From the NCBI RefSeq assembly GCF_012272825.1, contig NZ_JAAWWS010000139.1, positions 1-64,000 of the forward strand: DNA of 64,000 nucleotides, in the 5' to 3' direction. The position numbers and the translations under genes were made by a program. Source of the stretch: Wenzhouxiangella sp. XN79A. GTDB lineage: Bacteria; Pseudomonadota; Gammaproteobacteria; Xanthomonadales; Wenzhouxiangellaceae. This document shows positions 1 to 64,000 of the stretch, in pieces (position 1 is the first letter of the stretch; each line of letters starts with the position of its first letter). Under the pieces are notes generated by a model. That model was not told the DNA's origin. It did not search any database and saw only the letters and a program-made list of their open reading frames with translations.

Positions 1-680
1 CGAAGCGCGTGGCGAAACGCTTGTAGCCAGAACCCCGGCACAGCCGCCGGACGCGGCTCCAGCAATACGCGAAGAAAGCAAACCACCTCTCAGCCGAAGC
101 CTGTGGCCGACCAGCGACGGCTCGGCCTGGCCCTGGCTTCGAGGATGCATCCGGGGCCACTGTAACCCGCAGCCGGAGTGAGCCAGGGCGCGGTCCGACC
201 ATCGGCCCACCGACGCAATCCGGAAGCCACTGCCCGTTCCGCCGCCTTTGAAGAGCGCTTTTGCCTACTTTTGTCGCGATTGACAAAAACAGGTCGCCAG
301 AAAGCGGACGAAGTCCGCGTGGCGAAACGCCTGTAGCCAGAACCCCGGCAGAGCCGCCAGACAGGGCTCCGGCAAGACGCGAAGAAAGCAAACCACCTCT
401 CAGCCGAAGCCTGTGGCCGACCAGCGACGGCTCGGCCTGCCCCTGGCTTCGCGGATGCATCCGGGGCCACTGTAAACCGCAGCCGGAGCGAGCCAGGGCG
501 CGGTCCGACCACCGGTCCACCGTCACTGCCCGAAAGCCACGGCCCGTTCCGCCGCCGTTGAAGAGCGCTTTTGCCTGCTTCTGTCGCGACTGACAAAAGC
601 AGGTCACCAGAACGCAGGCCAAGCCCGCGTGGCGAAACGCCTGTAGCCAGAACCCCGGCATAAACAGCCGGGCCCGGCTC
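1..680. repeat. 310-bp tandem repeat array, truncated by the window edge
   Basis: A unit of about 310 bp occurs at least twice and starts a third time. The marker GCGTGGCGAAACGC begins at positions 7, 317 and 627, an exact 310-bp period. Each unit holds the same blocks in order: the GTAGCCAGAACCCCGGCA block, an AGACGCGAAGAAAGCAAACC-like block, and a small hairpin of the TTTTGTC/GACAAAA type near 275-290 and 585-600. The third copy diverges after about 680, shortly before the 3' end of the methionine gamma-lyase gene. Open frames here differ between copies and look like no protein family, so I call it non-coding. The array may continue upstream of the window. Confidence 0.85.
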
Positions 681-739
681 CAATGATTCCCGCAGAAAGC
701 AATTCCCGGAAAGGAGTGCCAATGGCAATGGCGATCGAA

Positions 740-1963
740 TCAGGCCACTCGAATGTGAGCCAGCCGCAGCGCGCGCTCGAGGTCGCCCACCAGGTCCTCG
801 ACGGTCTCCAACCCCACCGACAGCCGGATCAGGCCCTCGGCTATGCCGTGTCGGGCTCGCTCCTCGGGCGTCATCGTCGAATGGGTCATGCTGGCCGGAT
901 GCTGGATCAAGGACTCGGCATCGCCCAGCGAGACTGCGCGTCGGATCAGGCCCAGCGAGTCCATGAACCGCACGCCCGCCTCGAGCCCACCGTCGAGCTC
1001 GAACGCGATCATGCCGCCGAAGTCGTGCATCTGGCGGGCCGCCAGGGCGCGCTGCGGGAAGCTCGGCAGGCCGGGATAGTGGACGCTCGCAACGCCTGGC
1101 TGGCGCTCCAGCCAGGCGGCGATCGACGCGGCCGAGCGACAGTGGCGCTCCATGCGGAGTTCCAGGGTCTTCAGACCGCGCATGACCAGGTGGGCGGTCA
1201 GCGGCGCCATGACCGCACCGGTGAGATCCTTCAGTCCTTCCATGCGAACACGATGAATGCCCTCCTCGGGCCCGATCACCGCCCCGGCAACGAGGTCGCC
1301 GTGACCCCCGAGATACTTGGTCGCCGAATGGACGACGAAGTCGGCACCGTGCTCCAACGGACGGGTCAGCACCGGGGTGGCATAGGTGTTGTCGACCACC
1401 ACCGCCGCACCACGCGCGTGGGCCGCGCCGGCCACCGCTTCGATGTCGACCAGGCGCATGGTCGGGTTGGCCGGGGTTTCGAAGTAGACCACCCGGGTCG
1501 CAGGTCCGATCGCATCGGCGACTCGTTGGGGTTCGGAGAAATCAGCGTGCCGGATGTGCACGCCGAACCGGGCCAGGCCGTGGTGCAGGAACGCGAAGGT
1601 GCAGCCATAGAGCGCCTCGTCGGCCAGGATTTCGTCGCCGGGCGACAGCAGTGTCCACAGCAGCGAGGTGATCGCACCCATGCCCGAGGCAGTGGCCAGT
1701 GCGGCTGTTCCACCCTCCAGCGACGCCAGGCGGCGCTCCAGCAGGTCCACGGTCGGGTTGGAAATGCGCGAGTAGACGTGGCCGGGCTGCTCGCCGGCGA
1801 ACCGCGCCGCGCCCTCGGCGACGCGGTCGAAGACGAAGGTCGAGGTCATGTGGACCGGCGGGGTCAGCGCGCCGTGCGGGTCGTCGGGCGATCCGTCGGT
1901 ACCGGCGTGGATCGCGCGGGTGGCAAAACCGGGCTTCGGCGGGCGGCGGTCGTTGGCGTGCAT
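740..1963 (-). CDS. mdeA: Methionine gamma-lyase (PLP-dependent)
   Basis: Splits L-methionine into methanethiol, 2-oxobutyrate and ammonia in the cytosol. The 407-residue product belongs to the Cys/Met-metabolism PLP family (fold type I). It has the PLP lysine in SATKYLGGH (about K216), the cofactor aspartate in DNTYATP (D191), and LYGCTF with Tyr119 and Cys121. That cysteine separates methionine gamma-lyases from cystathionine enzymes, and the whole protein resembles the Pseudomonas putida enzyme from memory. The ATG at 1963 is chosen because an AGGAG lies 7 bases before it; an in-frame ATG at 1981 lacks such a site. It is divergent from an Lrp-type regulator, the same arrangement as mdeA/mdeR. 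O-acetylhomoserine sulfhydrylase is a less likely alternative. Confidence 0.88.
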   Translation of the reverse strand: MHANDRRPPKPGFATRAIHAGTDGSPDDPHGALTPPVHMTSTFVFDRVAEGAARFAGEQPGHVYSRISNPTVDLLERRLASLEGGTAALATASGMGAITSLLWTLLSPGDEILADEALYGCTFAFLHHGLARFGVHIRHADFSEPQRVADAIGPATRVVYFETPANPTMRLVDIEAVAGAAHARGAAVVVDNTYATPVLTRPLEHGADFVVHSATKYLGGHGDLVAGAVIGPEEGIHRVRMEGLKDLTGAVMAPLTAHLVMRGLKTLELRMERHCRSAASIAAWLERQPGVASVHYPGLPSFPQRALAARQMHDFGGMIAFELDGGLEAGVRFMDSLGLIRRAVSLGDAESLIQHPASMTHSTMTPEERARHGIAEGLIRLSVGLETVEDLVGDLERALRLAHIRVA

Positions 1964-2099
1964 CGGTGGGCTCCTGCGCATGTCGATAAGGAATCGCGAT
2001 GGCGATGACGCCAGACTACGACCGCCCTTGCGGCAGGTGCTTGCCTATTCTGCTTCGGGTAAGATGGAAATTGGCATCTTCTGCCAGGATCAACGCCAT

Positions 2100-2555
2100 A
2101 TGGACAAGAAGGATTTCCAGATTCTGCATCAACTGCAACAGGACGGCCGACTCAGCAACCAGGACCTGGCCCAGCGCGTGAACCTGTCGCCGTCGCCGTG
2201 CCTGCGCCGGGTGCGGCAGCTGGAGGAGCGCGGCATCATCCGCGGCTACACCGCGATCGTCGATCCGGAAGCCTACGGCTATCCGCTGACCGTGTTCGTC
2301 CGGATCACGCTCGCTCGCCACGACACCGCAACGGTCGCCGAATTCGAGCGGCGGGTGCGGGCCATCGACGAGATCATGGATTGCTTCCTGATGACCGGTC
2401 AGCGCGACTACCTGATGCGGGTGGTCGCCGACAGCCTGGCCGGCTACGAGCGTTTCGTGCGCGACGTGATCCACGCGATCCCGGGGATCGCGTCGATCGA
2501 TACCAGCTTCGCCTACGGCGTGGTCAAGCGGGCGCGCGCGCTGCCCGCGCGCTGA
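2100..2555 (+). CDS. Lrp/AsnC-family regulator, probable activator of the adjacent lyase gene
   Basis: A 151-residue Lrp/AsnC protein. The N-terminal helix-turn-helix covers about residues 5-50 (NQDLAQRVNLSPSPCLRRV), followed by an alpha/beta ligand-sensing RAM domain containing the typical GQRDYLMRVV stretch. The ATG at 2100 is chosen because it gives the normal family length and starts at the standard MDKKDFQIL; the frame stays open upstream but looks unlike the family. It is divergent from methionine gamma-lyase with about 136 bp between the starts. In Pseudomonas the equivalent MdeR activates mdeA, so methionine-responsive control of the neighbour is inferred here. BkdR-like control of branched-chain catabolism is the main alternative. 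Confidence 0.85.
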   Translation: MDKKDFQILHQLQQDGRLSNQDLAQRVNLSPSPCLRRVRQLEERGIIRGYTAIVDPEAYGYPLTVFVRITLARHDTATVAEFERRVRAIDEIMDCFLMTGQRDYLMRVVADSLAGYERFVRDVIHAIPGIASIDTSFAYGVVKRARALPAR

Positions 2556-2564
2556 GCGCAGGGA

Positions 2565-2954
2565 TCAGCTGTTCTCGAGGTGTTCGCCGTAGGCTTCGGC
2601 GTCCATCAGCTCGTCGAGCTCGCTGGCGTCATCGGGCTTGACGCTGAACAGCCAGCCGTCGCCGTAGGGGTCGCTGTTGACGGTTTCCGGCGAGTCGTCG
2701 AGCTGGTCGTTGATCGCGACCACTTCGCCCGAGATCGGCGCATAGATGTCCGAGGCGGCCTTGACCGACTCGACTACCGCGCAGGCTTCGCCGCGCGTGA
2801 CCGTTGCGCCTTCTTCGGGCAGCTCGACGAACACCAGGTCGCCGAGCTGTTCCTGAGCGTGGTCGCTGATGCCGACGCGGACCAGGCCATCGTCCAGCGC
2901 TTCGGCCCATTCATGACTATCGGCGTACTTGAGTTCCGACGGGATCTCGCTCAT
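2565..2954 (-). CDS. gcvH: Glycine cleavage system H protein
   Basis: Lipoyl carrier of the glycine cleavage complex. It shuttles the aminomethyl group from the P protein to the T protein and is reoxidised by the L protein. The 129 residues match the family length. The lipoylation lysine lies in [17 protein letters not shown] (K65), and the N-terminal [10 protein letters not shown] block is typical. It lies downstream of gcvT on the same strand, with about 124 bp between them. gcvP is not in the window. The coding end faces the Lrp-type gene, whose stop is only about 10 bp away (convergent genes). Confidence 0.95.
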
Positions 2955-3078
2955 CTCGATGACCTCGATTCGAATGTGGGGGCCCGACGCGATCGCTCGC
3001 GCCGCTCTGTCTGGGGCGATTCTAGCCGCACCGCACCGGTGCTGTCATCGCCGCGGCACCGAGTTGCCGAATTCGTTC

Positions 3079-4167
3079 TCAGTCGTCGAGGACACCGTCG
3101 AGTATCTTCCCGCCCCGCACGAACGGCAGCTTGACCACGCGCGCCGGCAGGCGCCTGCCCCTGAGCTCGACCTCGACGGCGGTCGCCGTGCCGGCCGGGA
3201 TCCGCGCCATCGCGATCGGCCGCTCGACGGTGGGCCCGAAGCCGCCGCTGGTCACCACGCCCTCGCCGTCGGCCGTCAGCACCCGGGCGCCGGCGCGCGG
3301 AATGCCTCCGGCACCGAGCACCAGGCCGACCAGGCGGCGCGGTACACCGGCTTCCCGCTGGGCCTCCAGCGCGGCCCGGCCGATGAAGTCGCGGTCGGCC
3401 GGCTCGAACGCCACGGTCCAGGCCAGGTTGGACTCCAGCGGCGTGGTGGTGGTGTCCATGTCCTGGCCGTAGAGGTTCAGGCCGGCCTCCAGGCGCAGCG
3501 AGTCGCGCGCGCCGAGGCCGCAGGGCACGACACCGGCGTCGAGCAGCGCCGCAAACGCGTCGGCGGCCAGGCCGTTCGGCAACACGATTTCGCAGCCGTC
3601 CTCGCCGGTGTAACCGGTCCGCGCGATGAACAGGTCGCCGTGAACCACGGCGCGGAACGGCTTGAGGGACTCCAGGACCGGTGCGTTCATGCACTCGGCG
3701 ACGGCCGCACGCGCCAGCGGGCCCTGCACCGCGAGCATCGCCAGGTCGTCGCGCTCGGTAAGCGCCAGGTCGTCGTCGGCCAGCCGTTCGCGCATCCAGG
3801 CCAGGTCGGCCTCGCGGGTGGCGGCATTGACGATCAAGCGGTAGAAGCCGTCCTCGATCCGGTAGGTGATCAGGTCGTCGAGAATGCCGCCCTCGTCGTC
3901 GAGCATGCAGCCGTAGATGGCCTGGCCGTCCTCGCGGATCCTGTCGACGTCATTGGCCAGCAGGCGGCGCAGCGCGCTGCGCGCACCGGAACCACGGACG
4001 TCGACCACGGTCATGTGCGAAACATCGAACACGCCGGCCTTCTCGCGCACCGCGCGGTGCTCCTCGACCAGCGAGCCGTAGCGGATCGGTAGCGTCCAGC
4101 CGGCGAATTCGACCATGCGGCCGCCGGCCGCCTCGTGGGCATCGAACAGGGGCGTTTTTCGGGTCAT
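3079..4167 (-). CDS. gcvT: Aminomethyltransferase, glycine cleavage T protein
   Basis: Transfers the methylene group from aminomethyl-lipoyl H protein to tetrahydrofolate, releasing ammonia. The 362-residue protein has the N-terminal TPLFDAHEAAGGRMVEFAGW block, the folate-binding DVSHMTVVDVRGSGA region, and the TGYTGEDGCEIVLP motif, followed by the C-terminal barrel domain (GFGPTVERPIAMA). The length is normal. It precedes gcvH on the minus strand. The upstream neighbour is the iron permease gene, about 145 bp away, so a separate gcv promoter in that gap is plausible. No glycine riboswitch was recognised there. Confidence 0.95.
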   Translation of the reverse strand: MTRKTPLFDAHEAAGGRMVEFAGWTLPIRYGSLVEEHRAVREKAGVFDVSHMTVVDVRGSGARSALRRLLANDVDRIREDGQAIYGCMLDDEGGILDDLITYRIEDGFYRLIVNAATREADLAWMRERLADDDLALTERDDLAMLAVQGPLARAAVAECMNAPVLESLKPFRAVVHGDLFIARTGYTGEDGCEIVLPNGLAADAFAALLDAGVVPCGLGARDSLRLEAGLNLYGQDMDTTTTPLESNLAWTVAFEPADRDFIGRAALEAQREAGVPRRLVGLVLGAGGIPRAGARVLTADGEGVVTSGGFGPTVERPIAMARIPAGTATAVEVELRGRRLPARVVKLPFVRGGKILDGVLDD

Positions 4168-4312
4168 CGGATTCTCGCGGGTTCGGTTCGGGGGAGCGCC
4201 GGCTCATGGGCCATGTGGAAGACCGTGTGCCACTCAGCTGGCTAGTGTACCCGGCCCGGCCCCGATGCTTCCTCCTCGGGTCGTCGCCGGACGCGCTCGC
4301 GCCGAGGCCTCA

Positions 4313-5944
4313 TCAGCCGGGCCGGGCGCCGGCGGCCCCGCCGAGCCGCCGCATCAGCAGGACCGCCGGGATCGCGCCGAGCACGACCAGCACCAGGGCC
4401 GGCAAGGCGGCCCGCTCCCACTGCCCTTCGGCGGTCAGTTCGTAGATCCGGATGGCCAGCGTGTCCCAGCCGAACGGCCGCAGCATCAGCGTCGCCGGCA
4501 TCTCCTTGGCGATCTCGACCAGCGCCAGCAGGAAGGCCGTGACCAGCCCCGGGCGAAGCAGCGGCAGCATCACGTGCCACAGGCGCGTCCAGCGACTTGC
4601 ACCGAGGCTGCGGGCCGTCTCGAACAGTTCGGGACGGATCCGCGCCGCGACGCCTTCCAGCGGCCCCCAGGCCACCCGCACGAAACGGATCAGGTAGGCC
4701 AGCAGCAGCGCCATCAGGCCACCGGCCAGGGCGGTATCGAGAACCCGGTCCAGGCTGGTCAGGGCCAGCATGATGGCCACGGCGAGCACGGTGCCCGGAA
4801 TCGCGTAGCCGCTGGCCGCCAGCTCGCTGGCCAACGCCACGCGACGCGGCGCGCGGTAGCCGGCCAGCAGCAGCAACAGACCGCCGACGACCACGCCCGC
4901 GGCACCCAGGGTGCCGAGCAGCATGGTGTTGCCGATCAACTCCAGGGCATCGGTGCTCCACAGCTGGCCCAGCGACGGCAGCGACCAGACCAGCAGCTGG
5001 ATCAGCGGAATCACGACGGCGACGATCAGCACCAGCAGCTGGGCGCCGGTGGCCAACCAGCCGCGGGCCCCGCGCAGCACGATGCGATTGGGCACGCTGC
5101 GCCGCTCGGCCTGACGCACGCGGGCCGAGCGGGTGGCCCGTTCGGCGAACACCAGCGCCAGCAGGAACAGCATCAGCAGCGACGCCAGTTGGGTCGCCGC
5201 GCGCAGGTCGAACAGACCGAGCCAGGTCCGGTAGACCGCGGTGGTGAAGGTATCGAAACCGTAGATGGCCACCGCACCGAAGTCCGCCAGCGTCTCCATC
5301 AGCGCCAGCGCCAGGCCTGCCATGATTGCCGGCCGGGCCGCCGGCAGGCTGACCCGGAGAAACACCCTCAGCGGCCCGGCGCCGAGGCTGCGGCCGGCCT
5401 CGAACGCCACCAGCCCGCCGGCGCTGAACGACGCGCGAGCCAGCAGGTAGACATACGGATAGAACGCCAGGACCAGGATCGGCAGCACCCCGACCGGCTT
5501 CGACAGCGCTGCGATCCAGGCCGGGGTCGCCCCGACCAGTTCGCGCAGCTGGGTCTGCAGCGGTCCGGCGAAATCGAGCAGCCCCAGGTAGATGAAGGCC
5601 AGTACGTAGGTCGGAAACGCCAGCGGCAGGATCAACAGCGGATCCAGCCAGCGTCGCCCCGGATACTCGCAGCAGGCCGACAGCCAGGCGAGACCGACGC
5701 CGAGCACCAGCGCGCCGGCCCCGACCACGACCATCAGCAGCAGACTGTGGCCGATCAGACGAGGCAGCAGATAGGTGCCGAGGTGGCGCCAGATGTCGCC
5801 ATCGATCGACGCCCAGCTGAACACCAGCATCAGCAGCGGCAGGCCGACCAGCACCAGCAGCGGCGCAAGGAGCCAGGCCCGGGCCGGCAGTCTGCGGACC
5901 CGAGCGTGCGGGGTGGTCACCGGCGGGAGACCCGCCGGTGCCAT
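4313..5944 (-). CDS. Iron(III) ABC transporter permease, fused double permease (FbpB type)
   Basis: Inner-membrane channel of a ferric iron importer. The roughly 543-residue protein carries two binding-protein-dependent permease domains in one chain. Each has an EAA cytoplasmic loop: EAGRSLGAGPLRVFLRVSLP in the first half and ETARSLGASRWTRLWHVMLP in the second. The DFGAVAIYGFDTFTTAVYRT segment is typical of FbpB/SfuB/HitB permeases, and about 12 hydrophobic segments are visible. The ATG at 5944 is used; a TTG at 5965 in the same frame is possible. It follows the binding-protein gene by about 37 bp and is surely co-transcribed. No ATPase gene lies next to it, which is unusual for this family. 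Confidence 0.87.
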   Translation of the reverse strand: MAPAGLPPVTTPHARVRRLPARAWLLAPLLVLVGLPLLMLVFSWASIDGDIWRHLGTYLLPRLIGHSLLLMVVVGAGALVLGVGLAWLSACCEYPGRRWLDPLLILPLAFPTYVLAFIYLGLLDFAGPLQTQLRELVGATPAWIAALSKPVGVLPILVLAFYPYVYLLARASFSAGGLVAFEAGRSLGAGPLRVFLRVSLPAARPAIMAGLALALMETLADFGAVAIYGFDTFTTAVYRTWLGLFDLRAATQLASLLMLFLLALVFAERATRSARVRQAERRSVPNRIVLRGARGWLATGAQLLVLIVAVVIPLIQLLVWSLPSLGQLWSTDALELIGNTMLLGTLGAAGVVVGGLLLLLAGYRAPRRVALASELAASGYAIPGTVLAVAIMLALTSLDRVLDTALAGGLMALLLAYLIRFVRVAWGPLEGVAARIRPELFETARSLGASRWTRLWHVMLPLLRPGLVTAFLLALVEIAKEMPATLMLRPFGWDTLAIRIYELTAEGQWERAALPALVLVVLGAIPAVLLMRRLGGAAGARPG

Positions 5945-5981
5945 GCCGGTTCGAGCGTCGCTCAAGTCCGTGGATCCGGAC

Positions 5982-7082
5982 TCAGCGCCAGCCGGCGCGA
6001 TCCATCAGACGCACGGCCTCGGCCTGGCGCTGACCGGCCACGCGCAGGTTGATCGAGTCGGCCTCGAACTCGCCCCAGGCGGCCACGGTCGGATCCAGCG
6101 GCACGTCGTCGACGACCGGGTATTCCATGTTGCTGGCGGCGATGAACTGCTGGGCGTCCAGCCCGGTCATCCACTCGATCAGCTGCCGGCCGGCGGCCGG
6201 TTCCGGGGCATGCGTGGTCAGGCCGGCACCGGAAATGTTGACGTGCACGCCGCTGGTGTCCTGGTTGGCCCAGAACAGCTCGACCGGATAGTCCGGGTCG
6301 TCCTTCTGCAGGCGGCCGAGGTAGTAGGTGTTGACCAGGCCGACATCGCACTGACCGGCCGCAACGGCCTCGATCAGGCGCGTGTCGGACGAGAACGGTT
6401 CGGTGGCCAGGTTCTCGAGCCAGCCGGCCACGATCTGTTCGGTTCGCTCCTCGCCGAGCCGCTCGATCATCATCGCGACCAGCGACTGGTTGTAGACCTT
6501 GCGCGAAGTGCGCAGGCACAGCCGTCCGGCCCACTCCGGCGCGGTCAGGGCCTGGTAGGTCGACAGGTCGGCGGGGTCGACGCGGTCGGGGTGATAGACC
6601 AGCGTCCGGGCGCGGATCGACAGGCCGAACCACTGATCGTCCGGATCGCGCAGTTCCGCCGGGATGCGTTCGTCCAGCACGTCGGAGTCGATCGGCTGCA
6701 GCAGGCCGCGCTCGGCCGCCTGCCACAGGTTGCCGGCATCGACCGTGATCAGGACGCTGGCCGGGGTCCGGTCGCCTTCGGCGGCCAGGCGCTCGATCAG
6801 CGCAGCCTCGGAGTCGCTGATGTAGTCGATCGCGATCCCGGTCTCTTCGGTGAAGTCGTCGAACAGCGGTTCGACCAGGTGCGGCTGGCGCGAGGTGTAG
6901 ACCACCAACCGCTCCGGCGACGTCGGGGCGGTCGAGCCGTCCTCGGCCGGCGCAGCATCGGATCCGGCCGGTGCCGCAGGTTCGACATCGTCCCCGGACG
7001 GGGCGGCGGATTCGTCGTTGGAACACGCGGCCAGCAGCACGACCGCCAGCAGCATCGGGAGCCATCGGGTAACGAGATTCAT
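5982..7082 (-). CDS. Iron(III)-binding lipoprotein of an ABC importer (FbpA type)
   Basis: Periplasmic ferric-ion receptor feeding the fused permease downstream. The 366-residue product starts with a lipoprotein signal ending in the lipobox LLAAC (acylated Cys20). An acidic, Ala/Pro-rich linker follows, then a type-II periplasmic binding domain beginning LVVYTSRQPHLVEPLFDDF. Paired tyrosines in VNTYYLGRL correspond to the iron-coordinating tyrosines of FbpA/FutA proteins. The ATG at 7082 is chosen because CCGGAG lies about 9 bases before it; a TTG at 7091 is less likely. A Fur-box-like site lies about 40 bp upstream, which supports iron-repressed expression. Confidence 0.9.
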   Translation of the reverse strand: MNLVTRWLPMLLAVVLLAACSNDESAAPSGDDVEPAAPAGSDAAPAEDGSTAPTSPERLVVYTSRQPHLVEPLFDDFTEETGIAIDYISDSEAALIERLAAEGDRTPASVLITVDAGNLWQAAERGLLQPIDSDVLDERIPAELRDPDDQWFGLSIRARTLVYHPDRVDPADLSTYQALTAPEWAGRLCLRTSRKVYNQSLVAMMIERLGEERTEQIVAGWLENLATEPFSSDTRLIEAVAAGQCDVGLVNTYYLGRLQKDDPDYPVELFWANQDTSGVHVNISGAGLTTHAPEPAAGRQLIEWMTGLDAQQFIAASNMEYPVVDDVPLDPTVAAWGEFEADSINLRVAGQRQAEAVRLMDRAGWR

Positions 7083-7119
7083 CTGGAACAACTCCGGTTC
7101 GGGGAAACCCCAGTATAAC

Positions 7120-7138
7120 GAGAATGATTCACATTTGC
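7120..7138 (-). promoter_or_regulatory. Candidate Fur box upstream of the iron importer
   Basis: The 19-bp GAGAATGATTCACATTTGC matches 13 of 19 positions of the classical GATAATGATAATCATTATC Fur box, with the AATGAT left half intact. It lies about 38 bp before the start of the iron-binding lipoprotein gene, where iron-dependent repression would be expected. The strand given is that of the gene. This is a single match judged by eye and has not been scored against a matrix. Confidence 0.55.
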
Positions 7139-7470
7139 GTGACCGGCTTCGGACCGATCACGTCCTGCTCCGGCCGCCGGGCAAGCCGATTCCGGGACGG
7201 ACGAACGCGGGGAACCCCGCCTGAAGAACAAGGCCGTTGATCGAACACGACACGGCGCAGGACGGGTTATGCCGCATCGGCCAGCTCGGTCGATTGATTC
7301 CGATCAAACGTCGGATCGCGGCCCGTTTCGCCGGACCGCACGGCCCGGGCTCGTCGAGCGATGTACCCCGCCCGACGCGGATGGAACGACGCCTCGACCT
7401 CGAGGGGCATTCCGCCGGGGTCTCTCGTGAATCGACCGACCGAACCCGTCGCGATCGGACCCCGGTCGAC
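7139..7470. other. Intergenic region, no gene seen
   Basis: About 330 bp lie between the Fur-like site of the iron operon and the stop codon of the aldehyde dehydrogenase gene. The short frames have no recognisable family and no ribosome-binding site. I saw no clear hairpin with a T-tract and no repeat shared with other parts of the window. It would hold the 3' untranslated end of the dehydrogenase transcript and upstream promoter sequence for the iron operon. Confidence 0.5.
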
Positions 7471-8901
7471 TCACGCCTCCCGGATCGCCAGCAAGCGGAT
7501 CTCGGTCATGTCCTCGATCGCGAACTTGATGCCCTCGCGGCCCAGGCCGGAATCCTTGACACCGCCGTAGGGCATGTGGTCGACACGGAAACTGGGAACG
7601 TCGTTGATGATCACGCCGCCGACCTCGAGCCGGTCCCAGGCACGCCGGATCTTGCCGATATCGCGGATGAACAGCCCGGCCTGCAGGCCGTAGCGCGATC
7701 GGTTGATGCGGTCCAGCGCAGCGTCGAAGTCATCGAATCGCTCGAGAATCATCGCCGGACCGAACACTTCCTCGGAAAACAGCTTGCAGTCATCCGGCAC
7801 GCGGTCGAGCAGCGCCGGGCGCACCACCGCCCCGTCGCGCTCGCCGCCGACCAGCCGTCGCGCGCCGGCCGCCTCGGCTTCCTCGATCCACTGGACCACG
7901 CGCTTTGCATCGTCCTCGCTGATCAGCGGACCGACGAAGGTCTCGGGATCGCGCGGGTCGCCGCCGCGCAAGGCGCCGACCTGCTCGACGAGACGTTCGG
8001 TCAGCGCGTCGTAGATCGCGTCGTGGACCAGCACTCGCTGAACCGAAATGCAGCTCTGGCCCGCCTGGTAGAAGCCGCCGAAGACCAGGCGTTCGACGGC
8101 GTCGTCGAGATCGGCGTCGGCGTCGACCAGGCAGGCGGCGTTGCCGCCGAGTTCCATGACCACCGGTTTCTTGCCGGCCTTGCCCTTGAGCATCCAGCCG
8201 ACCTTGTCGGAACCGGTGAAGCTCATCAGCTTCAGGCGCTCGTCCTCGGTGAACCGGGCCGCGTCCTCGCGCGGCACCGGCAGGATCGAGAAGGCGCCCT
8301 CGGGCAGGTCGAACTCGGCCAGGATCTCGCCGAGCACCAGCGCACCGATCGGCGTCTTTTCGGCCGGCTTCAGGATGAACGGGCAACCGGCGGCGATCGC
8401 CGGGGCGATCTTGTGCGCAACCAGGTTGTACGGGAAATTGAACGGCGTGATGAACGACACCGGGCCGATCGGGACCCGTTTCCAGAATCCGAGGACGCCC
8501 TCGGATCGCTCGGCGATGTCCATCGGCAGCACCTCCCCGCCGATCCGGGTCGCTTCCTCGGCGGCGATCCGGAAGGTGTCGATCAGGCGCTGGACCTCGC
8601 CGCGCGCGTCCTTGATGACCTTGCCGCCCTCGACGAGGAGGATCTCGGCCAGTTCGTCGAAGCGCTCGACGAATCGATCGGCGCAGCCGTTCAGGACGTC
8701 GCGCCGGCGATGGGCCGGCAGCCTTGCCATCGCCGGCGTCGCCTCGACGGCCGCCGCGATCGCTCGATCGACGACCGCGTCGTCGGCAAGCGCCACGCGG
8801 GTGGCGACCTCGCCGGTGTGTTTGTCGATCACCTCCAGGTCGCGGTTCGCGTCCACGGCCCGGTTGGCCAGATAGTACGGATACGAAGACTGGATCGTCA
8901 T
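7471..8901 (-). CDS. NAD(P)-dependent aldehyde dehydrogenase
   Basis: Oxidises an aldehyde to the acid with NAD(P)+. The 476-residue protein has the full ALDH-superfamily layout: the substrate/cofactor segment ITPFNFPYNLVAHK (catalytic Asn about 154), the KPAEKTP loop, the SFTGSDKVG Rossmann glycine motif, the general base in VMELGGNAA (Glu250), and the nucleophile in GQSCISVQRV (Cys284). The SCISVQR context recalls lactaldehyde, phosphonoacetaldehyde and non-phosphorylating glyceraldehyde-3-phosphate dehydrogenases, but the substrate cannot be read from sequence. The ATG at 8901 gives the normal N-terminus; an upstream start at 8979 would add 26 atypical residues. It is divergent from the cobalamin adenosyltransferase gene. 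Confidence 0.88.
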   Translation of the reverse strand: MTIQSSYPYYLANRAVDANRDLEVIDKHTGEVATRVALADDAVVDRAIAAAVEATPAMARLPAHRRRDVLNGCADRFVERFDELAEILLVEGGKVIKDARGEVQRLIDTFRIAAEEATRIGGEVLPMDIAERSEGVLGFWKRVPIGPVSFITPFNFPYNLVAHKIAPAIAAGCPFILKPAEKTPIGALVLGEILAEFDLPEGAFSILPVPREDAARFTEDERLKLMSFTGSDKVGWMLKGKAGKKPVVMELGGNAACLVDADADLDDAVERLVFGGFYQAGQSCISVQRVLVHDAIYDALTERLVEQVGALRGGDPRDPETFVGPLISEDDAKRVVQWIEEAEAAGARRLVGGERDGAVVRPALLDRVPDDCKLFSEEVFGPAMILERFDDFDAALDRINRSRYGLQAGLFIRDIGKIRRAWDRLEVGGVIINDVPSFRVDHMPYGGVKDSGLGREGIKFAIEDMTEIRLLAIREA

Positions 8902-9077
8902 GGCGGGTCTCGCGGTGTGCGTCAACCCCAGAGGGTAACCGATCGTCCGGCGGCGACCCGCGATCCCGACCGCCGACACCCGGCCCGCTGCTGCCCGACT
9001 CGCCGAATATCACGGAAAGAGCGCCGGGGTCCATTAGAATGGCGCTCCGATTTCCTTCCCGACTCCGGAGTGCGCCG

Positions 9078-9641
9078 ATGGGCCATCGCCTTTCCAAGAT
9101 CTACACCCGCACCGGCGACGACGGCACGACCGGCCTCGGCGACGGCACCCGCACGCAGAAGGACAGCCTTCGCGTCGAGGCCTATGGCACCGTCGACGAG
9201 CTCAACAGCGCCATCGGCGTGGTCATCGCCGCATTGCCCGGCGCAACCGACGATGGTTCGCTCAGTTCGATGCTGCTCGACGTACAGCACGACCTGTTCG
9301 ACATCGGCGGCGAATTGTGCATCCCGGATACCACGCTGATCGGCGACCGCCACATCGAGCGGCTGGAAAACGAGCTCGACCGGATCAACGCCGACCTGCC
9401 GCCGCTGAAGGACTTCATCCTGCCCGGCGGCAACCTGGCCGCGGCGCAGGCCCACCTGGCCCGCACCATCTGCCGACGCGCCGAGCGCCGGGTCATCGCG
9501 CTGGCCCGCCACGAAGCGGTCAGCGACACGCTGCTGCGCTACCTCAACCGCTTGTCGGACCTGTTGTTCGTGCTGGCCCGGAGCGTTGCCCGTGCCACCG
9601 GCACCGGCGAGATCCTCTGGGACCACGACCGCGACCGCTGA
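9078..9641 (+). CDS. Cob(I)alamin adenosyltransferase, PduO type
   Basis: Transfers the adenosyl group of ATP to cob(I)alamin to give adenosylcobalamin. The 187-residue product has the PduO/MMAB family N-terminal ATP-binding motif KIYTRTGDDGTTGLGDG, the VEAYGTVDELNSAIG block, and the late RRAERRVIALA region with trimer-type helices. The ATG at 9078 is preceded by CCGGAG at 7 bases. Upstream open frame is ignored because it lacks family similarity. It is followed by the deacylase gene with a gap of only 10 bp, so the two form an operon. Other cobalamin genes are not in the window. Confidence 0.93.
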   Translation: MGHRLSKIYTRTGDDGTTGLGDGTRTQKDSLRVEAYGTVDELNSAIGVVIAALPGATDDGSLSSMLLDVQHDLFDIGGELCIPDTTLIGDRHIERLENELDRINADLPPLKDFILPGGNLAAAQAHLARTICRRAERRVIALARHEAVSDTLLRYLNRLSDLLFVLARSVARATGTGEILWDHDRDR

Positions 9642-9651
9642 GGAATCCGGC

Positions 9652-10608
9652 ATGGCTCGCACCTCCGTCGATCCGGCGCCACTGATCGTGTTCACCCATC
9701 CGGCCTGCGCCGGCCACGACCCGCTGCCCGGCCACGCCGAGCAGCCGGCCCGCCTGCAGGCCGCACTGGACGGCCTCGGCCAGCTCGACGCGCTCGACCT
9801 GCGCGATGCCGAACCGATCGGCGGCGAGCGCCTGGCCCGCGTCCACACCGCGCCCTACCTGGCCGAACTCGATGCGCTGGAGCGGCGCATCTACAGCGAG
9901 AATCGCGCCTTCGCGCTGGATCCCGACACGCACGTCGGCCCCGGCAGCTTCGACGCCATCCGTCGCGCCGCCGGTGCAGCCTGCCAGGCTGCCGAGGCCG
10001 CCCTCGCCGAGCGCCGCAGCAGCTTCGCCGCCGTGCGCCCTCCCGGCCACCACGCCGAGGCCGGTCGCGCGATGGGCTTCTGCGTCTACAACAGCATTGC
10101 CCTGGCCGCCGACGCCGCGCTGGCCCGGCCCGGCGTCGAGCGCGTGGCGGTGGTCGATTTCGACGTCCACCACGGCAACGGCACCGAGGCGATCTTCGCC
10201 GGGCGGGACGATGTGCTGTTCCTGTCCAGCCACCAGCTGCCGCTGTACCCGGGCACCGGCGATCCGGCCGAGACCGTGGCCCGAAACGTCCACAACGCCG
10301 CTCTGCCCCCCGGATCGGGCAGCAACCAGTTCCGCGACGCCTGGCAGGCCGACCTGCTCCCCGCCCTGGACCGCTTCGCACCGCACCTGATCCTCGTCTC
10401 GGCCGGTTTCGATGCCCACTGGCGCGACCCGCTGGCCCAGCTGGACCTGAAAGACGAAGACTATTTCTGGATCGGTCACCAGCTGCTCGGGCTGGCACGA
10501 ACGCACTGCGGTGGTGCGCTGGCGGCATCGCTGGAGGGCGGCTACGACCTGCAGGCATTGGCCGATTCGGTGCTGGCGTTCGCCGAGGGGATCACGTTCG
10601 AGCATTGA
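9652..10608 (+). CDS. HDAC-family (acetoin utilisation/class II type) deacylase
   Basis: A 318-residue zinc-dependent arginase/deacetylase-fold enzyme. Conserved features are PPGHHAEAGRAMGFCVYNSI (the HH active-site pair), VDFDVHHGNGT with the zinc-binding Asp and His, the SSHQLPLYPGTG loop and SAGFDAHWRDPL with the second zinc Asp. The C-terminal glycine-rich SLEGGYDL is also typical. Bacterial members act on acetylated polyamines, acetylated proteins or small acetyl-amides, so the natural substrate is unknown. The ATG at 9652 has AGGA 8 bases upstream. It is co-transcribed with the cobalamin adenosyltransferase; the functional link is not obvious. Confidence 0.9.
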   Translation: MARTSVDPAPLIVFTHPACAGHDPLPGHAEQPARLQAALDGLGQLDALDLRDAEPIGGERLARVHTAPYLAELDALERRIYSENRAFALDPDTHVGPGSFDAIRRAAGAACQAAEAALAERRSSFAAVRPPGHHAEAGRAMGFCVYNSIALAADAALARPGVERVAVVDFDVHHGNGTEAIFAGRDDVLFLSSHQLPLYPGTGDPAETVARNVHNAALPPGSGSNQFRDAWQADLLPALDRFAPHLILVSAGFDAHWRDPLAQLDLKDEDYFWIGHQLLGLARTHCGGALAASLEGGYDLQALADSVLAFAEGITFEH

Positions 10609-10829
10609 AAGTCGGTCCGGCGTTCTGCCTGTGTCTTGCCGAGTCCCTTGCGACTGGGCTTGCCTGGCCCGAGTCAGACCTCAACACAGAAATCGAATAG
10701 CGTTTTGCCCGCCTGCTTCACGGGCTGATCGCGAGGTGGTTCGTGGCGACAGGAAGTACACGAAAGTGCAGTTCCTGTCGCCCGGGTCAGCAAAGCGCAC
10801 CCGGGGTTTTCGCTTGCGTTCTTGACGTC

Positions 10830-11005
10830 AAAGGCGTTTCGCGGCTGGCTGCGCCAGCTGATGCGAGGTACTTCTGAGGCCCCGAAAGTACCCGGAATGG
10901 CTGCGCGAACATCGCCGCCCGGCCTGCGGCCGGGTGCCCTGGAATGCTCGGTGCGAGCGGGGCCAGAAGAACTCGCTGCGCGCCTTCGGCGCTTCGCTCG
11001 GACAC
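10830..11005 (-). repeat. Dispersed repeat, copy A (inverted relative to copy B)
   Basis: Read on the minus strand this segment begins ATGTCCGAGCG-like at 11005 and ends near the CATCAGCTGGCGCAGCC block. It aligns end to end with copy B at 11281-11470 on the plus strand. Shared blocks in order are a CGAGCGAAG-type run, CTCGCACCGAGCAT, and CGCATCAGCTGGCG. Conceptual translations of both begin MSERS and share PLAPSI, but the insertions and deletions between copies do not preserve frame, so this looks like a non-coding repeat family. Confidence 0.75.
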
Positions 11006-11102
11006 CTTCCGGCCCGATTGTCATGACAAGCGCGCTCGCCCCTGCGCTTCTCGGCGGCGCTGACGGCGGGGCACGTCAAACGCCGACCCGCACTCCGTTC
11101 CA

Positions 11103-11175
11103 CCTGTTGGAGGGCGCTTGCGCGCGAACGGGTTCTGCCGGGGCCACCCTTCGCCCGCAAGCGGCCTCCAACAGG
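11103..11175. repeat. REP-like hairpin element 1
   Basis: A 73-bp imperfect palindrome. The left arm CCTGTTGGAGGGCGCTTGCG and the right arm ending GCGGCCTCCAACAGG pair over 24 bases with two mismatches around a loop of about 25 bases. Its arms are the same as those of the element at 11634-11704, so it is a repeat family and not a one-off terminator. There is no T-tract. Confidence 0.85.
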
Positions 11176-11280
11176 CCAGCGATGGCGCCCGCCTTTCCGT
11201 GGCGATGGGTTGAATCTGTCTCGAGGGTACCGAAAAGCGCAGGGACGAGTGGAACGATTGCCATCACAATCCGCCGCTGC

Positions 11281-11470
11281 ATGTCTGAGCGTAGCGAGCG
11301 CAAGCGAACGAAGCGAGTTCAGCGGACCCCACTCGCACCGAGCATCGCAGGGAACCCGAGCGAAGCTCGGGCGCCATTGCGGGAAAAGCGCTCTTGCTTG
11401 TGCTGGTCATGACGATCGTCGCCACAAGAGACACGCGCATCAGCTGGCGAAGCAGGCGGCGAAAGCCCTT
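11281..11470 (+). repeat. Dispersed repeat, copy B (inverted relative to copy A)
   Basis: Plus-strand partner of copy A. It starts ATGTCTGAGCGTAGCGAGCG and runs through CTCGCACCGAGCATCG and CGCATCAGCTGGCGAAGC. Together with copy A it forms an imperfect inverted pair separated by about 275 bp that contains hairpin element 1. Relative to copy A it has several small insertions, including GCAAGCGAACGAAGCGAG-like sequence near the start. Confidence 0.75.
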
Positions 11471-11633
11471 CCTGATTACGCATGAACCTCGGCCACGGTC
11501 GGGTAGCGTCCCGACATCGGAGCGTCGCGGCAGGCGATACAGGCAAGCCGTTGGATCATCCGATCGGATTCGAAGGACGGGCTTCCATCACAAGCGAGAT
11601 TCCAGCCCGACGCCGGACTGGCAGAAAGACCGC

Positions 11634-11704
11634 CTGTTGGAGGGCGCTTGCGCGCGAACGACTTCGGAAGCGGCCACCCTTCGCGCGCAGGCGCCCTCCA
11701 ACAG
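11634..11704. repeat. REP-like hairpin element 2
   Basis: A 71-bp palindrome with arms CTGTTGGAGGGCGCTTGCGC and the complementary ending GCGCCCTCCAACAG. They pair over 23 bases with a single G-T-type mismatch. The arms are nearly identical to element 1, while the loops differ apart from a shared GCCACCCTTCGC block. It has no T-tract and lies about 140 bp from the 3' end of tRNA-Gly. Confidence 0.87.
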
Positions 11705-11842
11705 TCGAACCCGGGCAAAAAGCGCTTTCGAAGGGTCCTGGCTTGCTGTTCTCGAGTTTCCTGCACGCCTCCGGAAGGCTGTACTACCGGCTGAGAAACG
11801 TGCCTGATCAGGAAGCCCTTTGAACCATCGAAAAAGAGGAAA

Positions 11843-11917
11843 TGGAGCGGGCGAACGGAATCGAACCGTCATCACGAGCTTGGGAAGCTCGGGTAATCAC
11901 CATTATACGACGCCCGC
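11843..11917 (-). tRNA. tRNA-Gly (anticodon CCC)
   Basis: The minus strand reads a full cloverleaf. The acceptor arm GCGGGCG pairs with CGCCCGC, and the D arm is followed by the anticodon stem CGAGC/GCTCG around the loop TTCCCAA (anticodon CCC). The T arm contains GGTTCGATTCC, and the discriminator is T followed by an encoded CCA. Including CCA it is 75 nt. A well-formed sigma-70 promoter lies just upstream. A T-rich CTCTTTTT run follows the 3' end. Confidence 0.96.
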
Positions 11918-11927
11918 TTCGGCCCCC

Positions 11928-11956
11928 ATTATCGCCGCGGGAAAATCGGCTGGCAA
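11928..11956 (-). promoter_or_regulatory. Sigma-70 promoter of tRNA-Gly
   Basis: On the minus strand TTGCCA (-35, 11951-11956) and GATAAT (-10, 11928-11933) are separated by exactly 17 bp. Both hexamers match consensus at 5 of 6 positions. The predicted start near 11921 is only a few bases before the tRNA 5' end at 11917. It lies between the universal stress protein gene and the tRNA. Confidence 0.75.
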
Positions 11957-11962
11957 GCCGTC

Positions 11963-12382
11963 TCAGCGAACCACGAACACCGACACGTCGCTGTGTCGGA
12001 CCAGCCAGGCGGCGTGCGAGCCGATCAGGTGCAGCGCGTCGGCCACGCCCGGCGGATGCGAGCCCATGACGACGAGATCGGCGCCGGTCTTCTCGATGCC
12101 CTCGAGCAGGCGCTTCTCGAGTTCCGCACCCGGGTCGTTACTGGTCAGGGTCAGCGCCTCGGTGGTGATGCCGGCGCGGCTGCCCTGCTCGCGCGCGAAC
12201 ATGTCGAGCTCGGCGGCGAATTTTTCCGGTGTGCGGGCCACGGCGTTCGGCACCTTGCCGGACACGGCCACGTAGGTCACGGGGGCCTCGTACTGTCGCG
12301 CCAGGTCGGCGGCGGCGTCGAGTGTGCGTTCCATCCGGTCGGCGTGGTCGAGCGCCACCGGCACCATGATTCGTTCGAACAT
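11963..12382 (-). CDS. Universal stress protein, UspA family
   Basis: A 139-residue single-domain cytosolic UspA protein. It starts MFERIMVPVALDHADRMERT, has the family VVMGSHPPG segment near residue 109, and ends in the beta-strand VSVFVVR. The usual ATP-binding pattern G-x2-G-x9-G-S/T is not cleanly preserved (GSHPPGVADALHLIGSHA), so nucleotide binding is uncertain. It lies 22 bp after the BCCT transporter gene on the same strand. In Halomonas a UspA protein (TeaD) is encoded with and modulates an osmolyte transporter, and a similar regulatory role is inferred here. Confidence 0.88.
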   Translation of the reverse strand: MFERIMVPVALDHADRMERTLDAAADLARQYEAPVTYVAVSGKVPNAVARTPEKFAAELDMFAREQGSRAGITTEALTLTSNDPGAELEKRLLEGIEKTGADLVVMGSHPPGVADALHLIGSHAAWLVRHSDVSVFVVR

Positions 12383-12404
12383 GTCGCTTTCCTCCCTCCT
12401 CGAC

Positions 12405-14027
12405 TCAGACCTCGACGGCCTCGATGGCCTGGTTGAGCTGGTGTTCGTGCCAGAGCCCGAGCGCGAGACTCACGCACATCGCCAGCAGCACGAAGGTGAA
12501 CGGAAGCCCGGTGCTGACCGCGCCGGCCTGCAGCGCATCGAGCGCGGCGGTCCCGCCGATCGAAAGCAGCACGGCGGCGATCACGCCCTGCATGATCGCC
12601 CAGAACACGCGCTGGGTCACCGGTGCGTCGGTCTTGCCGCCGGACGTAATGGAATCGATGACCAGCGAGCCGGAATCCGATGAGGTGACGAAGAACACCA
12701 GCACCAGGCAGATTCCGAGCAGCGAGGTCAGCGAGGCCAGCGGCAGGTTGTCGAGCATCTGGAACAGCACCAGGGCTTCGTCGCCGATGCCGTCGGCCAG
12801 CTGGCCGATGCCCTGTTCGATCTGGTCCAGCCCGCTGCCTCCGAACGCGGCCATCCAGACGGTCGTGACCAGCGTCGGAACGACCAGCACGGCGGTCAGG
12901 AACTGGCGAACGGTCCGGCCGCGCGAGACGCGGGCAATGAACATGCCGACGAACGGCGACCAGGAAATCCACCAGGCCCAGTAGAAAATCGTCCACTCGT
13001 GATAGAACGTGTCGTCGGTGCGGCCGACCGGGTTGCTCAGCGGCAGGATGGACTGGAAATAGCCGCTCAGGGTCTGGCCGTAATTGACGACGAATGCCGA
13101 CAGCGAACCGGCAACGATCACGAACAGAAGCAGCACCAGCGCCAGCGACATGTTGATGTTCGACAGCAGCTTGACCCCGCCGTCGATGCCGCGCAGCACC
13201 GAGATCAGCGCCAGCGCGGTCACGCAGCCGATGATGACCAACTGGGTCGGCAGCCCGCCTTCGAGGTCGAACAGGAAGCCGATACCGGCCGCCGCCTGCT
13301 GCGCTCCGAAGCCCAGCGACGTGGCAAGCCCGAAGATGGTGGCCAGCACCGCGAGGATGTCGATGACATTGCCGATCGGCCCCCAGACCCGATCACCGAG
13401 CAGCGGGTAGAAGGTCGACCGGATGGTCAGCGGCAGGCCCTTGTTGTAGCTGAAGAAGGCCAGCGCCAGCGCCACCACGGCGTAGATCGCCCATGGATGC
13501 AGGCCCCAGTGATACATCGTCGCGCCCAGCGCGGCCGGACGCGCCTGTTCGGTGTAGCCCTCGATGTCCAGCGGTGTGCCGTACCAGTCGGTGTAGTACG
13601 CGGCCGGTTCGGCCACGCCCCAGAACATCAGTCCGATGCCGATGCCGGCAGCAAACAGCATCGCGAACCACGAGACCAGCGAAAAGTCCGGCTCGGCGTC
13701 GTCGCCGCCGATGCGGATGCGGCCGACCGGCAGCAGGATCAGGGCAATGCAGAACAGCACGAAGACATTGCCGGCCGACAGCAGCACCCAGTCGAACACC
13801 ACCTGGATCCACGCCTTGGTCGATTCCAGCCCGTCCTTGGCCGCTTCGGGGAACAGCAACGACAGCGCGACGAACAGCACGATCAGGCTCGCGCTGATGA
13901 AGAACACCGGGTTGTGCATATCGAGCCCGAAGCGCTCGATATTGTCCTGGCCGACCTCGTAGTCGGTCTCGTAGACCTCTTCGAGGTCGGCGATCAGCTG
14001 TTCGGCGTCTGTGCTTTGTTCATGCAC
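12405..14027 (-). CDS. BCCT-family betaine/carnitine/choline transporter
   Basis: A sodium- or proton-coupled importer of quaternary-ammonium osmolytes in the inner membrane. The roughly 540-residue protein has about 12 hydrophobic segments. It carries the tryptophan-rich BCCT signature WTIFYWAWWISWSPFVGMFI in the eighth helix region, followed by ARVSRGRTVRQF. An acidic N-terminal tail (about 45 residues) precedes the first helix. The GTG at 14027 is chosen because CCGGAG lies 6 bases before it; an upstream TTG at 14069 has no such site. It is followed by a uspA-type gene 22 bp away, suggesting a stress-response operon. The substrate (glycine betaine, choline or ectoine) cannot be set from sequence. 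Confidence 0.9.
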   Translation of the reverse strand: MHEQSTDAEQLIADLEEVYETDYEVGQDNIERFGLDMHNPVFFISASLIVLFVALSLLFPEAAKDGLESTKAWIQVVFDWVLLSAGNVFVLFCIALILLPVGRIRIGGDDAEPDFSLVSWFAMLFAAGIGIGLMFWGVAEPAAYYTDWYGTPLDIEGYTEQARPAALGATMYHWGLHPWAIYAVVALALAFFSYNKGLPLTIRSTFYPLLGDRVWGPIGNVIDILAVLATIFGLATSLGFGAQQAAAGIGFLFDLEGGLPTQLVIIGCVTALALISVLRGIDGGVKLLSNINMSLALVLLLFVIVAGSLSAFVVNYGQTLSGYFQSILPLSNPVGRTDDTFYHEWTIFYWAWWISWSPFVGMFIARVSRGRTVRQFLTAVLVVPTLVTTVWMAAFGGSGLDQIEQGIGQLADGIGDEALVLFQMLDNLPLASLTSLLGICLVLVFFVTSSDSGSLVIDSITSGGKTDAPVTQRVFWAIMQGVIAAVLLSIGGTAALDALQAGAVSTGLPFTFVLLAMCVSLALGLWHEHQLNQAIEAVEV

Positions 14028-14124
14028 CTGGCTCTCCGGAGATGGGTCAGGGGAATGGCGATCCTGCAACGACCGACGAGCGGCCGGGATCGAACGAGGA
14101 CCCGGTTGTGCCGGGCCGACTGCA

Positions 14125-15153
14125 TCAGACCAGTCCGCGGGGTCGGAACCAGCGATCGTGCAGGTTGAGCGCGTACCGATCGGTCATGCCCGCCACGAAG
14201 TCGATTGCCTGGAGCTGCACGGGATCGTCGTCGCGGCGGTAGCTGTCGGGAATCTGGTCGGGGTTGCTGCACAGGTGTTCGACCAGCTGGTGGATGACCA
14301 CGCGGGCCCGTTCGGCCTGGGCGCGGGATTCGGGGCGCAGGTAGACGCGCTCGAACATGAAGTCGCGGAAGACCCGCATGGCCTGCAGCACGTCGGCGCG
14401 CATCAGCACCCGGCCGCGAGCGATCGATTCGTCGATCACCGCGTCGATCATGCGGCCGATCCAGGAATCATCGACGAAGTCGCCGAGCACCGCGGTGACC
14501 TCGCCGGGCAGGTCCTTGTGCGTGACCAGGCCGGCCCGGACAGCGTCGAGCAGGTCGTGATTCAGGTAGGCGATGCGGTCGGCAAAGCGGCAGACCCAGC
14601 CCTCCGGGGTGTGCGGCGGCGGATCGACGCGCCAGGTGTGGGCCCGGATGCCGTCGAGCACTTCCCAGCTCAGGTTCTTCGGCTCGAGGAGGCGGAAGAT
14701 GCGCACCCCCTGCTCCGAATGCAACCACTCGCCGTGCTCGACGTACTCCGACAGTGCAGCCTCGCCGGTGTGTCCGAACGGCGTGTGACCGCAATCGTGG
14801 CCGAGGCAGATCGCCTCGGTCAGGTCCTCGTTCAGGTCCAGTGCACGGGCGATGGCACGGGCGATCTGGGTGACCTGCAGGGTATGGCTCATCCGGGTGA
14901 CGAAATGATCCCCCTCGGGATTGATGAACACCTGGGTCTTGTGTTTGAGCCGCCGGAACGCCTTGGAATGAGCGATCCGGTCCCGATCGACTTCGAACAC
15001 GGTACGCAACGGGTCGGGCAGCTCGTCGCGTTCGCGGCCGCGCGACTCCACCGATCGCGTCGCCAGCGGCGACAGCAGCGCTTCCCGCTCCTCGCGCATC
15101 GCCCGCGTGACCCGGCGGACGCCGGGACGCGTCTGTTCAGCAGTAGAAGACAT
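14125..15153 (-). CDS. dGTP triphosphohydrolase-like HD-domain protein
   Basis: Predicted to hydrolyse dNTPs to deoxynucleosides and tripolyphosphate, helping set dNTP pools. The 342-residue protein is the short form of the family. It has the HSKAFRRLKHKTQVF N-terminal block, metal-binding His in TRMSHTLQV, the HD pair in CLGHDCGHTPFGHTGE, and the final metal Asp in AYLNHDLLDA. It lies 43 bp after the second phosphonate-type permease gene on the same strand and may be read from that operon. The ATG at 15153 is used; nothing upstream extends the family similarity. Confidence 0.9.
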   Translation of the reverse strand: MSSTAEQTRPGVRRVTRAMREEREALLSPLATRSVESRGRERDELPDPLRTVFEVDRDRIAHSKAFRRLKHKTQVFINPEGDHFVTRMSHTLQVTQIARAIARALDLNEDLTEAICLGHDCGHTPFGHTGEAALSEYVEHGEWLHSEQGVRIFRLLEPKNLSWEVLDGIRAHTWRVDPPPHTPEGWVCRFADRIAYLNHDLLDAVRAGLVTHKDLPGEVTAVLGDFVDDSWIGRMIDAVIDESIARGRVLMRADVLQAMRVFRDFMFERVYLRPESRAQAERARVVIHQLVEHLCSNPDQIPDSYRRDDDPVQLQAIDFVAGMTDRYALNLHDRWFRPRGLV

Positions 15154-15196
15154 GGGGCCATTCTACCCCGGCCGCGTCGAGGCCGGGCCGGGCCGG

Positions 15197-16006
15197 TCAG
15201 CTGCGGATGATCCGGCGCCGGATTTCACCCGACAGCATGTCGATCAGCAGCACCACCAGAATGGTCAGGATCAGCACCGCTGCGGCCTTGTCGAAGTGTC
15301 GATAGCGCAGGGTGTTCAGCAGCACGCCGCCGACCCCGCCGGCCCCGACCACGCCGAGCACCGCCGAGGCGCGGATGTTGAGTTCGAACCGGAACAACCA
15401 GTGCGCGACGATTTCCGGCAGCACCGCCGGCAGCACCGCCCAACGCAGCGCCAGCAGGCGCGAACCGCCGGCGGCCTCGACCGCTTCGACGGTACCGAAG
15501 TCCAGCGAGTCGACGACCTCGGCGCCGAGCTTGGTCAGCATGCCCACCGACGAAATACCGATGGCCAGCGCGCCGGCGAAGGCGCCGAGGCCGACGATCG
15601 GCACGAAGTAGATCGCCAGCAGGATCTCGGGAAACGCGCGGGCCGTGGCCGAGATCAGCTTGACACCACGCGCCAGGCGGGGAAACAGCACGCGCGACCC
15701 GATCAGGGCCAGCGGCAGCGACAGGATCGCGGCGATGATGGTCCCGATCCAGGCGATCTGGATCGACTCCACGATCGCCGGCAGCACCCGGTCCCAGCCG
15801 TAGGCCATGTCGGCCGGCCAGAAGAACGAAAGCACCCGGGCCACGCCGGCCGGGACTTCGATCAGCCGGTCCGGGGTGAACCCGATCGCCGCCAGCGAGC
15901 CGAAGAACAGCACGCCGATGACGAAGGTCACCATGGTGCCGAAACCGATCGGCGGTCCCGGGCGCTTCAGCGGATCGATACTCACGGGCGGTTTCGGCGC
16001 GGTCAT
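15197..16006 (-). CDS. phnE: Phosphonate-type ABC transporter permease (second PhnE)
   Basis: Inner-membrane permease of a phosphonate/phosphite/phosphate-ester importer. The 269-residue protein starts with a cytoplasmic proline-rich segment and one helix, then the permease domain. The EAA-type loop is EAAGGSRLLALRWAVLPAVL, and the ASAVLGVVGAGGVGG block is a PhnE hallmark. Its start overlaps the end of the first permease gene by 4 bp (ATGA), showing translational coupling. The two permeases probably form a heterodimer. Confidence 0.92.
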   Translation of the reverse strand: MTAPKPPVSIDPLKRPGPPIGFGTMVTFVIGVLFFGSLAAIGFTPDRLIEVPAGVARVLSFFWPADMAYGWDRVLPAIVESIQIAWIGTIIAAILSLPLALIGSRVLFPRLARGVKLISATARAFPEILLAIYFVPIVGLGAFAGALAIGISSVGMLTKLGAEVVDSLDFGTVEAVEAAGGSRLLALRWAVLPAVLPEIVAHWLFRFELNIRASAVLGVVGAGGVGGVLLNTLRYRHFDKAAAVLILTILVVLLIDMLSGEIRRRIIRS

Positions 16007-16779
16007 GTCAGTCGCTTCCGGATCGATTCGCTGATCTCCTCGATGATCAGCACCGCGACCAGCACGGCGAGGATGATCATGGTCACCCGCTCGTACTCGA
16101 AGTTGGCGCGCTGGGTCTCGAGGATCATGCCGATGCCGCCGGCCCCGACCAGGCCGAGCACCACCGAGGCGCGGATGTTCAGCTCGAAGGCGTAGAGGGC
16201 GTAGCTGACGTACTGCTGCATGGCCTGCGGCAGCGCGCCGAACTGGATCATCTGCAGCCAGTTGCCGCCGGCGGCGCGGATCGCCTCGGGCAGGCCCATG
16301 TCGATCGACTCCAGCGACTCCGAATACAGCTTCGAGATCACCGCCACCGTGAACACGGTCAGCGCCAGCGCCCCGGCGACCGGACCGAAGCCGACCGCGG
16401 TCGCGAACAGCATGGCCCAGAACAGGTCGGGCAGCGTGCGCAGGATGTTCATGAAGTTGCGGTCGACGAACCAGGTCGGTCGGTTCGGGGTCAGGTTGCG
16501 CGCGGCCAGCACCGCCACCGGAATGGCCAGGATGCCGCCGACCACCGTGCCGATGATCGCGATGTAGACCGTTTCCATCATCGGCCCGGCCAGGCGCGGC
16601 AGGAAACCGAAATCGGGCGGCCAGGATTCCTCGAGCAGGCGCGTGCCGCCGGCGATGTTGCAGGCCAGTTCACTGGCCGAGAACCCGATGCCGTAGGCCG
16701 ACCACACGGTCATCGCGGCCAGGAACCCGACCACGCCGATCCACAGCGGCCAGTTCGGCGACGGCCGCGCCGGGATCAT
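16003..16779 (-). CDS. phnE: Phosphonate-type ABC transporter permease (first PhnE)
   Basis: Partner permease of the same importer, 258 residues. It has an N-terminal helix, the AIIGTVVGGILAIPVAVLAA segment, the EAA loop AIRAAGGNWLQMIQFGALP, and the conserved RASVVLGLVGAGGIGMIL block shared with its neighbour. Both ends overlap adjacent genes by 4 bp (ATGA), with the ATPase gene upstream and the second permease downstream, so the four genes are one tightly coupled operon. Confidence 0.92.
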   Translation of the reverse strand: MIPARPSPNWPLWIGVVGFLAAMTVWSAYGIGFSASELACNIAGGTRLLEESWPPDFGFLPRLAGPMMETVYIAIIGTVVGGILAIPVAVLAARNLTPNRPTWFVDRNFMNILRTLPDLFWAMLFATAVGFGPVAGALALTVFTVAVISKLYSESLESIDMGLPEAIRAAGGNWLQMIQFGALPQAMQQYVSYALYAFELNIRASVVLGLVGAGGIGMILETQRANFEYERVTMIILAVLVAVLIIEEISESIRKRLT

Positions 16780-17606
16780 TCTCCGCCCCCCTCGCCGCCT
16801 TCGACCGCCTCGTCCTCGACCACGTCGTCGGCGGTCAGGTCGCGACCGTAGATGTCGCGGAAGTCCTCGTCGGTCACGGTCCTGGCCGAGCCGTCATAGA
16901 CCAGTTCGCCGAAGCGCAGCCCGATGATCCGATCGCCGTACTCGCGGGCCAGGTCGAGAAAGTGCAGATTGACCAGGGTGGTGATGCCCAGCTCGCGGTT
17001 GATCCGGACCAGGTCGCGCATGATCTGGTGGGTGGTCACCGGATCGAGCGACGCGACCGGCTCGTCGGCCAGGATGATGGCCGGCTGCTGGGCCAGCGCC
17101 CGGGCGATGCCGACCCGCTGCTGCTGGCCGCCGGACAGCTGGCTGGCCTTGACCCAGGCCTTGTCGGTGATCCCGACCCGCTTCAGCGCATCGGCGGCGA
17201 TCTCACGGTCCTCGCGCGGCCACAGGCCCAGCATCGAGCGCCAGGCCGGGACATGGGCCAGCCGACCGATCAGCACGTTGGACATCACCGACAGGCGTTT
17301 GACCAGCCGGAAATCCTGAAAGATCATGCCGATGTTCTTGCGGACCCGGCGCAGCTGTCGAGTCGAACCGGTGTTCAGGGCCTCGCCGTTGATCTCGACC
17401 CGACCGCTGGTCAGCGTGTTCAGGCCGTTGATCGCGCGCAGCAGCGTCGACTTGCCGGCGCCCGACGAGCCGACGATGACGACGAACTCGCCCGGCTGGA
17501 TCTCGAGATCGAGGTCCTTCATGCCGACCACGCCGTTGGGATAGACGATGCCGGCGTCGTGGAAGCGGATGGCGCCGGAGCGCGAAGTCATTGGGCGTTC
17601 GCTCAT
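16776..17606 (-). CDS. phnC: Phosphonate-type ABC transporter ATP-binding protein
   Basis: ATPase that drives the phosphonate-type importer. The 276-residue protein has Walker A GSSGAGKST, the Q loop in MIFQDFRLV, the ABC signature [15 protein letters not shown], and Walker B IILADEPVASLDP. PhnC hallmarks include the long helical segment naming many basic residues after the Q loop and the H loop in LVNLHFLDLA. An acidic glycine/glutamate-rich tail ends the protein. It starts 21 bp after the binding-protein gene and overlaps the next permease gene by 4 bp. Confidence 0.93.
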   Translation of the reverse strand: MSERPMTSRSGAIRFHDAGIVYPNGVVGMKDLDLEIQPGEFVVIVGSSGAGKSTLLRAINGLNTLTSGRVEINGEALNTGSTRQLRRVRKNIGMIFQDFRLVKRLSVMSNVLIGRLAHVPAWRSMLGLWPREDREIAADALKRVGITDKAWVKASQLSGGQQQRVGIARALAQQPAIILADEPVASLDPVTTHQIMRDLVRINRELGITTLVNLHFLDLAREYGDRIIGLRFGELVYDGSARTVTDEDFRDIYGRDLTADDVVEDEAVEGGEGGGE

Positions 17607-17627
17607 GGAAGTCCTCGTGCGGGCGCG

Positions 17628-18617
17628 CTACTGGCGGATGATTTCGTAGGCCGACCGGACCGGGTCGTACATGCCGGGCTCGAAGCGCTGGAACCCGTCG
17701 ATCTCGTAGAGAACCCACAGGATCTTCTGGTCGTCCGGCAGGTGCGCCTGTTCTTCGGTCAGTTTCAGGAAGGCCCGGATGATGGCTTCCCTCAGGTCGT
17801 CGGGCAGTCCCGGCCGCAGCTGGACACCGTCGTTCGGGATCATCGGTGCGTAATCGAACACGATCGCCTTCTCGCCGATGTCCGGGTACTGGCCGCAGAT
17901 CATGTTGCGGGCGTCCTCGTAGGCCACGCCGAAGCGGGTATCGCCGGCGTAGACGGCCAGCACCGCCGCGTCGTGGCCGCCGACGAACAGCCCGTTGACG
18001 TCGCGCTCCGGGTCGATGCCCATGTCCATCAGCTGGACGGCCGGGAAGAGGTAGCCCGAGGTGCTGTTCGGGTCGACGAAAGCGACCGTCTCGCCGCGGA
18101 CCTGTTCGAGGTCGCCCTCGCACTGCAGGAAGGTGCGGGTCACGTTCTGGCGGCCGGCCACGCGCGATTCGCAGATCCGTTCGACGGCCACCGGCGGCGT
18201 GCGGCACACCGACGGGTCGTTGGTCATCCACTGGGTCCGGTAGCCGGTTTCGCCGCGGCGGGTGGAAATCAGGATCGGTTCGAGGTCGTAGCGCCGCTCG
18301 CCCAGCATCGCCGCGAACGGCGGCAGCATGCCGATATCGGCCCGGCCGGCGCCCAGCGCCTCGACCAGGCCGGTGTAGTCCTGCGGCACGAACGAGGTCA
18401 CCGGCACGCCCAGCTCGGCCTCGAGGTACTCGGCCAGCGGATCGAGGTTGTCGACCAGCGCATCGGCCTCCAGTGCCGGCACCAGGCCGAGCACCAGCTC
18501 CTTCGGCCAGCCGCGCTCGTCGACCGGCTCGCCCGGGCAGCAGCCGGCCAGCATCAGGGCCAGCATGGCGGCACCGAGCAGGCGCAGGACACGGCGGGAA
18601 CGAACGGCTGGACTCAT
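17628..18617 (-). CDS. phnD: Phosphonate-type ABC transporter substrate-binding lipoprotein
   Basis: Periplasmic receptor of the importer, 329 residues. The signal ends in the lipobox LMLAGC (Cys26). The mature part has the PhnD-family features LVLGLVPALEADALVDNLDP, GRADIGMLPPFAAML and the anion-binding VDPNSTSGYLFPA. Odd points are a cysteine-bearing insertion around residues 150-190 (Cys in VCRTPP, RICESR and LQCEGD) and a further Cys in MICGQY, which may form disulfides. No C-P lyase or phosphonatase genes are in the window, so the ligand could be phosphonate, phosphite or phosphate. The ATG at 18617 is chosen because it yields a proper lipoprotein signal. Confidence 0.9.
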   Translation of the reverse strand: MSPAVRSRRVLRLLGAAMLALMLAGCCPGEPVDERGWPKELVLGLVPALEADALVDNLDPLAEYLEAELGVPVTSFVPQDYTGLVEALGAGRADIGMLPPFAAMLGERRYDLEPILISTRRGETGYRTQWMTNDPSVCRTPPVAVERICESRVAGRQNVTRTFLQCEGDLEQVRGETVAFVDPNSTSGYLFPAVQLMDMGIDPERDVNGLFVGGHDAAVLAVYAGDTRFGVAYEDARNMICGQYPDIGEKAIVFDYAPMIPNDGVQLRPGLPDDLREAIIRAFLKLTEEQAHLPDDQKILWVLYEIDGFQRFEPGMYDPVRSAYEIIRQ

Positions 18618-18670
18618 CGCGCCCGAGCATACCCGAAGCTTTCCGGGGGAATGTTGCATTCGCATGACGG

Positions 18671-19051
18671 TCAGTGCGTGGCCTCGATGGCGTGCGCGCG
18701 GAGCAGGTCCAACGGCACGTGCTCCAGGGTGCGCTGGTGGGTGGCCGCGAGCGCCACGCGCGGCGCGCAGCCGGCCCGCGCCGCTTCCAGCCAGCGCAGC
18801 GCGCACAGGCACCAGCGCTGGCCGGGGCGGAGCCCCGGAAAGCCGAACTCCGGCCGCGGTGTCATCAGGTCGTTGCCGCGCGCGGCGCTGAATTCGAGGA
18901 ACTCGCGGGTCATGACCGAGCAGACCGTGTGACAGCCGGCGTCTTCGGCGGAGGTGTTGCAGCAGCCGTCGCGGTAGAAGCCGGTGACCGGATCGCGGCC
19001 GCACTCGGCCAGTTCGCCGCCGAGCACGTTGACGGCCGGGGCGCGGTTCAC
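18671..19051 (-). CDS. DUF2237 family protein
   Basis: A 126-residue soluble protein of the DUF2237 family, function unknown. Family features are NVLGGELAECGRDPVTGFYR, DGCCNTSAEDAGCHTVC, TREFLEFSAARGNDL, and PEFGFPGLRPGQRWCLCA. Many of its cysteines are conserved in the family and could bind metal or form disulfides. It has no signal peptide. The GTG at 19051 is chosen because it overlaps the TGA of the upstream TPR gene (GTGA), implying translational coupling. The phosphonate-type transporter operon starts about 53 bp downstream of its stop. Confidence 0.88.
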   Translation of the reverse strand: MNRAPAVNVLGGELAECGRDPVTGFYRDGCCNTSAEDAGCHTVCSVMTREFLEFSAARGNDLMTPRPEFGFPGLRPGQRWCLCALRWLEAARAGCAPRVALAATHQRTLEHVPLDLLRAHAIEATH

Positions 19052-21132
19052 TGGCCGGCGTCCGCTTCGAACAGCCCCGGGTAGGCGGCCCAGCGGCCCT
19101 CGGGCGGAAACGACTGGCGCCGGGACGCGGCCTGCAGCCCCTCGAGCATCGTCGATTCGGCGCCCTGGCCCAGCGCTGCGCGGATCGCGGCGACCGCCCG
19201 GTCGGGCGCATCGCGCAGCTGGCCGCGCGGAATCCGCACGATGCGGAGCGGCAGATGCGCCTCGACCTGCGCCCACAGCGCCTGTTCCTGGCGCCACGCG
19301 GCGCGCAGTTCATCGATCGCGGCGTAGCCGCTCAAGCGCCAGTACAGTTCGAGATCGCGCTCGTCGGCCTCCGGCATCAGCACGATCAGCTCCGGGAAAT
19401 AGCGCGCCAGCACCGGGATGGCGGTCGCCTCCCACCAACCGAAATCGATCACCGGACCGGCCGCGCGGCTGTTTTCGAAGCCGCGCAGGAAGCGGCGGCG
19501 GCCGGTGTGGAGCGTGGCCTCCGGAAGGCCCTCGGCTTCGCTCGGCGGCATCGGGATATCCAGCGCTTCGCGTCGGCGGCGCGCGCCTTCCGGGTCCAGC
19601 GGACGGAACGACGGATCGGCGGCAATCGCCGCCGCGATCAGCTCGCGCCCCGCTCCGGGCCAGCCGGCCAGCAGCACCGGCGGCGGCAGGTCGTCGTCCG
19701 GAACCTCGAATTCCTCGGCACGCCACTCGTGATCGAGCCACTGCTCGATCAGACCGGTGCCGTGCTGCGGCGCCAGCACCCGGGCATGCGGGGCGGCGAC
19801 CCAGGCGGCCTGGTCGAGATGCCGCATGGCCGCGTCCGGACGATCGGCCCGGTCGTAGAGACTGGCCAGCATCTGATGAAGCCGCGGATGGTTTGCGGCA
19901 TCGACCTCCGGCGAGGCAAGCAAGCGTTCCAGCGGCTCGCAGGCGTCGTCGAAGCGCTCGAGCGCACGACAGGCCTCGACCCAGACGAAGACCGCGTCCG
20001 GATCCGGCGTGGCCGATTCCATCAGCGGGTTCAGCGCCCTGGCCACGCCGTCGAGGTCGCCGTCGAGCATCCCGAGCCGTCCCGCCATCAGGCGCGCCTC
20101 GCGGGCGACCCGGGGCTGCGGACTGGCCTGCAGCTCGCCGAGCTGCGCATGGGCCTCGTCGGTTTCGCCCAGCGCGTGGGCCGTGCGCGCCTTCAGCAGG
20201 GCGACGTCGGCCATGCCGTCGTCGACCTCGGCGATCCGCTCGCGCGCCGCGGCCGGATCACCGGCCAGCAGCTGCATCTCGGCCGAGCGCAGCGCCAGCG
20301 TACGGTCGGTCGGCCACTTCTCGCGCGCCTGCTCGAGCAGCTGCCAGGCCTGCTGCTGGTCGCCGAGCCGGGTCAGGCAGGTCACGGCACCGAGCACGCT
20401 GCTGGCGCCGCCGTAGTTGCGTCGGATCGCTTCGCGATAATGGGTGAGCGCCTCGCGGTCCTGGCCCTTGGTGCGCAGCACCGCGGCCAGTCCGCCGTGC
20501 AGTTCGCCGGAGTCCGGCGCTTTCTTCAGCGCATTGCGCAATGCCTGCTCGGCGAAATCGACGTGGCCCTGGGCAAGGTAGACCCGGGCCATCGCGTCCT
20601 GGGCCGACGGGTGGTCGGGGTCGAGTTTCACCGCCTGGCTGGCCAGCGAATGGGCCTCGTCGACCTGCCCGGCCTGGACCAGCGCACGGCCAAGCGCCGC
20701 AAGAGCCGGGACGTGGTCGGCGCGCGCGCGCAACGCCACCCGCAGCTCGGAGATCGCGCGCGTCAGGTCGCCGCGGTGGATCGACATCACGCCCATCATG
20801 GTCCGGGCCTCGACGTGGTTCGGATCCAGCGCCACGGCCTGCGCCAGGGCTTCGCGCGCCTCGTCCTCCCGCCCCAGTTCGGCCAGCAGGCGCCCGTGGT
20901 AGTAGTGGGCCGCGGCGCTGCCGTCGCCGAGTTCGGCGGCGCGCGACAGGCTCTTCAGCGCGGCTTCGTACTTGTTCAGCGCGCGCCGACACAGACCCAG
21001 CATCATCAGCGCCTGCCAGTTCTCGGGCTCGGCCTCGACAATGCGTTCGAACAAGCGCTCGGCTTCGTTGTAGCGGCCATCGGAGAAGAGTTTCGCGGCC
21101 TGACGACTCAGGTCCGGTTCAGGTGCAGACAT
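19048..21132 (-). CDS. TPR protein with sulfotransferase-like C-terminal domain
   Basis: A 694-residue cytosolic protein. Residues 5 to about 430 are a chain of roughly ten tetratricopeptide repeats (for example NYEAERL-, AEPENWQAL- and PNHVEAR-type units), a protein-protein scaffold. The last 230 residues resemble a degenerate P-loop sulfotransferase: LLAGWPGAGRELIAAAI where PAPS-dependent enzymes have a G-x-x-R-S/T-G-T/S loop, and further on HTGRRRFLRGFENSR and VIDFGWWEATAIP. The canonical serine/threonine of the 5'-phosphosulfate loop is not evident, so catalysis is uncertain. It overlaps the hydrolase gene by 25 bp and DUF2237 by 4 bp, all in one operon. Confidence 0.8.
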   Translation of the reverse strand: MSAPEPDLSRQAAKLFSDGRYNEAERLFERIVEAEPENWQALMMLGLCRRALNKYEAALKSLSRAAELGDGSAAAHYYHGRLLAELGREDEAREALAQAVALDPNHVEARTMMGVMSIHRGDLTRAISELRVALRARADHVPALAALGRALVQAGQVDEAHSLASQAVKLDPDHPSAQDAMARVYLAQGHVDFAEQALRNALKKAPDSGELHGGLAAVLRTKGQDREALTHYREAIRRNYGGASSVLGAVTCLTRLGDQQQAWQLLEQAREKWPTDRTLALRSAEMQLLAGDPAAARERIAEVDDGMADVALLKARTAHALGETDEAHAQLGELQASPQPRVAREARLMAGRLGMLDGDLDGVARALNPLMESATPDPDAVFVWVEACRALERFDDACEPLERLLASPEVDAANHPRLHQMLASLYDRADRPDAAMRHLDQAAWVAAPHARVLAPQHGTGLIEQWLDHEWRAEEFEVPDDDLPPPVLLAGWPGAGRELIAAAIAADPSFRPLDPEGARRRREALDIPMPPSEAEGLPEATLHTGRRRFLRGFENSRAAGPVIDFGWWEATAIPVLARYFPELIVLMPEADERDLELYWRLSGYAAIDELRAAWRQEQALWAQVEAHLPLRIVRIPRGQLRDAPDRAVAAIRAALGQGAESTMLEGLQAASRRQSFPPEGRWAAYPGLFEADAGQ

Positions 21133-22127
21133 AGTTCACTCACGATTCGTTGTTGGATCCAGGATTCCATCCGCCAGCTGCTCAGGAATCCGCAATGCCC
21201 GCCGTGCTCGAGAATCTCGAGATCGAGGGCGGGCGGCCGCGGCAGCGCTTCGAAATCCCCCACGGGGATGATCGGATCGTCGGCGGCGGTCACGACGAGG
21301 CTGGAGACGGTCAGGCCGTCCAGGTAGTCCCCGGCGATCGAATACCCCTCGAGGTAGGCGTCCAGGTCCGGAAACTCGGTATAGGCCTCGACCAGCCAGC
21401 GAGTCTGGTCGTTCAGGTTCCGGTGCCGAAGCCACGGGTCGAGATTGTACCGCTCCGGATACAGCGCCTGCTTGCGCTTCAGGCTCCGGCGCCACTTCCG
21501 GACGAAGTACTGCTCGTAGACCGACAGTCCCTCTTCCAGCGCCTTCAGCACGTGCTTGGGCCGGATCACGGGACTGACGGCGACGACGCGGTCGAGCTCG
21601 AAGCCGTGCGCCGGCGCGTTGCGCGCCACGCGCAGCGCGAAATTGCCGCCGAGCGAGAAGCCGACCAGGAACACGGGACCCGGCCGGTGGCGATCGGCCA
21701 GCTGGCCCACCGCGTCGAGCACCTCGTCGAGCAGGCAGGAATGGAACAGGCCCTCGTTGAGGTGGTGCGACGGCCCGTGGTCACGGAAATTCAGCCGGAA
21801 GGTCTCGAAGCCCGCCGCGTCCAGCGCCAGCGCGGCGTCGAGCAGGTAGTTCGACTCGGCACTGCCCTCCCAGCCGTGGAGCAGGATCGCCAGGCCGCCG
21901 TTGGGACGGGCCGGCACGCTGTGGTGGCCGAGCAGCCGGGTGCCGTCGGAGGCCGTCAGGATCTCGTCGCGACTGGCCGTTCGGTAGGCCCGCGATCGGC
22001 GTCGCAGCCCGAGCTTGCGCAGCGGACTCGAGGTCAGGATGGACTGCACGTGCGCATTGGCCAGCCAGCCGGCCGGCGCGTAGGGCCCGGGATCGCGGAT
22101 CGGGGAATCAGTCGGCATCGACATCAC
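21108..22127 (-). CDS. Alpha/beta hydrolase, YheT family
   Basis: A 339-residue serine hydrolase of the YheT/ABHD1-3 type. It starts with the family block PYAPAGWLANAHVQSI, has the oxyanion segment LLHGWEGSAESNYL, the nucleophile in VGFSLGGNFAL, and the late histidine in LEHGGHCGFLSSW. In eukaryotes relatives act on acyl chains of phospholipids; the bacterial substrate is not established. The start (GTG 22127, ATG 22124 or ATG 22118) overlaps the end of the acyltransferase gene, and its end overlaps the TPR gene by 25 bp. Pairing with an acyltransferase suggests lipid turnover, which is inference. Confidence 0.87.
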   Translation of the reverse strand: MMSMPTDSPIRDPGPYAPAGWLANAHVQSILTSSPLRKLGLRRRSRAYRTASRDEILTASDGTRLLGHHSVPARPNGGLAILLHGWEGSAESNYLLDAALALDAAGFETFRLNFRDHGPSHHLNEGLFHSCLLDEVLDAVGQLADRHRPGPVFLVGFSLGGNFALRVARNAPAHGFELDRVVAVSPVIRPKHVLKALEEGLSVYEQYFVRKWRRSLKRKQALYPERYNLDPWLRHRNLNDQTRWLVEAYTEFPDLDAYLEGYSIAGDYLDGLTVSSLVVTAADDPIIPVGDFEALPRPPALDLEILEHGGHCGFLSSWRMESWIQQRIVSELCLHLNRT

Positions 22128-23001
22128 AGTACATCTCGGTCACCTGGCGCTGGGCTTCGCGGGCCAGTTCGTTGCGTCCGGCGCCGCGGCTGGCCATCGG
22201 CGAACCGATTCGAACCTGGACCTCGCAGGCCGGCCGACCGAGGGCGCCGACGACCAGCCCGGCAAAGCTCGTGCCCGGGCCGAACACCTGTTCGCCGTGC
22301 AGGTCGCCGTCGCGCCAGTAGCGGATGGCCACCGGCAGCACCGGCGCGCCGGCGCGGATCGCCGGACCGAACAGGCGCGGGTGGAACCGGCCGACGCCGC
22401 GCGCCAGGTGGATGCCGCCCTCGGGAAAGACGCCGACGATCCGGCCGGCGCGCAGCAGTGCGGCCATCCGCCGGGCCGCGCGCCGGCGCGATTCCTCCGA
22501 CCCGCGCCGGATGAAGATCGTGCCGACCGCGCGCGCCAGGAAGCCGACCAGCGGCCACTCGCGGATGTCGTGCTTGGCGACCAGCCACAGCGGCGCCACG
22601 GCGTGCAGCACCGGAATGTCGAAGCCGCTGATGTGATTGGCGACGATCAGGCCCGGTCGTTCGGGCAGCGTGCCGTGGATGCGCAGCCGGTAGCCGAGTA
22701 CGCGCAGCAGGATCCGGGCGTAGCCCCGCTGGACCCGCAGCGCGACCGGCTGCCCGGCCACTTCGAGGTCGCGAACGCCGGGCAGCAGCGCCAGCAGCAG
22801 CACCGGAAGCCCGATGACCGCCACGACCAGCAGCAGCGGCAGCCGGAGCAGCATCCGCCATGCCCGCGGCGTCGCCGGATCGGCCTCGGGAACGGCATCG
22901 AAGATGGATGGATCGGAATGCACGCGTGGCTGCAGGGACGGCGGACGCCGCCTTGATGCGGAATCCGGTATTTTAACGGCCTCGTTCACCGCGCACCGCA
23001 C
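22108..23001 (-). CDS. 1-acylglycerol-3-phosphate acyltransferase-like (PlsC family)
   Basis: Membrane-bound acyltransferase that probably acylates a lysophospholipid or similar acceptor. An N-terminal hydrophobic anchor (LLRLPLLLVVAVIGLPVLLL) precedes the acyltransferase domain, which holds the catalytic HX4D motif in VANHISGFDIP and the acceptor-binding motif FPEGGIHLARG. The translation start is unclear. The frame opens at a GTG at 23001, but the family-like sequence begins near residue 27 (GTG 22923), and a TAAAAT -10-like element lies near 22970 inside the longer version. The true protein may therefore be 20-50 residues shorter. It heads the long minus-strand run. Confidence 0.82.
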   Translation of the reverse strand: MRCAVNEAVKIPDSASRRRPPSLQPRVHSDPSIFDAVPEADPATPRAWRMLLRLPLLLVVAVIGLPVLLLALLPGVRDLEVAGQPVALRVQRGYARILLRVLGYRLRIHGTLPERPGLIVANHISGFDIPVLHAVAPLWLVAKHDIREWPLVGFLARAVGTIFIRRGSEESRRRAARRMAALLRAGRIVGVFPEGGIHLARGVGRFHPRLFGPAIRAGAPVLPVAIRYWRDGDLHGEQVFGPGTSFAGLVVGALGRPACEVQVRIGSPMASRGAGRNELAREAQRQVTEMYCDVDAD

Positions 23002-23051
23002 CCCTGCTCCGGCCCAGCACCGGTCAGGCCGCGATCAGCCCCAGGAGTACC

Positions 23052-24098
23052 ATGTCCGCCCACGCCCCGAAACCCGCGACCGTCACGCTGTCGCCCAGCC
23101 ACCGTGCCTTCGACGCACAGCCCGACGAAACCCTGCTGGCCGCCGCGCTGCGCCAGGGCGTCATGCTGCCCTACAGCTGCAAGAACGGGACCTGCGCCAG
23201 CTGCAAGTGCCGGCTGGTCGAGGGTCGGGTTCGCTATCCGTTCAATCCGCCCGATGCGCTCGGCGCCGACGACGTGGCCGACGGCCAGGTGCTGGCCTGC
23301 CAGGCCGTGGCCGACGGACCGGTGGTGCTCGAAGCGCGCGAGATCGAGCAGGTCGCCGATCTTCCGGTCCGGATGATGCCGGCCCGGGTCGAATCGATCG
23401 AGGACCTCACGCCGGACGTGCGCCGGCTGCGCCTGAAGCTGCCGCGCGGCCAGCGGCTGCAGTTCCTGGCCGGCCAGTACATCGACATTCTGCTGCCCGG
23501 CGGCAAGCGTCGCGCCTTCTCGATCGCCTCGACGCCGGCGGAGACGGACTTCATCGAGCTGCACGTCAAGTACGTCGACGGCGGCGGCTTCACCGGCCAC
23601 GTCTTCGACGGCATGCAGGTCGGCGAGATCGTCCGCTTCGAGGGCCCGCTGGGGACCTTCTTCGTCCGACTGGGCAGCCCGCGACCGATCCTGATGATGG
23701 GCGGCGGCACCGGCTTCGCGCCGCTCAAGGCGATGATCGAGGACCTGCTCGCCGCCGGCGACGACCGGCCGATCACGCTGTACTGGGGCGTGCGCACGGA
23801 AGCCGACCTGTACGCGAAGGCGCTGATCGACGAAATCGCCGAGCGCCACCACGATTTCCGCTTCGTGCCCGTGCTCAGCGAACCGGACGCCGGCTGGGAC
23901 GGTCGCACGGGCTTTGTCCACGAGGCGCTGCTGGCCGACCACCGGAACCTGACCGCCTACGAGATCTACATGTCCGGCCCGCCGGCCATGGTCCACGGCG
24001 CGCGCACCGCGTTCCTCGAGCGCGGCGTCAGCGAGGACCACCTGCACTACGACTCGTTCGACTTCGCCCCCGACGTGCCGCCGCAGGCCGGGGCCTGA
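23052..24098 (+). CDS. Ferredoxin-NAD(P)H reductase, 2Fe-2S plus FAD (AscD/CDP-6-deoxy-glucoseen reductase type)
   Basis: A 348-residue electron-transfer flavoprotein. The N-terminal plant-type 2Fe-2S domain (1-90) has cysteines in SCKNGTCASCKC and a fourth in VLACQAV. The FAD-binding domain (about 95-195) contains RAFSIAST, and the NAD domain (about 205-340) contains MMGGGTGFAPLKAMI and YMSGPPAMV. In Xanthomonadales this protein is often named CDP-6-deoxy-delta-3,4-glucoseen reductase, but without sugar-pathway genes nearby it is safer to call it a general NAD(P)H-dependent iron-sulfur reductase. The ATG at 23052 has CAGGAG 4 bases before it. Confidence 0.88.
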   Translation: MSAHAPKPATVTLSPSHRAFDAQPDETLLAAALRQGVMLPYSCKNGTCASCKCRLVEGRVRYPFNPPDALGADDVADGQVLACQAVADGPVVLEAREIEQVADLPVRMMPARVESIEDLTPDVRRLRLKLPRGQRLQFLAGQYIDILLPGGKRRAFSIASTPAETDFIELHVKYVDGGGFTGHVFDGMQVGEIVRFEGPLGTFFVRLGSPRPILMMGGGTGFAPLKAMIEDLLAAGDDRPITLYWGVRTEADLYAKALIDEIAERHHDFRFVPVLSEPDAGWDGRTGFVHEALLADHRNLTAYEIYMSGPPAMVHGARTAFLERGVSEDHLHYDSFDFAPDVPPQAGA

Positions 24099-24099
24099 C

Positions 24100-24810
24100 T
24101 CACTCCGGCGCGTCGAGCACGATCAGGGTGATGTTGTCGCGGCCGCCCGCCTCGAGCGCCTGGTCGGCCAGCGAAACGCCGATGGCTTCCAGGTCGTCGC
24201 TGGTCTTCAGCGCGTCGAGGATGTCGGCGTCCTCGACCTCGCCGGTCAGGCCGTCCGTGCACAGCAGCAGGCGATCGCCGGCCTGCCAGGCGTAGCGGGC
24301 CGTCTCGATCGTAGGCAGGCCCTCGCGCTGGCCGATGCAGTCGGTCAGCATGTGGCGCTGGGGGTGGGAGCGCGCCTGTTCGGCGGTGATCCGGCCCGAA
24401 TCCAGCAGCCGCGACGCCACATTGTGGTCGCGGGTCAGGCACTGGAAGCGATCGGTCGCCGGCGAATAGCGATAGATGCGGCTGTCGCCGACCCAGGCCA
24501 GTTCGAAGCCGTCGCCGTTTTCGCGCACGGCGACCAGCGTCGTGCCCATCTCGCTGAGTTCCGGGTCGTCGGCCTGGGCCATGCGCACCTGCGAGTGCGC
24601 GACCTCGAAGGCATCGGCCAGCTCCATGCCGTGGGTCACCGCCTGTTCGACGGCTTCGGCGGCGATCCGGCTGGCCTCGGCGCCCCCGGCATGCCCCCCC
24701 ATTCCATCGGCCACCACCCAGAGTCCTGCATCGGGGCGCGTCAGGACGCGATCCTGGTTGCTCGAGCGCACGCGGCCCAGGTGGGTCACGGCGTAATACC
24801 GGTCCGTCAT
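24100..24810 (-). CDS. PP2C-family serine/threonine protein phosphatase
   Basis: A 236-residue metal-dependent phosphatase. Motifs in order are VRSSNQDRVL (phosphate and metal site), LWVVADGMGGHAGG (metal Asp and Gly), ELAWVGDSRIYRY, LLLCTDGLTGEVED, and GGRDNITLIVL. This is the bare catalytic domain of the Stp/PrpC type that usually reverses a Hanks-type kinase, but no kinase gene is nearby. The ATG at 24810 is chosen because GGAG sits just upstream; the frame extends to 24864 without family similarity. It ends 1 bp from the ferredoxin reductase stop (convergent genes). Confidence 0.92.
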   Translation of the reverse strand: MTDRYYAVTHLGRVRSSNQDRVLTRPDAGLWVVADGMGGHAGGAEASRIAAEAVEQAVTHGMELADAFEVAHSQVRMAQADDPELSEMGTTLVAVRENGDGFELAWVGDSRIYRYSPATDRFQCLTRDHNVASRLLDSGRITAEQARSHPQRHMLTDCIGQREGLPTIETARYAWQAGDRLLLCTDGLTGEVEDADILDALKTSDDLEAIGVSLADQALEAGGRDNITLIVLDAPE

Positions 24811-24911
24811 CGACTCCGTTCCCTTCCGGTCACTCGCGCAGTATCGCACCCCAGGACCGCTCATTGGTCTGTTGTTACAGGGTTGTAACGGATTCCGGGC
24901 CGGAATCCGCC

Positions 24912-24942
24912 AAAAAAAAACGGCGCCCGGGGGGGGCGCCGT
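24912..24942 (-). terminator. Intrinsic terminator after the subtilase gene
   Basis: On the minus strand a GC-rich hairpin (AACGGCGCC pairing with GGCGCCGTT around a C/G-rich loop) is followed directly by nine T residues. It lies 20 bp downstream of the subtilase stop and fits a strong rho-independent terminator for that gene. Confidence 0.88.
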
Positions 24943-24963
24943 TCGTAGTGCCTTCGATTCGAA

Positions 24964-27288
24964 TCAATCGGACGCTGCAGCCGTGATCCGGGCCGGAGGC
25001 GTCAGACCGCCGTCCTCGGTCAGCAGGATTTCACCGAACCGGATGGCCCCGGGGCTGACGTTGGAGATGGTGATCGTAAGTTCCTGGGTATCCACCGGCA
25101 CCTCGATCGGATCGATCTCGAGGCCGTCGGCGAAGATGAAGTCGCTGCGGGCATCGAGGCTGAACGAGGACGGCGTCACCAGGATGTCCATGCCGGCGCC
25201 GTCGGTGGTGACCGTCCAGGCGGTCGGGAAGTCCCGGCCGGCCCGGACCGTGCGCGTAAAGGTGCACTCCGGCGAACAGTCCATGTCGCGCACCGACGGC
25301 AGGTTCAACATCCGCACGTCACCGCCGGCGGCCGGATTGGCGGCCAGGAAGTTGTCGAAGATTTCGTCCATCACCAGGCCGGCCAAGGCGGCCGCGGTCA
25401 GGTCGACCCGGCCGGACCCGACATCATCCCAGTCCCACGGTGTGACCCCGTCTTCCTTGGTTCCCGAGTCGCCGGTCGCCGTCATCTGCAGGGCCGATTT
25501 GACTTCCATCGGCCCCCAGTCCGGCTGTGCCTGTCGCACCAGCAGGGCCGCGCCGGCGACATGGGGGCTGGACATCGACGTCCCACTGAGGACCCCGTAC
25601 TGGGTCGGATCGGCAACGGCCGCATAGATTCCGACACCGGGTGCCGTGATGTTGGGCTTCTGCAGGTTCTGCAGCGGTGCCTGCGACGGTCCGCGCAGGC
25701 TGAAGTCGGCCAGCACGTCGCCCGGACTCGCGATCAGGTCGAAGTCCATCGTCGCCGTGGTCGGGTTGAGGTCGACGAAATCGGCAATCGCCTGGCCCGG
25801 CGCCTGCTGGATGCTGTAGGCCGGCACCGCGTCCTGACCCGGTGTCGACATGCTGATGGTGCCGGTGGTGTTGTTCCAGATGATGACCATGTCGGCACCG
25901 GCGGCCGCGGCGTTGTTGATCTTGGTCGTGAACGCACAGCCTCCGCGCTGGATCAGCGCGACTGCGCCGTCGAAGAAACTGGCCGGGAAAGCGACCGCAC
26001 CGGCCACCGGCGGGTCGGCATTTTCGCAGCCCTCGATGCCGGCGGGCTGGGCCGTGTCTCGCCGGATCGGGTGGTCGATCAGCTGCGAGCCGATCGGCGA
26101 ATTGCTGCCCGGCAGCATGTCGACCGCCTGGGTCGCCGGCGGCGGCGAGCCCGGCCCGGTGACCGACATGACGCCTTCGAAATCGCCATCGCGAGTCGAT
26201 GCTGCCACGCTCATGACCCAGGGCCCGTAGTGATTGACTTCACCGACCGGGTCCGGTGTACCGGCCCGGGTGTTGCCGGCAGATGCCGCAACGAAGATTC
26301 CCGCGTCCACCAGATCGAGCTTGCGCCGATCGTTATCGACCCACGGATTGTTCCCGCCAGAGATCGAGAAGTTCATGACATCGACGTCCCCGTCGAGCAG
26401 GATCGTCGACATGGCCGCCTGGATATCGAACCCCGGGCAGCTGTCCGGGCAGGTGTTGTACGTCCGGATGTGCGCACAGGGCGCCACGCCGGACATCTGG
26501 TCGAAGGGCTCGGGAATCGTCGGTGCGGGGTCGGCCGTCTCGTCGATCAGGTTACCGGCCACCGTGCTGGCCGTATGACTCCCGTGGCTTCCGCTTGCGC
26601 CTTCCGGATCGGGGCCGTTGCAGCGCCCGCCGATGGTGCCGTCATCCGTCGAGGAGCAATCGAGCGCCGCGAGCAGCTTGCTCGGCGTACCCCCCACGCC
26701 GAACCCGCAGGACGGGTCATCGGCGTACATCGGGTGGTCCAGGTTCACGCCGGAGTCGATCACGCCCGCCACCATGCCTTCGCCCCGATACTGCCCCGGC
26801 TGCGGCGCAGCGGTTCCATCCCACAGGCTTGCCGCACCGATGAATCCCGGTCCGCGATAGGTGTCCAGTTCGTAGAGCCGCTCGCGCTCCACCGAGCGCA
26901 CGTCCGGAAGCGACCGAACTCGCTCCGCCTCGGCCTGCGTCAGGCGAACGCCGATCGCGTTGGACATCACGAGAAAATGATGCGAGGCCTCGACCTGACG
27001 TCCGACCGCGAGCGAGATCCGATCGAGCGCGTCGGCCTGTTGGGTCGCCAGCTCGCTCTGCGCGCTGAGGAATTCGGCCGAACGAGTTGCGGCCGCCTGA
27101 CCCTTTCGTGGCAGCAGGCCGCGCTGCAACAGCCCATCGTCACCGAGTGTGACCAGGTAGCGATACCGACCCTGCTCGTCGGCCGGAGACAATTCGTTGT
27201 TGGCGAACGACGCCATGGGAGCCAGCAGTGCGGCTGCCGCAATCAGAGCCACCCATGGCGCTGTTCGACGGAAATTCGGAGTTTTCAT
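24964..27288 (-). CDS. Secreted subtilisin-like serine protease (S8) with inserted PA domain
   Basis: A 774-residue exported protease. A Sec signal ends near A29 (MASFAN), and a propeptide-like inhibitor I9 region runs to about 145. The catalytic domain has Asp178 in GVIDSGVNLDHP, His235 in SGSHGSHTAS and Ser571 in SGTSMSSPHVAGAAL. A protease-associated (PA) domain is inserted between His and Ser (about 390-510, with CENADPPVAGAVAFP and ALIQRGGCAFTTK). A C-terminal beta-rich domain follows (about 640-774). Cysteine pairs suggest disulfides. It stands alone with its own terminator and is divergent from the lysC-lysA gene. It is probably a nutrient-scavenging exoprotease. Confidence 0.93.
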   Translation of the reverse strand: MKTPNFRRTAPWVALIAAAALLAPMASFANNELSPADEQGRYRYLVTLGDDGLLQRGLLPRKGQAAATRSAEFLSAQSELATQQADALDRISLAVGRQVEASHHFLVMSNAIGVRLTQAEAERVRSLPDVRSVERERLYELDTYRGPGFIGAASLWDGTAAPQPGQYRGEGMVAGVIDSGVNLDHPMYADDPSCGFGVGGTPSKLLAALDCSSTDDGTIGGRCNGPDPEGASGSHGSHTASTVAGNLIDETADPAPTIPEPFDQMSGVAPCAHIRTYNTCPDSCPGFDIQAAMSTILLDGDVDVMNFSISGGNNPWVDNDRRKLDLVDAGIFVAASAGNTRAGTPDPVGEVNHYGPWVMSVAASTRDGDFEGVMSVTGPGSPPPATQAVDMLPGSNSPIGSQLIDHPIRRDTAQPAGIEGCENADPPVAGAVAFPASFFDGAVALIQRGGCAFTTKINNAAAAGADMVIIWNNTTGTISMSTPGQDAVPAYSIQQAPGQAIADFVDLNPTTATMDFDLIASPGDVLADFSLRGPSQAPLQNLQKPNITAPGVGIYAAVADPTQYGVLSGTSMSSPHVAGAALLVRQAQPDWGPMEVKSALQMTATGDSGTKEDGVTPWDWDDVGSGRVDLTAAALAGLVMDEIFDNFLAANPAAGGDVRMLNLPSVRDMDCSPECTFTRTVRAGRDFPTAWTVTTDGAGMDILVTPSSFSLDARSDFIFADGLEIDPIEVPVDTQELTITISNVSPGAIRFGEILLTEDGGLTPPARITAAASD

Positions 27289-27501
27289 GGTCTAGTGGAT
27301 CCTCAGTTTCATGCGAAGATTGCTTGCTCCATCAACCGTACCCTGCGTCCACGGTCGACGTTCAGCGCCGGCAGAGTGGGTCGAGCCGGGCCGGAACCCT
27401 GCAGCATGTTGCCGCAAGCAGGCGATCGGTGCAACTGATACCGATTGCGGTGGTCAGTCCCAAACCCCTGCCAGCATACCGACAACCCGAGGTTGAACGC
27501 G

Positions 27502-30147
27502 ATGACAGATGTGAAGCCCGCCCAGCCGCTCGATGCCACGCCCGGAAACGGGCCGATTCAGTGGCGGGTGCTGAAATTCGGCGGCAGCTCCGTGGCCACC
27601 GCCACGGGCTGGGACCGGATCGCCGACGCCGCGCGCGCCGCGGCCGGGGAAGCCCGCCGGTTCGTGATCGTGGTGTCGGCACTCAAGGGCGTGACCGACC
27701 GGCTCGAGCAGGCGGTCCGGGCCCTGGAGGGGCGATCGCCCGAGGCCACCGCCGCGCTGATCGATGAGCTGCGCGACCGGCACGCGCGGCTGGCCCGGGC
27801 CACGGGCATACAGTCCGGGGCACTGGACCCGCTGCTCGACGACCTGGCCGCGGCCCTTCGCGAACAGGCCGCAGCACCCGAAGACGCCCGCCATGGGGCC
27901 CGGGTTCTCGGCTTTGGCGAACTGCTCAGCAGCCGGCTCGGCCACGCCATCCTGGCCGCGCAGGGTGTCGCGGTGGACTGGCTCGACAGCCGCGAGGTGC
28001 TGCGTGCCGATGACGACAGCCGACGCAACGAGCGCGCCCGCTGGCTTTCGGCCGACTGCACCGTGGCGCCGGATCCCGCCTTCGCGGCCGCGCTGGGCGA
28101 TCGCGGAGCGGCCTGGATCGCGCCGGGATTCATCGCCCGCGGCGAGAACGGCGACACCGTGCTGCTCGGCCGCGGCGGCTCCGACGTCAGCGCCGCGCTG
28201 ATCGGCACCCGGCTCGGCGCGGAACGGGTCGAGATCCATTCCGACGTGCCCGGCCTGTTCACCGCCGACCCGCGTCGCATTCCGGCCGCCAGGCTGCTCA
28301 GGAACGTCAGCTACCGCGAAGCCATGGAGCTGGCCGCGATGGGCGCCAAGGCGCTGCATCCGCGCGCGCTGATCCCGCTGAAACGCCACCGGATCCCGCT
28401 GTGGCTGTGCCAGACCGAGCGGCCCGACATCGACGGCACCCGGATCACGCCCGAAGCCCACGAGCACGGCGCCCAGGTCAAGGCCATCGTCCAGCGCCGC
28501 GGCATCACGCTGGTCACCATGGAAGGCCTGGACATGTGGCAGCAGGTCGGTTTCCTGGCCGACGTGTTCGGCGTGTTCCGCGATCACGGGCTGTCGGTCG
28601 ACCTGGTTTCCACCTCCGAATCCAACGTCACCGTCACCCTGGATCCCGGCGCCAACCCGACCGACCGCGCCACGCTGGACCGGCTGGCTGCCGACCTGGG
28701 CCGGTTCTGCCAGGTCGACGTCCGCAGCGACTGCGCCAGCGTCAGCCTGGTGGGCCTGGGCATCCGCACGATCCTGCACCGCATCGGCCCGGCCCTGGAG
28801 GTGTTCGAACAGCGCCGGATCTTCCTGGTCAGCCAGGCCGCCAACGACCTGAACCTGACCTTCGTGGTCGAAGCCCGCCACGCCGAGAAGCTGGTCCAGC
28901 AGCTGCACCAGCAGATCATCCCGGGCGGGGTCGGCGGTGACTCGGTGTTCGGCCCCAGCTGGGACCGGCTCAACCGCGACGAGGCCGCGATCCGGGCCGT
29001 CCCGCCGTGGTGGTCGCAGCGGGCCGACGACCTGCTCGAAACGCTCGGCGACGACGACGCGGCCTATGTCTACGCGCTCGACCAGGTGCGCGCCGCGGCC
29101 GCTCGGCTGAAGACGCTGCGCACCGTCGACCGGGTGCTGTACTCGATGAAGGCCAACCCGCATCCCGATCTGCTGCGCGCGATCGTCGGCGAGGGCCTCG
29201 GCGTGGAGTGCGTGTCGATGGCCGAGGCGCGCCACGTGCTCGCCGCCGTGCCGGAACTGGCCGCCGAGGACCTGCTGCTGACCCCGAACTTCGCGCCGCG
29301 GGCCGAGTACCGCGAAGCGCTGGACGCCGGCATACCGCTGACCATCGACAACCCGTGGCTCCTCGAGCACTGGGGCGCCGACCTGGCTGGTCGCTCGGTG
29401 TTCCTGCGGATCGACCCGGGCTCGGGCCTGGGGCATCACAAGATGGTCCGCACGGCCGGATCCAACGCCAAGTTCGGCGTGCCGCTGGACGAACTGGAAC
29501 GCACGCTCCGGCTGGCCCGCGCCCACGACATCACGATCCGCGGCCTGCATGCCCATACCGGCTCCGGCATCCTGCACCCCGACAACTGGGAGCGCAGCCT
29601 CGAGGTGTTGACCGGCATCGCCACCGAGCTTCCCAGCGTCGAGGTGATCAACCTCGGCGGCGGGCTCGGCGTGCCCGACCGCAGCGACGAGCTGCCGCTG
29701 GACCTGATGGCGCTGGACGCCGGCCTGGCCCGGATCAAGCGGGCGCTGAACCGCGACGTGCAGATCTGGCTCGAGCCCGGGCGCTACCTGGTCGCCGCCG
29801 CCGGCGTGCTGCTGGCCCGCGTGACCCAGCTCAAGGGCAAGGGCGAGGTCCGCTATGTCGGCGTGGCCACCGGCATGAACTCGCTGATCCGGCCGGCGCT
29901 GTACGGGGCCTGGCACGAGATCGTCAACCTGAGTCGACTCGGCAAGGCCGGCGAACACGCCTACAACGTGGTCGGCCCGATCTGCGAGACCGGCGATGTG
30001 CTCGGCCTGGACCGCCTGTTGCCCGAGAGCCGCGAGGGCGACGTGCTGCTGATCGCGAATGCAGGCGCCTACGGGGCGGCGATGGCCTCGCGCTACAACC
30101 TGCGCGAGCCCGCCGTGGAGAAGGTCATCGACGCCGAGCGTCGGTAG
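27502..30147 (+). CDS. Bifunctional aspartate kinase / diaminopimelate decarboxylase
   Basis: Carries the first and last steps of lysine synthesis in one 881-residue chain. Residues 20 to about 470 are aspartate kinase: KFGGSS (K25), RGGSDVSAALIG, HSDVPGLFTADPR, then two ACT domains (VTMEGLDMWQQVGFL and SLVGLGIRTILHRIG). Residues about 520-880 are the PLP-dependent decarboxylase: PLP lysine in LYSMKANPHP (K550), HAHTGSGI, NLGGGLGVPD, LEPGRYLVA and GPICETGDVL. This fusion is typical of Xanthomonadales. The ATG at 27502 has GAGG 9 bases upstream. Lysine feedback through the ACT domains on the kinase could be coupled to decarboxylation in the same polypeptide, which is inference. Confidence 0.95.
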   Translation: MTDVKPAQPLDATPGNGPIQWRVLKFGGSSVATATGWDRIADAARAAAGEARRFVIVVSALKGVTDRLEQAVRALEGRSPEATAALIDELRDRHARLARATGIQSGALDPLLDDLAAALREQAAAPEDARHGARVLGFGELLSSRLGHAILAAQGVAVDWLDSREVLRADDDSRRNERARWLSADCTVAPDPAFAAALGDRGAAWIAPGFIARGENGDTVLLGRGGSDVSAALIGTRLGAERVEIHSDVPGLFTADPRRIPAARLLRNVSYREAMELAAMGAKALHPRALIPLKRHRIPLWLCQTERPDIDGTRITPEAHEHGAQVKAIVQRRGITLVTMEGLDMWQQVGFLADVFGVFRDHGLSVDLVSTSESNVTVTLDPGANPTDRATLDRLAADLGRFCQVDVRSDCASVSLVGLGIRTILHRIGPALEVFEQRRIFLVSQAANDLNLTFVVEARHAEKLVQQLHQQIIPGGVGGDSVFGPSWDRLNRDEAAIRAVPPWWSQRADDLLETLGDDDAAYVYALDQVRAAAARLKTLRTVDRVLYSMKANPHPDLLRAIVGEGLGVECVSMAEARHVLAAVPELAAEDLLLTPNFAPRAEYREALDAGIPLTIDNPWLLEHWGADLAGRSVFLRIDPGSGLGHHKMVRTAGSNAKFGVPLDELERTLRLARAHDITIRGLHAHTGSGILHPDNWERSLEVLTGIATELPSVEVINLGGGLGVPDRSDELPLDLMALDAGLARIKRALNRDVQIWLEPGRYLVAAAGVLLARVTQLKGKGEVRYVGVATGMNSLIRPALYGAWHEIVNLSRLGKAGEHAYNVVGPICETGDVLGLDRLLPESREGDVLLIANAGAYGAAMASRYNLREPAVEKVIDAERR

Positions 30148-30212
30148 CGGACCGGGCCGGCAGGGATTGCTGTAGGCTTTCCGGGAGTTCCCCAGAATCG
30201 ATTCGAGCACGC

Positions 30213-32114
30213 ATGGCCGATCAGTACCAAGCTTCCGACATCGAGGTCCTCCAGGGCCTGGAACCGGTCCGCCGGCGACCGGGCATGTACACCGAGACGA
30301 CCCGGCCCAACCACCTGGTCGCCGAGGTCGTCGACAACGCCGTCGACGAGGCGCTGGCCGGCCATGCCCGCCGGATCGACGTGGTGCTCGACGAGGACGG
30401 ATCGGTGCAGGTCAGCGACGACGGCCGCGGCATGCCGGTCGATCCGCACCCGGAGCACAAGCTGCCCGGTGTGGAGCTGATCCTGACCCGGCTGCACGCC
30501 GGCGGCAAGTTCTCGGGCAGGAACTACACCTTCTCCGGCGGTCTGCACGGCGTCGGCGTGTCGGTGGTCAACGCGCTGTCGAGGCGGCTGGAATGCCGGA
30601 TCCGCCGGGGCGGCCAGGAATACGCCATTGCCTTTGCCTCCGGCGAGACCGCCGAGCCGCTCGAGGTCGTCGGCAGCGTCGGCAAGCGCAACACCGGCAC
30701 GTCGGTCCGGTTCTGGCCCGACCCCGGCTACTTCGACTCGCCGAACATCTCGCGTCCGCGACTCAAGCACCTGCTGCGGGCCAAGGCCATCCTGTGCCCG
30801 GGCCTGACCATCACGCTCGAAGATCGCCAGCAGGGCGGTGCCACCGGCGAACGGATCGAGTGGTACTACGAAGACGGCCTGACCGACTACCTGACCGAAT
30901 CGCTGGCCGAGCTGGAACGGGTGCCCGAATCCCCGTTCGTCGGCACGTTCAGCGGCGAGGACACCGAGGCGGCCTGGGCGCTGGCCTGGGTGCCCGAGGG
31001 CGAGCTGGTCACCGAGAGCTACGTCAACCTGATCCCGACCCCGCAGGGCGGCACCCACGTCAACGGACTGCGGACCGGGCTGATCGAGGCGCTGCGCGAG
31101 TTCTGCGACATCCGCAACCTGCTTCCCCGCGGTGTGCGGCTGGCGCCGGAAGACGCCTGGGAGCGGCTGAGCTTCGTGCTATCGGTGAAGCTGCGCGAGC
31201 CCCAGTTCTCGGGCCAGACCAAGGAGCGGCTGTCCTCCCGCGAGGCCTCGAGCTTCGTGTCCGGCCTGGTCAAGGACGCCTTCTCGCTGTGGCTGAACCG
31301 GAACACCACCGACGGCGAGGCGATCGCCCGGCTGGCCATCGAGCATGCCGTCAAGCGTAGCAAGGCACGCAAGCAGGTGGCCCGGCGCAAGGTCACCGCC
31401 GGCCCCGCCCTGCCCGGCAAGCTGGCCGACTGTGCATCGACCGATCTCGAGGAAACCGAGCTGTTCCTCGTCGAAGGCGACTCGGCCGGCGGCTCGGCCA
31501 AGCAGGCCCGCAACCGCGAGTTCCAGGCCATCATGCCGCTGCGGGGCAAGATCCTGAACACCTGGGAAACCGACCCCGGCCAGGTCCTGGCCAGCCAGGA
31601 GATCCACGACCTGGCCATCGCGATCGGCGTCGATCCGGGCAGCGACGACCTGAGCAAGTTGCGCTACGGCAAGATCATCGTGCTGGCCGATGCCGATTCC
31701 GACGGCCTGCACATCGCCACCCTGCTCTCGGCACTGTTCCTGCGCCACTTCCGGGCGCTGGTCGATGCCGGCCGCATCTTCATCGCGATGCCGCCGCTGT
31801 ACCGCATCGACGTCGGCAAGCAGACCTTCTACGCACTGGACGCCGGCGAGCGTGCAGGCCTGATGGCGCGTATCCAGGCCGAGGGCATGAAAGGCAAGGT
31901 GTCCGAGACCCGTTTCAAGGGCCTCGGCGAGATGAACCCGCTGCAGCTGCGTGAATCGACCATCGATCCCGACACCCGCCGCCTGCTGCAGCTGACCGTC
32001 GACGACGACGCGGTAACGCAGGAACTGATGGACATGCTGCTGGCCCGCAAGCGCTCGGGCGATCGGCGCGCCTGGCTGGAAACCCACGGCAACCTGGCCG
32101 ACGTCCCGCTCTGA
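30213..32114 (+). CDS. parE: DNA topoisomerase IV subunit B
   Basis: ATPase subunit of the decatenating type II topoisomerase. The 633-residue protein starts YQASDIEVLQGLEPVRRRPGMY and has the GHKL ATP site (EVVDNAVDEAL, DDGRGMPV, GGLHGVGVSVVNALS) and the TOPRIM motifs (LVEGDSAGGSA, LADADSDGLHI). It ends in the short ParE C-terminus, without the extra domain of GyrB. The ATG at 30213 gives the expected N-terminus. parC is not in the window. It follows lysC-lysA by 65 bp. Confidence 0.96.
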   Translation: MADQYQASDIEVLQGLEPVRRRPGMYTETTRPNHLVAEVVDNAVDEALAGHARRIDVVLDEDGSVQVSDDGRGMPVDPHPEHKLPGVELILTRLHAGGKFSGRNYTFSGGLHGVGVSVVNALSRRLECRIRRGGQEYAIAFASGETAEPLEVVGSVGKRNTGTSVRFWPDPGYFDSPNISRPRLKHLLRAKAILCPGLTITLEDRQQGGATGERIEWYYEDGLTDYLTESLAELERVPESPFVGTFSGEDTEAAWALAWVPEGELVTESYVNLIPTPQGGTHVNGLRTGLIEALREFCDIRNLLPRGVRLAPEDAWERLSFVLSVKLREPQFSGQTKERLSSREASSFVSGLVKDAFSLWLNRNTTDGEAIARLAIEHAVKRSKARKQVARRKVTAGPALPGKLADCASTDLEETELFLVEGDSAGGSAKQARNREFQAIMPLRGKILNTWETDPGQVLASQEIHDLAIAIGVDPGSDDLSKLRYGKIIVLADADSDGLHIATLLSALFLRHFRALVDAGRIFIAMPPLYRIDVGKQTFYALDAGERAGLMARIQAEGMKGKVSETRFKGLGEMNPLQLRESTIDPDTRRLLQLTVDDDAVTQELMDMLLARKRSGDRRAWLETHGNLADVPL

Positions 32115-32143
32115 CCGTTCGAGCGCCCCGCCCCGGCGTGCGC

Positions 32144-32299
32144 TCAGATCGATCCCATCCAGTTCAGCCAGGCCCAGGCCCACAGCGCGACCCCAGCCAG
32201 GCCGAGTGCATCACGCATCAGCGCGGGCAACAGGACGCGGCAACGCTCCCATCGGCTGCGAGCATCGGTTTCGTTCCGGGTGCACAGGGCGTGTCCCAT
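32144..32299 (-). CDS. Small single-helix membrane protein, hypothetical
   Basis: A 51-residue frame on the strand opposite parE, in the gap before phoU. A charged N-terminal half (TRNETDARSRWERCR) is followed by one hydrophobic, tryptophan-rich stretch, LGLAGVALWAWAWLNWMGSI, reaching the C-terminus and suggesting an inner-membrane helix. The ATG at 32299 has GGAG 6 bases before it, the main reason to believe it; an in-frame ATG at 32311 is also open. I recognise no family. It might be a chance frame in GC-rich DNA. Confidence 0.45.
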   Translation of the reverse strand: MGHALCTRNETDARSRWERCRVLLPALMRDALGLAGVALWAWAWLNWMGSI

Positions 32300-32463
32300 G
32301 TCGATCTCCATCGTTGAACGTGGAGACCAGCGTGGCGGCTGCCCTTCTCAGAACTCGAGAATACCGAAGCCGGGAGCAGACGTCAGGGACGAGGGGCGAG
32401 CCTGCCGTGGATCGAGGTCGATACTCGCTCCTGGTCGCTCGCCCGGGCTTCGTTCGATCGGAC

Positions 32464-33177
32464 CTATTCTTCGGTCACCTGCCGGACGAACTCCGACGCC
32501 GTTTCGTGGCGCAGGTCGCGGCCTTCGACCAGGTAGACGATGTACTCGCCGAGGTTCTTGCAGTGGTCGCCGATGCGTTCCAGGGCCTTGGCGATCAGCA
32601 GCGCATCGAGGATGCGCCGGATGCTCTTGGCGTCTTCGACCATGTAGGAGTAGTACTGGCGAAAGATCGCCTCGTAGTCCTGGTCGACCTTCTTGTCCTG
32701 CTGGATGATCTCCACGGCGGTTTCCGGGGCCATCCGGGTGAACCCGTCCAGGCCCTTGCGCAGCATGCCGAGCACGGTCACGCCCATCTGCTCGAGTTCG
32801 CGGTAGTCGTTGCGCGGCCGGTGCAGGTCGGCCAGCGCGATCGCCCAGCGCGCGATCTTCTCGGCCTCGTCGCCGATCCGCTCCAGGTCGGAGATGGCCT
32901 TGATGATGGCGAAGATCAGGCGCAGGTCGCTGGCCGTGGGCTGGCGGCGGGCGATGATCAGGGTGCATTCCTCGTCGAGGCTCTTCTCGATGGCGTTGAC
33001 CCGATCGTCGGCCTGGATGACCCGCTCGGCCAGGGCCGTGTCGCCGCTGACCACGGCGCGGACGGCGTTCTGCAGCATCTCCTCGACCATGCCCCCCATC
33101 GACATCATCTTCTGACGGAGATTCTCCAGTTCCTGGTTGAACTGGCGCGAGATGTGCTGATCGAAATTCTTTTCCAT
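32464..33177 (-). CDS. phoU: Phosphate-specific transport system accessory protein PhoU
   Basis: Cytosolic helical protein that links the Pst transporter to PhoR and silences the Pho response when phosphate is plentiful. The 237 residues contain two three-helix PhoU repeats. Metal-cluster-type acidic motifs ERIGDEAEKIA (first repeat) and ERIGDHCKNLGEYIVYLVEG (second repeat) are intact. An AGGAGG-like site precedes the ATG. It is the last gene of the phoB-to-phoU run, 55 bp after pstB. Confidence 0.96.
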   Translation of the reverse strand: MEKNFDQHISRQFNQELENLRQKMMSMGGMVEEMLQNAVRAVVSGDTALAERVIQADDRVNAIEKSLDEECTLIIARRQPTASDLRLIFAIIKAISDLERIGDEAEKIARWAIALADLHRPRNDYRELEQMGVTVLGMLRKGLDGFTRMAPETAVEIIQQDKKVDQDYEAIFRQYYSYMVEDAKSIRRILDALLIAKALERIGDHCKNLGEYIVYLVEGRDLRHETASEFVRQVTEE

Positions 33178-33232
33178 GCCTGGATTCCTCCTGCGGCGCG
33201 TGCGGTCCCGACGGACGCGGAAGCAGCGCCGT

Positions 33233-34087
33233 TCAGCCGTAGCGGCCGGTGATGTAGTCCTCGGTCGCCTTGCGCCGGGGATTGGTGAACAGTCTGGCGG
33301 TATCGTCGAATTCGATCAACTCGCCCATGTACATGTAGGCGGTGAAATCCGATACGCGCGCGGCCTGCTGCATGTTGTGGGTCACGATCACGATGGTGTA
33401 GTCGTTCTTCAGTTCCTGGATCAGCTCCTCGACCTTGGCCGTGGAAATCGGATCCAGCGCCGAACACGGCTCGTCGAGCAGGATGACTTCGGGCTCGATC
33501 GCGACGGCCCGGGCGATCACCAGGCGCTGCTGCTGGCCGCCCGACAGGCCGAAGGCGTTGTCGTCGAGCCGATCCTTGACTTCGTCCCACAACGCGGCGG
33601 CGCGCAGCGATCGCTCGACGACCTCGGCCAGCCGCCGCTTGTCGTTGACGCCCTGCAGGCGTAGCCCGTAGGCGACGTTCTCGAAGATCGACTTCGGAAA
33701 CGGATTCGGCTTCTGGAACACCATGCCGACCCGCCGGCGATGCTCGGCGACATCGACGTCGCGATCGTGGATGTTCTTGCCGTCGATCAGGATCTCGCCT
33801 TCGATGCGGCAGATGTCGATCAGGTCGTTCATCCGGTTGAAGCAGCGCAGCAGGGTCGACTTGCCGCAGCCGGACGGGCCGATGAACGCGGTCACGCGAT
33901 TGTGCGCGATCTTGAGATTGACGTTCTTCAGCGCCTGGTCGTTGCCGTAGTACAGGTCCAGGTCCCGCACCTCGATGCAGACCTTCTCCCGCTTGATGTC
34001 CAGGGTCTGGCGGTTCTCGTCGAACAGGCCCGACGAGACCGATCCAGCGTCGCTGCCCCGGGGTTCGTTGCTTGCGCTCGTTTCCAT
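33233..34087 (-). CDS. pstB: Phosphate ABC transporter ATP-binding protein
   Basis: ATPase of the high-affinity phosphate importer. The 284 residues hold Walker [10 protein letters not shown], the PstB-specific CFNRMNDLI, the signature [15 protein letters not shown], Walker [14 protein letters not shown] and the H loop in [13 protein letters not shown]. The first 35 residues form a low-complexity extension absent from short PstB proteins. It starts 13 bp after pstA. Confidence 0.97.
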
Positions 34088-34100
34088 AGTCGTTCTCGCT

Positions 34101-35783
34101 TCAGTCGCTTTCCGCGCGGTACTTCTCGCGCAGCCGGTTGCGGATGGCGATCGCGGTGAGGTTCAGGATGAGGATCAGCAGCACCAGCGTCAACGCGGTG
34201 GCGTAGACCAGCGGCCGCGCCGCCTCGACGTTCGGGCTCTGGAAGCCGACATCGTAGATGTGGAAGCCCAGGTGCATGATCTTGCGTTCCAGGTGCACAT
34301 ACGGGAACTCGCCATCGACCGGCAGGCTGGGCGCGAGCTTGACCACGCCGACCAGCATCAGCGGCGCGACCTCGCCGGCCGCACGCGCCACGGCCAGGAT
34401 CAGCCCGGTCATCATCGCCGGGGCCGACAGCGGCACGACCACCTTCCACAGCGTTTCCCACTTGGTTGCGCCCAGCGCCAGCGAGCCTTCGCGGATGGTC
34501 CGAGGAATCCTGGCCAGGCCCTCCTCGGTCGAGACGATGACCACCGGCAGCGTCAGCAGCGCCAGGGTCAACGAGGCCCAGAACAGGCCGGGCGTACCGA
34601 AGGTCGGCGCCGGCAGCCGCTCGGGATAGAACAGGTCGTCGATGGTGCCGCCGAGCAGGTAGACGAAGAAGCCGAGACCGAACACGCCGAACACGATCGA
34701 CGGCACGCCGGCCAGGTTGTAGACCGACACGCGGATGATCTTCAACAAGGTGCCCTGGCGGGCGTACTCGCGCAGGTAGATCGCGGCCAGCACGCCGAAC
34801 GGCGTCACCAGCACCGACATGATCAGCACCATGACGACCGTGCCGAAGATCGCCGGGAAGATCCCGCCCTCGGTGTTGGCCTCGCGCGGGAATCCGGTCA
34901 GGAAGTCCTTGATCCGGTGGCCGTAGAACGCGATCTTGCCGGGCAGGCCGAGCGCGTTGTTCTTCGACGCCATCACGACAGTGGCCAGCGGAATCCGCAC
35001 CTCGGTGCCGTCGGCGGTCCGGGCGATCAGGGTGTCCCGCTCGTTCTGTTCGAACAGCTGATTGCGCTCGACCCGGATATCGGCGAAGCGGCGATCGAGC
35101 TCTTCGCTCCGGGCCTCGAGGTCGGCCTCGCGCGCGCTGCGCTCGGCGCCGTCGATGCCCTGCAGGTCCATCCGGCGACGCTCGAGGCGGATCTTCTCGA
35201 TGCCGCTGTTGATCGCGCCGATGTCGACCTTCTCGAGCCGGCGGATCCGCTGGTGCAGCTCGTTGGAGCGGCGGATGGCGTCCTGCAGCGCCGGCCACAG
35301 CGCCTCGCCCTCGATCCGCCGCTCGCCCGACTCCAGCGCGACGGGGAAGCCGTAGAAGTTGCCCCACTCGCGGCGCTCGACCCGCATCGCATCCTCGGGG
35401 TAGCTGCGCTCGCCGAGCTGCGACTCGAGGAACCACACGAAGTCGCGACCGGTCACGTCGCGGTTGCCGAGCTTGAACAGGTAGCGGGTGACCAGCGCCT
35501 GGTCGTCGGGGATCTCCGTGCCGGCCTCGCGGATGCGCTGGGCAGGCAGGGTTTCGACGTCGGTCTGGACCCCGAGCACCGGACGGATCTCGCCGTCGAC
35601 CGACACGCTGGTCTGGATCAACGGCGCCGGCCAGAAATGACCGAAGCCGCGCACCGCGATCAGCAGGAACAGGCCGACGACCATGATCAGCGAAATGGCC
35701 AGGCCGCCGCCGATCATCCAGATCCAGGGATCGCCGGACTTGATCCAGGCGCGCGTGCTCGACGTTTCGGGAACCTTGCTCAT
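34101..35783 (-). CDS. pstA: Phosphate ABC transporter permease PstA, large-domain form
   Basis: Inner-membrane permease of the phosphate importer. At 560 residues it is nearly twice the E. coli PstA. One N-terminal helix (about 25-47) is followed by a periplasmic domain with a long charged, probably coiled-coil stretch (about 170-250, rich in RRLEKV- and EELDRRF-type heptads). The permease domain (about 300-555) includes the EAA loop [20 protein letters not shown]. Such enlarged PstA proteins occur in Pseudomonas and Vibrio. It follows pstC by 7 bp. Confidence 0.94.
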
Positions 35784-35790
35784 CGCGGAC

Positions 35791-38091
35791 TCACAGGCTG
35801 CTGTACCGGGCGCGCAGGCGCTGGCGGACCAGCTCGGCGATGGTGTTGACCAGGAAGGTCAGCGCGAACAGCACCAGCCCGGCCAGGAACAGGATCCGGT
35901 AGTGGGTCGAGCCGACCGCGGTTTCCGGCAGTTCCACGGCGATGTTGGCCGACAGCGTGCGCATGCCCTCGAAGATGTTGAAGTTGACGACCGGGCTGTT
36001 GCCGGTGGCCATCAGCACGATCATGGTTTCGCCGACGGCGCGACCGAAGCCGATCATCACCGCCGAGAAGATGCCCGGACTGGCGGTCAGCAGCACCACC
36101 CGGGTGACCGTCTGCCACGGCGTTGCGCCGAGCGCCAGCGAACCCTGGGTGAGGTGCCTGGGCACGGTGAACACCGCGTCCTCGGCGATCGAGAAGATCG
36201 TCGGGATGACGGCAAAGCCCATCGCGATGCCGACCACCAGGGCATTGCGCTGGTCGTAGGTAATGCCGATGTCGGTAAACCACTGCCGCATCGAGCCATC
36301 GAAGAACCAGATCTCGATCAGCGGCGAGAGCTGGACCAGGCCCCAGACCACCAGCGCGATGACCGGGATCAGGATCACCGCCTCCCAGCCCGGCGGAATC
36401 CGCAGCCGGATCGCGCGCGGCAGGCGGCTGAATGCCCAGGCCATCCCCAGAAACGCGGCCGGCAGGCCGATCAGCACGGTGAACACCGCCGGGATGTGGT
36501 TTTCGATGAACGGCGCCAGCCACAGGCCGGCGAGGAAACCGAGGATGACCGTCGGCAGGGCTTCCATGACCTCGATCGTCGGCTTGACGTAGCCGCGCAG
36601 TCGCGGCGCCATGAAGTACGCGGTGTAGATCGCACCGGCAATCGCCAGCGGAGTGGCGAACAGCATCGCGAACAGCGCCGCCTTGATCGTGCCGATCGTC
36701 AGCGGGACCAGCGAGAACTTCGGCTCGAAGCTGTCGGCCCCCGACGAGGCCTGCCAGACATAGTCCGGACCGCCCCGCCCTTCGTACCAGACCTTGCCCC
36801 ACAGCGCCTTCAGCGACGCTTCGGGATGGTTGTTGCGCACGTCGTGGACACTCAGCCGGCCGTCGGCGGACTCCACGACCAGCTTGTCGTCGACCGGCGA
36901 GATGCCGACCGAGACCAGCGGCGCATCGGAAATCGACTCCAGGAACATCGTCCGCGCCGAGGTGCCGTAGTGGAGCCCCAGCGCCCCGGAATCGTCGACG
37001 GCCGCGAAGCCCTTGCGGGTGTACTCCGGCTGGATCCGCGTGATCGCGCCGGGGTGCTGCTCGAAGTCGCGGACCCGGGTCAGCCGGAAGACATTGTCCC
37101 CGGCGTCCTGGTTCTCGTCGCGGACCAGGAACCACTGGCTGAGCCGACCCTCGGAGGTGCCGATGATCCACGAAAAGGTCCCGTTGAGCATCCTGAGCGC
37201 GGTCAGTTGTTCGCCGCCCTCGACGGCCCGGGCTTCATCGCGCAGCACGGCCGAGGCCGGATCGGAGATATCGAAATACAGCAGCCGGCCGCTGCGGTCG
37301 GCGCCGATCAGGGTCCACAGGTTCGCGGTCAGCTCCAGCAGGTCGAGCCGACCCTCGAGCTCGGGAAGCGTCCAGGCCTGGCGACTGACCTCGGTCTCGC
37401 CGGTCAAGAACGAGGTGCGCGTACGGAAGCGGACCAGCAGCAGCCGGCCGTCGTCGGTCTGCGCGGCGATGCCGGTGTCCTCGCCGGCCTTCTGCACCGC
37501 CAGAGCAACCAGCGGCCGGCCCTGCGGATCGATCACCAGCGGATCCTCGCCGAGCGGGAACTGCGGGTCGGGCAGTACCCGGCGCTGTTCGCCCTCGAAA
37601 TCCAGCCGGATCTCGTGGTCCACGACCAGCGCCGTACCGTCGGACAGGCCGTAAGCCACCCGGCGGGCGCGCGGCTCGGCCATCGCCACGGTGGTGACTT
37701 CCGTGCCGTCCGGCACGTCCAGCTCGACCCGCTGCAGCACCTCGCCGCTGGCCAGCGAGAAATAACTCAAGGTACCGCTGCGGCTGTAGCGCATGCCGAG
37801 CTCGTCGTACCGCTCCAGCATCATGCCGGCGACTTCGCCGTCGAACCGCGGCGCGACGCTGTAGCCGGCGACCGGCTCGACGTCGGCGCCGCGCAGCATC
37901 GGCAGCACCTCGCTGAACAGGTATACGAAGATCAGCGTCAGCGCCACGACCACGCCGCCGCCGCCGGCGCGCACCATCCAGCGCGCGGCACCGTCGGCAA
38001 GATAGCGCCGCCGGCGACGACGCGCCATCGCTTCGGCGCTGGGCAGCGAACTCGAAGCCGGGGTCAGAACGGGCGAACCGGGTGTGCTCAT
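35791..38091 (-). CDS. pstC: Phosphate ABC transporter permease PstC, large-domain form
   Basis: Partner permease of PstA, 766 residues against about 320 in E. coli. After a cytoplasmic tail and one helix (about 38-60) comes a periplasmic region of about 400 residues with repeated beta-strand patterns reminiscent of a propeller (GRLSVHDVRNNHPE near its end). The permease domain (about 467-760) has APRLRGYVKPTIEVMEALPT and the EAA loop [20 protein letters not shown]. The long periplasmic domain is shared with other gammaproteobacterial PstC proteins, but its role is unknown. A hairpin with a T-run lies just upstream, after pstS. Confidence 0.93.
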   Translation of the reverse strand: MSTPGSPVLTPASSSLPSAEAMARRRRRRYLADGAARWMVRAGGGGVVVALTLIFVYLFSEVLPMLRGADVEPVAGYSVAPRFDGEVAGMMLERYDELGMRYSRSGTLSYFSLASGEVLQRVELDVPDGTEVTTVAMAEPRARRVAYGLSDGTALVVDHEIRLDFEGEQRRVLPDPQFPLGEDPLVIDPQGRPLVALAVQKAGEDTGIAAQTDDGRLLLVRFRTRTSFLTGETEVSRQAWTLPELEGRLDLLELTANLWTLIGADRSGRLLYFDISDPASAVLRDEARAVEGGEQLTALRMLNGTFSWIIGTSEGRLSQWFLVRDENQDAGDNVFRLTRVRDFEQHPGAITRIQPEYTRKGFAAVDDSGALGLHYGTSARTMFLESISDAPLVSVGISPVDDKLVVESADGRLSVHDVRNNHPEASLKALWGKVWYEGRGGPDYVWQASSGADSFEPKFSLVPLTIGTIKAALFAMLFATPLAIAGAIYTAYFMAPRLRGYVKPTIEVMEALPTVILGFLAGLWLAPFIENHIPAVFTVLIGLPAAFLGMAWAFSRLPRAIRLRIPPGWEAVILIPVIALVVWGLVQLSPLIEIWFFDGSMRQWFTDIGITYDQRNALVVGIAMGFAVIPTIFSIAEDAVFTVPRHLTQGSLALGATPWQTVTRVVLLTASPGIFSAVMIGFGRAVGETMIVLMATGNSPVVNFNIFEGMRTLSANIAVELPETAVGSTHYRILFLAGLVLFALTFLVNTIAELVRQRLRARYSSL

Positions 38092-38106
38092 CGAGGGGGA
38101 CCTTCG

Positions 38107-38136
38107 AAAAAGCGGCGCGCCGATCGGGCGCGCCGC
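38107..38136 (-). terminator. Hairpin with T-run between pstS and pstC
   Basis: A perfect 10-bp stem (GCGGCGCGCC with GGCGCGCCGC, 5-base loop) is followed on the minus strand by five T residues. It sits about 25 bp after the pstS stop and 15-20 bp before pstC. It most likely works as a leaky terminator or RNA stabiliser, giving more binding protein than permease, a common design in ABC operons. Confidence 0.75.
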
Positions 38137-38160
38137 ACCGTTCGGATCAGCGTCGGGCCG

Positions 38161-39132
38161 TCAGAGCCCGAGCTGCTCGCGGATGCGCTCGGCCACCGGC
38201 GCCGGCAGCGGCACGTAGCCGTCGCGGGCAACCACTTCCTGGCCCTGGCGCGACAGCACCAACCGGAAGAACTCGCGCTCCAGCGGATTCAGCGGCGCGG
38301 TCGGCGGCTTGTTCACGTAGACGTACAGCAGACGAGCCAGCGGGTAGTCGCCGGTGACCGCGGTTTCTGCATCCGGGTAGACGCAGGCACCACCGCTCTC
38401 GGAGGCGACCTTCAGCATCTTGACGCTGGCGGTCATGTAGCCGATGCCGGAATAGCCGATGCCGTTGAGCGACTCCGACACGCCCTGCACCACCGAGGCC
38501 GAGCCCGGCTGCTCGTTGATGCCCGGCTTGAAGTCGCCACCGCACAGCGCATTGTCCTTGAAGAACCCGTAGGTCCCGGACACCGCGTTGCGGCTGTAGA
38601 GGGTGAAGTCGCGGTTGGCCCAGGCGCCTTCCAGGCCCAGGTCGCCCCAGCGGGACACGTCGTTCGGCGCACCGCAGCGGCGGCTGACCGAGAACACCGC
38701 GTCGATCTGAGGAATCGACAGACAGTCGACCGGGTTGTCCTTGTTGACCAGCACCACGATCGCGTCGATGCCGACGCCGACCGGGGTCGGCGGATAGCCG
38801 AAGCGTTCCTCGAACTCCTGGATCTCGTTGGAGCGCATCAGGCGGCTCATCGGGCCGAAGTTGGCCGTACCTTCGGTCAGCGCCGGCGGCGCGGTCGACG
38901 AGCCGGCGCCCTGGATCTGGATGTTGACGTTCGGGTAGATCTTCGCGAATTCCTCGGCCCACAGGGTCATCAGGTTGTTCAGCGTGTCGGAACCGATCGA
39001 CGACAGGTTGCCGGACACGCCGGAGACCGGCTCGTAGTCGGGAAGCGCCGGGTCGACCTCGGCACGGAGATGCGGGGCCGCGGACAGGGCGAGCGCAGCC
39101 GCCAGCCCGATGCTGATCTGCCTGAAATTCAT
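38161..39132 (-). CDS. pstS: Phosphate-binding periplasmic protein
   Basis: High-affinity phosphate receptor of the Pst importer, 323 residues. A Sec signal peptide ends near LRA in PHLRAEVD. The mature protein has the phosphate-binding segments [31 protein letters not shown] and [12 protein letters not shown]. The ATG at 39132 is chosen because GAGG lies 8 bases upstream and the signal peptide starts there. A Pho-box-like site lies 47 bp before it. It is the first pst gene after phoB-phoR. Confidence 0.95.
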
Positions 39133-39178
39133 ACGGTTGACCTCATGAGTCTGGATGACTGAAACGTAGCGGTCATCG

Positions 39179-39196
39179 ATGACGACCTGATGACGC
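39179..39196 (-). promoter_or_regulatory. Pho box upstream of pstS
   Basis: On the minus strand the sequence is GCGTCAT-CAGG-TCGTCAT, two 7-base half sites 4 bases apart as in the PhoB consensus CTGTCAT-N4-CTGTCAT. Each half matches 5 of 7 bases. A TACGTT element about 11 bases further on could be the -10. It lies in the phoR-pstS gap and supports phosphate-starvation control of the pst genes. Confidence 0.7.
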
Positions 39197-39277
39197 ATCG
39201 AAGCCCGCGGGGACGCGTGATCCACGCGCCGGCGAAGTATGTGGCAGAAAAATGACAGTGCGGTTAAGGATACCGGA

Positions 39278-40597
39278 TCAGGCCGCGCCTTCGGCGTCGA
39301 TCAGGCCCCGGGTCCGATGGGCCGGAAACACGCAGCAGAATTCGCTGCCCTCGCCCGGCTCCGACTCGACCGTCAGGCGGCTGTCGTGGCGCTGCAGCAC
39401 GTGCTTGACGATCGCCAGACCCAGCCCGGTGCCGCCCTGCGATCGGCTGCGCGACGGGTCGACGCGATAGAAGCGCTGGGTGATGAACGGCAGGTGCCTG
39501 GCATCGATGCCGATGCCGTCGTCGACCACGCAGAACCGGGCCGTTCCGTCGCGATCCCGGTACCAGCGCACGCGGATGCGGCCGCCGCGGTCGGTGTAGC
39601 GGACCGCGTTGAAGACCAGGTTGGAAAAGGCGCTGTAGAGCTCGTTTTCGATGCCGGCCAGGCCGAGGGACTCGTCGAGGTCGACTTCGATCGTGCGTTC
39701 GCCGCCGGCCTGGGCCTCGGCATCGGCGACGATCCGGCGCACCAGGTCCGGGACCGGGACCGGCTGTTCGTCCGGCTCGCCCGGGGAATCGGTCTCGAGC
39801 CGGGACAGCTCCAGCAGGTCGTTGACCAGCGTGGCCATCCTCGTGCACTGGACCTGCATCTCCTGCAGCGGACCGTCCCAGATCTCGGGCACGGCCTCGT
39901 CCTCGGCCAGGTGCTCGAGATAGCCGCCGAGCACCGTCAGCGGCGAGCGCAGCTCGTGCGAGGCGTTGGCGACGAAGTCGCGCCGCATGTTCTGGAGCCG
40001 CTGGATCCGGGTGATGTCGCGCACCAGCATCAGGTACTGCCCCCTGCCGTACGGCACGATGCGAACCGACAGGGTGTGACCGAGCTGGGTCGGCGAAGCC
40101 ACGTCGACCGGGCGGCCGAAATCGCCCGAGCGCATGTAGGCGTCGAAGGCCGGGGCGCGCAGCAGGCTGGTGACCGGCTGGCCGAGGTCGCGGTTGCCGG
40201 CCAGCCCCAGCAGCCGGACCGAGGCGCTGTTGAACCAGGTAATCCGCCAGTCGGCGTCCAGCACCAGCGTGCCGTCGGGCATCGCGGCGGTGGACTCGCG
40301 GAACTCCCGGATGACCCGGGCCAGTCGCTTCTTGCGCTTGGCGTAGCGCCGTTGCAGCCGGTAGTAGTGCTCGAACACCTCCCCCCAGACACCCCAGGAC
40401 TGCGGCGGCTGACTCTGGCGACCGCTGCGCAGCCAGCCCTCGAGGCGCTGCATCTGGCGGATGTGGCGCAGGCCGGTGATGGCGAGCGCGACCGCCAGCC
40501 ACCAGCCGAACGCACCGCCGAACAGCAGCCAGACCAGGCCGGCCAGCCCGACCCACAGGCCGAGGAACAGGAATTCGGTCAGCCAGGCCGTGCGCAT
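39278..40597 (-). CDS. phoR: Phosphate regulon sensor histidine kinase
   Basis: Membrane sensor kinase that phosphorylates PhoB under phosphate limitation, with PstSCAB-PhoU giving the signal. The 439-residue protein has two adjacent N-terminal helices without a sizeable periplasmic loop, as in PhoR. A PAS domain (about 100-200) follows, then HisKA with His214 in [13 protein letters not shown] and an HATPase domain with N, G1 and G2 boxes ([36 protein letters not shown]). Its ATG overlaps the phoB stop (TGATG). The frame continues upstream through phoB, but that part is not protein-like. Confidence 0.95.
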
Positions 40598-41310
40598 CAG
40601 GCGCCCGGCGCCTCCGGGGAGAACCGGTAGCCGGCCCCGCGCACGGTCTGCAGGAACTTGTCGAAACCGAACGGCGCAAGCGCCTTGCGCAAGCGCAGTA
40701 CGTGCACATCGACGGTCCGCTCCTCGACGTAGACCCCCCCGCCCCAGACGTGGTCGAGCAGCTGCGACCGGCTGTAGACGCGATCCTGGTGGGTCATGAA
40801 GAACTTCAGCATGCGGAACTCGGTCGGCCCGAGTTCGACCGGCTGGCCATCGGCCAGCACGCGATGCGAGGCGAGATTCAGGACCAGCTGGCCGGCGGCG
40901 ACCTCGTCGCTGTCGCCCTCGGGCGCGGCCCGGCGGAGCACCGCGCGCATCCGGGCCAGCAACTCGCGGGCCGAGAACGGCTTGGTGATGTAGTCGTCGA
41001 CGCCGCTGTCGAGGCCGCGGACCTTGTCGTCCTCGGTCGAGCGCGCGGTCAGCATGATGACCGGAACGGTGCGGGTCAACTCGTCGCGGTTCAGGCTGCG
41101 CGCGAACTCGACCCCGCTGGTGTCGGGCAACATCCAGTCGAGCAGGATCAGGTCCGGCCGATGATCGGCGATCCGGACCCGCGCGGTCTGACAGTCGCCG
41201 GCCTCGATCACCTCGTAGCCGGATCGCTTCAGGTTGAAGACGATCATGTCGCGGATCGCGTCGTCGTCCTCGACCACCAGAACCTTCTTTTCCATCGCCT
41301 TGTTGCTCAC
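40597..41310 (-). CDS. phoB: Phosphate regulon response regulator
   Basis: OmpR-family regulator binding Pho boxes, 237 residues. The receiver domain (8-120) has the acidic pocket VEDDD, the phosphorylated Asp58 in LILLDWMLPD and Lys in YITKPFSARELL. The C-terminal winged helix (about 140-235) includes EFRMLKFFMTHQDRVYSRSQLLD. The start is a GTG at 41310 with a perfect AGGAGG 8 bases upstream. It is translationally coupled to phoR. A Pho-box-like site lies 35 bp upstream, so autoregulation is expected. Confidence 0.96.
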   Translation of the reverse strand: MSNKAMEKKVLVVEDDDAIRDMIVFNLKRSGYEVIEAGDCQTARVRIADHRPDLILLDWMLPDTSGVEFARSLNRDELTRTVPVIMLTARSTEDDKVRGLDSGVDDYITKPFSARELLARMRAVLRRAAPEGDSDEVAAGQLVLNLASHRVLADGQPVELGPTEFRMLKFFMTHQDRVYSRSQLLDHVWGGGVYVEERTVDVHVLRLRKALAPFGFDKFLQTVRGAGYRFSPEAPGA

Positions 41311-41344
41311 GCCGTGAACCTCCTGGGCATTGGACCAAGCGACG

Positions 41345-41362
41345 ATGACCGATCCATGACAG
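41345..41362 (-). promoter_or_regulatory. Pho box upstream of phoB
   Basis: On the minus strand CTGTCAT-GGAT-CGGTCAT; the first half site is a perfect match and the second has one mismatch to the CTGTCAT-N4-CTGTCAT PhoB site. A TCCAAT element about 10 bases downstream could be the -10. It lies in the short gap between the WYL regulator stop and the phoB GTG, so PhoB probably activates its own operon. Confidence 0.82.
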
Positions 41363-41386
41363 TTCCGGGTCGGGCGCGCGGCACGA

Positions 41387-42364
41387 TCATGACGCGGCGT
41401 CGTAGACCGCCCGCAGCCGGCGGGCCGCGTCGGCCACCTGCTCGCGCAGGAACGCCGGTGCCAGCACCTCGACGTCGGCGCCGTAGCGCAGCACGTCCAT
41501 GACCAGCTCGCGGCTCGAGCCGAACGGAAAACTCAGCTCCAGCGTGCCGTCCGCGGCGCGCTCGGCCTGCTGCTCGGCATGCCATTGTTCGTCGGCGGCC
41601 CAGCGCGCCGCCTCGGCGTTGAAGCGGAGCCGGGCGCGGTGTTCGGCCGGCCCGGAGAAGATGCCGTAGGCGCCGTCGAAATGATCGCGCAGCGCCGCGG
41701 CGTCGAGCTCCACGGTGGCCTGCTCGAGCGGCTGCAGCGCCTGGATGCGCTCCACGGCGAAGCTTCTCAACCCATCGGCATCGTGGCACCAGGCGTCGAG
41801 GTACCAGCGATCGCGGTAGGCGGTCAGCCGCTGCGGCGAGACGGTCCGCTCACTGACCTCGTCGCGGCGGCGGCCGTGGTAGCGGATCCTGAGCCGTTGG
41901 CGCTGGAACAGCGCCCGCAGCAGGTCCTCGAACAGCCGGCCCGGCACCGGGCGACCGGCATCGTGCCGGATGTGGATGCGCTCGGGATGGGCCGAGAAAT
42001 CGATGCCTTCCTGGTCGATCAGCTGGCTCATGCGCTGCTGCAGCATGTCCAGCTCGTCCTGCAGCAGGCCCGGTTGCACATTGGCCAGGATCTGGCGAGC
42101 GGTCAGCAGCGCCTGCAGTTCCTCCGGGCTGATCCACAGCCCCGGCAGTTCGAAGTTGCCGGCCAGCGAGCGGTCGTAGAAGAAATACCGGGTGTCCGGG
42201 TCCTGCTCCAGCGGCGCGCCGAGCACGTCGCGCAGTTCGGCAATCAAGCGGTACAGCGTGGCCTGGCTGCAACCCAGTTCCTCCATCAATTGCTGGCGCG
42301 ACACCGGCGTGCGGCGCTGCCGGAGGATGTCGTGGAGGTGATAGAGCTTCTCGCGGCGCGACAT
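41387..42364 (-). CDS. WYL-domain transcriptional regulator (YafY type)
   Basis: A 325-residue DNA-binding regulator. The N-terminal HTH (about 1-60: HLHDILRQRRTPVSRQQLME, then CSQATLYRLIAEL) is followed by a WYL domain with the name-giving residues in RDRWYLDAWCHDADGLRSFAVERI, and a C-terminal WCX region ending PAFLREQVADAARRLRAVY. WYL domains bind nucleic acid or nucleotide ligands. The target is unknown. It starts 13 bp after the zur gene stop and is probably co-transcribed with it, directly upstream of the phoB Pho box. Confidence 0.88.
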   Translation of the reverse strand: MSRREKLYHLHDILRQRRTPVSRQQLMEELGCSQATLYRLIAELRDVLGAPLEQDPDTRYFFYDRSLAGNFELPGLWISPEELQALLTARQILANVQPGLLQDELDMLQQRMSQLIDQEGIDFSAHPERIHIRHDAGRPVPGRLFEDLLRALFQRQRLRIRYHGRRRDEVSERTVSPQRLTAYRDRWYLDAWCHDADGLRSFAVERIQALQPLEQATVELDAAALRDHFDGAYGIFSGPAEHRARLRFNAEAARWAADEQWHAEQQAERAADGTLELSFPFGSSRELVMDVLRYGADVEVLAPAFLREQVADAARRLRAVYDAAS

Positions 42365-42377
42365 GCCAGGCGGGCCC

Positions 42378-42824
42378 TCAGGTGCCGCGGTTCCGGCAGT
42401 CGCGGCAGCGGCCGTAGATTTCCAGCACCTGGCGGGTCGGCTCGAAGTCCTGCTGGGCGGCGAACGCCTCCAGCTCGGGCGTGGCGACCCGTTCGGGCAG
42501 CTCGATGACCGAGTCGCAGTGCTCGCAGATCAGGAAGCGTCCCTGGTGGCGGTGCTCGGGGTGGAAGCAGCTGACGAACGCGTTGAGCGTTTCCAGCCGG
42601 TGGATGAAATGGTGCTCGAGCAGGAACTCCAGGGCGCGGTAGACGGTCGGCGGAGCGGCCGAGGGCTGCTCGGCCTTGAGCTGGTCGAGCAGCTCATAGG
42701 CCTTGACCGGGCCGTCGGCGGCCAGCACCAGTTCCAGCACGCGTCTGCGCGTCGGAGTCAGCCGCAGGCTGTCCTTGGCGCAGCGCTGCTCGATTTCTTC
42801 GATGACGTGATCGGCAGGCTGCAT
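42378..42824 (-). CDS. zur: Zinc uptake regulator, Fur family
   Basis: A 148-residue Fur-family repressor. The N-terminal winged helix contains RLTPTRRRVLELVLAADGPV and PPTVYRALEFLLEHHFIHRLE; the metal-sensing C-terminal half has FVSCFHPEHRHQGRFLICEHCDSV. A CXXC pair (CEHC) and a terminal CRDC supply the structural zinc site typical of Zur rather than Fur. The ATG at 42824 is chosen because the family N-terminus begins there. It precedes the WYL regulator by 13 bp. Confidence 0.88.
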   Translation of the reverse strand: MQPADHVIEEIEQRCAKDSLRLTPTRRRVLELVLAADGPVKAYELLDQLKAEQPSAAPPTVYRALEFLLEHHFIHRLETLNAFVSCFHPEHRHQGRFLICEHCDSVIELPERVATPELEAFAAQQDFEPTRQVLEIYGRCRDCRNRGT

Positions 42825-42945
42825 GAGCAGGATTCTAACGCAGCCCGCCGCGACCGGCCCGACGGACCGGGATGTTTCGCGAACGGGCGTGGTCCTGTCC
42901 CCTCGGCTCGAGACCGGTCCGGGCCGGTGGATCACCGGAGGCCGC

Positions 42946-44364
42946 TCAACCGGTCTGGCCGGCGCGCTCCTCGATGAAGGCCAGCGCCCGGTCGATCCGG
43001 TCCAGCACCCGCCCGCGTCCGACCAGCCACAGCGTCTGGTCGATCGACGGCGAACTGCCGTGGCCCATCAGCGCCACGCGCAGCGGCTGGCCGATCTTGC
43101 CCATGCCGACGGCGAGCGACTCGGCGGTGTCGTGAACGGCCCGGCCCAGCGCGTCGACCTCCCAGGTGCAGTGCTCCAGCCGATCGCGGACCGCCTGCAG
43201 CGGCTCGGCGGCCACCGGCCGCAGGTGCTTCTTCGCCGCGCCGGACTCGAAGGTCTCGAAATCGGCGTAGAACGCGCGACTCTGTTCGACCAGCTCGGCC
43301 AGGGTCTCGAAGCGCTCGCGCTGCACGGTCAGCAGGTCTTCCAGCGCCGGTCCCCGCGACGGATCCAGGCCGTGATGGGCAAAATGCCACTTCAGCTCCG
43401 GCAGGATGCGCGCGACCGGTTCGGTCTTCAGGTAGTGCTGGTTCAGCCAGTTGAGCTTCTCGGTGTCGAAGCGCGACGCCTTGCGATTGACGTCTTCGAT
43501 CCGGAACAGCCGGACCAGGTCGTCGCGCGAGAACTGTTCGCGGTCGCCGTAGGACCAGCCGAGACGGGCCAGGTAGTTGACCAACGCATCCGGCAGGTAG
43601 CCCTGCTCGCGCCAGGCCAGCACGCTGACCGCGCCGTGGCGCTTGGACAGCCGGGCGCCGTCGTCGCCGAGGATCATCGGCACGTGGGCGAACTCCGGCA
43701 CCGGGGCGCCGAGCGCGCGGTACAGGTTGATCTGGCGCGGCGTGTTGTTGATGTGGTCATCGCCGCGGATGACCAGGTTGATCTTCATGTCCAGGTCGTC
43801 GACGACCACGGCGAAGTTGTAGGTCGGCGTGCCGTCGCTGCGCTGGATGACCAGGTCATCGAGCTCGGCATTGGCAATCTCGATCTCGCCGCGCACGCGA
43901 TCGGTGAAGCGCACGGTGCCTTCGTCGGGATTGCGGAAGCGCAGCACCGGCTCGACGCCCTCGGGCGCATCGGTTCGGTCGCGGCAGCGGCCGTCGTAGC
44001 GAGGCTTTTCGCCCCTGGCCATCGCCTCCTCGCGCAGTGTCTCCAGGCGCTCCTTCGAGCAGTAGCAGCGGTAGGCCTTGCCCTCGTCGACCAGGCGCTG
44101 GGCGGTCTCTCGGTACAGCGCCAGGCGCTCGGACTGATAGATCGGCCCCTCGTCGGGATCGAGCTCCAGCCAGGCCAGGCCGTCGAGAATGGCCTGGACG
44201 GACTCGGCGGTGGAGCGCTCGCGGTCGGTATCTTCGACGCGCAGGACGAATTCGCCGCCGGTGGCGCGAGCCGCCAGCCAGCAGAACAGCGCGGTCCGGG
44301 CACCGCCGATGTGCAGGTAGCCGGTCGGGCTCGGAGCGAAACGGGTTCGGATGGGCGTGGTCAT
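42946..44364 (-). CDS. gltX: Glutamyl-tRNA synthetase
   Basis: Charges tRNA-Glu with glutamate. The 472-residue class I synthetase has the HIGH-like motif in FAPSPTGYLHIGGARTAL and the KMSKS-like ARLSKRHGAVSV. The zinc-type region is represented by YRCYCSKERLE, and a C-terminal anticodon-binding helical domain is present. The length fits the bacterial enzyme. The ATG at 44364 has AGGA about 8 bases before it. Confidence 0.97.
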   Translation of the reverse strand: MTTPIRTRFAPSPTGYLHIGGARTALFCWLAARATGGEFVLRVEDTDRERSTAESVQAILDGLAWLELDPDEGPIYQSERLALYRETAQRLVDEGKAYRCYCSKERLETLREEAMARGEKPRYDGRCRDRTDAPEGVEPVLRFRNPDEGTVRFTDRVRGEIEIANAELDDLVIQRSDGTPTYNFAVVVDDLDMKINLVIRGDDHINNTPRQINLYRALGAPVPEFAHVPMILGDDGARLSKRHGAVSVLAWREQGYLPDALVNYLARLGWSYGDREQFSRDDLVRLFRIEDVNRKASRFDTEKLNWLNQHYLKTEPVARILPELKWHFAHHGLDPSRGPALEDLLTVQRERFETLAELVEQSRAFYADFETFESGAAKKHLRPVAAEPLQAVRDRLEHCTWEVDALGRAVHDTAESLAVGMGKIGQPLRVALMGHGSSPSIDQTLWLVGRGRVLDRIDRALAFIEERAGQTG

Positions 44365-44544
44365 GACAGGTCCTGGAGGTGGGCGGCGTGGACCGCGCGT
44401 AACGGGCGGCCCGCCGCGGGCGGGCACCCGGCTTGCCTCGGGCGTCCGCGAAAAAGCGCGACAGTCTAGCAGATCGTCCCGGCCTCACGACCGCGGCGGC
44501 TTGCAGTATAACGAGGTCCGATTCCATGCCCTCGGGAAGGCCGG

Positions 44545-46056
44545 ATGTCCGCAGTGCTCGACTCGCCTGGTTACGACGACGCGTACCCGGTGCTGCGCGT
44601 CCTGCGCGGCCGGCCGTTGTTGCGCGGCCTGTTGGCCGGGGCCGTGCTGCTGGCGGCGCTGTCGGGGCACGACCCGCGCAGCGAGCTGGAGCGGATCCAG
44701 GAGCGCGGCCGGCTGGTCATGCTGACCATCAACGGCGCGACGACCTATTACCTGGGCCCCAACGGCGAGGCCGGCTTCGAATACGACCTGGCCCGTGCCT
44801 TCGCCGGGGCGCTGGACCTGCCGCTGGAGGTCGTCGTGCTGCCGTCGATCGAGCGGCTGGTACCCGCCCTGCAGGCCGGCCGCGGTGATTTCATCGCCGC
44901 CAACCTGTCGCGTTCACCGGACCGGCTCGACGAGCTGCGCTTCGGCCCGGTCTACGAGCAGGTCGAACCGGTCGTCGTCTACCGACGGGGCTCGCGGCGA
45001 CCGCGCGAGCCGGCCGACCTCGCCGACGGCCGGCTCGGGGTTCTGGACGGCACCAGCTATGCCCACTTCCTGGAGCCGATGGCCAGGGATCACGGCGTGG
45101 AATGGGAGGTCTTTCCGGAAGCCAGCATCGAGGACCTGCTCGAGGCGATCAGCAACGAGGAGCTGGAGTTCACGATCCTCGATTCGAACATCCTCGACCT
45201 GAACCGCCGCTACTTCCCTGCCGTTCGGCCGGCCTTCGAGATCGGCCCGCCGCAGCCGCTGGCCTGGGCCACCCGGCTCGGCGACGACGACAGCCTGGTC
45301 CAGGCGATGCGCGAGTTCTTCGCCGGCGATCCCAGCGGGCCGCTGATCACCGACCTGCGCGAGCGCTACTACAGCCACGTCGAGAACTACGAGCCGGTCG
45401 GCACCTTCAACTTCATGCAGCAGATGCGCGAGCGCCTGCCGGCGATCCGGCCGCTGTTCGAACGGGCCGCCGAACGGACCGAGCTGGACTGGCGGCTGCT
45501 GGCCGCGGTCAGCTACCAGGAATCGCACTGGGATCCGGACGCGGTGTCGCGCACGGGGGTGCGCGGCCTGATGATGCTGACCCGGCAGACCGCCCGCCAG
45601 GTCGGCATCGAGGACCGGCGCGACCCGGAACAGAGCGTGTTCGGCGGCGCCCGCTACCTGGTCTCGCTGATGGACCGTCTGCCCGACCGGATCGAGCAGC
45701 CCGACCGACTGTGGCTGGCGCTGGCGGCCTACAACATCGGGCTGGGCCACCTGGAAGACGCCCGCGTGCTGACCGAGGCCCAGGGCGGCGACCCGGACCG
45801 CTGGGTCGATGTCCGCGACCGCCTGCCGCTGCTGACCCAGGAGCGCTTCTTCTCGCAGACCCGCTTCGGCTACGCGCGCGGCTACGAGGCCTACAGCTAC
45901 GTGGAGAACATCCGGACCTTCTACGAGATCCTGGTCTGGATGGAACAGCGCGGCCATCCGTTGATCGCCCACAACGAGGATTCGTCAAGCCAGCCCGCCG
46001 GACCGGGAGCGACAGCCTCGCCGACCCGCGACGAACAGGCCACGGACACGCCCTGA
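44545..46056 (+). CDS. mltF: Membrane-bound lytic murein transglycosylase F
   Basis: Cleaves peptidoglycan glycan strands to 1,6-anhydromuropeptides at the envelope. The 503-residue protein has an N-terminal hydrophobic anchor (about 25-41). A solute-binding-type regulatory domain follows (about 50-285: LERIQERGRLVMLTINGATT, GFEYDLARAFA). The lytic transglycosylase domain (about 300-460) has the catalytic glutamate E326 in SYQESHWDP and the family GVRGLMMLTRQTARQVG. The C-terminal tail (about 40 residues) is low complexity. No lipobox is obvious. GGAAGG lies before the ATG. It is divergent from gltX. Confidence 0.94.
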   Translation: MSAVLDSPGYDDAYPVLRVLRGRPLLRGLLAGAVLLAALSGHDPRSELERIQERGRLVMLTINGATTYYLGPNGEAGFEYDLARAFAGALDLPLEVVVLPSIERLVPALQAGRGDFIAANLSRSPDRLDELRFGPVYEQVEPVVVYRRGSRRPREPADLADGRLGVLDGTSYAHFLEPMARDHGVEWEVFPEASIEDLLEAISNEELEFTILDSNILDLNRRYFPAVRPAFEIGPPQPLAWATRLGDDDSLVQAMREFFAGDPSGPLITDLRERYYSHVENYEPVGTFNFMQQMRERLPAIRPLFERAAERTELDWRLLAAVSYQESHWDPDAVSRTGVRGLMMLTRQTARQVGIEDRRDPEQSVFGGARYLVSLMDRLPDRIEQPDRLWLALAAYNIGLGHLEDARVLTEAQGGDPDRWVDVRDRLPLLTQERFFSQTRFGYARGYEAYSYVENIRTFYEILVWMEQRGHPLIAHNEDSSSQPAGPGATASPTRDEQATDTP

Positions 46057-46339
46057 GCCGATCGTCGTCCCCGTGTACCCCGCCATTCGTCGTGTAACGT
46101 ATGGCAAATCGGAAAGCGTTTGGCTGCAAGGCCTGTCTCACAGGGAATGGCATCGTCCTGTCCCGGGGAAAGAACGCCGCAGATCAAGGCGCTCCGGCTC
46201 GCCCTTCCAGGAGCGCGCCTGAACCGACATTGCGGCCTTGCGTCTCTTGGAAAGGACGCTGCCATTCACTGCGGGCCGCGCCTTGCCCTGTCGATTCAGG
46301 CGCACGCCATACGTCACACGATGAGTGGCGGGGTGCACC

Positions 46340-46364
46340 AGTGGGCCATGCGGATCGTTCGGTA
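46340..46364 (+). repeat. 25-bp inverted repeat, left arm
   Basis: The sequence AGTGGGCCATGCGGATCGTT plus CGGTA is the exact reverse complement of 46581-46605. The arms are 216 bp apart. Outside the arms similarity stops, and inside only weak similarity continues for about 15 bases. Confidence 0.93.
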
Positions 46365-46580
46365 CCACTCAGACGCCGCACGAGCGCGGTGGGCAAGGCA
46401 CGCGAGTGCAGGACGGGCCGTAGCCGATTCAAGCGAGCGGAACGCAGCCCACGGTGCTCGTGCGGCGGCCCTTCGGGAGCCACTCTGCCGGCGCGACTCG
46501 GCGTTGCGTTTCCTGGCAAGGAAGCGGCCATTTCCTGCGGAACGCGCCTTGATTCGCACCGGCACAGCGGCTCCGAGCGT

Positions 46581-46605
46581 TACCGAACGATCCGCATGGC
46601 CCACT
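46581..46605 (-). repeat. 25-bp inverted repeat, right arm
   Basis: Exact reverse complement of 46340-46364 (starts TACCGAACGATCCGCATGGC). Together the arms could form a long stem with a 216-base loop, or mark the ends of a small non-autonomous element; no target-site duplication was seen beside them. Confidence 0.93.
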
Positions 46606-46768
46606 CGCCCGCATCAATCATGAATCGCCGCGATGATTGCGCCGGGAATCGTTCGCACAGGAGATTTTCCGACCGAGCGGACTACCATGCTGTATTTCCG
46701 AGCGAGAAAGATTCGCTGTGCGGACAAGGACCAGGCAAGGGCGCGAGCTCATTCATGAATAATGCGGG

Positions 46769-48571
<1,803 letters not shown>

Positions 48572-48587
48572 CGTCGGGCGACCGGGC

Positions 48588-48938
48588 TCAGGCGCCGGGG
48601 TCGTCGGGCAGGCGGAGTCGCTCGACGGGGCGGCCCTCGATGACGTGCGACTGGAGGATCTCTTCCAGGTCCTGCTCGTCGATGTAGGTATACCAGACGC
48701 CCTCGGGGTAGACCACCAGCACCGGGCCGAGCTCGCAGCGGTCGAGGCAGCCGGCGGTATTGATCCGCACCCCGCCGGGCCCGGCCAGGTCCAGCGCCTT
48801 GACCCGCGCCTTCAGCCAGCCGCGCATCTCGGCAGCACCGCACTGCTGGCACGACGGGCGGTCGGCGCCCGGCTCGCGCTGGTTGGTGCAGAAGAACAGA
48901 TGCTTGCGGTAATAGGACATCGCTGGGGCCGTCGCCAT
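48588..48938 (-). CDS. Thioredoxin-like 2Fe-2S ferredoxin
   Basis: A 116-residue protein of the (2Fe-2S) ferredoxin group with a thioredoxin-like fold. Cysteines are at 17 (FFCTNQ), 30 and 33 (SCQQCG), 64 and 68 ([11 protein letters not shown]). Cys17, Cys30, Cys64 and Cys68 are the probable cluster ligands. The family block [16 protein letters not shown] and the end of helix [10 protein letters not shown] are typical. The ATG at 48938 overlaps the stop of the DUF481 gene (TGATG); an internal ATG at 48920 is an alternative. The redox partner is unknown. Confidence 0.9.
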
Positions 48939-49669
48939 CAGTCGAAGCTGTAGACCAGGTTGACGGTGCTGAGCACATCGGTGTTGTCGCGGCCCGGCTC
49001 CACGTCGGTGTTGTGGCGCACCGCGACGCCGGTCTTCAGCGACAAGGCCCCGTTGATCGCCACGGTCAGCGCCAGGTCGTTTTCGAGAAAGGTATTCGAA
49101 GCGCCCGTTTCGACCAGGAACTTGTTCTCCAGCCTGGCGGTTTCGGACAGGTTCCACAGATAGTCCACCGCCCCGCGGCCGATGAAATCGGTCTCGGAGT
49201 CGCCGCTGTCGCGCGCCTCGGTGAAGCGCACGCCCGGCCCGGCCTCGATCTTGAGGACGTGGGTCTCGCCGGTCAGGACGCGATAGCCCCAGCCCAGCGC
49301 GGCCGAGGCCTGGTATTCGAACGAAGAGAACTTGTCGGCATCGTAGCGCGCCGAGCCGATCAGGTAGCTGCGGTCGTTCAGGTCGTAGCGGGTCAGGTTC
49401 GAGGCCAGGAACCGACTGGCGTCCAGCGAGCCCTCGTTCTCCGATCGCAGGTAGCTCAACTCGGTTTCGTTACTCCAGCGGTCCTGCGTGTAGACCAGCC
49501 CGAGCTTGGCGTTGATGGTTTCCGTGTCGCTGTTGCCGCGTGCGAAGACCAGCCCCAGCTCGCCGGACCCGGTCCAGTCGGCCAGGGCGGGCAGCGGAAG
49601 CATCAGCGCCGACAGCACGACGACCGCGGGACCGTGTGCGCGAAGCGAAAAGCGGGGGGTACGATTCAC
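48938..49669 (-). CDS. DUF481-family outer-membrane beta-barrel protein (YdiY type)
   Basis: A 243-residue exported protein. A signal peptide ends at PALA in LPLPALADWTG. The mature part alternates short strands with turns (GNSDTETINAKLGLVYTQD, RFLASNLTRYDLNDRSYLIG, WGYRVLTGETHVLKIEAGPG) and ends STVNLVYSFD with a terminal aromatic residue, as outer-membrane barrels do. The start is GTG 49669 with GGAGGA 7 bases upstream; the frame continues upstream without similarity. It is translationally coupled to the ferredoxin gene and so lies in an operon with mutL. Function unknown. Confidence 0.87.
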   Translation of the reverse strand: MNRTPRFSLRAHGPAVVVLSALMLPLPALADWTGSGELGLVFARGNSDTETINAKLGLVYTQDRWSNETELSYLRSENEGSLDASRFLASNLTRYDLNDRSYLIGSARYDADKFSSFEYQASAALGWGYRVLTGETHVLKIEAGPGVRFTEARDSGDSETDFIGRGAVDYLWNLSETARLENKFLVETGASNTFLENDLALTVAINGALSLKTGVAVRHNTDVEPGRDNTDVLSTVNLVYSFD

Positions 49670-49856
49670 GTGTCTTCCTCCGGGATGAACGGCGGCCGCA
49701 CCGCCAGGATCGTTCATGAAACACCGCGATCCGGGCAGGCCGTCGTCGGTGCCGAATCGTCCGAGCGCAGATGGTAGCAAACCGTCGCCGACGCCGAACC
49801 GCCGCTGACGGCCCCACGCTAGAATCGAAACTCGATTCCAACATCGGGACGTGCCC

Positions 49857-50492
49857 GTGACCAGCTCTCCGATCGATCGCTTGTTCAGCCACCTCGACCA
49901 GGCCCTGCGCGTGAGTTTCGCGCCCGCGCCGGCCGCCGAACGCAGCCGCCCCGGCGCCGATGCGCCCGAAGCCGAGCTCGATGAACACGAGCGCCGCGAC
50001 GTGGCCGGCCTGATGCGGATCAACCACACCGGCGAAGTCTGCGCCCAGGCGTTGTATGCCGGCCAGGCGGCGACCGCGCGCACCGCCGGCGTCCGCGCCG
50101 AGATGCAGCAGGCCGCCGACGAGGAGGTCGATCACCTGAGCTGGTGCGCCGATCGCCTGCGCGAACTCGACGCCCGGCCCAGCCGACTCAATCCGCTGTG
50201 GTATGCCGGCTCGTTCGCGATCGGCGCGCTGGCCGGTGCCGCCGGCGATCGCTGGAGCCTGGGCTTCGTCGAAGCCACCGAGCGCCAGGTCGAAGCCCAT
50301 CTGGAGTCGCACCTCGACCGGCTTCCTGCCGCCGATGAGCGATCGCGCGCGATCGTGACCCAGATGAAGATCGACGAAGCCCGGCATGCCGAACTGGCGC
50401 ATCAGGCCGGCGCGGCCCGCCTGCCGCGGCCGGTCCAGGGCCTGATGGCCGTGACCGCGGACCTGATGAAGGCCGTCGCCTACCGAGTCTGA
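49857..50492 (+). CDS. coq7: Ubiquinone biosynthesis hydroxylase Coq7 type (3-demethoxyubiquinol 3-hydroxylase)
   Basis: Performs the last ring hydroxylation of ubiquinone synthesis with a di-iron centre at the inner membrane. The 211 residues contain the carboxylate/histidine ligands in MRINHTGEVCAQALY, DEEVDHLSWCADRL, VEATERQVEAHLESHL and KIDEARHAELA. A hydrophobic stretch, WYAGSFAIGALAGAAGD, probably contacts the membrane. The GTG at 49857 is preferred because GGGA lies about 7 bases upstream; a GTG at 49851 is also possible. It stands in for UbiF, as in Pseudomonas and Xanthomonas. Confidence 0.94.
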   Translation: MTSSPIDRLFSHLDQALRVSFAPAPAAERSRPGADAPEAELDEHERRDVAGLMRINHTGEVCAQALYAGQAATARTAGVRAEMQQAADEEVDHLSWCADRLRELDARPSRLNPLWYAGSFAIGALAGAAGDRWSLGFVEATERQVEAHLESHLDRLPAADERSRAIVTQMKIDEARHAELAHQAGAARLPRPVQGLMAVTADLMKAVAYRV

Positions 50493-50526
50493 GCGCCGGG
50501 CAACCCGGCAGGGACCGGATCGACGC

Positions 50527-51318
50527 TCAGAGATTCCGGCCGTAGAACAGCTCCTGCATTTCCTTGCGCAACCGGCGCTCGATCCTGCGGCGCTGCTGCA
50601 TCGGCAGGTCGTCGGCGTGGAGCCCGAACAGGTAGTTGTCCAGCTCGAATTCCTTCAGGCACATCTTCGTGTGGAACAGGTTTTCCTGGTACACGTTGAC
50701 GTCGATCATCTCGTAGGAATTCTTGGTGTCGCGGCTGAAGTAGTCCTGGATCGACGTGATCTTGTGATCGATGAAGTGCTTGCGGCCGCGAACGTCGCGG
50801 GTGAATCCGCGCACCCGGTAATCGACCGTGACGATGTCGGACTCGAAGCTGTGGATCAGGTAGTTCAGTGCCTTCAGCGGCGAGATCACGCCACAGGTCG
50901 CCACGTCGATATCGGCCCGGAACGTACAGATGCCGTCGTGCGGATGGCTTTCCGGGTAGGTATGGACCGTGATGTGGCTCTTGTCGAGGTGGGCCAGCAC
51001 CGTTTCCGGAAGCGGGCCCGGCGCGGCCGAAGTGATCGTCGTGCCCGGCTCGACCGGCCCCTCGGCGATCAGGATGGTCACGCTGGCGCCCTGGGGGTCG
51101 TAATCCTGGCGCGCGATGTTGAGGATGTTCGCCCCGATGATCTGCGACACATCGGTCAGGATCTGCGTCAATCGCTCGGCGTTGTAGGCCTCGTCGATGT
51201 AGGCGATGTAATCCTCGCGCTGCTCCTCGTTGGTGGCATAGCAGAGGTCGTAGATGTTGAAGCTCAGCGCCTTGGTCAGGTTGTTGAAACCGTGCAGCTG
51301 GATGCGACGTTTTGCCAT
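50527..51318 (-). CDS. speD: S-adenosylmethionine decarboxylase proenzyme
   Basis: Makes decarboxylated SAM, the aminopropyl donor for spermidine. The 263-residue proenzyme is very close to E. coli Spe[41 protein letters not shown] and [17 protein letters not shown]. Autocleavage would occur between K113 and S114, turning the serine into the pyruvoyl cofactor. The ATG at 51318 gives the family N-terminus; upstream frame is unlike it. It is divergent from the CRP-like regulator, an arrangement also found in Pseudomonas (vfr) and Xanthomonas (clp). Confidence 0.97.
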
Positions 51319-51439
51319 AATTGGGCAACCGGATTTCGATCGGGCGGGGTGAACGGGCCAGCAAGCCCGGATGCCCATTATCCCCCAGATCGAAGCTCGA
51401 TGGTCACTCGGCGGGCACCGATGATAGGATCGGGCCTGA

Positions 51440-51467
51440 TTGACAAGCGTGACCGTCCTTCCATAAT
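51440..51467 (+). promoter_or_regulatory. Sigma-70 promoter of the CRP-like gene
   Basis: A perfect -35 TTGACA (51440-51445) and a -10 CATAAT (51462-51467, 5 of 6) are separated by 16 bp. It would start transcription near 51474, leaving a leader of about 48 bases before the ATG at 51522. This is one of the strongest promoter matches in the window. Confidence 0.8.
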
Positions 51468-51521
51468 GGGTACCCGTGGCGCGGGGAGCAGCGCCCATCG
51501 ACTCGTCTTCAGGATGTACGC

Positions 51522-52193
51522 ATGCGTGATTTCCAGTTCTACCCGGTCGATCGTGTGGCGATGGATCATTTCCTCGATCACTGCAAGCGCCAGCATTTTC
51601 CGGCGCGGGCCACGGTCATGCGCCCGGGCGACAACGGTCAGACCATGTGGTACGTCGTCGAGGGCTCGGTCACCGTTTCGACCGAGGGAGACGATGGTCG
51701 GGAGCTGATCCTCAGCTACCTGAACCCCGGCGACTTCATCGGCGAAATGGGCCTGTTCATGCGGCCCGGCAAGCGCGAAGTCATGGTCCGCACCCGGACC
51801 AAGTGCGAGCTGGCCGAGATTTCCTACGCCCAGCTGCGCGAGCTGCTGGAAGGCGACCTGAAGGATCACGCGCTGGAAGTCATGACCGCGATCGGCGCGA
51901 AGCTGGCCCAGCGCCTGCTGCAGACCCGCCGCAAGGTCGAACACCTGGCCTTCCTCGACACCCAGGGCCGGGTCGCGCGCACGCTGATCGACCTGTGCGG
52001 CGAACCCGACGCGGTCTCGCACCCGGAAGGGACCCAGATCAAGATCACCCGCCAGGAACTGTCGCGCATCGTCGGCTGCTCGCGCGAAATGGCCGGCCGG
52101 GTGATGAAGTCGCTCGAAGAGGAAGGCATGCTCCGCGCTTCGGGCAAGACCGTGGTCGTGCTCGGTACCTTCAAGGGCTCGGCACCGGCGTAG
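51522..52193 (+). CDS. clp: CRP/FNR-family global regulator (Clp/Vfr type)
   Basis: A 223-residue global transcription factor. The cyclic-nucleotide-binding beta-roll (about 15-125) has [21 protein letters not shown] and [21 protein letters not shown] long dimer helix follows, then a winged helix with [20 protein letters not shown] as recognition region. It looks more like Xanthomonas Clp than E. coli CRP around the ligand pocket, so the ligand may be cyclic di-GMP or cAMP; this cannot be settled by reading. It lies divergent from speD behind a strong promoter. Confidence 0.93.
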
Positions 52194-52196
52194 CCG

Positions 52197-52265
52197 GGGA
52201 CCAGGAAAAAGGGGCAAGGGACGAGTCCGTCCGGCACTGTCACGGCCCCACTCGGCCCTGGTCCC
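52197..52265. terminator. Possible bidirectional transcription end between clp and ppc
   Basis: A 9-bp perfect inverted repeat, GGGACCAGG (52197-52205) and CCTGGTCCC (52257-52265), encloses about 51 bases in the convergent gap after the CRP-like gene. An AAAAA run follows the left arm. It has no clean T-tract, so a role in termination is only suggested by position. The GGCAAGGGACGAGTCC block inside may be a dispersed repeat. Confidence 0.4.
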
Positions 52266-52272
52266 TGACCCG

Positions 52273-54963
52273 TCACCCCGTGTTCTGCAGGCCCTGCGCG
52301 ATTCCGTGCACCGTGGTGACCAGCGCCTGCTCCAGCGCGGCGTCCTCCCGGCCGCCGTCGCGCCAGCGCGCCAGCAGGTCGACCTGCACATAGCTCATCG
52401 GATCGACGTAGGGGTTGCGAAGCAGGATCGAGCGGCGCAGCGTCGGATCGCCGTCGAGCAACTGGGCCTGGCCCTTCAGGCGGCAGATCCAGTCACGGGT
52501 GCGGTCGAACTCGGCGCGGATTTCCGGGAACTGCCGTTCACCGACCGCACCGGCCAGCGCCGCATAGCGCGCCGCGATGTCGAGGTCGGCCTTGGCCATC
52601 GCCATCTCGGCATCGTCGAGCACGGTGCGGAAGAACAGCCAACCGTCGAGCATTTCGTGCAGGCGGTCCTCCCCGACCTCGTCGGCCACCGCTTCCAGAC
52701 CGCTGCCCAGCCCGAACCAGCCCGGCAGCGCGTGCCGGCTCTGGCCCCACGCGAACACCCACGGGATCGCGCGCAGGCCGCCGATGCCGGCATCGGGCCG
52801 GCGCGAAGCCGGGCGCGAGCCGATCCGCATCCGCTCGATCACGTCGATCGGCGTGGCCGCGCGGAAATACTCGGCGAAATCCTCGCTGTCATGGACCCGC
52901 GCGCGGTAGGCGTCCCGGCTGTGCTCGGCCAGCCGTTGCATGGTCTCGCACCACGTCGTCGGCAGCGGCCCGTGCCCGGCACCTGGAAGACTGGCCTGCA
53001 GCACCGCGCCGGTCATCTGCTCGAGGTTGCGCACCGCGATCGGCCGCAGCGCGTACTTCCGGTGGATCACCTCGCCCTGCTCGGTCAGCCGCAGCCGTCC
53101 GCCGACGCTGCCCGGCGGCGCGGCCAGGATCGCCCGATGGGTCTTGCCGCCGCCCCGGCCGATGCTGCCGCCGCGGCCGTGGAACAGGGTCAGCCGGATG
53201 CCGGCCTCGGCGAAGGCCTCGGTCAGCCGGCGCTGCGCGTCCTGCAACGACCAGCGCGAAGCGACCAGCCCACCGTCCTTGTTGCTGTCGGAATACCCGA
53301 GCATGATGGTCTGGCGATCGTCGCGCAGCGACAGCAGCCGGCGCCACGGCGGGCTCGCGAGCAGGCCCTGCATCACTCCTTCGGCGGCCTGCAGGTCGGC
53401 GACGGTCTCGAACAGCGGCACGAAATCCATCGCGCCGTCCTCCAGCCCGGCCCGGCGAGCGATCCACCACGCGGCCAGCACGTCGTCGGCATTGCGGCTC
53501 ATGCTGACGATCAGGGTTTCCACCGCCCGCCGCCCGAACCGGCGGCGAGCTTCGGCGGCCGCCGCCAGCAGCCGGAACACCGGGTGCCGGCCCGCGGCGA
53601 CCGCATCGTCGTGTCCTGCCAGACGTTCGACCAACGCCGCGCGCCGTGCGTCCGGATCGCGTTCCGGCCAGTCGGGTTCATCGAGCTGTTCGGCCACCGC
53701 CGCGTGCAGATCGCCGGAATCCACGCGCAGGTCCAGTGCAGCAAGGTGAAAGCCGAAGATCGCGACCCGACGAATGAGGCGCTGCAGCGGGAACAGCCCG
53801 GCCCGTTCGCCGCGGTGCCCGAGCAGGCTGGCGGCGATCGCCTCGAGTTCGTCGGAAAAGGCCTCGGGCGTGGCGTAGCCGTGTTCGACATCGTCGCGGG
53901 TGCGCTCCAGGCGCGCCTCGACCAGGTACAGCATCACCCGATACGGCATGTCGGCATGCCGGGCCGGGATGGCCTCGAAGACCTCCGGCAGGCGTTCGCG
54001 CGTGGCGGCGATGCGCTCGGACACCTCCTCGGAAACGCTCACCCGACGAGCCGTCTGGCTCAGCAAGCGGTTCAGCCGTCGGACCTCGCGCAGGTAGTTG
54101 CCGATGACCTGACGGCGCTGTTCGGCCAGCGTATCGAGCACGGTGTCCGGCCCGACATTGGGGTTGCCGTCCATGTCGCCGCCGACCCAGGAGCCGAAGC
54201 GCAGCAGCGTCGGTACCGCCGACGGATGCAGGTCCACGCCCCAGACGGCGTGAACGGCCTCGGCCAGGTTCTCGTGCAGCACCGGGGCAACCCGGTACAA
54301 CACGTTGGCCAGGTAGTAATGGGCATGTTCGGCCTCGTCGGCCACCGTCGGGCGCTGGTCCGACTGCTCGGCGGTCTGCCAGGCAATCGTCATCTCCATC
54401 TGCACGCGGTCGATCAGCCGGGCCGCGGCGCGCGCGCCGATCCGCGGGTTCATGCGCTGGACCAGGTAGCGCGCCATGCGCTGCTCCTTTTCCAGGATCG
54501 AGCGGCGGGTGGCCTCGGTCGGGTGCGCGGTCAGCACCGGCTCGATCCGCAGCGTGTCCAGCGTCGGCGCCACCTCGTCCCAGCTGCGACCGGCATCACG
54601 CAAGCCGGTCAGCACCGCCTCGAGGCTCTCGGCCTGCACCTCGCCGGCCACCGAGTGATCGGCGCCGCGCCGGATGCGGTGCACCTGCTCGGCCAGGTTG
54701 ACGACCCGGAACCAGGCCGAGAAGGCGCGCGCGAAGGCCGCGGCCGCGGCCGCATCGTCGAACCGGCACAGCGCCTCCAGCAACGGCGGGTGGGTCTCGC
54801 CGGCGCGGCGCACGATGGCCGCCTCGCGGGCGGCCTCGACGCGCTGGAACAAGCGCTCGCCGCCCTGCTCGAGCAGCAGGTCGCCGACCATCCGCCCGAG
54901 CGTGCCGACATCTTCGCGCAGGGCTTCGTGTTCGGACGGAAAATCGATGTCTTCGCGCTTCAT
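52273..54963 (-). CDS. ppc: Phosphoenolpyruvate carboxylase
   Basis: Fixes bicarbonate onto phosphoenolpyruvate to give oxaloacetate, replenishing the TCA cycle. The 896-residue protein has the catalytic His147 in [13 protein letters not shown], the [10 protein letters not shown] motif and the [19 protein letters not shown] glycine-rich loop. It ends with the conserved RNTG-like [12 protein letters not shown]. The ATG at 54963 gives the normal N-terminus; the frame runs further upstream without similarity. It is divergent from the ThrE-type exporter gene. Confidence 0.97.
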
Positions 54964-55072
54964 GGCGAGCGGCCGTTGGCTGGGGTTCCACCCATGGTAG
55001 CGGTCATGAGGCGGCGCGTTGCGCAGACGTGACGTATGATCCGACCCACATCCGATCCGACGTCGACCTGCG

Positions 55073-56320
55073 ATGCAGCCCACCCGCCCGTTCGGCAACG
55101 ACGACATCCAGCCGTTCGAGTCCAGTCCCTACGCGACCCTGGTGCTGAACCTCGGCCGGGCGCTGATGCATGCCGGTTCGCCCTCGCACCGGCTGGAAAC
55201 CGCGATGCAGGTCATGGCCGACCGGCTGGGACTGACCGCGGAGTTCTTCTCGACCCCCACCGCGCTGATGATTTCGCTGGGCGACGGCAACCGGCAGCAG
55301 GTCTACCTGGCCCGGGTCGAGCCCGGCGATCCGAACCTGGCCAAGCTCTCGGAGCTGACCGCCATCATGGAGCAGCTGGCCTCCGGCGAACTCGACCCGA
55401 TCGAAGCCGACCGCCAGGTGCGCGAAATCGACGCCCGGCCACCGACCTACCGCGGCGTTGCGCTGCTGGCCGCCTTCATGGCCGTGTCGGCCGGCGCCTG
55501 CACCCTGATCGGCGGGGGGCTCCGGGAAATGATCACGGCCGGCGTACTCGGCGGCGTGACCGGTCTGTGCGTGTTGCTGCTCCGGCGCGGTCCGGACCTG
55601 GCTCGGCTGATCGCGCCGGTCGCGGCCTTCCTGGTCACCTTCGCCGGAACGCTGTGGTGCGGTTTCGATGAGCGGACCGCGCTGATGCCCGCCGTGATCG
55701 CAGGCATGATCGCGCTGATCCCCGGCATGGACCTGACCATCTCCACCCGCGAACTGGCCACCGGTCACCTGGTCGCCGGGGCGGCCCGGCTGGCGGCGAC
55801 GATCATGGTGTTCGCCTTCCTCAGCTTCGGCCTGGCCGCCGGCGGTGCGGCCGGCCAGGCGCTGGTCGGTCCGGTCGCGCTGGTCGAGCCCTCCGCACTG
55901 CCGCCGGGGGTCCTGTTCATCGGCTTCGGCATGGCCGCGATCGGCTTCGTGGCGCTGTTCCAGGCCTTCCTGCGCGACTGGATCTGGATCCTGCTCGCCT
56001 GCATGATCGCGTTCGGCGCCTCCAGTCTCGGCAGTCTGACCGGTTCGCCGGTGATGGGCGCGTTCCTCGGCGGACTGTTCGTCGCGATTTCGGGCAACCT
56101 GTTCGCCCGCATCACCGGCCGCCCCGGTTCGGTCATGCAGCTGCCGGGCCTGATCCTGCTCGTACCGGGCAGCATCGGCATGCGCAGTCTTGCCTCGGTC
56201 GTCGGCCACGACATCCTGTCCGGGCTCGAAACCGCCTTCCTCGCCGGCATGATCGCCGTGGCCCTGACCGCCGGGATGATCCTGGCCAGCGTCCTGGTGC
56301 CGCCGCGAATCAGCTTGTAG
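55073..56320 (+). CDS. ThrE-family threonine/serine exporter
   Basis: Predicted inner-membrane amino-acid exporter of 415 residues. The N-terminal cytosolic part (about 1-120) contains NLGRALMHAGSPSHRLETAM and EFFSTPTALMISLGDG, the DUF1212 hallmarks. About ten hydrophobic segments follow, with the conserved LIPGMDLTISTRELATGHLVAGAARL-type stretch near 220-245 (split here: LIPGMDLTIS and TGHLVAGAARL). A second domain (DUF3815) contains PGSIGMRSL. The two halves, separate as YjjP and YjjB in E. coli, are fused, as in Corynebacterium ThrE. Substrate is inferred from the family. Confidence 0.88.
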   Translation: MQPTRPFGNDDIQPFESSPYATLVLNLGRALMHAGSPSHRLETAMQVMADRLGLTAEFFSTPTALMISLGDGNRQQVYLARVEPGDPNLAKLSELTAIMEQLASGELDPIEADRQVREIDARPPTYRGVALLAAFMAVSAGACTLIGGGLREMITAGVLGGVTGLCVLLLRRGPDLARLIAPVAAFLVTFAGTLWCGFDERTALMPAVIAGMIALIPGMDLTISTRELATGHLVAGAARLAATIMVFAFLSFGLAAGGAAGQALVGPVALVEPSALPPGVLFIGFGMAAIGFVALFQAFLRDWIWILLACMIAFGASSLGSLTGSPVMGAFLGGLFVAISGNLFARITGRPGSVMQLPGLILLVPGSIGMRSLASVVGHDILSGLETAFLAGMIAVALTAGMILASVLVPPRISL

Positions 56321-56518
56321 GGGCGTTTCGCGGCACTCCAACAACGTTGAGATGACGCCTGTCGGGCCATTCCACTGCAGACGGTGCAGGGAAACGGGCC
56401 GGCCGCCCGGAGCGGCCGTCGCCTCGTTCCCTGGCTCGTGAATCTCTCTGCGCCTCGGCCAGAACGGGCGTTCGATGTTCGTTCGCGTTTCCGACGGACC
56501 TGACGGTACACTTCGCCC

Positions 56519-56794
56519 ATGAGCACGATCGATATCCGCAAGGAACACAAGTACGACCTGGCGCAGGCCCAGCAGGTCGCCGACGACCTGGCCCGGGACC
56601 TTGCCGAGAAATTCTCGGTCGACTACGGCTGGGAGGGCGACGTACTGCACTTCCAGCGCAGCGGCTGCGACGGCCACATCGAGGTCGATGAGCAGTGCGT
56701 GCACGTGGTCGCGCGGCTGGATTTCTTTGCCTCGTTTCTCAAACCGGCGGTGGAGAAGGAGATCCATCGCTACCTCGACGAGCACTTCACGTGA
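56519..56794 (+). CDS. Polyhydroxyalkanoic acid system family protein
   Basis: A 91-residue soluble protein of the PHA-granule-region family. It starts STIDIRKEHKYDLAQAQQVADD, followed by a hydrophobic-acidic pattern GWEGDVLHFQRSGCDGHIEV and LDFFASFLKPAVEKEIHRYL. In other gammaproteobacteria it is found with and without PHA genes, and its role is unknown. Its stop overlaps the next gene start by 4 bp (GTGA), so it is coupled to rimB and rimK. Confidence 0.85.
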   Translation: MSTIDIRKEHKYDLAQAQQVADDLARDLAEKFSVDYGWEGDVLHFQRSGCDGHIEVDEQCVHVVARLDFFASFLKPAVEKEIHRYLDEHFT

Positions 56795-57246
56795 TCGGCA
56801 CCCACGAATCCCCGACCATGATCATCGGCGCCTGCGAATGGGTGGCGCTGCCGGAACTCGGTATCCACCGTTTGCGTGCGCGCGTGGATACCGGCGCCAA
56901 GAGCTGCGCCCTGCACGCCGAGGCGATCGAGACCTTCAGCGTCGACGGCCAGGATCGGGTCCGCTTCAACGTCTACACCGGCCACCCCGAGCCCGACGGC
57001 TGGCACCCCTGCGAGGCCCGACTGGTCGGCACCCGCCGCGTGCGCTCCAGCTCCGGGAAGGGTCAGCAGCGGTTCACGATCCGAACATCGATCGTCATCG
57101 GCCACGCGCGCTGGCAGGTCGACATCACCCTGGCCGACCGTGAGAAGATGAGGTACCGAATGCTGCTGGGACGCACGGCCATGGAACACCACGCACTGGT
57201 GTACCCGGCCCGGGCGTTCCTGCAGGGCAAGCCCCGCCTCGACTGA
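56791..57246 (+). CDS. rimB: Retropepsin-like protease RimB (ATP-dependent zinc protease family, DUF785)
   Basis: A 151-residue aspartic-protease-like protein working with RimK in modification of ribosomal protein S6. The hallmark is [11 protein letters not shown] (Asp33) after [10 protein letters not shown]. Also visible are RFNVYTGHP and the late [23 protein letters not shown]. The GTG at 56791 overlaps the upstream stop (GTGA) and is preferred; the ATG at 56818 would remove nine residues. Twelve bp separate it from rimK. In Pseudomonas rimA-rimB-rimK tune translation, so the same role is inferred here. Confidence 0.85.
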
Positions 57247-57257
57247 CAGGACCTACC

Positions 57258-58163
57258 ATGCGCATCGCGATTCTTTCCCGAAGCCGAAGCATCTACTCGA
57301 CCAAGCGCCTGGTCGAGGCCGCCGAGGAGCGCGGCCATGAAGTCAAGGTCGTCGACACGCTGCGCTGCTACATGAGCATCGCCTCGCATCGCCCGACCAT
57401 CCACTACCGCGGCGATACGCTCGGCGAGTTCGACGCCGTGATCCCGCGAATCGGCGCGTCGATCACCTTCTACGGCACCGCCGTGCTGCGCCAGTTCGAG
57501 ATGATGGGCACCTTCCCGCTGAACGAATCGGTGGCCGTGACCCGCTCACGCGACAAGCTGCGCGCACTGCAGCTGCTGTCGCGCCGCGGCATCGGCCTGC
57601 CGGTCACCGGCTTCGCGCGGGCGGCCGACGACATCGGCGACCTGATCCAGATGGTCGGCGGCGCGCCGCTGGTGGTCAAGCTGCTCGAAGGCACCCAGGG
57701 CATCGGCGTGGTGCTGTGCGAGACGAAGAAAGCCGCCGAGAGCGTGCTCGAGGCTTTCATGGGCCTGAACGTGTCGATCATGGTGCAGGAATACATCAAG
57801 GAAGCCGGCGGCGCCGACATCCGCTGCTTCGTGGTCGGCGACAAGGTCGTCGCCGCGATCAAGCGCCAGGCCCAGCCCGGCGAGTTCCGCTCCAACCTGC
57901 ATCGCGGCGGCACCGCCAGCCTGATCAAGATCACCCCCGAAGAACGCAGCACCGCCGTGCGCGCCGCCCGGATCATGGGCCTGAACGTCGCCGGCGTCGA
58001 CCTGCTGCGCTCCAATCACGGCCCGCTGGTCATGGAAGTCAACTCCTCGCCGGGCCTCGAAGGCATCGAATCGGCCACCGGCAAGGACGTCGCCGGCCTG
58101 ATCATCGGCTTCCTCGAAAAGAACGCCCGGAAAGACAAGACCCGCACCCGCGGCAAGGGCTGA
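57258..58163 (+). CDS. rimK: Ribosomal protein S6--L-glutamate ligase
   Basis: Adds glutamate residues to the C-terminus of S6 using ATP. The 301-residue ATP-grasp enzyme starts [20 protein letters not shown]. It has the [12 protein letters not shown] segment, the nucleotide-binding [17 protein letters not shown] and [20 protein letters not shown], and the metal ligands in [19 protein letters not shown] lysine/arginine-rich tail ends it. An AGGA precedes the ATG by 8 bases. It is the third gene of the PHA-system/rimB/rimK operon. Confidence 0.95.
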
Positions 58164-58241
58164 TCGGGTCTCGATCGTCGGCTCGTGCTTCGGCCGATCC
58201 TCTGAAGGCCGTTTGCACGACGCCAGAGCAAAGAGACCGCA

Positions 58242-59324
58242 TCAGCTCAGCCCCGAACGGCGGATGATGCGGCCGCAGCGCCAGATCAGGTAGTTGGCGA
58301 CGAGCCAGAAGTTCCTGAACGCCGGGTTGCGGGTCTGCTTGTGGTGGTAGCGGTAGTAGATCTGCTGGACGATCACGGCCAGCCGGAACAGGCCGTAGAC
58401 TTCGTAGAAGGCCCAGTGCCGCGGCGACAGGCCCAGTTTCTTGCAGTAGTCATCGACGACCTCGCGCCGGGTCATCATCCCCGGTAGATGGGTCGGCTGG
58501 CGGCGGAAGGCGCGGAAGACGCGGTCGTCGTCGGCCTGGACCCAGTAGGCCAGCGCGTTGCCCAGGTCCATCAGCGGATCGCCGAGCGTGGCCATCTCCC
58601 AGTCGAGCACGCCGAGGATCCTCAATGGGTCCTGCGGGTCCAGCACCAGGTTGTCGAAACGATAGTCGCCGTGGATCAACCGGATGGCGACCTCGTCGGG
58701 GCAGTGGCGGTCCAGCCAGTCCATGACCTTCTCGCCCTTCAGCACGTTCCAGGTCCGGGCCTTGCGGAAGCGGCCCGACCAGCCGTCGATCTGGCGCCGG
58801 TTGTAGCCGGCGCCCCTGGCGAGTCGCTCAAGCCCGGCCGCCTCGATATCGACCGAGTGCAGTTCGATCAGCGTGTCGATCGCGTTGCGGCACAGCTGCC
58901 GCGTTTCTTCCTTCGAAAGCGTCAGCCCCTTCGGCAGGTTCGCCCGGGGGATGATGCCCTGCAGCCGTTCCATCACGTAGAAGTCCGAACCGATGACATC
59001 GTGATCCTCGCAGGCCGCCAGCATCTCGGGCACCTTCGGAAACACGGGCTTCAGCGCCTTCTGGATCCGGTACTCGCGCACCACGTCGTGCGCCGACTTC
59101 GCCTTCGTCCCGGCCGGCGGCCGACGCAGGATCAGGTCGCGGTTCGCATACCGCAGCCGATACGTCAGATTCGACGCCCCCTTCGGAAACTGCTCGACCT
59201 CCGGCGTGCCCTCCAGTCCGTCGATCCGCGCCTTCAGCCAGGCATCCAGCGCGGCCTCGTCGAAGCGGTCCTCGTCGCGCACCTCGCGCGGCTGGTCGAT
59301 CACACTTGCGCTGTTCGAACTCAT
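58242..59324 (-). CDS. Phosphotransferase-family (APH/ACAD10-like) protein
   Basis: A 360-residue protein-kinase-fold phosphotransferase. Features are FPKGASNLTYRLRYANRDLI (nucleotide loop), a VMERLQGIIP hinge, the catalytic loop RLIHGDYRFDNLVLD with Asp and Asn, and LGVLDWEMATLGDPLMDLG with the metal Asp. Proteins of this group are commonly encoded with, or fused to, acyl-CoA dehydrogenases (as in ACAD10/11) and may phosphorylate hydroxy-acyl groups. An acyl-CoA dehydrogenase gene does lie 4.6 kb away on the same strand. The ATG at 59324 starts MSSNSASVIDQP; a copy of this start is found at 63398. Confidence 0.87.
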   Translation of the reverse strand: MSSNSASVIDQPREVRDEDRFDEAALDAWLKARIDGLEGTPEVEQFPKGASNLTYRLRYANRDLILRRPPAGTKAKSAHDVVREYRIQKALKPVFPKVPEMLAACEDHDVIGSDFYVMERLQGIIPRANLPKGLTLSKEETRQLCRNAIDTLIELHSVDIEAAGLERLARGAGYNRRQIDGWSGRFRKARTWNVLKGEKVMDWLDRHCPDEVAIRLIHGDYRFDNLVLDPQDPLRILGVLDWEMATLGDPLMDLGNALAYWVQADDDRVFRAFRRQPTHLPGMMTRREVVDDYCKKLGLSPRHWAFYEVYGLFRLAVIVQQIYYRYHHKQTRNPAFRNFWLVANYLIWRCGRIIRRSGLS

Positions 59325-59745
59325 CGATCGGATCCCGTCATGTTGGATTCTTGAAGATGGTGCCCATGTCGATCGGAGGATGGACGCGATGCCGCGAAGA
59401 GGCAACGGACGCAATGGAAACGCTGTACTTGAAAAAGCATGCTCTCGCCGAGGCCCAGAGGCGCACAGAAAATCGATGGACGATGCCGGCCGAGTGACGA
59501 ACCCGACTCATCGACGCAAGACGACTGCGCCACGGCACGCGTTCTGTCTTCCTGCACTTTTCCCTGCGCCGCTGCGTCTCCGCGAGAAACGCCTTCGACC
59601 TTGTCCTTCGCTCTGGCTCTGCCGGTCATCGCGCTCTTCGCCACGTTGCGCCTCAGCGTCCCTCCTCCGAAGGATTCGGCCTCCGGGACAGAACGAAGCC
59701 TGGATCCCGGGTACTTCCTGAACTCGGTGACCCTCCCTGGCCCCG
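59325..59745 (-). repeat. Left copy of a duplicated dehydrogenase/phosphotransferase junction
   Basis: Non-coding spacer of about 420 bp. Read on the minus strand from 59745 it begins like the end of the acyl-CoA dehydrogenase gene (TTCAGGAAGTACCCGGGATC versus TTCGAGAAGTATCTGGGATAG at 63910-63930). It continues with CAGGCTTCGTTC and GGCGCAAC, then TTTCTCGCGGAGACGCAGCG (TTTCACGCAGAGACGCACAG in the right copy), and leads into the phosphotransferase start. The same order recurs at 63362-63945. The middle part (about 59380-59490) is not alignable. I see no gene in it. Confidence 0.75.
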
Positions 59746-59759
59746 ACGCAAGCGGCGGC

Positions 59760-61172
59760 TCAGCTGTCCTCGTGACGCTCTGCGTCCAGCCACCGGTACA
59801 GCGTGCGTCGTCCGACCCCGAGCAGGGCCGCGGCGCGTCGCTTGTTGCCACCGGTGAACTTCAGGACGTGGTTCACATACCGCTTCCGGAGCTCCTCCAG
59901 TGTCGGCAGGACATTGCCTTCCAGCAACTCCATCGGGATCGGCTCTTCATCGTCCGTGCCGCACACGGATGAATGACCCGCCGCACCGAGGCGGATGCGC
60001 GTCGGGAGATCGTCGGCACCGACGACCTCGCCGTTGCAGAACGTCACCGCGCGCTCGATCGCGTTACCCAGTTCCCGGACGTTTCCGGGCCAATCATAGC
60101 TCCGCAGACGCTCGAGGGCGTCGTCACCGAGCCGGGTCGCGGGTCGATCATGAGCGCGCGCGTGCTCGAGCAGGAATCGTTGGGCCAGCAGCTCGATGTC
60201 GGCGCCCCGCTCGGCCAGCGCCGGGACTTCGAGCTGGAAGGTCTCGAGGCGGTAGTACAGGTCTTCGCGGAACTCGCCGGTCCGCACGCATTCACCGAGA
60301 TCGCGATTGCTGGCCGCGACGATGCGAACATCGACCTGCACCTCCTGTTCCACACCCAGCGGGCGGATCCGGCCGTCCTGCAGCGCGCGCAGCAGCCGCG
60401 CCTGCAGTGCCAGCGACATCTCGCTGATCTCGTCGAGGAACAGCGTTCCGCCACTCGCTTCGCGGAACAAGCCCGGCCGCTCGCGGTCGGCACCGGTGAA
60501 CGCGCCGGACGCGTAGCCGAAGAATTCGCTTTCCATCAGATCGGCCGGCACCGCAGCGCAGTTCACCGCGATGAAGGCCGCGTCGGCCCGCCGGCTTTCG
60601 GCGTGCAGCGCCCGCGCGACATGCTCCTTGCCCGATCCGGAAGGTCCGACGACGAGCACCGAAGCGTCGGTCGGCGCGATCCGCCGGACCTGGTCGAAAA
60701 GGTTCAGCATCGCCCGACTGGAACCGATCATGCCGTGGAAACCGCCTCCAGCAGTGGTGTTGCGGTACTCGTCCAGCTCATCGCGTATGCGACGCTGCTC
60801 GACGAGCCTGCGGCAGGCAATCAGAAAATGCTCGATGTCCAGCGGCTTGGTCAGGAAGTTGTCGGCGCCGGCCTTGAGCGCGGCAACGGCCCGCTCCACG
60901 GTTCCGAACGCAGTGATCATCAGCACCGCTGGCGGACGCGGCAGACGCAGCAGCGACTCGAGCAGCTGCATCCCGTCCGAACCCGGCAGCTGCAGATCGG
61001 TGACGACCAGATCGGGCCGGCAACGGGCCGCCAGTTCGAAGCCGCCCTCGGCGGAACGACTCGACTCGATCTGCCAGCCCTCGGCCGCCAGTTCCTCGAC
61101 CAGCATTTCGTTGAGCGCACCGTCGTCCTCGACCACCAGCACACGCGCCGTTCCATCCACCGGCATCGTCAT
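59760..61172 (-). CDS. Sigma-54-dependent two-component response regulator (NtrC type)
   Basis: A 470-residue activator. The receiver domain (10-125) has VEDDG, the phosphorylated Asp59 in LVVTDLQLPG and Lys in FLTKPLDIEH. The AAA+ domain (about 145-380) has Walker A GPSGSGKE (176-183), the sigma-54 contact loop GAFTGA (223-228), Walker B GGTLFLDEISEM, and the arginine finger region. A Fis-type HTH ends it (RAAALLGVGRRTLYRWLD). Its ATG overlaps the kinase stop by 4 bp (ATGA). A sigma-54-type promoter lies before the divergent DUF4168 gene, its likely target. Confidence 0.94.
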   Translation of the reverse strand: MTMPVDGTARVLVVEDDGALNEMLVEELAAEGWQIESSRSAEGGFELAARCRPDLVVTDLQLPGSDGMQLLESLLRLPRPPAVLMITAFGTVERAVAALKAGADNFLTKPLDIEHFLIACRRLVEQRRIRDELDEYRNTTAGGGFHGMIGSSRAMLNLFDQVRRIAPTDASVLVVGPSGSGKEHVARALHAESRRADAAFIAVNCAAVPADLMESEFFGYASGAFTGADRERPGLFREASGGTLFLDEISEMSLALQARLLRALQDGRIRPLGVEQEVQVDVRIVAASNRDLGECVRTGEFREDLYYRLETFQLEVPALAERGADIELLAQRFLLEHARAHDRPATRLGDDALERLRSYDWPGNVRELGNAIERAVTFCNGEVVGADDLPTRIRLGAAGHSSVCGTDDEEPIPMELLEGNVLPTLEELRKRYVNHVLKFTGGNKRRAAALLGVGRRTLYRWLDAERHEDS

Positions 61173-62608
61173 GCCCGCTCCGCCAACGGCAGATGGATCT
61201 CGGCCCGGCAGCCACCAAGGGCCTCGCTTCGACCGAGTCGAGTGGTGCCGCCGTGAATCTCGGTGACGGTCCGCACGATCGTCAGGCCCAGCCCGACGCC
61301 CTCTCCCGACGGGCGTCCGGTGGTGAAGCTCTCGAAGGCCGCATCGCGCAGGTCGGGATCCAGCCCCGGCCCGTCGTCTTCCACGGAGATTCTCGCGCAC
61401 CGCTGGACGACCCCGACCTCGACCCGGACGCGGGAGCGGGCGGCCTGGATCGCGTTCCGCACGAGATTGAGCACGGCGTGCTCGATGCGCACCGACACGC
61501 CCTCGACCGCAACGGGTCGATTCCCTTCCTGTTCCAGCTCGATTCCCCGGGTCTGTGCTTCGGGCCGCGCGCCGGCGACGGCCCGATCGACGCTATCGAT
61601 CAGGTCGAGCCGCTCGAACCGGCCGGGTTGATCCCGGACCAGGCTGATCAACTGTTCGACCAGCTGTCGGGTCCGCTGCAGCTGCTCACCGATCCGCAAC
61701 AGGCGACGGCGTCCTTCGTCATCGCCCACGTGACCCTGGAGGCGACGGGCGTCGGTCTCGATGACGGTCAGCGGTGCACCCAGTTCATGGGCAACGCCAG
61801 CCGAGAACCGCCCCAGCGCCGCCTGGCTTTCCTGCTGCAGGATGCGCTGGTTGAGCGCCGCTTCGACGTCGCGCCGTCGTCGGACCTCGTCTTCGGCGTG
61901 GCACAGCGCGTCGAGCATGTGATTGAGTCCACGAGCCAAGCGGCCGAATTCACGCGTCGTGCCCGCGCCCGCACGCCACGAACGATCGCCCTGCTCGACC
62001 TGCCGCATATCGTCGAGCAGCCGCCGGATCGGCCGCATCAGGGCCCACTGGTGCCCGATCAGCAGGACGACCAGAATCAGGCCGAGCCCGAACAGCATCC
62101 CCAGCATCCCCATCCAGCGTGTCCGGTCCAGTCGGTCGCGGATGTCGCTTTCCTCGCGAACCACCTGCAGCAGCCCGTCGATGCGGCCATAGACCGTGGA
62201 AAGCGGGACGAAGTAGGAATATACGGCCTCTCCGGCGAAGTCCTCGTACTGGCCCAGCTGCTCGCCCACGGCAACCAGCTCGGCGGCCTGGGCCTGTTCG
62301 GCCGGTCCGGGGATCGCTTCGCCTGCCACGGCGATCCGGCGTCCGTCGGAATCGTAGACCGCCGCGCCGTAGACCCGCCCGATTTCCGAAACGGCACCCA
62401 GCGCGTCGCGCAACTGGCCGATATCCGCGCTGCGCAGCGCGCCTTCCAGGGGCATCCGCAGACTCCGCGCGACCAGCTCGATCTCCTTTTCCATGCGCGC
62501 TTCGAGCAATGATTCGACCGACCTGCTGGTCAGCCAGAACATCGCCAGACTGAGGACCGCGACCGGCACGAGAACATAGACGATCAATTGACTGCGCAGG
62601 GTGTGCAC
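61169..62608 (-). CDS. Membrane sensor histidine kinase paired with the sigma-54 regulator
   Basis: About 479 residues. A first helix (LIVYVLVPVAVLSLAMFWL) and a second (about 170-185, MLGMLFGLGLILVVLLIG) enclose a periplasmic sensor domain of about 130 residues. HAMP-like linker sequence follows (MRPIRRLLDDMRQVEQGD), then HisKA with His274 in FSAGVAHELGAPLTV and an HATPase domain (NLVRNAIQAA, DDGPGLDP, GVGLGLTIVRTV). The GTG at 62608 with GGAG 5 bases upstream is preferred; an ATG at 62638 would add 10 residues. The periplasmic domain suggests it monitors the envelope; the signal is unknown. Confidence 0.9.
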   Translation of the reverse strand: MHTLRSQLIVYVLVPVAVLSLAMFWLTSRSVESLLEARMEKEIELVARSLRMPLEGALRSADIGQLRDALGAVSEIGRVYGAAVYDSDGRRIAVAGEAIPGPAEQAQAAELVAVGEQLGQYEDFAGEAVYSYFVPLSTVYGRIDGLLQVVREESDIRDRLDRTRWMGMLGMLFGLGLILVVLLIGHQWALMRPIRRLLDDMRQVEQGDRSWRAGAGTTREFGRLARGLNHMLDALCHAEDEVRRRRDVEAALNQRILQQESQAALGRFSAGVAHELGAPLTVIETDARRLQGHVGDDEGRRRLLRIGEQLQRTRQLVEQLISLVRDQPGRFERLDLIDSVDRAVAGARPEAQTRGIELEQEGNRPVAVEGVSVRIEHAVLNLVRNAIQAARSRVRVEVGVVQRCARISVEDDGPGLDPDLRDAAFESFTTGRPSGEGVGLGLTIVRTVTEIHGGTTRLGRSEALGGCRAEIHLPLAERA

Positions 62609-62710
62609 GATGACTCCATTCCGGGACACATGCGCCATTGTGACACATCAAGCGTCCGTTTTCTCAGGCACGAGGCATGTAAGTCATTGAATTTCAGACA
62701 CTCGAATCGT

Positions 62711-62726
62711 TGGCACGCAGGGTGCA
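62711..62726 (+). promoter_or_regulatory. Sigma-54-type promoter (-24/-12) of the DUF4168 gene
   Basis: TGGCACG-CAGG-GTGCA matches the sigma-54 consensus TGGCACG-N4-TTGCA with one mismatch and exact GG/GC spacing. Transcription would start near 62738, about 32 bases before the ATG of the DUF4168 gene. It lies in the gap divergent from the kinase/regulator operon. A TGTGACACA palindrome at 62639-62647, about 70 bp upstream, is a possible activator site. Confidence 0.78.
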
Positions 62727-62769
62727 ATGAAGAGCGCGCAACACACACTCATCGTCAACGGAGATCTGT

Positions 62770-63141
62770 ATGAATTACCTCAAGCTGACCACCGCCGCGC
62801 TGTTCACCGCCGCCCTGCTTCTGTCCGGTGCGGCGCTGGCCCAACAGCCGCCGGCCGCGGCCGCGCCCGATACCGAGGTGAGCGACCGGGAGCTGAACGC
62901 ATTTCTCGATGCTCGCGAATCCATCGCCGCAATCCAGCAGGACTACTCGCAGCGCCTGGAAAACACCCAGGAACCCGAGAAAGCCAACGAGCTGCAGCAG
63001 GCCGCGAATGAAGAAATGATCCAGGCCGTCGAAGACAGCGGTCTCGACGTCGAACGGTTCAACACGATCGTCATGGCCATCCAGAACGATCCGGAACTGC
63101 AACGCAAGCTGCAGGAGCAGATCGGCGGCAGCGGTCGCTGA
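62770..63141 (+). CDS. DUF4168-family periplasmic protein
   Basis: A 123-residue exported protein. The signal peptide is cleaved after ALA in SGAALAQQPP. After a proline/alanine linker, a helical DUF4168 domain (about 36-118) follows: VSDRELNAFLDARESIAAIQ, QDYSQRLENTQEPEKANELQ, and GLDVERFNTIVMAIQNDPEL. Function unknown; the high Gln/Glu content suggests an all-helical, possibly coiled, soluble protein. GGAG lies 6 bases before the ATG. It is preceded by a sigma-54-type promoter, followed by its own terminator, and divergent from a sigma-54 two-component system that probably controls it. Confidence 0.87.
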   Translation: MNYLKLTTAALFTAALLLSGAALAQQPPAAAAPDTEVSDRELNAFLDARESIAAIQQDYSQRLENTQEPEKANELQQAANEEMIQAVEDSGLDVERFNTIVMAIQNDPELQRKLQEQIGGSGR

Positions 63142-63185
63142 AGATCGATGCGTGGAGCACGCCTGGCGTGCCCATGAACGCGACA

Positions 63186-63220
63186 CCGGGACCGGCCTGA
63201 GTCGGTCCCGGTTTCTTTTA
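63186..63220 (+). terminator. Intrinsic terminator after the DUF4168 gene
   Basis: A perfect 9-bp stem, CCGGGACCG (63186-63194) and CGGTCCCGG (63203-63211), with an 8-base loop is followed by TTTCTTTTA. It starts 45 bp after the stop codon and should end the DUF4168 transcript, making it a single-gene unit. Confidence 0.9.
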
Positions 63221-63342
63221 TCCATCCGATCTGCAGATTTCGAGAATCGTCTTCAGAAAGGCGGCACCGCGCACGGCGACCGAGCGCCGGTCCGATGAGG
63301 CCCGGCAGCGATCGGTACGCTCGCGGATCTCGAATTGCCACC

Positions 63343-63398
63343 TGCATCCGGCGCACCTTCCGTTGCGGGTCGATCACGCTGGCTTGGTCCGAGCTCAT
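63343..63398 (-). pseudogene. Truncated 5' remnant of a phosphotransferase-family gene
   Basis: From the ATG at 63398 the first 16 or so codons match the start of the intact phosphotransferase gene (59324) at 11-12 of 16 residues, and the ATCGATGA region before the ATG also matches. After about residue 16 the similarity ends, and nothing of the kinase fold follows. It is taken as a fragment left by duplication, lying directly downstream of the acyl-CoA dehydrogenase gene where the intact partner would be expected. Confidence 0.6.
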
Positions 63399-63909
63399 CG
63401 ATGGACTCTCACGTCCCGGGTTTCTTCAAGCGTCGTGCCAGCGGTCTTCAGAGGATGAACGCGAAGATGCCCTGTTGAAAGTCCACTCCTGCGGAGCAAA
63501 GAGTTTGCTCGTATCGAAGGGCGGGTCATGGCGGCCGGCGGCGGTGGCGTCCAGGGCTTGAAGGCCATGCGTCGCTTGAAGGCCATGCGTCGGGCAAAAC
63601 GGGACAACGCTTGAGCACCGATGGCATCGGCGTTGCTGCGCTTGCCAAGCGCCTTCATGTTCGCGCACGGACGCAGTGAGCAAACCCGTAAGAACAATCC
63701 TCGGGTATCGAACTCGGGTCATCGGCTCGATGCGGCTGCGCGACAGCATTCGTTCTCGCTTCTTCTGTTTTTCTCTGCGCCTGTGCGTCTCTGCGTGAAA
63801 CCGCTTTTCCGTTCTTGTCGTTCCATCTGCCATCCATTGGGCTCTTCGCCGCTTCGCGCCGTTGCGCCCATCCCCTGAAGGAATCGGCCGCAACGCCGAA
63901 CGAAGCCTC
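63355..63909 (-). repeat. Right copy of the duplicated junction, with a phosphotransferase-start remnant
   Basis: Spacer between the DUF4168 terminator and the dehydrogenase stop. On the minus strand it carries the same blocks as 59325-59745 and ends with a remnant of the phosphotransferase start. From 63398 the frame reads MSSDQASVIDPQRKVR, against MSSNSASVIDQPREVR at the intact gene, and then loses similarity. It also contains the TTTCACGCAGAGACGCACAG dispersed-type repeat near 63780-63800 and an 18-bp perfect tandem duplication at 63556-63591. No working gene is seen. Confidence 0.75.
63556..63591. repeat. 18-bp perfect tandem duplication
   Basis: GCTTGAAGGCCATGCGTC occurs twice in direct succession (63556-63573 and 63574-63591). 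It lies in the non-coding right junction copy and is absent from the left copy, so it is probably a recent slippage event. Confidence 0.95.
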
Positions 63910-64000
63910 CTATCCCAGATACTTCTCGAATTCGGCGCGAGCGACGATCATGCGATGGACTTCGTCGGGGCCGTCGGCCAGGCGCAGGGCGCGGGCGCCG
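63910..64000 (-). CDS. Acyl-CoA dehydrogenase, C-terminal end only
   Basis: The window cuts this gene. The last 29 residues read GARALRLADGPDEVHRMIVARAEFEKYLG, typical of the C-terminus of acyl-CoA dehydrogenases of the ACAD10/11 and FadE-like groups (the LRLADGPDEVHR block lies near the FAD-binding end). The stop is TAG at 63910-63912. It runs toward the sensor/regulator module on the same strand as the phosphotransferase-family gene, its usual partner. Substrate and start cannot be seen. Confidence 0.85.
   Translation of the reverse strand, partial: GARALRLADGPDEVHRMIVARAEFEKYLG

Follow-up and report, generated by a model that had tools for sequence, protein, structure and literature searches.

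What does a tandem array of long units represent when it lies between genes at the very edge of an assembled contig, and is it a peculiarity of that one place or a fragment of something larger? The question is raised by the first bases of the window, i.e. the whole stretch of 64,000 nucleotides analysed here (G000:C22:1-64000, G000 being the source genome, Wenzhouxiangella sp. XN79A), whose base 1 is the end of contig C22, so that the array is cut off there. Tandem Repeats Finder returns a period of 310 bp over positions 6-660, with 2.1 copies, 91% matches, 0% indels and a score of 1093, against 52-74 for the five other arrays of the window. The aligned copies occupy 6-313 and 316-625, followed by a 35-bp start of a third at 626-660, with a spacing of exactly 310 bp; the exactly spaced array described in the initial annotation is therefore real, and the internal TTTTGTC/GACAAAA hairpins reported with it lie at 264-293 and 574-603. 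The third copy goes on, in diverged form, to about 702 (78% over 667-702). Thus, the stretch 1-702 (plus strand) is the array side of an element, composed of two half-units of the kind called type I below (6-313 and 316-625) and a truncated, decaying third (626 to about 702). Within it, Head 1 (249-327, plus strand; 98.1 bits with model R1) consists of the adjacent stem-loops 264-293 and about 294-326, Head 2 (559-637, plus strand) scores 88.1 bits with the same model, and module C (413-473, plus strand) is a palindromic interior stretch of 61 bp that is inverted in type-II half-units and marks the centre of the two-sided element. As had been noted initially, the array adjoins the 3' side of a gene for a PLP enzyme of Cys/Met metabolism (740-1981, minus strand; PF01053, E 1.2e-137), for which methionine gamma-lyase is one possible candidate among substrate assignments. 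By synteny, this gene and the one that closes contig C23 are transcribed towards each other. Two further candidates were discarded: open frames of 220 and 212 aa run across the array and have no Pfam match, and a coding array is rejected because 310 is not a multiple of three and the frame is not kept; as for a plasmid or phage origin, blastn of window positions 1-720 matched no plasmid and no phage, nor did the element at the order-level locus L143 match plasmids.

The unit is by no means confined to this site, since it matches 66 places in the source genome (E<=0.01), which disposes of a simple one-time duplication and bears out the suggestion of a duplicated intergenic cassette; model R1 detects 69 heads in the same genome at E<=1e-4. 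No fewer than 19 ends of 16 contigs fall inside a unit match or within 149 bp of one, and scaffold gaps of 50 N sit in several internal copies. The repeat is thus where this draft assembly often breaks, and it accounts for the positions of those breaks. Dissection of the half-units into modules B, C, D and A distinguishes two kinds: type I, the kind present in the window, has the order C-D-head-B and measures about 305-310 bp, and type II carries a head with GGGTAC/GTACC arms and measures 306-365 bp. At four loci (L061, L062, L063 and L071) type-II and type-I units stand tail to tail and run in opposite directions from a common centre with module C. Each half has therefore been multiplied in tandem, outward from the centre, and the window array makes up the right-hand portion of an intergenic repeat element that has two sides. 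Two of these loci, L062 and L063, are free of gaps and hold two type-II units plus one to two type-I units each, i.e. only about three or four half-units. Tandem neighbours in this genome are as alike (0.904, 9 pairs) as units from different loci (0.900, 222 pairs; permutation p 0.30), which speaks against recent local duplication and suggests either homogenisation across loci or the spread of ready-made arrays. The recombination hotspot put forward in the initial annotation would be compatible with such uniformity of the units across the genome. Locus L076 (G000:C33:19000-25000) contains older elements of the generic type described below, resembling those of the congeneric genome G004 at C1:524k, C2:131k and C2:347k, so that the source genome carries at least two subfamilies.

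Comparison with G004, a congeneric species, places the missing side of the window element. The G004 ortholog of the PLP enzyme gene is 82% identical, and the counterpart of its neighbour lies at the right end of contig C23, where type-II units close the contig; hence the window array continues into C23 across an unassembled gap. The initial annotation had proposed that the array may extend far upstream: it does go on beyond the contig, with its other flank at the end of C23, and a very long array is not indicated, given the small number of half-units at the gap-free loci. All four split loci that synteny could place (the window, C14|C19, C30R|C107R and C32R|C39) have type-I units on one side and type-II units on the other. 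In G004 itself the window site is empty, and some tens of bases separate the stop codons of the two convergent genes; in the source genome, the element separates two genes that almost abut in its relative. Conversely, a G004 element at C2:369320 is absent from the matching site on contig C107 of the source genome, and four further sites are common to both species (C14L|C19L, C30:57k, C30R|C107R and C32R|C39:48.8k). At locus L068 (G000:C39:45000-50000), a 50-N gap at C39:48 kb joins an element to a left flank unlike that of G004, and the flank that does match G004 lies on contig C32, so that either the scaffold was misjoined or elements have rearranged with each other.

Outside the source genome, the standard form is a single element of about 460-800 bp, with two outward-facing heads of about 79 bp around a non-coding interior of 300-450 bp. 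When full head lists were used, all 43 pairs in G018, G004 and G015 (27, 10 and 6 pairs) pointed outwards, and 13 heads (9, 3 and 1) were unpaired, partly at contig ends. In other families, the same orientation was found for 15 of 15 pairs within 1.2 kb at 20 loci, several of which had been chosen for a visible pair. Exceptions to the outward rule are the inward-facing pairs of L130 and L131, and L050 has an extra plus-strand head about 60 bp before its pair. In some species, each half of the element repeats the other in inverted orientation: the element at L143 is a palindrome as a whole (72% over 556 columns), L137 and L138 reach 66-69%, and at L261, L269, L268 and L055 the halves are likewise inverted copies over most of their length. 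In G000, G004 and G381 the inverted likeness is mainly confined to the heads, and the half interiors of G000 and G004 are not inverted copies (z about 0-2). Identity among the 26 aligned copies of G018 is no higher than 71-90%, with a median of 82%, and gives no hint of a recent burst. Their outer boundaries are mosaic, and no target-site duplication is evident. G015 has a complete chromosome (C1), and its 13 heads (7 loci; L137-L142 and L277) all cluster from 3,155 kb to 106 kb. This zone makes up about 17% of the circular chromosome and surrounds a gene at 63-1448 that resembles dnaA by eye; such clustering is not apparent for the copies of G018.

In each half-unit, the head is made up of CTTTTG, a short-looped stem of 12 pairs, directly thereafter a second, GC-rich stem, and then GAAA. 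Among 45 heads from six genomes of the family, 95.6% of cells pair and 9 of 24 pairs covary, with a covariation score of 0.254 as compared with 0.067 in shuffled and at most 0.064 in slid alignments. In alignment A1 the arms change together, for instance from TTTTGTC/GACAAAA to TTTTATC/GATAAAA or TTTTGCC/GGCAAAA. In two wider sets, one of 52 heads from the whole order and one of 39 heads from other families (20 loci), both partners have changed in 18 and 17 of 24 pairs, respectively, and the scores are 0.386 and 0.350, although these alignments (A3 and A4) were fitted to the model, so that their counts lean towards it. Three heads with no detectable second stem were left out, and one further truncated head was omitted from A1. 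The heads have no strand-specific excess of G-U over A-C (9/17, 19/15 and 12/6 in three sets). The stems thus bear no sign of selection on an RNA strand, and a DNA hairpin or cruciform fits them better.

Bacterial interspersed palindromic repeats are usually either RAYT-dependent REPs or short MITEs of a narrow group. The present heads spread much more widely: model R1 finds them in 15 of the 43 genomes of the family (E<=1e-4; 28 are head-free) and in 20 of 258 genomes of the order (E<=1e-5), and the broader model R2 (E<=1e-5) in 55 of 370 sampled genomes of the class, representing 44 of 273 genera. In a phylum-wide draw, R2 matched 31 of 299 genomes, all 31 belonging to the class of the window (class was recorded for matching genomes). 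An exact pattern with an AGG end found 3 of 299 genomes and was too narrow, so covariance models were used instead; Wenzhouxiangella sediminis XDB06 is a carrier by pattern match. The window repeat is therefore one side of a wide family of non-coding, hairpin-ended intergenic elements present in many gammaproteobacteria; what sets this family apart is how deeply it is conserved and that, in the source genome, its halves have turned into short tandem arrays. Searches of open-licence PMC full text by sequence letters and by topic found no description of it. What matters is that such a repeat occurs in many families of one class and that its double stem-loop is kept by compensatory change, with no dependence on a Y1 enzyme shown.

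The explanation that best accounts for these observations, and which is probably correct, is that of a non-autonomous interspersed DNA repeat, similar to MITEs or BIMEs, that is moved or copied by a putative factor and tolerated between genes. The heads would be recognised in DNA, as hairpins or cruciforms, by a putative trans-acting factor; copies would be gained and lost between species and tolerated mainly at intergenic sites; within each genome, they may be homogenised through recombination or gene conversion; and the tandem half-units probably arose from recombination or replication slippage between inverted and direct copies. The factor itself, the way in which copies move and the way in which they are amplified are inferred. 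As no target-site duplication was seen and no transposase is linked to the elements, mobility is deduced from presence and absence in two species only. A broader version is put forward tentatively, and could well prove wrong: the elements would form a class-wide group of DNA elements with paired outward double stem-loops, kept by a putative hairpin- or cruciform-recognising factor other than a Y1 enzyme, whose halves can become tandem arrays. If true, the elements would either transpose non-autonomously in a new way or serve to structure the chromosome, and the partner factor should occur in head-rich genomes; if confirmed, G018, G188 and G821 would be the direct place to seek it.

Another possibility, rather unlikely on balance, is that the host selects the elements as bidirectional transcription terminators or insulators, a transcript from either side running first into the second, GC-rich stem and next into a stretch rich in T. 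The outward-facing heads would suit such a role, as would the position of the window site between convergent genes. Of 42 scored elements (one of the 43 had no scored gene pair), 17 have convergent, 18 tandem and 7 divergent flanking genes, and the excess of convergent over divergent flanks gives a one-sided binomial p of 0.03; however, it comes from G018 alone (13:4, as compared with 4:3 in the other two genomes), and the gene calls rely on a GC3 heuristic. Moreover, window positions 1-1000 contain one terminator-like site as compared with 1.6 expected in shuffles, and the congener G004 does without the element at the window site.

A somewhat improbable alternative regards the element as a MITE of a DDE-type insertion sequence, the heads being its long terminal inverted repeats. 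Its heads are indeed inverted, the open frames of its array lack Pfam matches, and it is intergenic, about 460-800 bp long and polymorphic in presence and absence. On the other hand, no target-site duplication was seen among the 26 G018 copies, whose outer boundaries are mosaic, no parent insertion sequence was identified (the transposase search being that for PF01797), and strongly covarying internal stems are not expected in ordinary insertion sequence ends. According to the excerpt of PMC10969869 that treats them, ERIC, Correia/NEMIS, BOX and other MITEs share with the present element its non-autonomous nature, inverted termini, mostly intergenic position and species-variable copy number; the present element differs in being longer, in its class-deep spread, in its covarying double stem-loop ends and in its tandem half-units, and no parent insertion sequence or target-site duplication was found for it. 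The Beta-proteobacterial repeat element (BRE) of the Burkholderiales, as far as it is portrayed in the relevant part of PMC3110155, is similar in measuring about 90 bp, in being intergenic and in its species-variable tandem copy number, but its GC content is 63.7-78.9% in Bordetella as compared with 36-66% in the heads studied here, a comparison made by description only.

There is a small chance that the elements are REPs or BIMEs mobilised by a RAYT (Y1, IS200/IS605-like) transposase. As REPs, REPINs and BIMEs are outlined in the portion of PMC3686654 that defines them, the repeat resembles them in its chromosomal and intergenic location, its palindromic inverted pairs, its tandem mosaics and its species-specific versions, and a weak PF01797 gene (a family covering RAYT and IS200/IS605 transposases) is present in G000, G002-G005 and others. 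That definition also comprises a GTAG or GTGG directly 5' of the palindrome and a cognate RAYT flanked by the repeat. In the head alignments, neither tetranucleotide occurs at either stem; besides, the head is a double stem-loop of about 79 bp instead of about 25 bp, the spacing of pairs is about 400-700 bp, and no RAYT is needed. Indeed, PF01797 is absent (E<=1e-4) from the head-bearing genomes G018 (63 heads, 97% complete), G188 (45, 85%), G001 (18, 99%), G010 (5, 99%) and G220 (6, 75%), whereas G017 has six matches and no head, which makes dependence of the repeat on a RAYT unlikely.

It is very improbable that the units encode a small structured RNA or constitute repeated genes of a small-RNA family, as had been proposed initially for the array. 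The stems do covary, and the unit's minus strand has a more stable fold than its shuffled versions (z -3.03), but the plus strand does not (z -0.82) and the interior is not conserved across species. Rfam searches returned only a tRNA in the window (gathering cut-off) and nothing in five element loci (E<=1), and no sigma-70-like promoter was found for the array. A fitted fold of the 26 G018 copies forms one long hairpin with many G-U pairs; selection at the RNA level, once considered from this fold, was dropped, because pairs drawn from a symmetric DNA alignment have no excess of G-U over A-C (145 vs 192 cells, 165 pairs), nor do the stacked pairs (78 vs 64, n=71). Finally, that the tandem copies arose in assembly, by collapse or misjoining of dispersed ones, as the coincidence of arrays with 19 contig ends and 50-N gaps might suggest, is scarcely credible, since tandem copies also occur in the gap-free L062 and L063 and their neighbours differ by about 10%, and so are not duplicated reads.

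The window harbours other repeats as well. A second, decayed element of the generic kind spans 10837-11464 (strand not assigned), with outward-pointing heads at 10837-10907 (minus strand, 36.0 bits) and 11382-11464 (plus strand, 21.2 bits), and its interior motifs TCTGAGCG... and GAGCATCGCAGGG are shared with G015 and with the order-level element L143. Immediately beyond it, at 11467-11821, lies a different interspersed repeat of about 355 bp, with further copies at L073 (308-663), L062 (4127-4482) and L086 (4145-4493) that are 94-96% identical, have inverted ends of the CTTCCTGAT type and lie next to or within elements of the first family; this repeat has the look of a younger MITE. Inside both of these window repeats, at 11108-11172 and 11635-11702, there is in addition a short palindromic repeat, GTTGGAGGGCGCTTGCGCGCGAAC..., which looks like a conventional REP.
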